Source: Thiohalophilus sp.
GTDB lineage: Bacteria; Pseudomonadota; Gammaproteobacteria; UBA6429; Thiohalophilaceae
NCBI RefSeq assembly: GCF_034522235.1
Contig: NZ_JAXHLN010000001.1
Span: forward strand, 1-40,708
DNA: 40,708 bases
Direction: 5' to 3'
Part shown: positions 1 through 40,708 of the stretch, piece by piece
Position numbering within the stretch: position 1 is the stretch's first letter
How the letters are laid out: each line of letters begins with the position of its first letter
The notes under the pieces: generated by a model
The model's input: only the letters and a program-made list of their open reading frames with translations
What the model was told of the DNA's origin: nothing
Databases searched by the model: none
Program-made: the position numbers and the translations under genes

Positions 1-1
1 G

Positions 2-1132
2 GGCGCCATTTTCTCCGCCGCCGATGAGCACAGCCTGGATTTGATGGCGCAGGAAGATGTCCAGGAGCTGCTGGTACTGGTGTTCGAGTTACTCAGCGGC
101 CGCGAGATCACCCGGCTGGTGATCGACTATGAAGGAGGTTGGCAACTGGAACGCAGTCTGGATGAGGTAGAGGCGGCGCGCAGCCGTTACAGTGTCAGTC
201 AGGCGATGGCCCTGAGTCGTTTGCATGCCCTGGCTGCCCTGCTGACGGACTACCCCGAGCTGGGATTTGATGAGTCGGTTAGCAGGCTGCTGCCGAAAGA
301 GCTGGTGAACCAGTTGACCGAAGGACTGGAACGTCTGGTATCACAGGAACGGCCGGATGCCCGCACCCGGCAGCATCTGAAAACGATTCTGGAGCTGGTG
401 CGCCAGAGTCGGCGTGCCGGTGAGCAGCTGCACAAATGGCGGGAGCGTTATGTCCGCGATTTGCAGCGCTGGGAAGAGTTGCGTCGGCGTTATTCTCCGG
501 ACGAAAAGCGTCTCGAATTGCCTCGCCGGCGCGCGCGGGGATTGCGCATTCGCGAGGAGTCGATTGCCCTGGATGATGCGCAGAAGATCGAGGTGGCCCG
601 TCAGTTTTGCCAATATATGCGGGATCTCGATTATCAGCATAGCGAGGCCGGTCTGCAGCGCGGTGGACGGCCGTTGCAGCGTGATGATCTCAAGCGGCTG
701 GCAATTCGCTTAACACTTATTTTGCAGCCATACGTGCAACTTGCCGATGCCAGCGTCCAGCGGGCGATCGATAGCAGTCGTGCGGCTTACCTCGGTGGTC
801 TGGAAACCGGATTCAGCGCCGATGCCAAGGCCGGGCTGGGTGCTGCCGCGGTCAGAGAGGTACGCGAGGAGCTGGGCAAGAGTGCCGAACATCTGGCGTT
901 GCGTATCACGCGAATGTATCGGGTGCCGCTGAGCGAGTCGATGATCGATTTTCTGGTGGAGCATTACCATGCCACCCGCGAACGGCTGGAAGTCATTGCC
1001 GCCACGCCGGTGGACGACACCCCCTATTCCAGCCAGTTCACGGCTGTACTGCTTGGCCTGTCGATGGACTCGGGGCGCTGGCAGCGGATCACCCGGCGTC
1101 TTGAGCAACTGCTACAGGATTATGCGCCTTAA
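2..1132 (+). CDS. Hypothetical protein, 5' end outside window
   Basis: I do not recognise this protein. The frame is open from the first bases of the window, with no stop before the internal TTG at 41 and ATG at 44, so the true start probably lies upstream and the visible part is the C-terminal ~376 residues. It is rich in Arg, Glu and Leu and reads as almost entirely helical. The stretch around 420-560, encoding a Trp/Arg/Glu-rich segment (KWRERYVRDLQRWEELRRR), could form a coiled coil. No membrane segment, signal peptide, metal-binding motif or nucleotide-binding loop is visible, so it is probably cytosolic. It ends about 90 bases before the betT promoter and appears to be transcribed separately from betT. 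No function is assigned. Confidence 0.75.
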   Translation, partial: GAIFSAADEHSLDLMAQEDVQELLVLVFELLSGREITRLVIDYEGGWQLERSLDEVEAARSRYSVSQAMALSRLHALAALLTDYPELGFDESVSRLLPKELVNQLTEGLERLVSQERPDARTRQHLKTILELVRQSRRAGEQLHKWRERYVRDLQRWEELRRRYSPDEKRLELPRRRARGLRIREESIALDDAQKIEVARQFCQYMRDLDYQHSEAGLQRGGRPLQRDDLKRLAIRLTLILQPYVQLADASVQRAIDSSRAAYLGGLETGFSADAKAGLGAAAVREVREELGKSAEHLALRITRMYRVPLSESMIDFLVEHYHATRERLEVIAATPVDDTPYSSQFTAVLLGLSMDSGRWQRITRRLEQLLQDYAP

Positions 1133-1188
1133 CCCTTCAGTGAGAGGTGTGCCAGACTAACCCGCGCATGGCGTCACTCCTGGCCGGG

Positions 1189-1216
1189 TTGTTGTTCTGC
1201 TCGTGCGCGTTATACT
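1189..1216 (+). promoter_or_regulatory. Candidate sigma-70 promoter of betT
   Basis: TTGTTG (1189-1194), a 16-base spacer, then TATACT (1211-1216). Transcription would begin near 1223. That is downstream of the first in-frame start at 1203 and so supports the GTG start at 1269. Confidence 0.4.
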
Positions 1217-1268
1217 CGGACGACATCGCGATCAGGCGTTCTGCGTGATCACCCATGAGGAGGCAAAT

Positions 1269-3269
1269 GTGAATAATAATCAAAGCGCCGAGGCCGGCGC
1301 TGAAAAGAAAAAATCACAAATCAATCCCCCGGTTTTTTATGGTTCCGCCGCATTAATCCTGGCGTTCGTGATCTTTGGCGCGTCGGTGCCGGAATTCGCC
1401 GGTGAAGTTTTCAATGATGTCCAGCAGTGGATTATTGCTACCTTCGGCTGGTACTACCTGTTGTCGGTGGCGGTGTTCCTGGTGTTCAGCATTGCATTGG
1501 CTATCAGTTCCTATGGGCAGATTAAACTCGGCCCGGATCACTCCGATCCGGATTACAGTTACCTCTCGTGGTTTGCCATGCTGTTCAGCGCCGGCATGGG
1601 GATCGGGATACTGTTTTTCGGGGTGGCCGAACCGGTGATGCATTTCACCAGTCCGCCGGTAGGTGAGGGCGGCGATGCCGCGGCGGCACGTCAGGCGATG
1701 TCGATTACCTTCTTTCACTGGGGACTGCATGCCTGGGCGATTTATGCCGTAGTCGGTTTGTCGCTGGCCTATTTCGGATACCGGCACAATCTGCCGCTGA
1801 CCGTTCGCTCGGCGCTTTATCCCCTCATCGGCGAACGCATTTACGGGCCGATCGGCCACATGGTCGATATTTTTGCGGTACTCGGTACCATGTTTGGTGT
1901 TGCCACTTCGTTGGGGCTGGGCGTGTTACAGGTCAACGCCGGGCTCAATTACCTGTTCGATATCCCGCAGTCAGTGCCGGTACAGATCGGGCTTATCGCG
2001 GTGATTACCGTTTTTGCCACCGCCTCGGTGGTCGCGGGGCTGGATGCCGGCATCAAGCGGCTCTCGGAACTGAATCTGGTGCTGGCGATCTTGTTGCTGT
2101 TGTTTGTGCTGATCGTCGGGCCGACCCTGTTCCTGTTGCATACCCTGGTACAGAACACCGGAGGCTATCTCAGTGAAGTCGTGAGCATGACCTTTAATCT
2201 GTACGCCTACGATCCCAATGGCTGGATTGGCGGCTGGACACTCTTTTACTGGGGCTGGTGGATGGCCTGGTCACCGTTTGTCGGCATGTTTATCGCACGG
2301 GTTTCGCGCGGGCGCACCATTCGTGAATTTATCCTTGGGGTATTATTCGTGCCGGTCGGTTTCACCTTTATGTGGATGACCTTCTTCGGCGGTACGGCGA
2401 TCAGCATGGAGCTGGGCGAGCTGGCCGGGGTGGTCTCGGGGGCGGTGTCCGAGGATGCGTCAATTGCGGTTTTCGCCATGTTCGACCAGCTGCCCTGGTC
2501 GATGCTGGCTTCGGGGATTGCCACATTGCTGGTGGTGACCTTCTTCGTTACCTCCTCGGACTCGGGATCCCTGGTGATCGATATTATCACCTCCGGCGGG
2601 CATACCGATCCGCCGGTGCGTCAGCGCATCTTCTGGGCGCTCAGCGAAGGGGTAGTGGCTGCCGTGTTACTGCTGGCCGGCGGTCTGACCGCCCTGCAGA
2701 CCGCCTCCATCGCCGGGGCGCTGCCGTTCAGCGCCATCATGCTGTTTATTTGTTACGGCCTGTGGAAAGGGCTGCGCATGGAGGGGATGAAGCGTCTGGC
2801 CTTTGAGACCGTGCCGGCGACGCCGATGGTCTCCTCGAGCAAGGTCCAGTGGCAGCAGCGGCTGAAAAAACTGATCAGCCATCCGAAAAAAGCCGAGGTC
2901 CTCAACTTTCTGACCAGCACCGTCAAGCCGGCGCTGGAGAAGGTTGCCGAGGAGATCCGCAAGGTGGATGCCGAGGTGGAGGTCGAGGTCCAGCAGGAAG
3001 AGAAGAGTGTGGCGTTGCGGGTCAAACACGGGGAGGAGCCGGAGTTTACTTACGGCGTGTATGCCGCCGGGCATCTGCTGCCGACCTTCGCGTTTCCCGA
3101 GTTCGACGCCGCCGGGCCGGATGCGAGCAAGCGTTATTATCGTGCCGAGGTCTATCTGGCTGAAGGCAGTCAGCATTACGACATCTGGGGTTATGTCGAG
3201 GAACAGGTGATCGGGGATGTGCTGGGTCAGTATGAGAAGCACATGCACTTTCTGCATCTGACCCGCTGA
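1269..3269 (+). CDS. betT: BCCT-family choline/betaine transporter (BetT-like)
   Basis: Inner-membrane transporter of the betaine-choline-carnitine family, importing a quaternary-ammonium osmolyte or its precursor with H+ or Na+. I chose GTG 1269 because AGGAGG lies five bases before it. The frame is open back to 1203 but nothing supports that start. The protein is 666 residues, close to E. coli BetT (677). About twelve hydrophobic helices are visible, with the glycine-rich GMGIGILFFGVAEP motif in the early part and the family signature WGWWMAWSPFVGMFIARVSRG (tryptophan-rich, helix 8) near residue 330. The last ~150 residues form a long charged cytoplasmic tail, typical of the BetT subgroup, where it senses osmotic strength. 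No betA, betB or betI lies next to it, so choline versus glycine betaine as substrate is not settled. Confidence 0.9.
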   Translation: MNNNQSAEAGAEKKKSQINPPVFYGSAALILAFVIFGASVPEFAGEVFNDVQQWIIATFGWYYLLSVAVFLVFSIALAISSYGQIKLGPDHSDPDYSYLSWFAMLFSAGMGIGILFFGVAEPVMHFTSPPVGEGGDAAAARQAMSITFFHWGLHAWAIYAVVGLSLAYFGYRHNLPLTVRSALYPLIGERIYGPIGHMVDIFAVLGTMFGVATSLGLGVLQVNAGLNYLFDIPQSVPVQIGLIAVITVFATASVVAGLDAGIKRLSELNLVLAILLLLFVLIVGPTLFLLHTLVQNTGGYLSEVVSMTFNLYAYDPNGWIGGWTLFYWGWWMAWSPFVGMFIARVSRGRTIREFILGVLFVPVGFTFMWMTFFGGTAISMELGELAGVVSGAVSEDASIAVFAMFDQLPWSMLASGIATLLVVTFFVTSSDSGSLVIDIITSGGHTDPPVRQRIFWALSEGVVAAVLLLAGGLTALQTASIAGALPFSAIMLFICYGLWKGLRMEGMKRLAFETVPATPMVSSSKVQWQQRLKKLISHPKKAEVLNFLTSTVKPALEKVAEEIRKVDAEVEVEVQQEEKSVALRVKHGEEPEFTYGVYAAGHLLPTFAFPEFDAAGPDASKRYYRAEVYLAEGSQHYDIWGYVEEQVIGDVLGQYEKHMHFLHLTR

Positions 3270-3364
3270 TGCCCCGAGGTGCCGGGAGGCTTGCGAGTTT
3301 GTGACCTGATCCGGAACTTTCCCCGCCCCGGCATGTCAGAATTAATGAGCGCAGTAATGCGCTT

Positions 3365-3475
3365 ATTCCCGCAACCCTCCCTGTAGTGGGAATTAAAAGC
3401 CCGGTTTCCCCAAGCCGGGCTATTTTGAAGGCCCCGGACGGCGCTTTATCCCCACTTCGTCCGGGGCATTTTTTT
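3365..3475 (+). ncRNA. Candidate small RNA 1: three hairpins with C-rich loops
   Basis: Three consecutive hairpins on the plus strand. The first is ATTCCCGC 3365-3372 with GTGGGAAT 3386-3393 (one G-U pair). The second is AGCCCGG 3398-3404 with CCGGGCT 3415-3421. The third is GCCCCGGACG 3431-3440 with CGTCCGGGGC 3458-3467, followed by A and seven T (3468-3475), a strong intrinsic terminator. The loops contain CCCTCCC, TTTCCCCAA and ATCCCCAC. The same three-hairpin order, loop motifs and terminal T-run recur at 5869-5977. The alternative is a plain bidirectional terminator between convergent genes: hairpin 2 read on the minus strand is also followed by TTTT. No clear promoter was found between 3270 and 3365. 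Confidence 0.45.
3431..3475 (+). terminator. Intrinsic terminator after betT / candidate sRNA 1
   Basis: A 10-base-pair perfect GC-rich stem, a 17-base loop and a run of seven T. It lies 160 bases after the betT stop and would end betT readthrough or the candidate sRNA. Confidence 0.85.
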
Positions 3476-3552
3476 GCCCCGGCGGAAACCCGCTCAAATC
3501 ATGCAGGCTCCGTTTGCGGCTTTGCCCCCGGACAGGTTATTCAGGTATCAGG

Positions 3553-4077
3553 TCAGAAGCGCTGTGTTATCCCGAAACTTGTAACAGTAAACTCCAGATA
3601 ATCTTCATCGTGATACATCATGTAATTGATATCGATGGCCGTTCTTTGTGAAACCAGGTATTCGATGCCCGCCCCATAGGACATGTCTGACTCGCGTTCT
3701 TTGGGCTGAATACCCAGTCCGCTGACTTCAAAGGTGCTGTGTGACCAGCCGAGCAGGGCATACAGTTTGTAGGTATCGCCGATATCGCCACGCAGGAAAA
3801 GCGAGGTCGTGTGTTTGTTGTGCAGCTTGCCACCGGCATCGGTCCCATGAATGAGATTGTCACCGGAAGTACCATAGAGAAAGTGGGCCTCCAGGGCAAA
3901 ATGGGGCACCAGATACTTGCCGTAGCGCACTCGCACTCCGTCCAGATCATATATAGAACCATTGGACGTTTCATACTTGCCCCAGGAGTAATCCAGCCCC
4001 AGGTACTGCTCGGTTTCGGCGGCGAGCGCCAGATTGGCAAACAGGGCGAGCGCCAGGAAGCTGATGAGTTTTTTCAT
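3553..4077 (-). CDS. Outer-membrane beta-barrel protein (OmpX/opacity-like)
   Basis: Small 8-strand-type outer-membrane barrel of 174 residues. It starts with a clear signal peptide (MKKLISFLALALFANLALAA, cleavage near residue 19-20). The mature part alternates polar and aromatic residues in short amphipathic strands, with repeated Tyr/Gly-rich segments (GLDYSWGKY, YGAGIEYLV), and ends in Phe (ITQRF), the usual signal for BAM-assisted outer-membrane insertion. The start is supported by AAGGGGA about ten bases before the ATG. It is convergent with betT and divergent from nothing; the cytochrome-porin gene lies upstream on the same strand, 284 bases away, so a separate promoter is likely. The specific role is unknown. 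Its ribosome-binding site GGGGAU is complementary to the AUCCCC loop of candidate sRNA 1. Confidence 0.8.
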   Translation of the reverse strand: MKKLISFLALALFANLALAAETEQYLGLDYSWGKYETSNGSIYDLDGVRVRYGKYLVPHFALEAHFLYGTSGDNLIHGTDAGGKLHNKHTTSLFLRGDIGDTYKLYALLGWSHSTFEVSGLGIQPKERESDMSYGAGIEYLVSQRTAIDINYMMYHDEDYLEFTVTSFGITQRF

Positions 4078-4195
4078 TATTAGTAATCCCCTTAAGAAGT
4101 GTCTTTAAGATTATGATTTTAAATCAATAATCTTTCAAGTAATAAAGGGGTTATTTTCAGGCTAAATCGGCGAGCCGGATACCCGCCAGGTGAGC

Positions 4196-4269
4196 GGTGC
4201 CCCGCGCCAGCCAGGACCGTCTAGCACGCAGGAAGGTCTTTACACAGGTCCTGGCAGGCGCGGGGCGCC
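4196..4269. repeat. Long inverted repeat (23-base arms, 28-base loop)
   Basis: Arms 4196-4218 and 4247-4269 are complementary at 21 of 23 positions plus one G-U pair, giving a very stable stem (core CCCCGCGCC). There is no T-run on either strand, so it is not a classical intrinsic terminator. It lies between the stop of the cytochrome-porin gene and the start of the small barrel gene. It could stabilise mRNA ends or be a small palindromic repeat. The rest of 4078-4361 holds no gene that I can support. Confidence 0.7.
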
Positions 4270-4361
4270 TGGCAACGTTCACACTGATCGGGTATTTGCA
4301 GAGTCCTTATTATTTACCTCTCGATACGGAGGTTCTCAGCCGTGACCTCTGGCATCAGTGC

Positions 4362-5648
4362 TTAAAATGCGGCATCAAAGCCCAGCAGCAGATAATTTTC
4401 ATTGGTCAGGTGGCCGGTCCAGTAGGTGCCACTTTTCTCTACCTTGTCCTGCAGATCGGCGTTGAGCTCGATCACCCCCTTGACGTTGCGCATGAAGTAA
4501 TAGGACGCCGTATAGGTCAGGGTCTCCATGGCGATGCCTTCGTAGATGGTATCGGTGTTTTCCAGATCCCCGGCGTCGGCGTAGTTATACAGCAGCGAAT
4601 GGGCCCAGCGCGGGCTGTGGATGTAGTCGATGCCGACAAAGCCGCCGAACCACTCGTATTTCTGGTCTTCATCGATAAAGCCGTCCCATTCGTTCCACAG
4701 GGCCTGGGCAAACCAGTAGGTCTTGTTGCCGATCTTGCCGTTGAAATCGAGGCCGACGATGTTCTTGTCGGTGTCGCGATCACCGCTGCCGGTGCCGGCA
4801 ATTGATGTCAGATCGACGTTTTTCTGCTGGCCGCTGTAACCGAACAGGCCGGCCGCCACCGGGCCGATATCGCCGCCGATGCGGCCGAACACCGCCTTGG
4901 AGGTGTCGTTATCGAACAGGTGATCCGCGCGTTGATAGCCGGGGCTGTTGATGGTGAGGTTTTGTTTGATGCCGTTGCCGTTGACCAGGCCGATGGCCAG
5001 ATCGAGCGGCCCGGCGCTGGTGTCAAAAATGGTGCCACGATCATAGGTGATGCCGGCCATGCGATAGGCCATGTAGTCCTGGAAGGTCAGGCGGGTCTCG
5101 CGCGGGAACATCAGATCCGAGACCTGGAACTGGCCGAGCATCATGCCCACATCCGAGCCGAACAGGGCATCGTGGGAGAACCAGGCATCCTCGACGATGG
5201 TCTGGCCGTTGTCGCCCTTCTCGGCGAAGATGGCGTAAAAGTAATAGGTGATGTGCTCCGACAGTGGCGCGCTGGAGAGCATCTTGATCAGATAGGGCGA
5301 CTGGAAGTCGCTGTCCACTTCGGTGGTCTCGCCAGTGCCTACGTCGATCGCCTCGGCATCGCGCGCCTGGGCAAAGGCCTGGGCGCGAAACGCGATCGGC
5401 GGGGTTTTGGCCAGGGCCAGCATGTCGTCGCCGGTGGCCACGGTGTTGTCCTTCCAGTTGGGCAGGCGGAAGTTGGAGTCGGCGAAACTTTCCCCGAACT
5501 CGTTCAGTTTGGGAAAGGCGGCGTGACAGGTGGCGCAGGACATTTTGTAGTCGCGGGCGAAGGCCGGCATGGCGTTCGCCTCGGGCAGTAACAGAATCAG
5601 CAGCAGCAAACTGCTGAACAGCGTGTGCAGATGAAAGCGTTTGAGCAT
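4362..5648 (-). CDS. Mono-haem cytochrome c-porin fusion (Cyc2-like)
   Basis: 428 residues. A signal peptide (about residues 1-26, ending ANA) is followed at once by PAFARDYKMSCATCHAAFPKL, a single CxxCH haem site followed by the P-x-LN-x-FG motif seen in fused cytochrome-porins. The rest (from about residue 80) is a predicted outer-membrane barrel with amphipathic strands and the family-typical block GQFQVSDLMFPRETRLTFQDY, ending in Phe (LLGFDAAF). In Cyc2 of iron-oxidising bacteria this architecture carries electrons across the outer membrane. Many relatives have unknown donors, so iron oxidation here is only a possibility. The start is supported by GGGGAGAA seven bases before the ATG. Neighbouring soluble cytochromes c5 and c4 could act as periplasmic partners. 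No operon partner lies on the same strand close by. Confidence 0.8.
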   Translation of the reverse strand: MLKRFHLHTLFSSLLLLILLLPEANAMPAFARDYKMSCATCHAAFPKLNEFGESFADSNFRLPNWKDNTVATGDDMLALAKTPPIAFRAQAFAQARDAEAIDVGTGETTEVDSDFQSPYLIKMLSSAPLSEHITYYFYAIFAEKGDNGQTIVEDAWFSHDALFGSDVGMMLGQFQVSDLMFPRETRLTFQDYMAYRMAGITYDRGTIFDTSAGPLDLAIGLVNGNGIKQNLTINSPGYQRADHLFDNDTSKAVFGRIGGDIGPVAAGLFGYSGQQKNVDLTSIAGTGSGDRDTDKNIVGLDFNGKIGNKTYWFAQALWNEWDGFIDEDQKYEWFGGFVGIDYIHSPRWAHSLLYNYADAGDLENTDTIYEGIAMETLTYTASYYFMRNVKGVIELNADLQDKVEKSGTYWTGHLTNENYLLLGFDAAF

Positions 5649-5868
5649 GGTCGTTCTCCCCGTTGCAGTGGCAAGTTGTTTTATCGAGCCGGCCCGGGAT
5701 AACTCTTCGGTTATGGCAAGTCCGGGCGGATCGGTTGCTTGTCGGGAGAGTCTAGCGGGTTTTTCTGAAATGAAACTGAATCGGGCGGGTGGCGCAAAGA
5801 TTTAACAAACGTTCACAATCGCCGCCTGTTACCGGAACGGTTTGCGCACTACGCTGTAACGGTCTGAC

Positions 5869-5977
5869 CCCGCTTTACCCAGAGCGGGATTCAAGGCCCG
5901 GTCCCCAATGCCGGGCGAATTTGGCCCCGGAATGACGCAATTCCCCACATCCCAACCCCTGTTCCGGGGTTTTTTTT
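5869..5977 (+). ncRNA. Candidate small RNA 2: homologous three-hairpin element
   Basis: Three hairpins on the plus strand: CCCGCT 5869-5874 with AGCGGG 5883-5888; GCCCGG 5896-5901 with CCGGGC 5911-5916; CCCCGGAA 5925-5932 with TTCCGGGG 5962-5969, followed by eight T (5970-5977). The loops hold TTACCC, TCCCCAA and TTCCCCACATCCC. The order, the UCCCCAA and UCCCCAC loop motifs and several flanking bases match the element at 3365-3475. No plus-strand gene lies within 2.4 kb upstream, so the T-run terminator implies an unannotated plus-strand transcript. The terminator overlaps the engB stop codon on the other strand. I did not find a convincing promoter in 5700-5868. The rest of the 327-base gap 5649-5975 must hold the promoter of the cytochrome-porin gene; TAGACT (minus, 5754-5749) is a weak -10 candidate. 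Confidence 0.5.
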
Positions 5978-6608
5978 ATTTCCCTTGATCCGGCTCAAGG
6001 TCGAGCCAGCGGTTGACCACGTTTAATGCCTCCTCGAGCCCCTGTTTTTTGGTGGCCGAGAACAGCTGCAGGGACGTCTGCGGGTAGTCGGCAAGCTGTT
6101 TGCGCACCGCCAGCAGGGTATTTTGTGCCGGGCCGCGTTTGAGCTTGTCGGCCTTGGTCAGCAGGATGTGCACCGGCAGCTCGGCATGACGGCTGAAATC
6201 GAGCATTTGCCAGTCGTAGTCGGTCAGGGGATGGCGGATGTCCATCAGCAGGATCAGTCCGGCCAGTGACTCGCGCTGCTGCAAATAGGTGGCCATGGTC
6301 TCGCCCCACTGGCGCTGGACCGCCTCGGGCACCCGGGCAAAGCCGTAGCCGGGTAGATCCACCAGCCGGCGCCGATCGTCCAGAGCGAAAAAGACCAGAT
6401 GTTGGGTACGCCCAGGGGTTTTACTGGTGCGGGCCAGGGCCTTGCGGCCGGTCAGGGCGTTGAGGGCACTGGACTTGCCGGCATTGGAACGCCCGGCGAA
6501 TGCCACTTCGGCACCGCTGTCCGCCGGGGCCTGATGCGGTTGGGGGACGCTGAGCAGAAAGCGGATTTCGGCGTAGGGGCGGCGTAAGTGGTTGAGTTGA
6601 TTGCTCAC
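5976..6608 (-). CDS. engB: Ribosome-biogenesis GTPase EngB/YihA
   Basis: GTP-binding protein of the EngB/YihA/YsxC family, needed for late steps of large ribosomal subunit assembly in the cytosol. The GTPase motifs are all present: G1 [10 protein letters not shown]2 KTPGRTQ, G3 DLPGYG, G4 TKADK and G5-like SATKKQG. The frame is open upstream to an ATG at 6716 (246 residues), but I prefer GTG 6608. That gives 210 residues, the length of E. coli YihA, and puts [11 protein letters not shown] at the usual distance from the start. A minus-strand -10-like TATTAT (6649-6644) lies upstream of this start. The gene is divergent from the cytochrome genes, an arrangement (engB next to cytochromes c5/c4) that I recall from Pseudomonas. 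Confidence 0.93.
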
Positions 6609-6657
6609 GGGGCTCAATAGTGGGTTTCGTGGTGGCTCTGGGGTATAATAGGTCGCC

Positions 6658-6686
6658 TTGACCAGATTACGGGCGGCTGATATATA
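6658..6686 (+). promoter_or_regulatory. Sigma-70 promoter of the cytochrome c5 gene
   Basis: TTGACC (6658-6663), a 17-base spacer and TATATA (6681-6686), with a predicted start near 6693, about 100 bases before the ATG at 6795. It lies just upstream of the preferred engB start, which also argues against the longer engB reading. Confidence 0.6.
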
Positions 6687-6794
6687 GTCAGCCGCTTTAT
6701 TACGGGATTCTAGCATGGCGAACTTGGGGATGGCGTCATGGTCAAACTTTTATCCGTATCATCAACATAAGCTTGAAGCTATTAGGAGTAGACA

Positions 6795-7100
6795 ATGAAA
6801 AAAGTAATTACCGGTACTGTCGTATCTCTGGCCATGCTGGGTCTGGCTTCCGTTGCTCAGGCGGCCGAAGGTCAGAACGTTTATCAACAGGCCTGCTTTG
6901 CCTGTCACGGCACCGGCGCTGCCGGCGCACCCAAGCTGGAAAAGAGCGCCTGGGGTGATCGTTTGGCAAAAGGCAAGGACACGCTGTATAACCATGCGCT
7001 GAACGGATTCAATGCCATGCCGGCCAAGGGGGGTCGTGCAGATCTGAGCGATGCCGATGTCAAGGCGGCTGTGGACTACATGCTTTCCGAAGTTCAGTAA
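6795..7100 (+). CDS. Periplasmic cytochrome c5
   Basis: Class I cytochrome c of the c5 type, an electron carrier in the periplasm, usually passing electrons towards terminal oxidases. The 101-residue precursor has a signal peptide (residues 1-23, VAQAA). It has a haem site C34-F-A-C-H38 and the sixth-ligand motif GFNAMPAKGG with Met75, the c5 signature. The start is fixed by AGGAG (6784-6788) seven bases before the ATG. It is followed after 52 bases by the cytochrome c4 gene, probably in one transcript from the promoter at 6658-6686. A membrane-anchored paralogue lies at 28607-29074. Confidence 0.92.
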   Translation: MKKVITGTVVSLAMLGLASVAQAAEGQNVYQQACFACHGTGAAGAPKLEKSAWGDRLAKGKDTLYNHALNGFNAMPAKGGRADLSDADVKAAVDYMLSEVQ

Positions 7101-7152
7101 ACGTTTGAGTTCGAACAGTTTGTCAATAATCGTAAGGTTGGTTTAATCACAA

Positions 7153-7770
7153 ATGAAGTATACAACGCTCGTTAGTATTCTCGCGGCTTCCCTGCTCGCA
7201 CCGGCGTTTGCATTCGCGGCTCCGGCCGGGGATGCCGGTGCAGGAGAAGCCAAGGCCCAGTCCTGCGCCGCCTGTCACGGGGCGAAAGGCAACAGTGCTG
7301 TTGCCAATTTCCCCAAGCTGGCCGGTCAGCACGCCGGGTACACAGCCAAGCAACTGGCGGACTTCAAGCAGGGCGAGACCCGTTCTGATCCCATTATGGC
7401 GGGTCAGGTGGCCGGCCTGAGTGAGCAGGACATGGCGGATCTGGGTGCCTACTATGCCAAGCAGTCTGTGAGCCTGGGACAGGCCGACGAGGAACTGGCG
7501 GTGTTGGGTGAAAAAATCTACCGCGGTGGCAACAGCGAACGAGGCGTCAGCGCCTGTATCGCCTGTCACGGTCCGACCGGGGCCGGCAATCCGGCCGCGA
7601 ACTTTCCGCTGTTAAGTGGCCAGCACGCCGAATATCTGGTGAAGGCCCTGGAGGATTTTCGTGGCGGCAAACGCACCAATGATATGGGCGGGATGATGCA
7701 GGATATCGCTTCGAACATGAGCGACAGGGAAATCAAGGCGGTTGCCTCTTACATTTCCGGCCTGCATTGA
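7153..7770 (+). CDS. Di-haem cytochrome c4
   Basis: Periplasmic di-haem cytochrome c4, which commonly donates electrons to cbb3-type oxidases. 205 residues with a signal peptide (about residues 1-23, AFAFAA) and two homologous cytochrome domains: C38-A-A-C-H42 in the first and C135-I-A-C-H139 in the second. Candidate axial methionines lie in DPIMAGQ and in the GGMMQDIASNMSD segment. Length and repeat structure are normal for c4. It is co-directional with cytochrome c5 and ends at a clear terminator. An engB-cytochrome-c4-dsbA order is conserved in Pseudomonas, as I recall. Here resB, ccsB and a regulator-like gene lie between c4 and dsbA. Confidence 0.93.
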   Translation: MKYTTLVSILAASLLAPAFAFAAPAGDAGAGEAKAQSCAACHGAKGNSAVANFPKLAGQHAGYTAKQLADFKQGETRSDPIMAGQVAGLSEQDMADLGAYYAKQSVSLGQADEELAVLGEKIYRGGNSERGVSACIACHGPTGAGNPAANFPLLSGQHAEYLVKALEDFRGGKRTNDMGGMMQDIASNMSDREIKAVASYISGLH

Positions 7771-7810
7771 TCTCCGACTGCTGATCGGCTTACTCAAACG
7801 GCAGTAATAA

Positions 7811-7836
7811 AAAGGGCGGATTTCCGCCCTTTTTTG
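7811..7836 (+). terminator. Intrinsic terminator after cytochrome c4
   Basis: GGGCGG and CCGCCC arms extended by A/T pairs, followed by six or more T, 40 bases after the c4 stop. Confidence 0.9.
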
Positions 7837-8089
7837 CGTGGGTATACAGGTTTTTTTCGAATTGCGGAACTAACCCGGCGTGGCGGTGACTTATTTGTGT
7901 CAGTGCGGATATCCGCGGCGGTAACAATTCTAATACCACATCAACCGTATTCTGACAGTGCTCAAAGTGTGCAGTACGGGAACTCCGGTACAGGGAGATT
8001 GGCGGATCATACTTCCTGAATAATCCCGCGGTTAAATTTGCCCGAATGTGTGATAGCGTAGCGCACCAAATTGACAGTTATATTGGCGA
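7837..8089. other. Intergenic region before resB, no gene seen
   Basis: This stretch is more AT-rich than its neighbours and should contain the resB promoter. TTGACA at 8071-8076 is a good -35 match but has no -10 at a suitable distance before the start codon. I see no conserved RNA, repeat or small gene. Confidence 0.5.
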
Positions 8090-8092
8090 GTG

Positions 8093-10177
8093 ATGGTGAG
8101 TAAATCCCAACAACAAAAACCAGAAAAACCAGTCCGCTTGTGGCTGGAGTTCCTCGGGTCCATGAATCTCGCGATTACCATGCTGGTGGTAATCGCCGTA
8201 GCCTCGGTGATCGGGACGGTCCTGCAGCAAAACCAGCCCTATCAGGACTACATCATCAAGTTCGGCCCCTACTGGCACGCGATATTCAAGGCGCTGGATC
8301 TGTACGATGTCTACAGCGCCCTCTGGTTTTTATTGTTGCTCGGCTTTTTGCTGTTGAGTACCAGCGTCTGTATCTATCGCAATGGGCCGCTGATGTTGCG
8401 CGACATGCGCCACTACCGCCTGAGCATGAAGGAAAAGTCCCTGCGAGTAATGCGCAATTTTCGCGAGTGGACGCTGAACGATTCCCCCGAGGCGGTGGAA
8501 CAAACCTTTGCCCGCTACCTGAATAATAAAGGCTATCGGGTACGCCGCAAGACGGCGGAAGGGACGACTGTCATGGCCTTCATGAAGGGCCATATGAACC
8601 GGCTGGGCTATCTTTTCACCCATGTAGGTATCGTGGTTATTTGTGTGGGTGGCCTGATGGACGGCAATCTTAATTTGTCGATGAAAGAGTGGCTGGGCAA
8701 ACTCAAACTGGAAACCCGGGATATTTCCGCCAGCGAAGTGCCTGATGTCAGTCGCCTGGGCCCGCGGGACAACTGGTCCTTTCGCGGGAGTATCACCCTG
8801 CCCGAGGACAGCATTAGTAATCTGGTGTTTCTGAACATACGTGACGGCTATCTGGTGCAGGAGCTGCCGTTTGCAGTGGAGCTCAAGGAGTTTCGGGTCA
8901 GGTATTATGATTCCGGCCAGCCCAAGTCGTTTGAAAGTGATTTGCTGATTCATGATGATCAACTGGATACGCCGCTGGAGAAGACCATCGCGGTGAATCA
9001 TCCGCTCATTTACCGCGGCTATGCTATTTACCAGGCCAGCTTTGCCGACGGGGGCACCAAAATGGCGCTCAACGCGTGGCCGTTGTTTGACGCGGCTCCC
9101 GAACCGGTGGAGCTGGTGGGGAAGGTCAATGCCCGGCGCCAGATCGAGACCCCGGACGGCACCCTGACGATCGAGTTCGAGAATTTTCAGCAGTTTAATG
9201 TTTTTCCCGCCGAGCAGGTGAGCGCGAGCGGCGAAATGGAACAGGGCGGTGAAGCGGTTAGCGGGACTGACATGGTCCGCGGCGGTGAAATGGGCCGCAG
9301 CGACAAAAAGTTTGTCAATTTCGGCCCCAGTTTTACCTTCAAGTTGCGTCGCCCCAGCGGTGAGGCGCGTGAATATGTGAATTACATGGCGCCGGTAGAG
9401 CAGGAAGGGCACTATTACTTTTTAAGCGGGATGCGTGAACGTCAGGCGGAACCGTTCCGGTATCTGCATATTCCGGCCGATGACAAGATGTCCATTGACC
9501 GGTTTATGCGTTTTCACGCCTGGCTGAATGACAAAGAGCGGGTTCGCCGGATTGCAGAACAGAGTGCCAGTCAGGCCATGTCCTCGGCAGATACCCAGGA
9601 CGAAGACATGCTGCAAAACATTGTCACTTCCATGGTGCGTCTGACCAGCGAATTTACCCGGGGGGGCTATCAGGCGATCGATCAACGCATTCGGCAGACC
9701 GTGCCTGAAGAGCAGCAGATGCAGGTGGCGGAAACCTATCTGAAGATCCTCAACTCGGTGCTGGAAAACATGTACTGGGAGTTACTGGAGAATGAGGGAG
9801 CCGTCGCTGGAGAGGGTATTACTGCCGAACAGGATCGCTGGTTCGAGGATGCGGTGAATGCCCTGGCATCTATGGGGCCATACGGCTCGCCGTTCTATTT
9901 GCAGTTAACCAATTTTGATTTACGGGAGGCCTCGGGCTTGCAGATCACCCGATCACCCGGTAAAAATGTGGTCTATCTCGGCTGTGTTATGTTGATCATC
10001 GGCGTGTTTATGATGTTCTATATTACTCACCAGCGCTTGTGGGTGATGATTCGTCCGGAAGGCCAGGGCAGCCGTGTTATGCTGGCTGGCATGGGTAACC
10101 GGAATCAACGTGATTTCAGCAAGGTTTTCGATACGCTTGGCGACGAGCTGGAGCAACATTACGCGTCGCGCCAATAA
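8093..10177 (+). CDS. resB: Cytochrome c maturation protein ResB/Ccs1
   Basis: System II cytochrome c biogenesis subunit. Together with CcsB/ResC it exports haem and attaches it to CxxCH motifs of apocytochromes on the periplasmic side. The protein is about 694 residues. It has three hydrophobic helices in the first ~190 residues (around LAITMLVVIAVASVIGTVLQ, ALWFLLLLGFLLLSTSVCIY and the segment after MNRLGYLFTHVG). A large periplasmic domain follows, then a last helix near residues 625-650 (NVVYLGCVMLIIGVFMMFY). Possible starts are GTG 8090, ATG 8093 and GTG 8096; GGCGAG at 8085-8090 fits 8096 slightly better by spacing. The gap to ccsB is 20 bases, so the two form an operon. Use of system II rather than the Ccm system is notable for a gammaproteobacterium. 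Confidence 0.93.
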   Translation: MVSKSQQQKPEKPVRLWLEFLGSMNLAITMLVVIAVASVIGTVLQQNQPYQDYIIKFGPYWHAIFKALDLYDVYSALWFLLLLGFLLLSTSVCIYRNGPLMLRDMRHYRLSMKEKSLRVMRNFREWTLNDSPEAVEQTFARYLNNKGYRVRRKTAEGTTVMAFMKGHMNRLGYLFTHVGIVVICVGGLMDGNLNLSMKEWLGKLKLETRDISASEVPDVSRLGPRDNWSFRGSITLPEDSISNLVFLNIRDGYLVQELPFAVELKEFRVRYYDSGQPKSFESDLLIHDDQLDTPLEKTIAVNHPLIYRGYAIYQASFADGGTKMALNAWPLFDAAPEPVELVGKVNARRQIETPDGTLTIEFENFQQFNVFPAEQVSASGEMEQGGEAVSGTDMVRGGEMGRSDKKFVNFGPSFTFKLRRPSGEAREYVNYMAPVEQEGHYYFLSGMRERQAEPFRYLHIPADDKMSIDRFMRFHAWLNDKERVRRIAEQSASQAMSSADTQDEDMLQNIVTSMVRLTSEFTRGGYQAIDQRIRQTVPEEQQMQVAETYLKILNSVLENMYWELLENEGAVAGEGITAEQDRWFEDAVNALASMGPYGSPFYLQLTNFDLREASGLQITRSPGKNVVYLGCVMLIIGVFMMFYITHQRLWVMIRPEGQGSRVMLAGMGNRNQRDFSKVFDTLGDELEQHYASRQ

Positions 10178-10197
10178 CGACAGACAGGTGACAGCAT

Positions 10198-11376
10198 ATG
10201 GCGGTAACCAAGGAACAACTGAACGAGAGCTTCGGCAAACAGTCCTTCTTTAAACAGCTGAGTCTGTTCGACTGGATCTGGGCAGCGGTCCTGCTGTTCG
10301 GTGCCGGCTTTGCCTGGAATAAATACTCGGCACTGATGGACCATTACGAAGTGGGTATCCTGTTTGGTACCGCGCTGGCATTGATCGCCCTGGGCTGGTA
10401 CTGGAAAGCGACCCGCTATTTGATGATCGCCATTGCCGCGATCAGTCTGTTCGCCGTCAGTCTCTATGGTAATGATCTGGGGCAGGCCGAGCAGAACTTC
10501 TTCCTCAAGTTCCTGCTCTCCAGCCAGTCCGCCACCATGTGGATGAGTGCCCTGTTTGTCATGGCCACGGTGGTTTACTTTGTCTATCTGGCAAAACCCA
10601 ACGAGTTTGTCGGGCGCATCGCCAGCTCGATGGTCTGGGTCGCTACCACCATGGGTTTTGTCGGCCTGATGGTGCGCTGGCGCGAATCCTATCTGATCAG
10701 TCATGACATTGGTCATATCCCGGTCAGTAACCTGTATGAAGTCTTTATCCTGTTCGCGATCATTACCGCGTTGATCTATCTGTTTTATGAAGCGCGCACC
10801 AAAACCAGGGCGATGGGCGGCTTTGCACTGCTGATCATTTCCGCTTCCATCGCGTTTTTGTTGTGGTATCACTTCGAAAAAGGCGCGCACGAAATCGAGC
10901 CGCTGGTACCGGCCCTGCAAAGCTACTGGATGAAGATCCATGTTCCGGCCAACTTCGTGGGTTACGGCGCCTTTGCCCTGGCGGCCATGCTGGGACTGGC
11001 CTATCTGCTGGTCGACTGGCGTCAGCAGAAGAACCCGCAAAGCACCTTTGTGGCGCGCATGCCCACGCTGGATATCCTGGATGACGTGATGCACAAGACC
11101 ATCGCGCTGGGCTTTGCCTTCTTCACCGTCGCCACCGTGCTCGGCGCCATGTGGGCCGCCGAGGCCTGGGGCGGTTACTGGTCGTGGGATCCGAAGGAGA
11201 CCTGGGCACTGATCGTCTGGCTTAACTATGCCGCCTGGCTGCACCTGCGCCTGACCAAGGGCTGGCGTGGCGCCCCGTTGGCCTGGTGGGCGATCATCGG
11301 CCTGTTCGTCACCACCTTCGCCTTCCTGGGTGTGAATATGTTCCTCTCCGGCCTGCATTCCTACGGCGAGCTGTAA
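10198..11376 (+). CDS. ccsB: Cytochrome c biogenesis protein CcsB/ResC (CcsA family)
   Basis: Integral membrane haem-handling subunit of system II. 392 residues with about eight hydrophobic helices and the tryptophan-rich WWD-type signature near the C-terminus (WGGYWSWDPKETWALIVWL), which binds haem on the outer face. Conserved histidines flank it (GHIPVSNLYE, KIHVPANFVGYG and the terminal SGLHSYGEL). It follows resB by 20 bases, with AGGTG-type ribosome binding before ATG 10198. The pair would mature the cytochromes encoded nearby (c5, c4, the membrane c5 and the cytochrome-porin). Confidence 0.94.
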   Translation: MAVTKEQLNESFGKQSFFKQLSLFDWIWAAVLLFGAGFAWNKYSALMDHYEVGILFGTALALIALGWYWKATRYLMIAIAAISLFAVSLYGNDLGQAEQNFFLKFLLSSQSATMWMSALFVMATVVYFVYLAKPNEFVGRIASSMVWVATTMGFVGLMVRWRESYLISHDIGHIPVSNLYEVFILFAIITALIYLFYEARTKTRAMGGFALLIISASIAFLLWYHFEKGAHEIEPLVPALQSYWMKIHVPANFVGYGAFALAAMLGLAYLLVDWRQQKNPQSTFVARMPTLDILDDVMHKTIALGFAFFTVATVLGAMWAAEAWGGYWSWDPKETWALIVWLNYAAWLHLRLTKGWRGAPLAWWAIIGLFVTTFAFLGVNMFLSGLHSYGEL

Positions 11377-11399
11377 CATTTTTTCCGTTCTCTGGTGTT

Positions 11400-11594
11400 A
11401 ACGCAGAGGACGCGGAGGCGCAGAGACGCGGAGAAAGAACTTTAATGTTATTCTTTCGTGAAGGAGGGGGTGTTTAGCTGGGTGTGAGAACATGACTTGC
11501 CATCATGTTGCCCCGATAAATCAGTAGTTGATACAGGTCTCCGGGCCCAATTCACAAAACTCTGCGCCTCCGCGTCTCTGCGACCTCCGCGTTC
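11400..11594. repeat. Inverted-arm repeat element, CGCAGAGGACGCGG type, copy 1
   Basis: Left arm 11400-11435 is built of CGCAGAG and CGCGGAG units. Right arm 11560-11594 is the reverse complement (CTCTGCGCCTCCGCG, then CTCTGCG and CTCCGCG). The interior is about 124 bases. The right arm and interior are read through as the C-terminal tail of the minus-strand cyclic-nucleotide-binding gene. A second copy with the same arms but a different interior starts at 40565. Confidence 0.8.
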
Positions 11595-12119
11595 ATAACC
11601 GGACTTGAGAAGAGGCTGGCGGATGGGTCCGTTGCCGTACATGTACTGGTTGAAGCTGGCGATATCCAGGCTCAGCCGGCGGAACAGGTGGTCCAGGCTG
11701 ATAATAGCGTGCTCCAGCAGGTTGACGGCGATGAACGGGTGCTCGACACGCAGGCGGTTGTACAGGGTGCGGGTCAGTTTGAGCAGGCGGGTGTCGCCGG
11801 CGCTGGCGCGGATCCGGGCGGAGCGGGCCTGGCGGTCAAAAAAGGACATCTCGCCCATCACCTCGCCCTCCTTGAGGCGGCCGATTTCCACATCTTTACT
11901 GTGATTTTCAAAAAACAGAGCGACTTCACCCTTTATAATAAAGAACAGGGCCTCGCCGACTTCGCCGATATCCGCGATGACCTCGTTTTTTTTGAAGAAA
12001 ACAGGCTCGGTGAACTCCATCAGGGTTTTGACTTCATTCAGAGTGAGTGATTCACACAGGTGTTGCTGGTTGAGAAAATCGGCTATGTCGATCTGTTTGG
12101 CAGGTTTTTTCGTTGGCAT
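11448..12119 (-). CDS. Cyclic-nucleotide-binding-domain protein with repeat-derived tail
   Basis: Protein of 223 residues whose residues ~25-145 form a CRP-like cyclic-nucleotide-binding fold. The glycine turns (GEVGEALFFIIKGEVALFF) and the phosphate-binding-cassette region G89-E-M-S-F-F-D-R-Q-A-R-S-A-R-I (Arg99, Ser100, Ala101) are visible. There is no C-terminal helix-turn-helix DNA-binding domain, so it is not a standard CRP/FNR regulator; it may sense cAMP or a related ligand and act by protein contact. The start is supported by GAGGAG seven bases before the ATG. From about residue 175 onward the sequence (YERGGRRDAEAQ...) is translated repeat element, so the native protein may once have ended near residue 174. 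It is convergent with ccsB. Confidence 0.8.
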   Translation of the reverse strand: MPTKKPAKQIDIADFLNQQHLCESLTLNEVKTLMEFTEPVFFKKNEVIADIGEVGEALFFIIKGEVALFFENHSKDVEIGRLKEGEVMGEMSFFDRQARSARIRASAGDTRLLKLTRTLYNRLRVEHPFIAVNLLEHAIISLDHLFRRLSLDIASFNQYMYGNGPIRQPLLKSGYERGGRRDAEAQSFVNWARRPVSTTDLSGQHDGKSCSHTQLNTPSFTKE

Positions 12120-12250
12120 GGCAATCTCCTCATTGTGCAGGGTGTAGCTTACCGGATGCGGGTTGTGAGGGGAATCGAGGGACTGTCACTTGCTTCGTGT
12201 AGTGAGTTTGAATAGTCTGATAATTATTAGCGGTATGAGAGGAGTGATTA

Positions 12251-12901
12251 ATGAAAATGATTTTGCGTACATGGGCACCGATTTTGGTCCTGGCTCTGCT
12301 GAGCACGGCGCCGGCGACAGCGGAGTATGCCGAGGGGATCGAATATCGGAGCATCTCGCCGGCGGTGGGGAAGTTGACGGACAAGCCCCGGGAGGTCGTG
12401 GAGCTGTTCTGGTACGGCTGCCCGCACTGTTATAACTTCGAGCCGAAAATCAACAACTGGGTCGAGAGCAAGCCGGAAAACGTCGGCTTCGAACGCGTGC
12501 CGGCCGTATTCATGCATCCGCGGACCGGGCAACCCAATCCCAAATGGGCCTTCCATGCCAAGCTATTCTATACCGCCGAGCTTTTGGGTGTGCTTGATAA
12601 AATCCACGAACCTCTGTTTGAGCGGATCCATGAAAAAGGTCAGCATATTCATACCAGCAGTGAAGCGGAAGCCTTTTTTGCCGAGTTTGGTGTCGACGCC
12701 GAAAGTTTCAATAACACACTCAACTCGTTCGCGGTCGACAGTAAAGTTCGCCGGGCGATTGAGCTGACCAGGCGATACGGCACCGGCGGTGTCCCGACCT
12801 TGATCATCGATGGCAAATATATTACCGACGGCCCCATGTCGGGTGGTCACGATGCAATGCTGGGTGTTGTAAAGCAATTACTGAATGAAAAGACTGAATA
12901 G
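12251..12901 (+). CDS. dsbA: Periplasmic thiol:disulfide oxidoreductase DsbA
   Basis: Catalyses disulfide formation in exported proteins and is re-oxidised by DsbB. 216 residues: signal peptide about 1-24 (PATAE), thioredoxin fold with active site C57-P-H-C60 in ELFWYGCPHC, helical insertion in the middle, and the cis-proline loop GGVP (Pro182). Length matches the DsbA family. GAGAGGAG lies about eight bases before the ATG. It is divergent from the cyclic-nucleotide-binding gene. In Pseudomonas dsbA also follows the cytochrome c4 gene, as I recall. It would act on cysteines of exported proteins, including apocytochromes before haem ligation. Confidence 0.95.
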   Translation: MKMILRTWAPILVLALLSTAPATAEYAEGIEYRSISPAVGKLTDKPREVVELFWYGCPHCYNFEPKINNWVESKPENVGFERVPAVFMHPRTGQPNPKWAFHAKLFYTAELLGVLDKIHEPLFERIHEKGQHIHTSSEAEAFFAEFGVDAESFNNTLNSFAVDSKVRRAIELTRRYGTGGVPTLIIDGKYITDGPMSGGHDAMLGVVKQLLNEKTE

Positions 12902-13086
12902 TTCGATTCTTTTGTTTGGCATCGCGAGGATGAATTACAAATCATAAGTTAATCCGGAGAGTTATGGCGGGAGGGAGCGATAACCGCCTGATTCGATCGT
13001 TGCAGACGTTGTCCGGGCTCAACCAAACGAGAGGATAAGCTCCTCAGGCTTAACCGCCCGAAATTAAACAGCAGGAGAAAGAGTCA

Positions 13087-14718
13087 ATGAAAGCCGCGGA
13101 ACTGTTCGTGCGCTGTCTCGAACACGAGGAAGTTGAATATGTTTTTGGCATTCCCGGGGAAGAGAACCTGGATGTCATGGATGCACTGCTGGACTCGGAT
13201 ATCAACTTCGTTACCACTCGTCATGAGCAGGGTGCGGCATTCATGGCCGATGTTTACGGGCGGCTCACCGGCAAGGCCGGCGTCTGCCTGGGTACGCTGG
13301 GACCGGGCGCGACCAACCTGTTCACCGGCGTGGCGGATGCGAATATGGACCATGCCCCGCTGGTCGCCATAGCCGGCCAGGCCAGCACACACCGGCTGCA
13401 CAAAGAGTCGCACCAGGTCCTCGATCTGGAAGAGATCTTCCGTGCGATCACCAAATACTCATCGCGTTTACTGAGCCCGGACATCATTCCCGAGGTTGTA
13501 CGCAAAGCCTTCAAGGTGGCGCAGACCGAAAAGAGCGGTGCCTGTTTTATCGAGTTTCCGGAAAATATTGCGGAAATGGAGATCGACGATCGGCCCCTGC
13601 CCGTTAGCTATCCGTATCCGCCCGAGCCGCCGGGAGAAAAAGTGGATCGGGCCGCAGACCTTATCTCGCGGGCGAAGAACCCGATAATCCTGGCTGGCAA
13701 CGGCGTTATTCGCAGCCGTGCCTGGCAGCAGTTGGCCGACTTTGCCGAGAAAATGCGGATTCCGGTGGCGAACACCTTCATGGCCAAGGGGGTCATTCCG
13801 TTCAAGCACTCCATGGCGCTGGGAAGCGCCGGCCTTCAGGCGAATGACTATGTCAGTTGTGGTTTTAGCAAGGCCGATGTGATCATCTGCGTGGGTTACG
13901 ATCTGGTCGAATATCACCCCTATCTCTGGCATCCGACCAAGGATCGCACCATTATTCACATTGACAACTCACCAGCCGAAGTCGATGCATTTTATCCGGT
14001 GAGTGTCGGTGTGGTTGGCGATATAAAGCATTCATTGTTACGGATCATGCAAGTGGCCAGCCCGCACACAGGTACGGCAATGAAGAGCCTGCGCAAGGCA
14101 CTGATCGAGGACATGAACCAGCACAAGGATGACACCACGATCCCGCTCAAGCCGCAGAAAATCATCTGGGACCTGCGCACGGCGATGGATTTGGAGGATA
14201 TTGCGCTGTGCGATGTAGGTGCGCACAAGATGTGGATGGCACGCATGTTCCGTTGTGAATTTCCGAATACCTGTTTGATCTCCAACGGCTTTGCCAGCAT
14301 GGGTATTGCTGTGCCCGGTGCGGTTGCCGCCAAACTGGCTTTTCCGGATCGCAAAGTGGTGGCGGTCACCGGTGACGCCGGGTTTATGATGAATTCTCAG
14401 GAGATCGAAACCGCGATGCGTATGAAAACCCCGATGGTCATTCTGATCTGGAACGACAACGGTTACGGTTTGATCGAATGGAAGCAAATGAGCAGTTTTG
14501 GGCGCAAGTCGCATGTTGATTTTAACAACCCGGATTTCGTCAAATATGCCGAATCATTTGGCGCCAGGGGTTATCGGATTGAAAAGGGCGAGGACCTGCT
14601 CCCGACACTAAAAACCGCCCTGGCTGATAACACCGTAAGTATTATCGACTGTCCGGTTGATTATAGTGAAAATCTCAAGTTGACCCAGAAGCTGGGTGAG
14701 ATGATTTGTCCGATCTAG
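13087..14718 (+). CDS. Acetolactate synthase large subunit (catabolic/AlsS-like)
   Basis: Thiamine-diphosphate enzyme that joins two pyruvates to acetolactate and CO2. 543 residues in three domains. The N-terminal domain has catalytic Glu47 in TTRHEQGAAFMADVYGR. The central domain is at about 190-330. The C-terminal cofactor domain has the GDAGF...N motif from about residue 429 (VTGDAGFMMNSQE, WNDNGYG). No small regulatory subunit gene (ilvN/ilvH) or acetolactate decarboxylase lies nearby, which favours a stand-alone or unorthodox member over biosynthetic IlvB. A related thiamine-diphosphate decarboxylase role cannot be excluded. CAGGAGAAAG precedes the ATG. The 185-base gap after dsbA holds no other gene. 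The next gene starts 11 bases downstream. Confidence 0.85.
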   Translation: MKAAELFVRCLEHEEVEYVFGIPGEENLDVMDALLDSDINFVTTRHEQGAAFMADVYGRLTGKAGVCLGTLGPGATNLFTGVADANMDHAPLVAIAGQASTHRLHKESHQVLDLEEIFRAITKYSSRLLSPDIIPEVVRKAFKVAQTEKSGACFIEFPENIAEMEIDDRPLPVSYPYPPEPPGEKVDRAADLISRAKNPIILAGNGVIRSRAWQQLADFAEKMRIPVANTFMAKGVIPFKHSMALGSAGLQANDYVSCGFSKADVIICVGYDLVEYHPYLWHPTKDRTIIHIDNSPAEVDAFYPVSVGVVGDIKHSLLRIMQVASPHTGTAMKSLRKALIEDMNQHKDDTTIPLKPQKIIWDLRTAMDLEDIALCDVGAHKMWMARMFRCEFPNTCLISNGFASMGIAVPGAVAAKLAFPDRKVVAVTGDAGFMMNSQEIETAMRMKTPMVILIWNDNGYGLIEWKQMSSFGRKSHVDFNNPDFVKYAESFGARGYRIEKGEDLLPTLKTALADNTVSIIDCPVDYSENLKLTQKLGEMICPI

Positions 14719-14729
14719 ATTGAGTAATC

Positions 14730-15584
14730 ATGCCTCATAAAATTGAAACCCGGCCGGAGGCGCAAATACTGAGAATTCTCAGTTACAACGTCCAGGTCGG
14801 GATCAAAACCAGTCGCCCGCATCAATACCTGACGGGAAGCTGGCGGCATGTCCTGCCATGCGCCAAGCGTTTGGGTAACCTGGATCTTGCCGCGCAAGTA
14901 ATGAAAGATTTTGATATCGTCGGTGTACAGGAAGTGGATGCTGGCAGTCTGCGCAGCAACTTCATCAATCTGACCGAATATCTTGCGGAACGGGGCAATT
15001 TCCCTTACTGGCATCATCAGATCAATCGGCGCTTTGGGCGCCTTGCCCAGCACAGCAACGGTCTGCTCAGCCACTTTCATCCCGCCGAAGTCAGGGATCT
15101 TCGTCTTCCGGGTCTGATTCCCGGTAGACAGGCTATTCTTGCCCGATACGATTCGGGAGGAGATACACTGGCCGTGATCGTCGTGCATCTTGCGCTCAGT
15201 CGCCGGGCGCGACTGATGCAGATGGATTATCTGGCGGATATCGTCAACAGCTTTCCGCATGCGATTATCATGGGTGATATGAATTGCCGTCACGATAGTA
15301 AAGAGATGCAGCATTTGATCAGGCTTACACGACTGCATGAGCCTATAAAGGATCTGCATACATTCCCGAGCTGGCGCCCGCAACACAATATCGATCACAT
15401 TCTTGTCACATCCGAGCTGACGGTGAGTAAAGCCAAGGAACTGGAGCATTTTGGCTCGGATCATCTGCCAATGATGATGGAGGTACGTCTTCCTGAAGGC
15501 ATGGAGTTTCATCGCTATCAGCGTAGCAAGCCAGTGAAGTTGAACGACTATCTGCAAAATCATGACGATTTTTCAGGTTTATAA
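14730..15584 (+). CDS. Endonuclease/exonuclease/phosphatase family protein
   Basis: Metal-dependent phosphohydrolase of the EEP superfamily, 284 residues. The catalytic motifs are in order: SYN (Asn20), QEVD (Glu68), HLAL, GDMN (Asp183, Asn185), IDHIL, and SDHLP (Asp244, His245). There is no signal peptide, so a cytosolic role on nucleic acid, phosphoinositide-like or nucleotide substrates is possible, but the substrate is unknown. It starts 11 bases after the acetolactate synthase stop, with no strong ribosome-binding site, suggesting translational coupling. An EEP gene near dsbA is part of the order I recall from Pseudomonas; here the acetolactate synthase gene sits between them. Confidence 0.88.
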   Translation: MPHKIETRPEAQILRILSYNVQVGIKTSRPHQYLTGSWRHVLPCAKRLGNLDLAAQVMKDFDIVGVQEVDAGSLRSNFINLTEYLAERGNFPYWHHQINRRFGRLAQHSNGLLSHFHPAEVRDLRLPGLIPGRQAILARYDSGGDTLAVIVVHLALSRRARLMQMDYLADIVNSFPHAIIMGDMNCRHDSKEMQHLIRLTRLHEPIKDLHTFPSWRPQHNIDHILVTSELTVSKAKELEHFGSDHLPMMMEVRLPEGMEFHRYQRSKPVKLNDYLQNHDDFSGL

Positions 15585-15633
15585 CAATGATACTCCGCGC
15601 TAACCGAAATAAAGCCTGATGTTTTTAATCGGA

Positions 15634-15660
15634 TTGACAAAGTTGTTTGCCGACTATCCG
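15634..15660 (+). promoter_or_regulatory. Possible promoter of nifJ
   Basis: A perfect -35 TTGACA (15634-15639) is followed after 15 bases by TATCCG (15655-15660). The short spacer and weak -10 make this tentative. No FNR box is visible here. Confidence 0.3.
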
Positions 15661-15729
15661 TAGACGAAACAGACAGGACGATCTAATCTTTGGTGGTGAA
15701 CAAGCTGACATAAAAGGATGTGCTGCGCC

Positions 15730-18700
15730 ATGCCTGTATCCTCTACTTTGACCATCGACGGCAACCAGGCCGCCGCGACTGTTGCGCACAAACTCAATGA
15801 GGTGATTGCGATTTATCCCATTACCCCGGCCTCGCCAATGGGGGAATGGGCTGATGAATGGTCGTCGCGCGGTCAGACCAACCTGTGGAATACGGTACCG
15901 CACGTCGTCGAGATGCAAAGTGAAGGCGGCGCCGCCGGTGCAATACACGGTGCCCTGCAAACCGGTGCCCTGACCACGACGTTCACTGCCTCGCAAGGGC
16001 TGTTGTTGATGATCCCCAACATGTACAAGATTGCCGGGGAGCTGACCCCGACGGTTTTTCATGTTGCCTCCCGCTCACTGGCCTGTCAGGCCCTGTCGAT
16101 TTTCGGCGATCACAGTGATGTGATGAGCGCTCGTATGACCGGTTTCGGCTTTCTGTGCGCCAACTCACCCCAGGAGGTCATGGACATGGCCCTGATCGCC
16201 CAGGCGGCGAGCCTGGAGGGACAGGTGCCGATGGTGCATTTCTTCGACGGTTTTCGCACCTCTCATGAGGTCGCCAAACTGCAGGGCATCGACGATGAGG
16301 TGCTCGCGGCAATGATCCGCTCCGACTGGATCGAACGCCATCGTCGCAACGCCCTCTCGCCCGAGCATCCCGTGTTGCGCGGCAGCTCACAGAACCCCGA
16401 TATCTATTTTCAGGCGCGGGAAACCGTCAATTCCTTTTATGAAAAACTCCCCGGTATTGTGCAGCAGACGATGGATCGCTTTGCCGAACTGACCGGTCGC
16501 CAGTACCAGCTGTTCGATTATGTCGGCAGCGAGAAGGCCGAGCGGGTCATAATCCTGATGGGTTCGGGCGCCGAGGCGGTCCAGGAAACGGTGGCGTATC
16601 TTAATCGTCAGGGTGAAAAAGTCGGACTGCTCAAGGTGCGGCTCTATCGGCCTTTTGAGGCCGACGCCCTGATTCACGCGCTGCCGACAAGTGTCAAAAA
16701 AATCGCGGTGCTGGATCGCACCAAGGAACCGGGGGCTGACGGCGAGCCCCTGTACAAGGATGTGGTCACGGCGCTGGCCCAGCATTATTGCAGCGGCGAA
16801 TGTCGCTTCGACGGGATGCCGACCGTGATCGGCGGCCGTTACGGGCTTTCTTCCAAGGAGTTCACGCCGGGGATGATCAAGGCGGTGTACGACGAGCTGC
16901 GCGGGGATAAACCGAAAAATCACTTTACCATCGGCATTCACGACGATGTCACGCATACCAGCCTGGACTGGGATTCGGCTTTTCGTACCGACGCCCATGC
17001 ACAGACATTCCAGGCCATGTTCTATGGACTGGGCAGCGACGGGACGGTCAGTGCCAACAAGAACAGCATCAAGATCATCGGTGAATCGACCGACCTGTAT
17101 GCCCAGGGCTATTTCGTCTATGACTCGAAAAAAGCCGGGGCGGTTACGGTCTCGCATCTGCGTTTTGGTTCTCAGCCGATCCGCTCCACCTATCTGATCG
17201 GTGACAACGACGCCGATTTTGTTGCCTGCCATCAGCCGGTATTTCTCGAGCGTTTCAACATGCTCGACAAGGCAAAGCAAAACGCCGTGTTTCTGCTCAA
17301 CTCGCCGGAGCCGGCCGACCGGGTATGGCAAAGCCTGCCACGTAAAATGCAGCAACAGATCATCGACAAACAGGTCCGTTTTTATACCGTCGACGCCTAT
17401 GCCGTTGCCGAGCAGGCGGGGATGGGTAAGCGTATCAATACCGTCATGCAGACCTGTTTTTTCGCCATCTCCGGTATTCTGCCGCAGGAACAAGCTATCA
17501 AATCGATCAAGGAAGCGGTGGAAAAAACCTATGGCAAAAAAGGCCGGCGGATTGTCGAGATCAATTTCAAGGCGATTGATGAAACGCTGGCGCGCTTGCA
17601 TGAGGTGACTATTCCCGGCCAGGTGGATAGCGAGTTCGATGTCGCGCGGCCGGTACCGGCGAAGGCGCCCGACTTCGTGCAACAGGTAACCGGCGAGATC
17701 ATTGCCGGCCATGGTGATGATGTGCCGGTCAGCCGGTTACCGGCCAATGGCAGTTATCCGCTGGGGACCGCGCGGTATGAAAAGCGCAACCTGGCGCTGG
17801 AGATCCCGGTCTGGGAGCCCGAGCTGTGTACCCAGTGCGGTAAATGCCCGCTGGTCTGTCCGCATGCGGCGATTCGCAGCAAGATATTCAGTGAGGCGGA
17901 ACTGAAAAACGCACCGTCAGATTTCAAGGCCCATTCGATGCTGGGCAAGGGTTTTCCAGAAGGGATGATGATCAGCTATCAGGTAGCACCGGAGGATTGT
18001 ACCGGTTGCGGCCTGTGCGTGGATATCTGCCCGATTCACGACAAATCCAACGCCAGTCGCAAGGCGCTGAACATGGCGCCGCAACCGCCGTTGCGTGAGC
18101 AGGAACGGGAGAACTTTGATTTCTTTCTGGAACTTCCGGAATATGATCGGCGCGAGCTGAAGGTGACCACGCTCAAGGGCTCCATGGTGATGGAGCCGCT
18201 GTTCGAGTTTTCCAGTGCCTGTGTCGGTTGCGGCGAGACGCCGTACCTGAAACTGGCCAGCCAGCTGTTTGGCGATCGCATGCTGGTGGCCAATGCCACC
18301 GGCTGCTCCTCCATCTACGGCGGCAACCTGCCCACCACACCGTGGTCCACCAACCGGGAAGGGCGCGGCCCGGCCTGGAACAACTCGCTGTTCGAGGACA
18401 ACGCCGAATTTGGCCTGGGGATGCGCATTGCGGTCGACAAGCAGCGCGAGCAGGCGCGCGAATTGATTCAGGCAGTGCGCGATCAGCTGGATAACGAACT
18501 GGTCGAGGCGATTTTAAACGCCGATCAGTCAAGCGAATCCGGCATTCATGATCAACGCCAGCGGGTCGCACAGTTGCGCGAGCAACTGGCAAAACTCAAG
18601 GATGCGCGGGCGCAGACCCTGCAGGAGCTTGCCGAAAACCTGATACGCAAGAGTGTCTGGATTATCGGTGGCGATGGCTGGGCCTACGACATCGGTTATG

Positions 18701-19368
18701 GCGGGCTGGATCACGTGCTGGCCACAGGCGCCGACGTGAATATCCTGGTGCTGGATACCGAGGTCTATTCCAACACCGGCGGCCAGACCTCCAAGGCGAC
18801 ACCGCGCGGCGCTGTCGCCAAGTTCTCCGCCGGCGGCAAACCGACCGGTAAAAAGGACCTGGCCTTGCTGGCCATGGATTATGAAAACGTGTATGTGGCG
18901 CATGTGGCCTACGGAGCCAAGGATGTCCAGACCCTGCGCGCGTTTGTCGAAGCCGAGGCCCACGCCGGTCCGTCGCTGATCATCGCCTATTCGCCCTGTA
19001 TCGCCCACGGCGTGGATCTCTCCAATAACCATCGCCAGCAAAACCTGGCGGTCGACAGCGGTCACTGGCCCCTGTTCCGGTTCGATCCGTCGCGCGCTAC
19101 CCAGGGCAAGAACCCGCTGCATCTCGATTCCGGTGAACCGTCGATTCCCTACCGGGAATTTGTGCAAACCGAAACCCGCTTCAGCATGTTGTGGCATACC
19201 CATCCGCAGGACGCCGAGCGGTTCCTGGCCGAGGCACAGCAGGAGGTGCAACATCGCTACCATTATTACAAGCAGCTGTCCGAGCTGGAGTGGGACGGGG
19301 CGACCCGGGTTTCGGCCGTCAAGGCAAAGCTGAAACAGGATAACAACAAATCGACGGAGGACGCGTAG
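15730..19368 (+). CDS. nifJ: Pyruvate:flavodoxin/ferredoxin oxidoreductase NifJ
   Basis: Oxidises pyruvate with CoA to acetyl-CoA and CO2, reducing flavodoxin or ferredoxin; it can run in reverse when ferredoxin is strongly reduced. About 1212 residues, the single-chain form. The N-terminal pyruvate domain (TIDGNQAAA, YPITPASPMGEWAD) is followed by the CoA/transketolase-like domain. A ferredoxin insert carries two cubane sites: C700-x2-C703-x2-C706-x3-C710, and C757-x2-C760-x2-C763-x3-C767. The thiamine-diphosphate domain has the proximal cluster cysteines (ACVGCGET), GDGWAYDIGYGG from about 981 and NTGGQTSKATPRG. ATG 15730 is preferred, with AGGA about eleven bases upstream; ATG 15718 would add MCCA. 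The next gene overlaps no base but starts immediately after the stop. Confidence 0.96.
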   Translation: MPVSSTLTIDGNQAAATVAHKLNEVIAIYPITPASPMGEWADEWSSRGQTNLWNTVPHVVEMQSEGGAAGAIHGALQTGALTTTFTASQGLLLMIPNMYKIAGELTPTVFHVASRSLACQALSIFGDHSDVMSARMTGFGFLCANSPQEVMDMALIAQAASLEGQVPMVHFFDGFRTSHEVAKLQGIDDEVLAAMIRSDWIERHRRNALSPEHPVLRGSSQNPDIYFQARETVNSFYEKLPGIVQQTMDRFAELTGRQYQLFDYVGSEKAERVIILMGSGAEAVQETVAYLNRQGEKVGLLKVRLYRPFEADALIHALPTSVKKIAVLDRTKEPGADGEPLYKDVVTALAQHYCSGECRFDGMPTVIGGRYGLSSKEFTPGMIKAVYDELRGDKPKNHFTIGIHDDVTHTSLDWDSAFRTDAHAQTFQAMFYGLGSDGTVSANKNSIKIIGESTDLYAQGYFVYDSKKAGAVTVSHLRFGSQPIRSTYLIGDNDADFVACHQPVFLERFNMLDKAKQNAVFLLNSPEPADRVWQSLPRKMQQQIIDKQVRFYTVDAYAVAEQAGMGKRINTVMQTCFFAISGILPQEQAIKSIKEAVEKTYGKKGRRIVEINFKAIDETLARLHEVTIPGQVDSEFDVARPVPAKAPDFVQQVTGEIIAGHGDDVPVSRLPANGSYPLGTARYEKRNLALEIPVWEPELCTQCGKCPLVCPHAAIRSKIFSEAELKNAPSDFKAHSMLGKGFPEGMMISYQVAPEDCTGCGLCVDICPIHDKSNASRKALNMAPQPPLREQERENFDFFLELPEYDRRELKVTTLKGSMVMEPLFEFSSACVGCGETPYLKLASQLFGDRMLVANATGCSSIYGGNLPTTPWSTNREGRGPAWNNSLFEDNAEFGLGMRIAVDKQREQARELIQAVRDQLDNELVEAILNADQSSESGIHDQRQRVAQLREQLAKLKDARAQTLQELAENLIRKSVWIIGGDGWAYDIGYGGLDHVLATGADVNILVLDTEVYSNTGGQTSKATPRGAVAKFSAGGKPTGKKDLALLAMDYENVYVAHVAYGAKDVQTLRAFVEAEAHAGPSLIIAYSPCIAHGVDLSNNHRQQNLAVDSGHWPLFRFDPSRATQGKNPLHLDSGEPSIPYREFVQTETRFSMLWHTHPQDAERFLAEAQQEVQHRYHYYKQLSELEWDGATRVSAVKAKLKQDNNKSTEDA

Positions 19369-20382
19369 ATGGTGGATATGACGACCGAGTATCTTGGCCT
19401 GAAGCTCGCCAACCCGCTGGTGCCTTCATCCTCGCCACTGACCGGTGATCGCGATTCGGTGATGCGGTTGCGCGAGGCCGGTGCCCCGGCGATCGTTCTG
19501 CCATCGTTGTTTGAGGAAAAAATCGATCAGGAAGAACAGGAGCTGGATCGTTTTATTCATCACCAGTCGATCGGCTTTGGTGAGATGGAAAGTTTTCATC
19601 CGGTACCGGATGACTTCAAGACCTGCCAGGACGAGTACCTGGAGTACCTGCAGAGGATAAAACAGGAACTGGATATCCCCGTCATTGCCAGCCTTAACGG
19701 CACCACCGCCGGCGGATGGCTGGAATACGGGCAACAGTTGCAACAGGCCGGTGCCGATGCGCTGGAGCTGAATGTCTATTATATCGCCGGCAATGGCGAG
19801 GAAAGCGGTAATGACGTGGAGCAGCGTTATATCGATCTTCTGGAATCGTTGCAACAACACGTTACGATTCCGATTACTCTGAAACTTTCCCCCCAGTTCA
19901 GCTCGCCGGTCCATTTTATCAGTCGCCTGGAACAGGCCGGGGCGGCCGGGGTGGCCCTGTTTAACCGCTTCTATCTGCCGGACATCAATCCGGAGCAACT
20001 GATGGTCGAGCCGGCATTGCAACTGTCCATGCCGTATGAGTCGTTAATGCGAATCCGCTGGGCGGCCCTGTTGCATGGACGGGTTAACCTGTCGCTGGCG
20101 ATGACAGGCGGTTTTCATAACGCACGCGATGGCATCAAGGCGTTGCTGGCAGGGGCCGACGTGGTGCATTTATGCAGTGTGCTGTTACAGCAAGGGCCGG
20201 AGTATTTGTCCGTGATCCTGGGCGAAATGCATCACTGGTTGGAAGAATACGAGTACGACTCGGTCAGCCAGATCAAGGGCAGCATGAGTTACCGTAACGC
20301 GCCCGATCCCGGTGCCTATGAGCGGGTTAATTATATTACCGTCCTGGATAACTATACCTCGCCCAGAGGCGTATTGCGCTGA
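19369..20382 (+). CDS. Dihydroorotate dehydrogenase-like protein
   Basis: Predicted flavin-binding TIM-barrel protein related to dihydroorotate dehydrogenase, 337 residues. It has the FMN-barrel start LANPLVPSSSPLTGD, a KLSPQFS lysine segment, and a C-terminal phosphate-binding region (AMTGGFHNARDGIKALLAGAD). Genes of this type often directly follow nifJ, and here the ATG abuts the nifJ stop (GGAGG eight bases before), so the two are one transcript. It is probably not the pyrimidine-pathway PyrD, which normally stands alone. A role in electron transfer or repair linked to NifJ is an inference from gene neighbourhood only. Confidence 0.87.
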   Translation: MVDMTTEYLGLKLANPLVPSSSPLTGDRDSVMRLREAGAPAIVLPSLFEEKIDQEEQELDRFIHHQSIGFGEMESFHPVPDDFKTCQDEYLEYLQRIKQELDIPVIASLNGTTAGGWLEYGQQLQQAGADALELNVYYIAGNGEESGNDVEQRYIDLLESLQQHVTIPITLKLSPQFSSPVHFISRLEQAGAAGVALFNRFYLPDINPEQLMVEPALQLSMPYESLMRIRWAALLHGRVNLSLAMTGGFHNARDGIKALLAGADVVHLCSVLLQQGPEYLSVILGEMHHWLEEYEYDSVSQIKGSMSYRNAPDPGAYERVNYITVLDNYTSPRGVLR

Positions 20383-20457
20383 GAGACAATACAATCCGGG
20401 AATTAAATAAAAGTTTCCGACACCCGATCACCCTGCGCAGGATGGCTCAAGTGGCAG

Positions 20458-20484
20458 GCCGGACATAGCAACGCGGTGTCCGGC
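20458..20484. repeat. Short palindromic repeat GCCGGAC...GTCCGGC
   Basis: A 7-base-pair stem (20458-20464 with 20478-20484) within AGGCCGGACATAGCA...GTGTCCGGCAATC. A related copy is at 21184-21227, with the same flanks. This resembles the AGGCCGGxC...GxCCGGCA palindromes common between genes of gammaproteobacteria. Confidence 0.65.
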
Positions 20485-20509
20485 AATCGGCTGTTCCAGA
20501 TTCATTTTC

Positions 20510-20551
20510 TTGATCAGGATCAATCGCTACCATTACCGCGAACGCTAGGCT
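20510..20551 (+). promoter_or_regulatory. FNR box and -10 of the ubiT promoter
   Basis: TTGATCAGGATCAA (20510-20523) matches the FNR consensus TTGAT-N4-ATCAA exactly. A -10-like TAGGCT (20546-20551) would place the start near 20558, so the box centre is at about -41.5, the usual class II activation position. The leader to the ubiT ATG is about 24 bases. This predicts induction without oxygen, as described for ubiT and ubiUV in E. coli. Confidence 0.8.
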
Positions 20552-20581
20552 AGGCGTTTGTCTGTCCCCGGAGGGTGAGCC

Positions 20582-21070
20582 ATGCCGATCCCGCTACAAC
20601 CCCTGTCGCTGGCATTTCGCCTGACGCCGGCCGCGCTGCAAACAGAACTGCTTTCACGCCTGTTCAATCATTTACTCCGGGGACAGACGATTGCCGGACA
20701 ACTCGAGGCGCTTGAGGGCAAGCGACTGGCTATCGAGATCACCGACAGCGCCACGCTACTGAATTTTACCCTCCGGCGCGGACGCCTCTATCGCACCGGC
20801 AATGTTGGCCGGGAGGACCGGGATGTCTGCATCCGCGGCAGGCTGGAACATTTCTGGCAACTGGCCGCCCGCCAGGAAGATCCCGATACCCTGTTTTTCA
20901 ACCGGCAACTGGAGATCGAGGGGGAGACCGAAACCGGTCTTTACATCAAGAACCTGCTGGACAGTCTCGACTATGACTGGGAAGCCCATTTTCAGGCCGT
21001 GCTGGGCAAGCGTCTTGCCAAACTGCCATTGGCCGTTTGGCAGGGCCGAGTGACGAGGGCAAGATCCTGA
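20582..21070 (+). CDS. ubiT: Anaerobic ubiquinone accessory factor UbiT (SCP2 domain)
   Basis: Lipid-binding SCP2-domain protein of the oxygen-independent ubiquinone pathway (YhbT in E. coli), thought to organise ubiquinone intermediates. 162 residues. The SCP2 core spans about residues 25-145, with the strongly conserved ARQEDPDTLFFNRQLEIEG and GLYIKNLLDSLD near residues 95-130. GGAGGG lies seven bases before the ATG. The C-terminal eight residues or so (GRVTRARS) are read from DNA that resembles the adjoining repeats (GTGACGAGGGCAAG), so the tail may be repeat-derived. ubiU and ubiV face it on the opposite strand. An FNR box controls the promoter. Confidence 0.93.
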   Translation: MPIPLQPLSLAFRLTPAALQTELLSRLFNHLLRGQTIAGQLEALEGKRLAIEITDSATLLNFTLRRGRLYRTGNVGREDRDVCIRGRLEHFWQLAARQEDPDTLFFNRQLEIEGETETGLYIKNLLDSLDYDWEAHFQAVLGKRLAKLPLAVWQGRVTRARS

Positions 21071-21075
21071 AAGCC

Positions 21076-21146
21076 TCACCACGAAGACTCGAAGGCACGA
21101 AGTCTGTTATCAATGACTTCTTGGTGTCTTCGAGCCTTTGTGGTGA
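21076..21146. repeat. Inverted-arm repeat, CACGAAGAC type, copy 1
   Basis: Left arm 21076-21103 starts TCACCACGAAGACTCGAAGG. Right arm 21116-21146 carries the reverse complement and ends TTTGTGGTGA. The loop is about 12 bases. It starts five bases after the ubiT stop. A second copy in the same orientation is at 21334-21404, including the upstream bases AAAGCCTCACC. Confidence 0.85.
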
Positions 21147-21149
21147 ATG

Positions 21150-21300
21150 TTTTCCGGACCGGGTACCCGGTCCTGGTGAGTAGGCCGGACTGAGCACCCT
21201 GCGGGCATAAACTTCGCGGTGTCCGGCAATCCGCAGGGTGCCCGATACCGCTGCGCTCAATCGGGCCTACATGCTATGTCGGGCCTACATACTTGTGCCC
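21150..21300. repeat. Cluster of palindromes between ubiT and ubiV
   Basis: Contains the perfect 18-base palindrome GGACCGGGTACCCGGTCC (21156-21173). Two interleaved stems follow: GCCGGAC 21184-21190 with GTCCGGC 21221-21227, and CACCCTGCGG 21195-21204 with CCGCAGGGTG 21231-21240 (order a-b-a'-b'). The direct repeat TCGGGCCTACAT then occurs twice near 21262 and 21280. No reading frame here looks coding. Confidence 0.75.
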
Positions 21301-21333
21301 TTCGGGCAGGGACGGGGCGAGATTCTAAAAGCC

Positions 21334-21404
21334 TCACCACGAAGACTCGAAGACACGAAGTTTTTTATTAATGACTTCTTGGTGTCTTGGTGTCTTCGTG
21401 GTGA
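21334..21404. repeat. Inverted-arm repeat, CACGAAGAC type, copy 2
   Basis: Left arm 21334-21360 (TCACCACGAAGACTCGAAGA onward). Right arm 21373-21404 (reverse complement, ending TCTTCGTGGTGA). It is a direct duplicate of the element at 21076-21146 with a few substitutions. It leads directly into the heptamer array at 21412. Confidence 0.85.
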
Positions 21405-21411
21405 ATAATTT

Positions 21412-21481
21412 CCTCGTTCCTCGTTCCTCGTTCCTCGTTCCTCGTTCCTCGTTCCTCGTTCCTCGTTACTCGGTCCTCGTC
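21412..21481. repeat. Heptamer tandem array CCTCGTT (ten units)
   Basis: Eight exact copies of CCTCGTT (21412-21467) followed by ACTCGGT and CCTCGTC. Read on the minus strand the array (AACGAGG units) supplies the last residues GTRTE and the TAA stop of ubiV at 21466. Related ACGAG heptamers occur at 29087-29181 and 33252-33340. There are no spacers between units, so this is not a CRISPR array. Confidence 0.95.
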
Positions 21482-22386
21482 CCTTGCCCGAAGGGCTGAG
21501 GCTGTTCGAGCCACTGCATGCCGGGACTGTCATACCAATAGCCGTTTGCCGGCGCGCCACAGCTCAGCGTGTTAATCCGGCTCTCGGCTTCCCGGGGATC
21601 GAGCTTGTTCCCCAGTACCTGCGAATACAGAGCGACAATCTCGGCCATGTGTTGCGACTGGGGAGAGAGCCGCAGTACATCGGTTTGCAGTTCACGCAAG
21701 GTTGGAATGGCCCGCACCAGATTGCAGGTGGTCGCCGACTGGGTCTGAATCCCGTTGAGGGTGAGAAACGACTGCTGATCGCGGGTCTTCATATCCAGGC
21801 CGTCGAGGTAATCGCCGCAGCGTAATTGACAGTCGTCCTTGGGTAACTGGCAGGCGCGGGCGGTAAAACAACGGGCCGAGAAGGCCAGGGGCAGGCGGCC
21901 GAAGATAAAGACTTCCGTTTCCAGTTGCGGGGGCCTGGCCTGTTGCATCTCGGCCAGGGTCTGTTGCGACAGCTCCACCGGCATGACCCAGCGTCGGGCG
22001 CCATTATCATGATGCAGTGCCAGTGATTCGGGGTTGTAGATGTTCAGATGCGGTCCCGCGACATATTCCCGGCTTTTGAGATTCTGCACCGCGGTCATGT
22101 CATTGGCTTCCACCATGAACTCACCATTGTCCGTGATGCGCCTCAGGTTACTAATTTCGGAACCGGCCTCGATCAGGGCCAGGCTGGAGAGGACAACCTC
22201 CTTGCCGGCAGCCGCCAGTTGCCGGGCGATTTGCAGCCAGTCATCCAGGCGCAGGGCACGCCGCTTGGAACAGACCACCTCGCCGAGATAGACACAATCC
22301 ACCGGCCAGTCGGCAACCTGCCGATAAAAATCGATCACCTGTTCTTTGGGCCAGAAATAGAGTAGCGGGCCGAGTGCGAGTTTCAT
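21466..22386 (-). CDS. ubiV: Anaerobic ubiquinone biosynthesis protein UbiV (U32 family)
   Basis: Partner of UbiU in oxygen-independent hydroxylation of ubiquinone precursors (YhbV). The four cysteines that bind the 4Fe-4S cluster are recognisable. Numbering from the ATG at 22392 they are C41 (GEVVCSKRR), C175, C188 and C192, with spacings 13 and 4 as in E. coli UbiV. I prefer the start at 22386, because its ATGA overlaps the ubiU stop and the protein then begins [13 protein letters not shown] as in E. coli. The last five or so residues and the stop come from the heptamer array, so the 3' end was remodelled by the repeat. It is the third gene of the yhcC-ubiU-ubiV operon. Confidence 0.95.
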
Positions 22387-23390
22387 TGCCATTGTCGATC
22401 CAGTGCCCCCAGGGTGTGGGTGTTGCCTTCGGCGAGTTTATCGAGCTGCAGGATCCATTCGTTGCGGGGCGTATAGTTATCGGGATCGCGCTGCGCGGCA
22501 TCCAGCGCCTGGCGCAGGACATGGGTGACCTGGGCGACATAGGCGGGACTGCGTTGGCGGCCTTCGATCTTGATCGCACTGACGCCGCTGCGTACCAGCT
22601 CCGGCAGGATGTCCAGCACCGAGAGGCTGGTCGGTTCCTCCAGCGCATAGCCGAGTTCCTGGTTCACCTCGAAGCGGCCCTTGCACAGCACGGGATAGCC
22701 GGCACTCTCCTGCGGTTTGTAGACATCGATCAACACGTCATTCAGACGGACTTCACGGCCTGCCGCGGTTTCATGCCATTGCACCGCATGGGCCGGCGAG
22801 CAGGCGCCGCAGGTATTGGGTGACTCGCCGGTGACATAGGAGGAGAGATAGCAGCGCCCCTCGACCATGACACAGAGGGAGCCGAAGGCGAAGGTCTCGA
22901 TCTCGACATCGGTGTTGGCGATGATGCGTTTGACCTGGGTCAGCGACAACACCCGCGGCAGCACCACCCGCTTGATATCAAATTGCTCCCGGTAGAAGGC
23001 GATCGCGTCGTAACTGGTGGCCGAACCCTGGACCGAAAGGTGCAGACGCAGCCCGGGATGTTCCCGGTGGGCGTAACGCAGCAGCCCGGTATCGGCGAGG
23101 ATCAGAGCATCCACGCCCAGCGCGGCGGCCCGGTCCACGGCAGCGGTCCAGGTGGGCCAGCTCCCGGGCTGCGGATAGGTGTTCAGTGCCAGCAGGACCT
23201 TGCTGCCGCGTTGATGGGCATAGGCGATGGCTTCGCCGGCGGTGCCTTCATCGAAGTTGAGGCCGGGAAAGTTGCGCGCGTTGGTGGCGTCCCGAAAGCC
23301 GATATAGACCGCATCGGCGCCGTTATCCACCGCCTTGCGCAGGGCGGGGAAGCTCCCGGCGGGGGCAACCAGTTCGACCTTGCCGTTCAT
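22383..23390 (-). CDS. ubiU: Anaerobic ubiquinone biosynthesis protein UbiU (U32 family)
   Basis: Peptidase-U32-family iron-sulfur protein that with UbiV performs oxygen-independent hydroxylations in ubiquinone synthesis, using prephenate-derived oxygen in E. coli. 335 residues. The four cluster cysteines match the E. coli spacing (7, 17, 39): C173, C180, C197 and C236; an extra C194 is present. It starts with [27 protein letters not shown], the U32 N-terminal signature. The ATG overlaps the yhcC stop as ATGA and the stop overlaps ubiV, so all three are translationally coupled. The operon is under the divergent FNR box at 24388-24401. Confidence 0.96.
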
Positions 23391-24319
23391 GGCATCGCCT
23401 CACGATAGGGCGCGATGCCCTGGCGGCTGCCGCGCCGGCTCAGGATCTGTTCAATGCCGTTGAGCACCTTCCATTTCCAGTTGCACCAGTGGGGTGCCAG
23501 CAAGACAGTGTCTGCGGCGGTGCCGGTCAGGCGGTGATAGAGGATATCCGCGGGGGTCATCTCCACCAGATCGGCCGCGGTCTCCATATACTGCGTCATG
23601 GACCAGGGCTCGTACTCGCCGCGGCGCCATTGATTGGCCAGCAGGGTTCCCTTGACCACATGCAGCGGATGCAGTTTGAGTCCCTCGACGCCTTCGTTCA
23701 GGACCCGGGATAACGATATCCGGGTGTGTTGCGGTGACTCGCCGGGCAGGCCGAGAATCAGGTGCGTGCAGACCGGCAGCTGGCGCCGGTGCGCCGCGCG
23801 GATCGCGCTTTGATATTCGCCAAAGCCATGACCGCGATTGACTCGCTCGAGGCTGTCATCGAATGCCGATTGCAGCCCCAGCTCCAGCCAGATTTCATAA
23901 CCCTGCTGGTGATAGCGCTGGAGTAGATCCAGAACCTTTTCCGGCACACAATCGGGGCGGGTCCCGATGGCCAGACCGATAATCCCGGGTTGGGACAGGG
24001 CCAGATCGTAGCGCCGTTGCAGTTCCTGTACATCATCATAGGTATTGGTATAGGCCTGAAAATAGGCCAGAAACTTTTTCGCCCCGGTGCGTTTGGCAAG
24101 CACCCGGCGGCCGTTGGCCAGTTGTGTACAGATCGGATCGGGCTGACGGCCATGGGGGCTGAAGGAGACGTTGTTACAAAAGGTGCAGCCGCCCCGCCCC
24201 AGCGTGCCGTCGCGGTTGGGGCAGGTGAAGCCGGCGTCGATGGCGAGTTTGTGAACCCGCTCGCCATAACGCGACAGCATGGCCTGGCCAAAGGTGTTGA
24301 TGTAATCAGAGAGTGTCAT
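23387..24319 (-). CDS. yhcC: Radical SAM protein YhcC (TIGR01212 type)
   Basis: Radical S-adenosylmethionine protein of the YhcC family, 310 residues, function not established. The iron-sulfur site has the unusual long spacing C33-PNRDGTLGRGG-C45-TF-C48 characteristic of this family, in contrast to the usual CxxxCxxC. LELGLQSAFDDSLERVNRGH and THLILGLPGES are typical downstream motifs. It is the first gene of the operon with ubiU and ubiV (4-base ATGA overlap), and the FNR box upstream suggests expression without oxygen. The co-operon arrangement hints at a role linked to anaerobic quinone or cofactor metabolism, which is inference only. Confidence 0.92.
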   Translation of the reverse strand: MTLSDYINTFGQAMLSRYGERVHKLAIDAGFTCPNRDGTLGRGGCTFCNNVSFSPHGRQPDPICTQLANGRRVLAKRTGAKKFLAYFQAYTNTYDDVQELQRRYDLALSQPGIIGLAIGTRPDCVPEKVLDLLQRYHQQGYEIWLELGLQSAFDDSLERVNRGHGFGEYQSAIRAAHRRQLPVCTHLILGLPGESPQHTRISLSRVLNEGVEGLKLHPLHVVKGTLLANQWRRGEYEPWSMTQYMETAADLVEMTPADILYHRLTGTAADTVLLAPHWCNWKWKVLNGIEQILSRRGSRQGIAPYREAMP

Positions 24320-24387
24320 GGATGTTTGGCAAAAGCGGCGGACCTCATTGTGGCAGGCCAGCGTACGGCAGGGGGGCGAAAGCCGAA

Positions 24388-24401
24388 TTGATCCAGATCA
24401 A
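24388..24401. promoter_or_regulatory. FNR box shared by divergent yhcC operon and radical SAM gene
   Basis: TTGATCCAGATCAA matches the FNR consensus exactly. On the minus strand TACGCT (24365-24360) fits a -10, with a start near 24353 and the box at about -41.5. On the plus strand TAAAAT (24425-24430) fits a -10, with a start near 24437 and the box at about -42. One site could therefore activate both directions. Confidence 0.8.
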
Positions 24402-24460
24402 CAGGGTAAAACTCAAACGCGCTGTAAAATGCCAAATTGAACCGGAAGAGGAGGGATCCA

Positions 24461-25090
24461 ATGAGTCTCTCTCAGGCACAAGCGGCAAGCCATCAGGGGA
24501 TACTGGCCTATCGCCTGCATGGCAACTGCTATCTGAACCTTACCTGGCATTGTACCTTGCGCTGCCGTTTCTGCCCCAAGTTCAACGGCAGCTGGGATGT
24601 GCAGGGGTATGATCTGCGTTTGCATGATGAACCCGATGCTGAACAGATTCTTGCTGCAGCGGGTGATGTCACTGATTGCAAAGAGATCGTATTTTGCGGG
24701 TATGGCGAACCGACGTTGCGGCTCGATGTGTTGTTATACGTGGCGGAGCGATTAAAACAGCAGGGCGCGAAGGTCCGGATCAATACCGATGGCCTGGCCA
24801 ATCTGATTCATGGCTGTGATGTCACGCCACAGCTGGCGAACGTTGTCGATGCGGTTTCAATTTCGCTGAACGCCCATAACGAAGCACTCTATGAGCAGCA
24901 CTGCCGACCCAAGCGGCATGGTGCGTTTCAGGCATTGCAGAACTTTGCCCGCCTGGCGCAGCAGCAGGGTATCGATGTGACGCTCACTGCCATCGATGGT
25001 CTGGAAGGCGTCGATATTGCGGCCTGTCAGGCCATCGCCGAACAGCTCGGGGTAAAATTCCGGCGTCGTATCCTGGACCAGGTCGGCTGA
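24461..25090 (+). CDS. TatD-associated radical SAM protein
   Basis: Small radical SAM protein, 209 residues, matching what I recall of the 'TatD family-associated' group. The cluster motif is C31-T-L-R-C35-R-F-C38 in NLTWHCTLRCRFCPK, followed by GYGEPTLR (the GGE-type SAM motif) and a shortened barrel. The substrate is unknown. ATG 24461 is chosen because GAGGAGGG lies six bases before it; an upstream TTG at 24437 would coincide with the predicted transcription start. It is divergent from yhcC and shares the FNR box. No tatD gene is adjacent, although a secreted amidohydrolase of similar fold lies at 27175-28005. Confidence 0.88.
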   Translation: MSLSQAQAASHQGILAYRLHGNCYLNLTWHCTLRCRFCPKFNGSWDVQGYDLRLHDEPDAEQILAAAGDVTDCKEIVFCGYGEPTLRLDVLLYVAERLKQQGAKVRINTDGLANLIHGCDVTPQLANVVDAVSISLNAHNEALYEQHCRPKRHGAFQALQNFARLAQQQGIDVTLTAIDGLEGVDIAACQAIAEQLGVKFRRRILDQVG

Positions 25091-25241
25091 TCCAGTCGGT
25101 GATTTATTTTACTCCCTGAAGCAGGCGAACTTGCCGCTGCCACATCGGCGGGCAGGGCGTGGAACCGGGGGAAAATACTGGTACTATTACGGGAAACCCG
25201 GGAAATAAAAAAACTCTAAACCACACAAAACAGAAGGTTTT

Positions 25242-27164
25242 ATGATGTCGATGTCCCGCCCCCGGACACGGCCAGCCTGTTACGTACTCCAGCTGTTGAG
25301 CATGTTCGTCCTGAGCGTATCTCTACGATCATTGCCGGCACAGGAGAGTCAGGATGGCGGAGTTTATGAAGATATGCCCGTGGTGCTTTCCGCCACCCGC
25401 CTGCGCCAGTCGGTTCGCGATGCGCCGGTCTCCATGACCGTGATCGATCGTGAACTGATCGAAGCCTCCGGTTTTACCGAAATTCCCGATCTCATGCGCC
25501 TGGTGCCCGGCTTTGTCGTCGATTACGACAGCGGTCATCTGCCGGTGAGCGGTTATCACATGCTGCATGATCGTTACGTGCGCCATCAGCAGGTGCTGAT
25601 CGATGGCCGCTCGGTTTATACCCCGATCCTCGGCGGGGTGCCGTGGGTGGATCTGCCCATCACCATGGATGACATCGAGCGCATTGAAGTGGTACGTGGA
25701 CCCAATGCGGCCAGTTATGGCTCCAACTCTTTTCTTGGCGTGATCAACATCATTACCCGTGATTCGGTGCTGGATCGTGGTACCAGTGTCAAGGTCAACA
25801 GCGGTGATAACGGCCTGCAGGAAGGCTTTCTGCGCCATGGCAATAAACTGGGGGATATGGATTATGTCTTCTCACTCGCCTACCGGCAGGACTGGGGGTT
25901 TGATGAACGTCATGATGATAAACGTGTCAAGATGGCCACTTTCCGTGGTGATTACCAGATCGATACCAATGATTCGCTGATTCTCCAGATGGGCTACAAC
26001 GGTGGAATACGCGAAGAAGACAATACGATCGATCTGACAATTCCGGATTTTGAGCGCAAGGTGAATTCACAGTATCAACAGATCCGATGGATTCGGGCAC
26101 TGCCCGATTATGGGGAGCTACGGCTACAATATTATCGCATAGCGCTTGATGAACAGAAAAAGTATCCTGATTCAGATCAGAGTTTCTTCACTGAGCGTCA
26201 AGATATAGAGTTACAGCACACTTTTACTCTCGGGGATAAAACACGCATGGTCTGGGGAGGAAGTTATCGTCAGGATCATTCCGAGAGTGAATATTATGTT
26301 GTCCAGGAGGCGCCGGAAAATGTGAATATTGGTCGCTTGTTTGCCAATGTGGAATACCGCTATAACCCTGATCTGATTATCAATGGTGGATTAATGGTTG
26401 AAGACAATGACCTGGCCGGCGTCGATTATCTTCCTCGGCTGGGGGTTAACTATCATTTAACGCCGCAGGATACCGTTCGCGCCAGTGTTTCACGGGCGAC
26501 TCGTGAGCCGGTGTTAACCGAGGAATACCCCAATCTGGATGCAATTGTGCCAGGTGGTTTTCATTGGCAAAATGATGTCGACCCGGAATATATTACGGCC
26601 TATGAGCTGGGTTATCTGACAGAAACACGCGACCAGGCTGTTTCGGTCGACATCAAGCTCTATTACGAAAAAATTACCGGATTGATTCAATATAGTCAGG
26701 ACCCGGGATTTAATTATTATTATTTTGACAATTTTGACGAAGCTTCGATTCGGGGTCTTGAAACCCAAGTAACGCTTCGACCCTCGGAGCGTAGTCGAAT
26801 TCATTTTACCTATGCCAATACCAACATCAATTCAGAAAATGTAACTAATTTGACGGAATATCACCTGGCCAGTCCGAGGCATGCAGTCAGTCTGTTGGGA
26901 GTCTGGGAGTTTGAGAATAATGTTACCGGCAGTTTGGGTTTCTATCACAAAACTTCCCACAAACAGTTGGGTGCGTCAGCCAGGCCGCCCTACGAATCCT
27001 ATGAAAGAGTAGATATGCGCCTGGCAAGAAAATTCAGCGCTGCGGGGCATGACCAGGAGTTGTCTGTGGTTATCCAAAACGTCTTTTATGAAACGCAGGA
27101 GAGTATTTTACACAACTTCCCCGATCGGCGTTTTTATGTGTCCTATAAACTGGCAATGGATTGA
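25242..27164 (+). CDS. TonB-dependent outer-membrane receptor
   Basis: Ligand-gated outer-membrane transporter of 640 residues, driven by TonB. Signal peptide about 1-33 (SLRSLPAQ). A TonB-box-like MPVVLSATR is followed by the plug domain, about 45-165, with DAPVSMTVIDRELIEASGF, DLMRLVPGF, IDGRSVYTP and IERIEVVRGPNAASYGSNSFLGVINIITR. The remainder is a ~22-strand barrel with many aromatic strands ending in the YVSYKLAMD region. The last residue is Asp rather than the usual Phe. AGAAGG lies before two adjacent ATG codons (25242 and 25245). No Fur box, substrate-binding protein or exporter lies nearby, so the ligand is unknown. The barrel part is distinctly more AT-rich than its neighbours, which may mean faster divergence or transfer. 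Confidence 0.92.
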   Translation: MMSMSRPRTRPACYVLQLLSMFVLSVSLRSLPAQESQDGGVYEDMPVVLSATRLRQSVRDAPVSMTVIDRELIEASGFTEIPDLMRLVPGFVVDYDSGHLPVSGYHMLHDRYVRHQQVLIDGRSVYTPILGGVPWVDLPITMDDIERIEVVRGPNAASYGSNSFLGVINIITRDSVLDRGTSVKVNSGDNGLQEGFLRHGNKLGDMDYVFSLAYRQDWGFDERHDDKRVKMATFRGDYQIDTNDSLILQMGYNGGIREEDNTIDLTIPDFERKVNSQYQQIRWIRALPDYGELRLQYYRIALDEQKKYPDSDQSFFTERQDIELQHTFTLGDKTRMVWGGSYRQDHSESEYYVVQEAPENVNIGRLFANVEYRYNPDLIINGGLMVEDNDLAGVDYLPRLGVNYHLTPQDTVRASVSRATREPVLTEEYPNLDAIVPGGFHWQNDVDPEYITAYELGYLTETRDQAVSVDIKLYYEKITGLIQYSQDPGFNYYYFDNFDEASIRGLETQVTLRPSERSRIHFTYANTNINSENVTNLTEYHLASPRHAVSLLGVWEFENNVTGSLGFYHKTSHKQLGASARPPYESYERVDMRLARKFSAAGHDQELSVVIQNVFYETQESILHNFPDRRFYVSYKLAMD

Positions 27165-27174
27165 ATTGACGAGA

Positions 27175-28005
27175 CTACTCTGTTTCGGGTTTGAATAGAC
27201 GATCGGCATTCTGATGGGAGAGCTTGTCGGCAACATCCGCTGGCAATTGTGACAGCCAGGTGCGGATTATCTTGACAACCTTTCCGTATTCACGCCAGCG
27301 CTGCGTGCTGTAGGTGTCCACCCCGATCAAAAATTTCTCCGGATGCTGTATAAAAAGGTTGTACCACGTGTCAGCAAGCATGCCGTCTGGTGCGATACGA
27401 TCGTCACGCACCGAGACATCGATATACAATCGCGGATAGCGTTGCAGATAATCATCCAGTAAATCCGGATACGGATAGGTGCCGGCATGGGCCCAGATTA
27501 CCGTCACTCCGGGCTCGATTTCGTAAAGGGTATCGATCACCGCCGGATCGCAATGCATTAACAACGGCAGGTTGTGCCGTGCAGCCAGTTGTACCAGCCG
27601 GTGCAACACCGGGCTGTGACGATGTTTTGCGAAAATATGCAGTTCACCGATACCACGCCAGGGTCCGTCTTCAAGTTGTTGTTCAACATAGTCCGGCAGA
27701 AGACTATCCTGATGCCAGTTTTGTTTATCTTCACTCTGGCGGTAGATGCCGAGAAACGGGATGATACGTTGTGGGTCGTGCTCGAACAGCATGGCCGCAT
27801 GCTGTGGGGGTGTACTGGTGACTACTGCATGCTGGATGTGCTCGTGCCGGAGGATGTTGACGATCTGTTCCGGTGTGAGGGTGCGAGCATCCGCTTCGTT
27901 GTAGTGCAGATGAGTGTCGAACAATGGTCGCTCTGCGTGGACAGCGGTTGTGAAAAGCAGGACGGTCAGCAGCGGTAACAGACATTTTGGCATACTCAAC
28001 AGCAT
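27175..28005 (-). CDS. Secreted amidohydrolase-family protein
   Basis: Predicted metal-dependent TIM-barrel hydrolase exported to the periplasm, 276 residues. Signal peptide about 1-24 (TTAVHAE), then the metal-binding H32-x-H34 in FDTHLHYNE, LLMHCDPAV, VIWAHAGTYPY and the late aspartate motif LIGVDTYS. These fit the amidohydrolase-2 group; the substrate cannot be read from the sequence. It converges with the TonB-dependent receptor, whose stop is 10 bases away. Two other ATG codons near the start (codon 5 included) would still leave a signal peptide. Confidence 0.82.
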   Translation of the reverse strand: MLLSMPKCLLPLLTVLLFTTAVHAERPLFDTHLHYNEADARTLTPEQIVNILRHEHIQHAVVTSTPPQHAAMLFEHDPQRIIPFLGIYRQSEDKQNWHQDSLLPDYVEQQLEDGPWRGIGELHIFAKHRHSPVLHRLVQLAARHNLPLLMHCDPAVIDTLYEIEPGVTVIWAHAGTYPYPDLLDDYLQRYPRLYIDVSVRDDRIAPDGMLADTWYNLFIQHPEKFLIGVDTYSTQRWREYGKVVKIIRTWLSQLPADVADKLSHQNADRLFKPETE

Positions 28006-28090
28006 AGCAACAAAGCCGGGCTGATGGAGCTGGTGGGTGTGAGCGAAGGGGGATTCGGCTGATACGCTGTTTACTCCATGGCCTTAAAGC

Positions 28091-28120
28091 AAAAACCCAT
28101 ACTCACAAGTATGGATTTTT
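28091..28120. terminator. Hairpin terminator beside the tRNA fragment
   Basis: CCATACT 28097-28103 and AGTATGG 28108-28114 are flanked by A5 on one side and T5 on the other, so it can end transcription on either strand. On the minus strand it follows the duplicated tRNA 3' end. Confidence 0.75.
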
Positions 28121-28126
28121 ATTGAT

Positions 28127-28146
28127 ATGGCGCGCCCGACAGGATT
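28127..28146 (-). repeat. Duplicated 3' end of tRNA-Arg
   Basis: Twenty bases identical to 28318-28337, that is, the T-loop-to-acceptor end of the tRNA-Arg gene including CCA, in the same orientation 191 bases away. This is the part of tRNA genes that integrases commonly use as an attachment core, and it is followed by its own terminator. Confidence 0.9.
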
Positions 28147-28148
28147 GC

Positions 28149-28224
28149 GGCCTACATCCCTGTAGGCCGTCCCTGCGGGACCATCGCCTGCCAGGCGATG
28201 TCCAAAATCGCTCCTGGCGATTTT
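28149..28224. repeat. Four consecutive perfect hairpins
   Basis: GGCCTACA/TGTAGGCC (28149-28168), GTCCC/GGGAC (28169-28181), CATCGCCT/AGGCGATG (28182-28200) and AAAATCGC/GCGATTTT (28204-28224), nearly without gaps. It looks like a composite palindromic intergenic repeat. A 74-codon frame through it is not credible as a gene. Confidence 0.85.
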
Positions 28225-28243
28225 GTCGAAACTTTTGACCTGC

Positions 28244-28258
28244 GGTCACAGGTTCGAA
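28244..28258 (+). repeat. Inverted copy of the tRNA-Arg T-arm
   Basis: GGTCACAGGTTCGAA on the plus strand equals the T-arm of the minus-strand tRNA-Arg gene (28336-28350). It therefore lies in opposite orientation to the gene, about 80 bases away. Confidence 0.8.
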
Positions 28259-28274
28259 ATTTTGTATTGGGCCG

Positions 28275-28317
28275 AAAATGCAAAAGGGTCTTCACAAGGA
28301 AGACCCTTTTGCATTTT
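28275..28317 (-). terminator. Terminator of tRNA-Arg
   Basis: A perfect 19-base-pair stem (28275-28293 with 28299-28317, core GCAAAAGGGTCTTC) with a 5-base loop, starting one base after the tRNA CCA end on the minus strand. A run of T follows on either strand. Confidence 0.85.
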
Positions 28318-28318
28318 A

Positions 28319-28395
28319 TGGCGCGCCCGACAGGATTCGAACCTGTGACCTTCGGTGTCGGAGACCGATACTCTATCCAGCTGAGCTACGGGCGC
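28319..28395 (-). tRNA. tRNA-Arg (anticodon CCG)
   Basis: A 77-base cloverleaf on the minus strand: acceptor GCGCCCG/CGGGCGC, D-arm with AGCTCAGCTGGATAGAG, anticodon arm TCGGT-CTCCGAC-ACCGA with anticodon CCG (reads CGG), T-arm with GGTTCGAATCC, discriminator G, and an encoded CCA. It is followed by a 19-base-pair terminator hairpin and, further on, by a duplicated 3' end. Confidence 0.97.
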
Positions 28396-28606
28396 GTGAT
28401 CTATAACCCAGTAAAATCATAGGTTTTATGGGTAAGGACAGGGCGTAGCTTACCTTTCCTGTTATATTTCGTCCACACGGGCGTGTGCCACCATCCGGGC
28501 GGTGGTGGCGCTGGCGGATTCCGATTATAATCGACGCGAAATTTGACAGGGTCGGGCGATTTTTTCAGGCGCCGGCTACAAGCGACCAAACGTAGAGGGG
28601 CTAAGT

Positions 28607-29074
28607 GTGGATCAAAAAGACACGGATTTTATGAAGGTTTTTGTGGGGCTTCTGATCGGTCTGCTGGTATTCATGGTATTGGCGATCATCGGTGCCAATG
28701 CCATCAGCGGCAAAGATTCCGTTGATGTCCAGAATGATCCCCGGGTTCAGGCCGCCATCGAGGAACGGATCGCGCCTATCGGCCAGGTGAACACCGCCGA
28801 GGTCAAGCAGGAAACCGCCGGTGGCGGGGGCGGGGCTGACGGCAAGTCAGTCTATAATTCGGCCTGTATGGCCTGCCACGCTACCGGTGCGGCCGGTGCG
28901 CCGATACTGGGCGACACGGGGGCCTGGGAAGATCGCATCGCCAAGGGTGACGACACCCTGTTCGACCATGCCATCAACGGCTTCAAGGGCATGCCGCCCA
29001 AAGGCGGTAACGCCGGCCTGAGCGACCAGGAAGTCAAGGCTGCCGTGGAATATATGGTCGCTGAAAGCAAATAA
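28607..29074 (+). CDS. Membrane-anchored cytochrome c5
   Basis: Class I cytochrome c5 of 155 residues held in the inner membrane by an N-terminal helix (about residues 10-32, VFVGLLIGLLVFMVLAIIGA). A linker ends in a run of glycines (AGGGGGADGK), and the haem domain follows: C87-M-A-C-H91 and Met129 in GFKGMPPKGG. The GTG start at 28607 is supported by AGAGGGG six bases upstream. It would carry electrons between quinol-oxidising complexes and oxidases. The haem domain is closely similar to the soluble c5 at 6795-7100 (shared ATGAAGAP and MPxKGG segments), so they are paralogues. Cytochrome c5 near rep is an order I also recall from Pseudomonas. Confidence 0.93.
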   Translation: MDQKDTDFMKVFVGLLIGLLVFMVLAIIGANAISGKDSVDVQNDPRVQAAIEERIAPIGQVNTAEVKQETAGGGGGADGKSVYNSACMACHATGAAGAPILGDTGAWEDRIAKGDDTLFDHAINGFKGMPPKGGNAGLSDQEVKAAVEYMVAESK

Positions 29075-29086
29075 AGGCCTGCGGCT

Positions 29087-29181
29087 GTGACGAGGGACGA
29101 GTGACGAGTAACGAGGCAAAGAAAAAGTCGGGCGATGCCCGGCTTTTTCTTATTACTTCCTCGTCCCTCGTCCCTCGTCAC
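29087..29181. repeat. Inverted ACGAG-heptamer arms around a terminator
   Basis: Left arm 29087-29116 (GTGACGAGGGACGAG and following units). Right arm 29159-29181 is its reverse complement. Between them lies a 12-base-pair hairpin AAAAAGTCGGGC/GCCCGGCTTTTT (29122-29148), a terminator for the cytochrome gene. The whole can fold as one long stem. Sister elements are at 21412-21481 and 33252-33340. Confidence 0.88.
29122..29148 (+). terminator. Terminator after membrane cytochrome c5
   Basis: A stem of 12 pairs (one G-U) with a 3-base loop, ending in TTTTTCTT. It lies 48 bases after the stop and works on both strands. Confidence 0.85.
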
Positions 29182-29440
29182 ATCCAGCATGCTGCGCATG
29201 CTGGATCTGGGAGGGGCTTTTCGCCGCGACCTTGCGAATCCCAACAGGGTCGCTGATGCGTCGCTCTCGGCAGTCGCTTCGACCCTCCCTGGTCTCTCGC
29301 GACACTTGTACTTCCTGTACATCGTCCTGCCTCACGCGACATTATCGCCAGGGATGGCGTGTATCCCGAGCTCTGTCAGGAACAGAGCCGGGGTAGTACG
29401 TCCTTGTACGTCAATCGCCTCCCACCATTTCAGGCAAAAG
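29182..29440. repeat. Cluster of short hairpins between cytochrome c5 and rep
   Basis: Several small perfect stems: ATCCAGCATG 29182-29191 with CATGCTGGAT 29197-29206; TGTAC 29307-29311 with GTACA 29317-29321; GCTCTGT 29370-29376 with ACAGAGC 29382-29388; and AGGC-AAAA-GCCT near 29432. I see no credible gene. The style matches the hairpin cluster at 28149-28224. Confidence 0.7.
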
Positions 29441-29454
29441 CCTGCTCAACTACC

Positions 29455-29497
29455 CTCAGCACTCAGCACTCAGCACTCAGCACTCAGCACTCAGCAC
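29455..29497. repeat. Heptamer tandem array CTCAGCA (six units)
   Basis: Six exact copies of CTCAGCA (29455-29496) followed directly by CTA, the complement of the rep stop codon. Period seven matches the CCTCGTT arrays, but the unit is different. There are no spacers. Confidence 0.95.
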
Positions 29498-31518
29498 TAT
29501 CCATCGCTCCCTGTCAGCATGCTGCGCAGGTTGGCCAGATGGGCCTGGCCGCGCTCCTGGCGCTCCTCGGGATCCATCTGTACCCCTTCGCCGGACCATT
29601 TGAGATCCTCGTCCGGTAACTCGTCGATGAAACGGCTCGGGCTGCATTCCTGCATTTCGCCGCGGCGCTTGCGCTGGTTGGCGTAGGTCAGGGTCAGGGT
29701 TTTCTGGGCACGGGTAATGCCGACATAGGCGAGGCGGCGCTCTTCTTCGAGGTTTTCTTCCTCGATACTGCTGCGATGCGGCAGCAACATCTCTTCCATG
29801 CCAACCAGATAGACATGGGGAAACTCCAGCCCCTTGGCGGCATGCAGGGTCATGAGGTGGACGCGGTTGCCGCGCTCGTCTTCCTCGTTGCGATCCAGGG
29901 TGTCGAGCAGGGTCAGTTTGGCCACCAGTTCGTTGAGCGAGGCATCCGGATTGGCTTTGGCCAGGCGTTCGATCCAGTTGGCCAGCTCGTTGACGTTTTC
30001 CAGCTTACGCTCGGCAATGATCTCGTCGCGACTGTTATCCAGCAGATAGCGTTCGTAATCGATATCGACAATCAGCCGTTTGACCACCGAGGCGGGTGCG
30101 TCACCTTCCGCCTGATGTTGCAGATCCAGGATCCAGTGGCAGAAACGCTGCAGCTTTTCGGCGGCCCGGTCGCTCAGTACCTGGCTCAGGCCGAACTCCA
30201 TGGCGGACACGAACAGGCTGTGGCCGCGGCCCATGGCGTACTCGGTCAGCTTCTCCAGGGTCGCGGGGCCGAGCTCGCGGCGCGGAGTGTTGATAATCCG
30301 GCGAAAGGCGTTGTCGTCGTCCGGATTGGTGATCAGCTTGAGATAGGACATGATGTCCTTGATCTCGGTATAGGCGAAAAACGAGGTGCCGCCGCTCAGG
30401 TAATAGGGGATATTGTGTTCGCGCAGGGCCTGTTCGAACAGCCGGGACTGGTGATTGCCGCGATAGAGAATCGCGTAATCGGCATACTGGGTACGCTGTA
30501 CGAACATGTGATGCATGATCTCCGAGATCACCTGCTCCGCTTCGTGCTGATCGTGGCGGGTACAAATCACCCGGATCGGATCGCCGTAACCCAGCTCACT
30601 CCACAACCGTTTTTTGAAGACATGCGGGTTGCTGGCGATCAGCCGGTTGGCGGCCTTGAGAATACAGCCGGTGGAGCGGTAATTCTGCTCCAGTTTGATC
30701 ACCTTCAGTCTGGGATAGTCCTGTTGTAACAGCGACAGGTTCTCCGGCCGGGCACCGCGCCAGGCATAGATGGACTGGTCGTCATCGCCGACCACGGTCA
30801 GGTTGCCGCGCACACCGCACAATTGCTTGACCAGTTCGTACTGGGTGGAGTTGGTGTCCTGGTATTCGTCCACCAGCAGGTGACGAATCCGGTTTTGCCA
30901 GCGTTCGAGAATCTCCGGGTGTTCGCGAAACAGGATCACCGGCAGCATGATCAGATCGTCGAAGTCGACCGCGTTGTAGGTCTTCAGATAATGACGATAC
31001 TGTTCGTACAGCAGGGCCGCGGCGGTTTTATTCGCATCCCCGTCGGCCAGTTGCAGGGCCTGTTCGGGCAGAACGAACTCGCTTTTCCAGCGCGAAATCT
31101 GCCACAGCATGCGTTCGGCCTGGCCGCCGTCATCGCCGAAGGAACGTTTCATCAACTCCTTGAGCAGATGGGTACTGTCGGCGCTGTCGTAGATGGAAAA
31201 ACCCGATTTGAACTCCAGCGCCTTGTATTCGCGGCGCAGAATATCCAGCCCGAGGGTATGGAAGGTGGAGACCCGCAGCCCCTTGCCGGCGTCGCCGCGC
31301 AGCAGCTTGCCGACCCGCTCTTTCATCTCCCGTGCCGCCTTGTTGGTAAAGGTGACCGCGGCGATGTGCCGGGCGTCGATGGCGCACTCCTGGATCAGGT
31401 AGGCGATCTTGTGGGTGATGACCCGGGTCTTGCCACTGCCGGCCCCGGCCAGTACCAGGCACGGCCCGTCGATGTGGCGCACGGCCTGGTTTTGTCGGGG
31501 ATTGAGAATGGTGGACAT
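29497..31518 (-). CDS. rep: ATP-dependent DNA helicase Rep
   Basis: Superfamily 1A 3'-5' helicase that clears proteins ahead of replication forks. The motifs are all present: LVLAGAGSGKT (Walker A), DEYQDTN (Walker B), GDDDQSIYAWRGA, EQNYRST, LMTLHAAKGLEF and EERRLAYVGITRA. The ATG at 31518 gives 673 residues, the same length as E. coli Rep, and begins MSTILNPRQNQAV. The frame extends to 31548 but without support. The stop codon abuts the CTCAGCA array. Closest to Rep rather than UvrD by length and by the LNPRQNQAV start. Confidence 0.95.
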   Translation of the reverse strand: MSTILNPRQNQAVRHIDGPCLVLAGAGSGKTRVITHKIAYLIQECAIDARHIAAVTFTNKAAREMKERVGKLLRGDAGKGLRVSTFHTLGLDILRREYKALEFKSGFSIYDSADSTHLLKELMKRSFGDDGGQAERMLWQISRWKSEFVLPEQALQLADGDANKTAAALLYEQYRHYLKTYNAVDFDDLIMLPVILFREHPEILERWQNRIRHLLVDEYQDTNSTQYELVKQLCGVRGNLTVVGDDDQSIYAWRGARPENLSLLQQDYPRLKVIKLEQNYRSTGCILKAANRLIASNPHVFKKRLWSELGYGDPIRVICTRHDQHEAEQVISEIMHHMFVQRTQYADYAILYRGNHQSRLFEQALREHNIPYYLSGGTSFFAYTEIKDIMSYLKLITNPDDDNAFRRIINTPRRELGPATLEKLTEYAMGRGHSLFVSAMEFGLSQVLSDRAAEKLQRFCHWILDLQHQAEGDAPASVVKRLIVDIDYERYLLDNSRDEIIAERKLENVNELANWIERLAKANPDASLNELVAKLTLLDTLDRNEEDERGNRVHLMTLHAAKGLEFPHVYLVGMEEMLLPHRSSIEEENLEEERRLAYVGITRAQKTLTLTYANQRKRRGEMQECSPSRFIDELPDEDLKWSGEGVQMDPEERQERGQAHLANLRSMLTGSDG

Positions 31519-31842
31519 GAACGACTTGTGCTCCTGCTGGCGCATCATTGTAGAGGCGCAGTGCGCTACAGGTCGATATTGACATTCGGGCGCGGATGGC
31601 GCAGCGTCGGCGGCATGGAGTTAAAAGCCAAGTTGTTGTTTTTTAAGGGATGTTAGCCAGGGTGGTCGTTGTCCCGCCAGCCGAATAATGTTATTGTAAA
31701 CAGACTCTATTAATATATCGCCCTGTCTTCGCTGGCGCATCTCGCCGCATCACAATCTGTCGTTAGTATCTGTATCAGCCCTGCCCCGCGGGGCTGCTTT
31801 GTGTCAGGGGCAACCACACAAAATTTGATCTGGGAGTAAGCG
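31519..31842. other. Intergenic region between rep and kamA-like gene
   Basis: Should hold the divergent promoters of rep and the KamA-like gene. A CAGCCC/GGGCTG hairpin with a GC-rich interior lies at 31774-31794, 50 bases before the KamA-like start, without a T-run. An AT-rich block near 31686-31720 (TATTAATATATC) may contain the plus-strand -10. No gene is seen. Confidence 0.5.
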
Positions 31843-33225
31843 ATGACCCCCGTAATGCCATTACTTAAACAGCAGGAGCTCGCTGAAGAGCGCTTTGAGC
31901 CGATCCGTTTTAAGGTCTATACCGAGCGACATCTGGACAGGATCGAGCCGTTGGCCTGCTTGAGCGAGGCACAGCGCTTCGAAATGCGGGTGGTTGCCCA
32001 GGTACTGCCGTTTCGCGTCAACCAGTATGTCATTGACGAATTGATCGACTGGAACAATGTACCCGGGGATCCGGTCTTCCAGCTGACCTTCCCGCAGCGT
32101 GACATGCTCGCCGAGGCCGATTTCGCGCGTATGGCCGAGGCATTGCGCGGTGGGGACAAAGCCGAGATCCAGGCAGTGGCCAATGCGATCCGTTCCGGAC
32201 TCAATCCCCATCCGGCCGGCCAGCAATTGCTGAATGTCCCGCAACTGGGTGAGCAGACCCTGGATGGCATCCAGCACAAGTATCGTGAGACCATCCTGTT
32301 TTTCCCCAGCCAGGGCCAGGTCTGCCATAGCTATTGTTCCTTCTGCTTCCGTTGGGCCCAGTTTATCGGCGACAAGGCGCTGCGCTTCTCCGCCAAAGAA
32401 GCCGACCATCTGCATGCCTATCTGAAACAGCACCCGAACATCAGCGATCTGCTGATCACCGGCGGCGATCCCATGGTGATGAAAACCCAGCATCTGGTGA
32501 AATATCTCGAGCCACTGATGCAACCGCAGTTCGAGCACATCCAGACCATTCGTATCGGCACCAAGTCACTGACCTTCTGGCCGCAACGTTATGTTACCGA
32601 CGAGGATGCCGACGCACTGCTGGATTTGCTGTCACGGCTGACCCGGGCGGGGAAACACGTCGCCCTGATGGCTCATTTCAATCACCGGCGGGAAATGGAT
32701 ACCGATATTGCGCGCGAAGCGATCCACCGGATCCGCGAAACCGGCGCGGTGATCCGCACCCAGGCACCGCTGTTACGTCACATCAACGACGATTCGCAGA
32801 TCTGGGCCGATATGTGGCGCGAGCAGGTCCGGCTGGGACTGGTGCCCTATTATCTGTTCGTCGAACGCGATACCGGGGCGAAGCAGTACTTCGAAGTCCC
32901 GCTGGCCCGTGCCTGGGAGATCTACCGCGAGGCCATGCAGCAGGTCTCCGGCCTCGGGCGCACCGCCCGCGGGCCTTCCATGAGCGCCGGTCCCGGCAAG
33001 GTGGAGATCCAGGGGGTGAGCGAGATCCACGGCGAGAAAGTGTTTGTCCTGCGCTTCATCCAGGCCCGCAACCCCGACTGGGTCCAGCGCCCCTTCTTCG
33101 CACAGTATGATGAAAATGCCACCTGGCTGGATCAGCTCAAGCCGGCCTTCGGCGAGGAGAAATTCTTCTTCGAGGACGAATACCAGGCCATGCTCTCAGG
33201 CGAAATCAGTCCCAGGGTCGTCTGA
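31843..33225 (+). CDS. KamA-family radical SAM protein (lysine 2,3-aminomutase-like)
   Basis: Radical SAM, pyridoxal-phosphate-type enzyme of the lysine 2,3-aminomutase family, 460 residues. The cluster site is C161-HSY-C165-SF-C168, followed by LLITGGDPM (SAM/GGD motif), HFNHRREMD and RTQAPLLRHINDD, typical of KamA proteins. It is longer than EpmB (~340), which modifies elongation factor P, so I do not call it EpmB. In salt-tolerant organisms KamA with an acetyltransferase (AblB) makes the solute N-acetyl-beta-lysine, but no acetyltransferase gene is near. GGGAG lies six bases before the ATG. The beta-lysine role, or another amino-acid substrate, is open. Confidence 0.85.
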   Translation: MTPVMPLLKQQELAEERFEPIRFKVYTERHLDRIEPLACLSEAQRFEMRVVAQVLPFRVNQYVIDELIDWNNVPGDPVFQLTFPQRDMLAEADFARMAEALRGGDKAEIQAVANAIRSGLNPHPAGQQLLNVPQLGEQTLDGIQHKYRETILFFPSQGQVCHSYCSFCFRWAQFIGDKALRFSAKEADHLHAYLKQHPNISDLLITGGDPMVMKTQHLVKYLEPLMQPQFEHIQTIRIGTKSLTFWPQRYVTDEDADALLDLLSRLTRAGKHVALMAHFNHRREMDTDIAREAIHRIRETGAVIRTQAPLLRHINDDSQIWADMWREQVRLGLVPYYLFVERDTGAKQYFEVPLARAWEIYREAMQQVSGLGRTARGPSMSAGPGKVEIQGVSEIHGEKVFVLRFIQARNPDWVQRPFFAQYDENATWLDQLKPAFGEEKFFFEDEYQAMLSGEISPRVV

Positions 33226-33228
33226 CCA

Positions 33229-33247
33229 CCCGGCCCGAAGGGCCGGG
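33229..33247. terminator. GC hairpin after the KamA-like gene
   Basis: CCCGGCCC 33229-33236 and GGGCCGGG 33240-33247 with loop GAA, four bases after the stop. No T-run follows, so it may protect the mRNA end rather than terminate. Confidence 0.55.
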
Positions 33248-33251
33248 GAGT

Positions 33252-33340
33252 GCCGAGGGACGAGGTACGAGTGACGAGGAAATAATTTCTCCATGCCAGT
33301 TTTATTAATGCCTCGTCACTCGGCCCTCGTAACTCGTCCC
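33252..33340. repeat. Inverted ACGAG-heptamer arms between convergent genes
   Basis: Left arm 33252-33279 (GCCGAGGGACGAGG and following units). Right arm 33311-33340 is its reverse complement with a few changes. The loop is 31 bases. The right arm ends three bases from the stop codon of the minus-strand deacylase gene. Confidence 0.88.
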
Positions 33341-33342
33341 TG

Positions 33343-33813
33343 TTAGTTGGGATGACTGAAGTGCCCGTGCCGGGCGCCGTGCATCATGTAGCGAAAATCA
33401 TCACCGGACACGTGGACCAGTTCGGCGTGATCGCCGGCTTCGAAGTAGACGTCAGGGAAGGCTTCCAGGGTTTCGTCCACGGCGGCCTCGTAACCGAAGG
33501 CCTCGGCGACGGGCGGGACCGCGCCTTTGGAGCAGTCGTCGAACAGTCTGGCGATCTCCTTTTCGCTTGCCAGGCTCAGCTTGCGGTGCAGATCGCGGTT
33601 GAGTTCCTCCAGGTCCAGCTTGTGCGAGGCGGGGATCACCGCGACCAGATAGCCCTGTTCGTCTTTCAATACCACCGGTTTGGCAATCTGGCGGCCCGGA
33701 ATGTGGGCCATGGCCGCGGTGCGCAGGCTGCCGGTGACAAAGGCGTGATGCAGCAGCTCGTAATCGACGCTTTTCCATTCCAGGTATTCGAGTAACCTTA
33801 AAGACATGGTCAT
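33343..33813 (-). CDS. YbaK/ProX-like aminoacyl-tRNA deacylase
   Basis: 156-residue protein of the YbaK/EbsC domain family, which removes wrongly attached amino acids from tRNA in trans (for example Cys- or Ala-tRNA-Pro). It carries the family's VVLKDEQGYLVAVIPA strand with the conserved lysine, the CSKGAVPPVAEAFGY segment (matching the GxVPP motif), and DVYFEAGDHAELVHVSGDDFRYMM. AGGAGG lies seven bases before the ATG. Which amino acid-tRNA pair it edits cannot be said. The 3' end abuts the ACGAG repeat. It converges with the KamA-like gene. Confidence 0.85.
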   Translation of the reverse strand: MTMSLRLLEYLEWKSVDYELLHHAFVTGSLRTAAMAHIPGRQIAKPVVLKDEQGYLVAVIPASHKLDLEELNRDLHRKLSLASEKEIARLFDDCSKGAVPPVAEAFGYEAAVDETLEAFPDVYFEAGDHAELVHVSGDDFRYMMHGARHGHFSHPN

Positions 33814-33861
33814 GATGAATCCTCCTGATCATCAGTGCATTGATAGAAGAGACTGATTGCT

Positions 33862-33895
33862 CCGGTTTTGCAGGCGTGGCGCGGGAGCAAACCGG
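33862..33895. other. Hairpin upstream of the deacylase gene
   Basis: CCGGTTT 33862-33868 and AAACCGG 33889-33895 with a GC-rich 20-base interior, in the divergent gap 33814-34010. Its function is not evident. No FNR box or other operator was recognised in the gap. Confidence 0.4.
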
Positions 33896-34010
33896 AATGT
33901 CGCAAAAAACGCGTCAGGCTCTGTATAACTATAGTCGACAATCGCCGGCTGCAAAGCGGTTATAGGCATGATAAAACTGGTTACACAAATGCCAATAAAA
34001 ACGATTCAGT

Positions 34011-34889
34011 ATGCCGAGTGAAGAACTGCGTTATCTCACCGCCGCCGACGGGGTGCGGCTGGGCTACAAACGGGTCAGCCAGGGGCCGCAGGCACCGACC
34101 CTGGTGATGCTGCACGGGTTAGCGAGCAATCACAGCCGCTGGAGCGAGTTTGTCGCCAATACCGATCTGCGCCGCGACTGGAACCTGCTGCGCCCCGATC
34201 TGCGCGGCCACAGCTATTCGATGACCCGCAAGACCTATCACCGCGAGCACTGGTGCGAGGATCTGGCCGCGGTCCTGCGGCAGGAAGGAGCGCACAACGC
34301 GGTCATTCTCGGTCACAGTCTCGGCGCCCAGATCGCCATGGACTTCGCGCTGCGTTACCCGGCATTGTGCGGCGGGCTGATTCTGCTGGATCCGGTTTTC
34401 CCCGAACTGCTGCATGGGCGGCTGGGCAAGGCGCGCCGTTTTCGACCGTTGTTGTGGCTGATCGTCAGGTTATTACGCCTGGGGTACGCGCTGGGCCTGG
34501 GCAAGCGGGAATTTCCGATTCGCGATCTGTACGCGCTGGATGTCAAAACCCGCGAGCTGCTCAAGCAGACCTCGGCTTCGGAGATCGCCCGCCTGTATAC
34601 CAACCCGCGGGTGGACCTGGAGTTCATCCCGCTGGCCAACTATCTGCAGGATGTGCTGGAGGTGGTACGCCCGCTACCCGACTATGCCCGGATCACCCAG
34701 CCGGTGTGGGTGCTGCTCTCCACCGGGACCACCCTGACGGATCACCGCGCGCTGGAGGAGAGGATCGCCCGCATTCCCCACAGCGATATCGTGCCGGTGC
34801 ACTGCAACCACTGGCCCATGACCGAAAAGCCCGAAGAGGTGCGCGAGATCATCGAGACTATCTGCCGCCAGTGGCAGGCGCAGCTTTAA
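34011..34889 (+). CDS. Alpha/beta-fold hydrolase
   Basis: Cytosolic alpha/beta hydrolase of 292 residues. It has the oxyanion-hole motif MLHGLASNHSRW (His35-Gly36), RPDLRGHSYS, nucleophile elbow G-H-S103-L-G, and a C-terminal histidine in VHCNHWPMTEKPEEV. A cap-domain region lies about 135-215. The acid residue is probably in the DPVFPEL or later strand and was not pinned down. The family includes esterases, C-C hydrolases and dehalogenases, so no substrate is proposed. Only a weak ribosome-binding site precedes the ATG. It lies between two minus-strand genes and shows no operon partner. Confidence 0.85.
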   Translation: MPSEELRYLTAADGVRLGYKRVSQGPQAPTLVMLHGLASNHSRWSEFVANTDLRRDWNLLRPDLRGHSYSMTRKTYHREHWCEDLAAVLRQEGAHNAVILGHSLGAQIAMDFALRYPALCGGLILLDPVFPELLHGRLGKARRFRPLLWLIVRLLRLGYALGLGKREFPIRDLYALDVKTRELLKQTSASEIARLYTNPRVDLEFIPLANYLQDVLEVVRPLPDYARITQPVWVLLSTGTTLTDHRALEERIARIPHSDIVPVHCNHWPMTEKPEEVREIIETICRQWQAQL

Positions 34890-35031
34890 ACCGGCGATCC
34901 GAATATCCGCAGCGGTGCGAGGCGCCCTGCCTTTCAGAACCGTCGGCCGTGCAGGGAGGTATTCACAACATCTTCTGGCAGGGACGGACAGCTCGCAAAG
35001 TTTACTCTGTTCGGGGATGCGGAACTTTCAT

Positions 35032-36570
35032 TTAGTATCGCCCGGGTTCGGTGGCCTGGAGGAGGGGGCGATCCAGCCGCCGATAGGCGATCGCCTCGCT
35101 GATGTGGGCGTCGGTGATCTGTTCGGCACCGGCCAGATCGGCGATGGTGCGTGCCAGTTTCAGCACCCGGTGATAGGCTCGCGCCGACAGACCGAGACGG
35201 GCGATCGCCGTTTGCAGTAACCGCGCCGGCGCCTCGTCCAGCCGGCAGATCGCTTCCAGGCGGGGGTTATCGAGCTGGGCGTTGGCGACGCCGCTGCGCG
35301 CCAGCTGCACCGCCCGGGCCGCCTCGACCCGCCGGCGTACCGTGGCGCTGTCCTCTTCACGGTTGCCGCTCTCCTGATGGATCACTTCCAGCGAGACACT
35401 GGGAACCTCGACGTGCATGTCGATCCGATCCAGCAAGGGCCCCGAGAGTTTGGCGCGATAGCGGGCGACCTGATCCGGAGTACAGCGGCAACGTCCGCTG
35501 GCATCACCGTAATAACCGCACGGGCAGGGATTCATGGCGGCGATCAGCTGAAAACGGGCCGGAAAGTCGGCCTGGCGGGTCGCCCGGGAGATAGTGATCA
35601 TGCCACTCTCCAGCGGCTCGCGCAGCACCTCCAGCACCCGGCGATCGAACTCGGGCAGCTCGTCCAGAAACATCACTCCGTGATGGGCCAGGGAGATTTC
35701 GCCCGGCCGCGGGTGACTGCCGCCGCCCACCAGGGCCACCGCTGAAGCGGTGTGATGGGGTGCGCGAAACGGGCGCACCTTCCAGCGGGCGCAATCGAAG
35801 CCCTGATGGCTGATGGATTGGACCGCGGCGCTCTCCATCGCCTCCTCGTCACTCATGGTCGGCAGGATGCCTGGCAGGCGCCGGGCCAGCATCGACTTGC
35901 CGGTCCCGGGTGGGCCGACCAGCAACAGGCTGTGGCCGCCGGCGGCGGCGATCTCCAGCGCCCGGCGGGCCTGATGCTGGGCGCGAACCTCGGCCAGATC
36001 CGGTTCGCGTTCGGGGGCGTGTGCGCTGATGGGGGACTGCTCGGGCAGGGCGAGCCGTTGCTGTCCCACCAGATGGGCGCAGACCTCGCTCAGGTGGGCG
36101 GCCGCCAGGACCTCGGCCTCCTGGATCAGGGTGGCCTCGGCCAGATTCTCCGCCGGCAGGATCAGACAGCGCTGGGCCCGGCGGCTGTGGATGCTGGCGG
36201 GCAGGGCGCCGCGTACCGGGCGCAGGGCGCCGCCGAGGGCCAGTTCGCCGAGAAACTCATAGCGGGCGAGCGCGTCGACCGGCAGCTGTCCGGAGGCGGC
36301 CAGGATGCCCAGAGCGATGGCGAGATCGAAGCGGCCGCCCTCCTTGGGCAGATCGGCGGGAGCCAGATTGACCGTGATGCGCCGGGCGGGGTACTCGAAG
36401 CGGCTGTTCAGCAACGCGGCCCGCACCCGGTCCTTGCTCTCCTTCACCTCGGTCTCAGGCAACCCCACGATAGACAGACCGGGCAGGCCGTTGGAGAGAT
36501 GGGTTTCCACGCTGACCAGCGGGGCGTCGACGCCACACTGGGCGCGGGTGTAGACCACTGCGAGATTCAT
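35032..36570 (-). CDS. comM: ComM/YifB-family AAA+ ATPase (Mg-chelatase-like)
   Basis: Hexameric AAA+ helicase of the ComM/YifB family, which promotes branch migration during integration of transforming DNA in naturally competent gammaproteobacteria. I use ATG 36570 (512 residues, E. coli YifB is ~506), which begins MNLAVVYTRAQCGVDAPLV as the family does. AAGGGAAA lies upstream. The N-terminal Lon-protease-like domain has GLPETEVKESKDRVRAAL. The ATPase core has GPPGTGKSMLARRLPGILP (Walker A) and VMFLDELPEF (Walker B), and the zinc-type cysteines are in NPCPCGYYGDASGRCRC. It is followed on the same strand, upstream, by ubiK with a CACGAAGAC repeat in between. Whether this organism is competent is unknown. 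Confidence 0.93.
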   Translation of the reverse strand: MNLAVVYTRAQCGVDAPLVSVETHLSNGLPGLSIVGLPETEVKESKDRVRAALLNSRFEYPARRITVNLAPADLPKEGGRFDLAIALGILAASGQLPVDALARYEFLGELALGGALRPVRGALPASIHSRRAQRCLILPAENLAEATLIQEAEVLAAAHLSEVCAHLVGQQRLALPEQSPISAHAPEREPDLAEVRAQHQARRALEIAAAGGHSLLLVGPPGTGKSMLARRLPGILPTMSDEEAMESAAVQSISHQGFDCARWKVRPFRAPHHTASAVALVGGGSHPRPGEISLAHHGVMFLDELPEFDRRVLEVLREPLESGMITISRATRQADFPARFQLIAAMNPCPCGYYGDASGRCRCTPDQVARYRAKLSGPLLDRIDMHVEVPSVSLEVIHQESGNREEDSATVRRRVEAARAVQLARSGVANAQLDNPRLEAICRLDEAPARLLQTAIARLGLSARAYHRVLKLARTIADLAGAEQITDAHISEAIAYRRLDRPLLQATEPGRY

Positions 36571-36680
36571 GACAGTTTCCCTTGTCTGTGGCACAGGCCG
36601 GGAGCGGCCTGCCGGATTCCATTGTCGTGTTTCGATTTTTATACGAACTGCCGGCCGATGCAACCGCCTGGCAGGGAATC

Positions 36681-36790
36681 TCACCATCAGGGCACGAAGA
36701 CACCAAGAAAATCATAATCCTCTGGATAAGCCAGGTACCTTGATGCCGATTTACCTTCTTTTTCCTGGTGTCTTCGTGCCCTGGTGGTTA
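36681..36790. repeat. Inverted-arm repeat, CACGAAGACACC type, copy 3
   Basis: Left arm about 36681-36710 (GGCACGAAGACACCAAG). Right arm about 36756-36790 (CTGGTGTCTTCGTGCCCTGG onward). The interior is about 45 bases. The right end TGGTGGTTA contains the stop codon of ubiK on the minus strand, as copies at 21076 and 21334 contain TGGTGA at the same place. Confidence 0.85.
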
Positions 36791-37057
36791 ATTTTGTTCA
36801 GTTGGAGGTGATTGCTGCTGAAGGGCCTGCTCGAGGGCGGCGACCTGCTGCTCCAGGGCCTCGAGTTTGCTGCGGGTACGCAGCAGCACCTCGCTCTGGA
36901 TGTCGAACTCTTCACGGGTTACGAGATCCATCTGGGAGAGGGTACGCTGCAGGGCGGCGCGCATCTGTTGATCGGCCTCCTGCTTCATCTCCTGCAAACC
37001 CTGGGGCAGGGCGTTCATGATACGGTCGACCAGTTGTTCGATATCCGGAGTCTGCAT
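36788..37057 (-). CDS. ubiK: Ubiquinone biosynthesis accessory factor UbiK
   Basis: Small coiled-coil protein (BMFP domain, YqiC) that helps UbiJ and the Ubi complex during aerobic ubiquinone synthesis. From ATG 37057 it has 89 residues (E. coli UbiK 96): an amphipathic N-terminal half (MQTPDIEQLVDRIMNALPQG), a TREEFDIQSEVLLRTRSKLEALE signature, then a heptad-repeat coiled coil rich in Leu, Glu and Gln. An upstream start at 37096 would lack support. The stop codon is inside the CACGAAGAC repeat arm. ubiK beside yifB and glnK-amtB is an order I recall from Pseudomonas. Together with ubiT, ubiU and ubiV it gives both aerobic and anaerobic quinone accessory functions in this window. Confidence 0.9.
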   Translation of the reverse strand: MQTPDIEQLVDRIMNALPQGLQEMKQEADQQMRAALQRTLSQMDLVTREEFDIQSEVLLRTRSKLEALEQQVAALEQALQQQSPPTEQN

Positions 37058-37094
37058 TGGGGCTCGCCTGTGCGGGATAGTGAATGAGACTATC

Positions 37095-37102
37095 ATTATA
37101 AT
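37095..37102. promoter_or_regulatory. Possible back-to-back -10 elements of ubiK and torF1
   Basis: ATTATAAT contains TATAAT on the plus strand (37097-37102) and TATAAT on the minus strand (37100-37095). Either could serve the divergent genes ubiK (start 37057) and the TorF-like gene (37163). The -35 regions are weak. Confidence 0.4.
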
Positions 37103-37162
37103 AGTTCAGTCCGGCGGGTAAACGCGCGGCCAGCTAAATAATGACAATTCGGGAGAGAGATT

Positions 37163-37813
37163 ATGAAACATCTTGCAAGCATCCTGCTGCTGGCCGCGGG
37201 CCTGCCGGCGACCGCCTCGGGCCAGGGCGAACTGACCGGTAATCTGGGCGTTACATCCAACTACATCTGGCGAGGCGTGACCCAGACCGATGACGATGCG
37301 TCGGTGCAGGGCGGTATCGACTATACTCACGAGACCAATCTCTATGCCGGCGTCTGGACTTCCAATTACGGTAATGGCAATGGCTATGAACTGGATTTGT
37401 ACGGCGGTTATCGCGGGACCGTCTCGGAAATACCCTTTGATGCCGGTATCATCATGTATCAGTACCCGGTTGCCAATACGGGTGATGATGCGACCGAAAT
37501 CTACGGCCGTTTTGATTTTCATCTGCTCACCGCGACGGCGGCATTTACTATCGACAAAGACGGGACCTCTCAGGACAACGATCTCTATCTGAGTATCAGC
37601 AGTGACGTGGATCTGGGTGAGGATCGGTCTCTGACACTGCTGTTGGGGATGTATGAATTTGATGACCCTGCCCTGGAAGATTACAAACACTTTCATGCCG
37701 CGTTGAAAAAGGACGAGTTTGTCTTTGCCCTGGACAAGAATGATCTGGATGTCGGGAATGACCTTGATGAAATGCGTGTCTCGGTCTCCTGGCAGCGGAA
37801 CTTTGATCTCTGA
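37163..37813 (+). CDS. TorF-family putative porin 1
   Basis: 216-residue outer-membrane protein of the TorF / proteobacterial TIGR02001 family, of unproven transport role. Signal peptide about 1-20 (LPATASGQ). The mature start GELTGNLGVTSNYIWRGVTQTDDDASVQGGIDY is the family hallmark (SNYIWRGxxQ). Amphipathic strands follow, and it ends in Leu (QRNFDL) after an aromatic-rich last strand. Many acidic residues are consistent with a salt-exposed organism. GGGAGAG precedes the ATG. It is related to the gene at 38124 but is separated from it by 310 bases that contain the NtrC and sigma-54 sites, so it is expressed independently. Confidence 0.87.
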   Translation: MKHLASILLLAAGLPATASGQGELTGNLGVTSNYIWRGVTQTDDDASVQGGIDYTHETNLYAGVWTSNYGNGNGYELDLYGGYRGTVSEIPFDAGIIMYQYPVANTGDDATEIYGRFDFHLLTATAAFTIDKDGTSQDNDLYLSISSDVDLGEDRSLTLLLGMYEFDDPALEDYKHFHAALKKDEFVFALDKNDLDVGNDLDEMRVSVSWQRNFDL

Positions 37814-37939
37814 ATGACAGCAGGGAAAAGTTAACCACCGGTAAGCCGGATCAATGTGTTCGGTATAGTCGGGGGCACTTTTATCCGGCGGCACTTCAAC
37901 CGGTAAACTTGCTGGCTATACGGCTTGTCTTGTCTTTTC

Positions 37940-37997
37940 GCACCGCAATGGTGCGACCACCCGCCCCATGATCGCTTTCTGCGCACAAACAGAGTGC
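37940..37997 (+). promoter_or_regulatory. Two NtrC-type enhancer sites
   Basis: Site 1, GCACC-GCAAT-GGTGC at 37940-37954, sits in the 19-base palindrome TCGCACCGCAATGGTGCGA and matches the NtrC consensus GCACC-N5-GGTGC exactly. Site 2, GCAC-N7-GTGC at 37983-37997, keeps the outer bases. Centres are 43 bases apart and about 129 and 86 bases before the predicted sigma-54 start. The rest of the 310-base gap 37814-38123 shows no gene. Confidence 0.8.
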
Positions 37998-38048
37998 GTC
38001 GCCAATCGAGTATTTCTGCAAGTCTCTGTTTTTAATAACAAATTAAAC

Positions 38049-38066
38049 TTGGCACGCCCTTCGCAA
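38049..38066 (+). promoter_or_regulatory. Sigma-54 (-24/-12) promoter of torF2-glnK-amtB
   Basis: TTGGCACGCCCTTCGCAA matches the sigma-54 consensus TGGCACG-N4-TTGCA at nearly all positions. GG (38051-38052) and GC (38063-38064) are ten bases apart as required. The start would be near 38076, with a 48-base leader to the ATG at 38124. Confidence 0.8.
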
Positions 38067-38123
38067 TACCCTGTACAGCAATCACTTTCTTTTAACACTC
38101 TCAACTGTATGGGGATGAGATAA

Positions 38124-38780
38124 ATGAAAAACGTTAAAGTATTACTCGTAGGTTCCGCCCTGGCTGCATCAACAGTCGCGAGCCCAATGGTGATGGCGGA
38201 GACCTCCGTATCTGCCAATGTGGGTTATACCTCGGACTACTTTTTCCGTGGTGTTTACCAGGCTGAATCTTCCGCCTCGGCAGGACTGGATGTTGAGTTC
38301 GGTCCAGGATTCTATGCGGGCACCTGGCTGGCCGACGTGAATGACGGCGTGGAGTATGACTTGTATGCCGGTTATGCCGGTGAGTACCAGGGTTTTAGCT
38401 ATGACCTGGGCTATGTCACCTATAACTACTCCGACGACTGGGATGATACCTATTCTGAAGTTGCGGCCAGTCTTGGTTATGGACCGATCAGCGTGGCTTA
38501 CGCTGTCGGTGAATGGGACGGTTTTGGTACACCGGCTGATTACACTTTCCTGAGCGTGAGCGCCGAATACAAGGGTGCCTATATCACCTTTGGTTCCTGG
38601 GGTGATGAGTTCGAAGGTGACTATACCGAGCTGGGCTACAGCAAAACGGTCAGCGACGTTGATTACAGCGTTGCTCTGATCAACAACGATAAGAACCTCG
38701 ATCTGCGCTCAAGCGCCAGTGACGGTTCTGTCGGCGAAACGGCCCTGACTTTCAGCATCGGTTACGCATGGGATCTGTAA
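38124..38780 (+). CDS. TorF-family putative porin 2, nitrogen-regulated
   Basis: 218-residue outer-membrane protein of the TorF/TIGR02001 family. Signal peptide about 1-25 (VMAETS), then the mature start SVSANVGYTSDYFFRGVYQAESSASAGLDVEF, the same hallmark as the gene at 37163 (SDYFFRGVYQ). The protein is strongly acidic with many Tyr and Gly, and has the alternating pattern of barrel strands; the last is LTFSIGYAWDL. GGGGATGAG precedes the ATG. It lies directly behind NtrC sites and a sigma-54 promoter and 70 bases before glnK in the same direction. That predicts expression during nitrogen limitation and a possible role in uptake of a nitrogen source. Confidence 0.88.
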   Translation: MKNVKVLLVGSALAASTVASPMVMAETSVSANVGYTSDYFFRGVYQAESSASAGLDVEFGPGFYAGTWLADVNDGVEYDLYAGYAGEYQGFSYDLGYVTYNYSDDWDDTYSEVAASLGYGPISVAYAVGEWDGFGTPADYTFLSVSAEYKGAYITFGSWGDEFEGDYTELGYSKTVSDVDYSVALINNDKNLDLRSSASDGSVGETALTFSIGYAWDL

Positions 38781-38811
38781 GTACCGGACTTCGGATCAGT
38801 TCAATACAACT

Positions 38812-38829
38812 GTCCACCTTCGGGTGGGC
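38812..38829 (+). other. UUCG-tetraloop hairpin between torF2 and glnK
   Basis: GTCCACC 38812-38818, loop TTCG, GGTGGGC 38823-38829: seven pairs including one G-U, closed by a C(UUCG)G tetraloop. No T-run follows, so it is probably a processing or stability element that could set the torF2:glnK ratio. Confidence 0.6.
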
Positions 38830-38838
38830 GTCTATTAA

Positions 38839-39189
<351 letters not shown>

Positions 39190-39209
39190 GACTAGAGGAG
39201 AGGCTTGAA

Positions 39210-40487
39210 ATGGAAAACCAAATTTTCCAATTGCAGTATGCCATCGATACCTTCTACTTCCTGGTCTGTGGTGCGCTGGTTATGTGGATGGCCGCCGGGT
39301 TCTCGATGCTCGAGGCCGGTCTGGTGCGTTCCAAGAACACCACGGAAATATTGACCAAGAATGTATCGTTGTTCGCAATTTCATGCACTATGTACATGAT
39401 TTGCGGTTATGCCATTATGTATGGCGGCGGCTGGTTCCTGTCGGGTATCGCCGGTGGTGAGACACTGGTTGCGGATGCACTGAGTTCCTCTGCCGAGAAC
39501 GGGTTTGACGGTGGTTCAGTTTATGCCGCGCCGTCGGACTTTTTCTTCCAGGTGGTGTTCGTGGCCACCGCCATGTCGATTGTTTCCGGCGCGGTAGCTG
39601 AACGCATGAAGCTGTGGGCGTTTATGCTGTTTGCCGTGGTCATGACAGGTTTCATCTATCCGATGGAAGGTCTGTGGACCTGGGGCGGGGGCGATGTGTT
39701 CGGCATGTACAACCTGGGTGATCTCGGCTTCGCCGACTTCGCCGGTTCCGGGATTGTGCACATGGCCGGTGCGGCGGCGGCATTGGCCGGGGTGCTGGTG
39801 CTCGGTCCGCGTAAGGGCAAGTACACCGCCGATGGCAAGATCAACGCCATCCCCGGTGCCAACCTGCCGCTGGCCACCCTGGGAACTTTCATCCTGTGGA
39901 TGGGCTGGTTCGGATTCAATGGCGGTTCCGTGTTGAAGCTGGGTGATATGGCCAGTGCCAATGATGTGGCCATGGTGTTCCTGAACACCAATGCCGCCGC
40001 GGCCGGTGGCGTGATCGCCGCGCTGATTGTCGCACGCATGCTGTTCGGCAAGGCCGATCTGACCATGGCGCTCAACGGTGCACTGGCCGGTCTGGTGGCC
40101 ATTACCGCCGGTCCGGATACCCCGACGCCGTTACTGGCGACAATCATCGGTGGTATCGGTGGTGCCCTGGTGGTGTTCTCCATCGTGACCCTGGACAAGC
40201 TGAAGATCGACGATCCGGTCGGTGCCATCTCGGTCCACGGTGTGGTCGGTATCTGGGGACTGTTGGCGGTACCGATTACCGGTAGTGCAACACTCTCCGG
40301 CCAGATCATCGGTGCTCTGACGATCTTCGTCTGGGTCTTTGCCGTCAGCCTGATCGTCTGGCTGGTGATCAAGGCCATCATGGGGGTTCGGGTCAGCGAA
40401 GAGCAGGAATACGAAGGGCTGGATCTCGCCGAATGCGGCATGGAAGCCTATCCCGAGTTCACCGGCACACGGGGTTCCGGCAGATAA
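39210..40487 (+). CDS. amtB: Ammonium transporter AmtB
   Basis: Inner-membrane ammonium channel-transporter of 425 residues, trimeric, regulated by GlnK. About eleven helices are visible. The pore histidine pair is His184 (IVHMAGAAAALAG) and His343 (VHGVVGIWG). The DFAGSGIVHMAGG-type signature and the cytoplasmic C-terminal tail with EYEGLDLAECGMEAYPEF are normal for the Amt family. There is no obvious cleavable signal peptide, and the N-terminus starts directly into helix 1. AGAGGAGAGG precedes the ATG. The gene is followed by a strong terminator. Confidence 0.97.
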   Translation: MENQIFQLQYAIDTFYFLVCGALVMWMAAGFSMLEAGLVRSKNTTEILTKNVSLFAISCTMYMICGYAIMYGGGWFLSGIAGGETLVADALSSSAENGFDGGSVYAAPSDFFFQVVFVATAMSIVSGAVAERMKLWAFMLFAVVMTGFIYPMEGLWTWGGGDVFGMYNLGDLGFADFAGSGIVHMAGAAAALAGVLVLGPRKGKYTADGKINAIPGANLPLATLGTFILWMGWFGFNGGSVLKLGDMASANDVAMVFLNTNAAAAGGVIAALIVARMLFGKADLTMALNGALAGLVAITAGPDTPTPLLATIIGGIGGALVVFSIVTLDKLKIDDPVGAISVHGVVGIWGLLAVPITGSATLSGQIIGALTIFVWVFAVSLIVWLVIKAIMGVRVSEEQEYEGLDLAECGMEAYPEFTGTRGSGR

Positions 40488-40511
40488 ACCTCACGGCAGG
40501 AAGCCAAAACC

Positions 40512-40540
40512 AAAAGGGCGCCCTCGGGCGCCCTTTTTTT
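40512..40540 (+). terminator. Terminator of glnK-amtB
   Basis: GGGCGCCC 40516-40523 and GGGCGCCC 40526-40533 form the stem, extended by AAAA/TTTT, with a run of seven T; 25 bases after the amtB stop. Confidence 0.93.
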
Positions 40541-40564
40541 ATTCTCTTTTCAGAAGCTCAGGAA

Positions 40565-40708
40565 GAAACGCAGAGGACGCGGAGGCGCAGAGGCGCGGAG
40601 AAGAAAAATATATTTGTTCCACAGTCGGCGTAGCGTCGCTTTATTCCAACGAAACCTTAAATTTAATATGAATAAAATTTTTACTCTGCGGCTCTGCGCC
40701 TCCGCGAA
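40565..40708. repeat. Inverted-arm repeat, CGCAGAGGACGCGG type, copy 2 (cut by window end)
   Basis: Left arm 40565-40600 (AACGCAGAGGACGCGGAGGC and following units) nearly identical to 11400-11435. Right arm starts about 40684 (CTCTGCGGCTCTGCGCCTCC) and runs off the window. The interior of about 80 bases is AT-rich and unlike the interior of copy 1. No gene is seen after amtB. Confidence 0.8.

Follow-up and report, generated by a model that had tools for sequence, protein, structure and literature searches.

The 40,708-nucleotide stretch of DNA analyzed here (the window, which is the whole of contig C1 of a three-contig genome bin of Thiohalophilus sp.) carries on its plus strand two loci, copy 1 at positions 3365 to 3475 and copy 2 at positions 5869 to 5977, that are, as judged by comparative tests, a real and conserved pair of small-RNA genes. 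The reading that we regard as probable is that the two loci encode twin trans-acting sRNAs of the polA-engB type, duplicated in tandem, of which the C-rich loops pair with G-rich ribosome-binding sites (RBSs) and which respond to two different inputs. Each RNA, with a predicted length of about 110 to 130 nt, would belong with the sRNAs of the polA-engB locus, as do ErsA, sX13 and anti-hemB.

Structure of the two copies

Folding of each locus alone yields hairpins at positions 3365–3393, 3398–3421 and 3431–3467 for copy 1, and at positions 5869–5888, 5896–5916 and 5923–5971 for copy 2, the third hairpin being followed by a T-run at both loci. All features listed in the initial annotation, namely two loci with three hairpins each, UCCCCAA in loop 2, UCCCCAC in loop 3 and a closing T-run, are present in the sequence and in the folds, and the two loop motifs are common to both copies. 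The C-rich loops of copy 1 are, in order, AACCCUCCCUGUA, UUCCCCAA and a third one that contains AUCCCCAC, and loop 3 of copy 2 is UUCCCCACAUCCCAACCCC. Compared to dinucleotide shuffles, copy 1 has a folding z-score of −4.88, which none of 200 shuffles reached, and copy 2 has a z-score of −2.48, which 2 of 200 reached. The assignment of both loci as three hairpins with an intrinsic terminator is thus based on sequence, fold and a covariance-model match, together with covariation for copy 1 and a match to the Rfam model RF02837 for copy 2. Each RNA would accordingly be built as a rigid string of hairpins with runs of C displayed in the loops. A small open reading frame as in Spot 42 was also looked for inside the RNA; a 13-codon frame was seen by eye in copy 1 and none in the relatives that were read, and this candidate was dropped.

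The two copies belong to one structured RNA family

A covariance-model search of relatives had been proposed in the initial annotation. Our model R2 was built with a hand-written structure from three relatives (L055, L029 and L032) and without window sequences, and it recovers both loci in a search set of 149 kb: copy 1 at positions 3365–3473 (60.8 bits, E 2.9e-12) and copy 2 at positions 5867–5976 (47.2 bits, E 4.5e-9). With E values up to 5 admitted, R2 has 61 matches in total, distributed over 37 sources. The stem sequences of the two copies differ and the copies align poorly outside the loops and the terminator, as would be expected if they were not paralogues but unrelated RNAs that had converged on C-rich loops. 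Such a convergence is very improbable, since one model that contains neither copy recovers both, and since 17 of the 40 genomes of the family have at least two matches within 1 kb on the same strand (our own count). Both loci are, as far as sequence comparison can tell, divergent copies of one structured RNA.

The covariation analysis was performed on the 43 R2 matches, taken from 31 sources, whose E value did not exceed 0.0004. Pairing is seen in 97.0% of the 986 cells in the alignment, and both sides have changed in 23 of the 24 base pairs. With a covariation score of 0.624, the alignment lies above every control (0.189 for shuffles; no slid structure above 0.135). The structure was used to fit the alignment, so that these figures lean towards it, but the margin is wide nonetheless. 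The compensatory change in the stems, from which selection on structure had been suggested for the two copies, is therefore borne out across the family. Alignments made with MAFFT (27, 13, 2, 5 and 4 members) were dropped as the stems had slid out of register, and a model built from the 27-member alignment (R1) was discarded and used for no search. A broader model, R3, was built from the 43-row realignment; it contains the window copies, so that its matches on the window are true by construction.

The runs of C in the loops are conserved along with the stems. Among the 43 rows, CCC is present in loop 1 of 40, CCCC in loop 2 of 36 and CCCC in loop 3 of 34, compared to CCCC in 4 and 0 rows for the two linkers. 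Shuffles of the letters within each loop contain CCC in 48% of cases for loop 1, and CCCC in 13% for loop 2 and 30% for loop 3. The loops vary more in a second set of 39 rows, among them weak matches with E values as high as 1: here, loop 1 holds CCC in 21 rows, and CCCC is seen in loop 2 of 18 and in loop 3 of 29. It had also been considered that homologues in relatives might keep only the last hairpin as a terminator. The aligned distal and single copies (relative to engB, see below) do not behave in this way, but some proximal copies do: in several relatives (e.g. L022, L023 and L024), the proximal copy has kept the terminator hairpin with its C-rich loop while hairpins 1 and 2 have diverged. 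The terminator loop CCCCACAUCCCAACCC is near-identical across several genera in such proximal copies (L022 to L025; positions 5923–5971 in the window), and it may be the main pairing site of the proximal copy.

BLAST searches against 144 genomes, our own included, gave matches for copy 2 in 21 and for copy 1 in 22 genomes. The one genome of the same genus has both copies, with identities of 97% and 96%, and its EngB protein is 91% identical. Rows of three or four RNA matches were observed at L221 (G209:C33), at G300:C3:217579-218301 and at L057 (G026:C25).

Genomic location and distribution

Copy 1 begins 96 bases past the stop codon of a BCCT transporter gene (1203–3269) on the same strand. 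Copy 2 runs up to the 3′ end of, and is convergent with, engB (yihA/ysxC; positions 5976–6716, minus strand, Pfam MMR_HSR1), the GTPase gene that is the usual neighbor of this RNA; copy 1 is therefore termed engB-distal and copy 2 engB-proximal. Two minus-strand genes lie between the copies. The first encodes an outer-membrane beta-barrel protein (3553–4077, Pfam OMP_b-brl). The second (4362–5648) is an open reading frame without a Pfam match, the translation of which reads as a putative porin-like protein that has a CxxCH motif, presumptively haem-binding, close to the N-terminus. Beyond engB come two genes for cytochrome c, one for ResB and one for cytochrome c assembly. The two RNAs would have arisen by tandem duplication beside engB, and the membrane-protein genes would have come between them later.

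Contig C3 of the same bin carries a second version of this locus with both RNAs. Between the two versions, the identity is 97% for copy 2 and 99% for copy 1, compared to 85% DNA identity for the 3.5-kb stretch with the porin-like gene, engB and the cytochrome genes. The first 12.9 kb of the window match C3 (L202) with 98.7% identity over positions 1–1122, 93.5% over positions 3311–3479 and 80–85% elsewhere, and neither the BCCT gene nor the beta-barrel gene had a match in the 20 kb of C3 that were compared. The slow change of copy 1 within the bin is ambiguous because an open reading frame at positions 41–1132 is also 98.7% identical. The window and C3 may represent a contig of a sister species in the bin, or a diverged duplication.

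In the same family, R3 matches 36 of 40 genomes at E 0.01, including all 22 whose completeness is at least 90% and whose contamination is no higher than 5%. In a number of genomes of the family, both RNAs are found in tandem, a few hundred bases apart and adjoining engB. In the class, R3 matches 166 of 369 genomes at E 0.001, mostly once per genome, and in the phylum-wide search it matches 10 of 249 genomes, all of which are our own or of the same class; the class and phylum searches were run with stricter filters, which lose weak matches. Of 30 class loci examined for their surroundings (the window and several R3 training loci among them), 23 have engB within 1.5 kb, 16 have polA and 26 have at least one of the two. 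The same distance holds for engB and/or polA at 5 of the 9 loci outside our own genome in the phylum-wide search. We also searched 81 named loci, 80 of which were chosen for engB, the remaining one being that of E. coli. Here, 34 loci gave R3 matches with E values up to 1, 39 matches in total; all of these lie on the strand opposite to engB, and 36 of them start no more than 600 bases beyond the engB 3′ end (our own count). No R3 match was obtained at 47 of the 81 loci, including the Halomonas-type loci and those of most methanotrophs. A search for EngB on plasmids yielded nothing useful.

Upstream elements of the two copies

A sequence of the form GAACTT-N15-GTCAGA precedes copy 1 at positions 3314–3340 of the plus strand (GAACTT at 3314–3319, a 15-base spacer, GTCAGA at 3335–3340), which has the shape of a σE/AlgU-type promoter. 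The element agrees with the consensus at 10 of the 10 positions scored. Among 73 distinct copies that are distal or single, 58 have such an element upstream with at least 9 of 10 positions, compared to 0.4–0.5% of shuffled upstream sequences. The pattern was set after part of the first 27 rows had been read, and 25 of these 27 carry it (0.5% of shuffles); the 46 later rows were unread beforehand, and 33 of them carry it (0.4% of shuffles). The spacer is 15 bases long in 25 of the 25 first rows and in 22 of the 33 later rows with an element, and 16 bases long in the other 11, Pseudomonas included. The distance from the element to hairpin 1 is mostly 17–28 bases. Only 2 of 22 proximal copies have such an element, and copy 2 of the window is without one. 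In the tandem pair of Ectothiorhodospira mobilis DSM 4180 (L108), a σE element is present for each of the two RNAs. Our own genome encodes RpoE above the curated cut-off (TIGR02939, 321.7 bits).

For these counts, mononucleotide shuffles served as controls and σE spacers of 14–17 bases were permitted. The 73 distal or single copies are 74 hand-sorted rows minus L095, which is the same locus as L064, and the proximal rows number 22. Rows were excluded as duplicates (L072, L073, L075, L082, L088 and L092), as weak R2 matches (e.g. in L026, L034, L039, L040 and L059) or as weaker, truncated or distant R3 matches (14 rows; L107, L114, L121, L123, L142, L146 and L149, L151, L153, L156, L175). Of 13 excluded rows that were tested later, 6 reach 9 of 10 positions or better.

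A fourth hairpin, missed in the initial annotation, is predicted at the 5′ side of copy 1 at positions 3347–3364 of the plus strand, where it adjoins the expected transcription start (leader fold −10.0 kcal/mol). In the comparison of leaders, 66 of the 74 distal or single rows were used and 64 passed a filter of 8/10. A 5′ hairpin of at least 4 base pairs was found in 44 of these 64 leaders (one locus being counted twice; 43 of 63 distinct ones), compared to 36% of shuffled leaders, and such a hairpin after the σE element is absent from most Pseudomonas leaders.

Copy 2 is preceded by a different element, a response-regulator-like direct-repeat box of the form TTTAACA-N3-GTTCACA at positions 5801–5817 of the plus strand. 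The pattern ACA-N4-TTNACA, which was chosen on the same 22 rows that were used for its count, is present upstream of 18 of the 22 proximal copies at a distance of 51–72 bases (one at 22), compared to 0.15% of shuffles. A possible weak σ70 promoter can be read in the sequence at positions 5827–5855 of the plus strand (TGTTAC, 17 bases, TACGCT). The boxes of CpxR, RstA and CreB were weighed for the direct repeat, and none was assigned. The tighter pattern TTWACANNNNTTCACA has 3 sites in the whole bin, 2 of which are at this RNA. The third one (L205, around 1501–1516; G000:C3:1148874-1148889) lies before an Rrf2/IscR-like open reading frame; from their translations, we take the frames that flank this site to encode an Rrf2/IscR-type regulator and a Lon-like protease. 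The Rrf2/IscR-like frame may be connected with the regulator of copy 2.

The two copies thus carry two different upstream elements, of the σE type for copy 1 and a direct repeat for copy 2, which had gone unnoticed in the initial annotation. Copy 1 would be switched on by σE (RpoE/AlgU) under envelope stress, and copy 2 would answer another regulator that binds the TTNACA direct repeat.

The promoter-like elements also bear on whether the loci are independent genes at all. Both copies end in intrinsic terminators, copy 1 lies close behind the BCCT gene and polA is a frequent neighbor among the class loci, as noted above, so that the loci could be no more than terminators, or structured 3′ ends, that belong to the plus-strand genes before them (the BCCT gene here, polA elsewhere), perhaps stabilizing or processing those mRNAs and having no function in trans. 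We consider this quite unlikely, since all three loops and the stems are conserved with covariation, and since a promoter-like element stands a short distance, in most cases 17–28 bases, before hairpin 1. Moreover, the upstream gene varies, the BCCT gene being unmatched at the second locus of the bin, and the gene upstream of copy 2 (4362–5648) is on the opposite strand. The proposal in the initial annotation that the loci form a paired small-RNA family agrees with the comparative evidence, in which covariation, the runs of C in the loops, the promoter-like elements and the genomic place are all conserved.

Candidate targets and mode of action

The Xanthomonas sRNA sX13 represses mRNAs with GGGG near the start codon, its action is Hfq-independent, and repression depends on the C-rich loops of the RNA as well as on G-motifs in the target mRNAs (PMC3771888). 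The RNAs of the window display exposed loops like those of sX13, from which we infer the same mode of action: the loops with runs of C would pair with G-rich RBSs and block translation, as for sX13. The predicted targets would be mRNAs with GGGGA at the RBS, those of outer-membrane proteins among them. Both genes between the copies have GGGGA, which is complementary to the UCCCC loops, 13–14 bases before the start codon, and these are candidate target sites at the RBS of the beta-barrel gene (4087–4091, minus strand) and of the porin-like gene (5657–5661, minus strand). For comparison, GGGGA is found within −18 to −4 at 7 of 246 sampled gene starts. In a duplex test against 286 sampled gene starts with six loops, uncorrected for their number, the porin-like gene ranks at 1.4% with loop 2 of copy 1 and the beta-barrel gene at 4.2% with loop 2 of copy 2; other sampled genes outscore both. 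The flanking genes are suggestive as candidate targets, a lead rather than a result. A third gene of the window, with its start at 38124 (plus strand), has GGGGAUG at its RBS.

In the sX13 experiments, compensating mutations in loop and target failed to restore regulation (PMC3771888), which means that direct pairing is not fully proven even for sX13. An alternative mode of action is that of a sponge or protein-binding sRNA, in which the CCC and CUCC loops would titrate a protein or a G-rich RNA and the RBSs would not be blocked. The loops are short, repeated and alike, as in a possible multivalent decoy. We nevertheless hold this to be unlikely because the repression by sX13 needs both the C-rich loops and the G-motif of the target, even though compensation failed, and because the runs of C in the loops directly match G-rich RBSs. 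Pairing with G-rich RBSs is therefore retained as the probable mode of action.

Relationship to known RNA families

At the Rfam gathering thresholds, only a tRNA is detected in the window, and none of the R3 training loci reaches any Rfam cut-off at the RNA. Below the thresholds, the anti-hemB, ErsA, sX13 and ar14 models match in a set of 20 related loci. At the gathering thresholds, 1 of 20 class loci passes (as anti-hemB) and 19 are missed.

One of the closest families is anti-hemB (RF02837; ncS04 of Burkholderia cenocepacia), which like the window RNAs has three hairpins and a terminator. Its model matches copy 2 with 36 bits (E 4.5e-6) and copy 1 with 25 bits (E 0.0057), both below the cut-off of 49.5; the match on copy 2 is full-length (1–81 of 81), and no pair in the displayed section is flagged as non-standard. 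Two related loci exceed the cut-off (L078 with 51.7 bits, and L108 from Ectothiorhodospira mobilis with 52.8 bits). At E 1e-4, RF02837 matches 106 of 274 class genomes (13 over the cut-off) and 1 of 14 named control genomes. Taking one match per genome, with our own genome left out and G145 represented by its second-best match, at least 75 of 105 RF02837 matches coincide with R3 among the matches listed; for the genomes over the cut-off, 7 of 13 coincide with R3 among the matches listed and 6 of 13 do not. In B. cenocepacia, anti-hemB is among the sRNAs that are strongly expressed in biofilms (PMC5688073). A tandem arrangement with two kinds of upstream element, as in the window, is undescribed for anti-hemB in the portions of the literature at our disposal.

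ErsA (Pseudomon-1, RF01719) shares with the window RNAs the place at engB, C-rich loops 2 and 3, and the terminator. ErsA has an AlgU (σE-type) promoter, and a sequence element of this type is present for copy 1 and absent for copy 2. R3 finds 12 of 14 Pseudomonas-type loci (those titled Pseudomonas, Halopseudomonas or Pseudomonadaceae), with E values between 5.5e-5 and 0.022 when 798 kb were searched. Rfam models were run on 4 of the 14: in 3 of these, ErsA lies at the place of the R3 match, and the fourth has neither. RF01719 itself matches copy 1 with 23 bits (E 0.15, cut-off 50), and copy 2 is not among the matches listed. ErsA differs in that its hairpin 1 pairs poorly in the R3 alignment and in that the promoter spacer in Pseudomonas is 16 rather than 15 bases. 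It sits between polA and engB; in the window, engB is adjacent and polA was not seen there, and in a number of relatives, polA and engB both flank the RNA. According to two studies, ersA is located between polA and engB and ErsA is Hfq-dependent (PMC8575079), and ersA is transcribed by AlgU, ErsA represses algC with Hfq and it has been called a functional orthologue of Spot 42 (PMC8395346).

The initial annotation had likened the RNAs to sX13 (RF02232) of the Xanthomonadaceae, which likewise has three stems with apical runs of C, and this likeness largely holds. As described, sX13 has three hairpins with loops of 4C, 4C and 5C, lies just downstream of polA and is confined to the Xanthomonadaceae; its locus resembles that of Spot 42, and the question of sRNAs at polA loci elsewhere was raised (PMC3771888). 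In favor of the likeness, two genes above the sX13 cut-off were scored in place by R3 with filters off in 25 kb (L220, E 9.7e-5; L219, E 7.4e-4), and RF02232 gives sub-threshold matches at several of the related loci. Against it, the same two sX13 genes are not among the matches listed for the whole-genome R3 searches, and in G203 and G051, which have sX13 genes over the Rfam cut-off, the single R3 match lies elsewhere than sX13. RF02232 has no match in positions 3250–6020 of the window up to E 5 (cut-off 50 bits) and none in our own genome at E 0.001. No clear σE element was seen upstream of sX13 on reading the sequence.

Spot 42 (RF00021) of the Enterobacterales and Vibrionaceae occupies the same place, in the order polA-spf-yihA(engB). 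With filters off, the best R3 score in the E. coli region (2.5 kb) falls on spf and on the right strand (15.2 bits, E 0.0058); with normal filters, R3 does not find Spot 42. Conversely, RF00021 matches copy 1 with 20.5 bits (E 0.79, cut-off 80). Spot 42 differs in that the aligned part lacks loops with runs of C, that the score comes mainly from the terminator, and that it carries the small protein SpfP. The evidence for kinship from E. coli Spot 42 is slight.

The NmsR RNAs of Neisseria meningitidis have a tandem order and anti-Shine-Dalgarno loops. They are siblings in one genome (PMC5362039), like the window pair, to which we liken them by description only.

The clan column of Rfam 15 is empty for RF02837, RF01719, RF02232 and RF00021. 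In the literature at hand, from which subscription papers were mostly missing, we found neither a link between ErsA, sX13 and anti-hemB, nor the class-wide σE element, nor the split of promoters in tandem. The window pair is new as a tandem, probably differently controlled form of a known type of RNA, and it bridges families that have been kept apart so far. Taken together, these four clan-less families resemble parts of a single, widespread RNA that sits at one housekeeping locus, and this points to a function for many loci that are missed by the Rfam cut-offs, such as the 19 class loci mentioned above. Two tandem copies with different upstream elements would also serve as a natural experiment on the way in which an sRNA, once duplicated, acquires a second input and yet retains its loops. 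On balance, we lean slightly towards the view that ErsA, sX13, anti-hemB and the window RNAs form one ancient polA-engB sRNA family of the Gammaproteobacteria (in the GTDB sense, Burkholderiales included) that was ancestrally under the control of σE, with Spot 42 perhaps a derived member that has lost the runs of C in its loops. In the family of the window, a tandem duplication would then have been followed by a change of copy 2 from a σE promoter to one of the response-regulator type, giving two stress inputs. If so, the lineage-specific sRNAs of pathogens would be local versions of an old σE effector.
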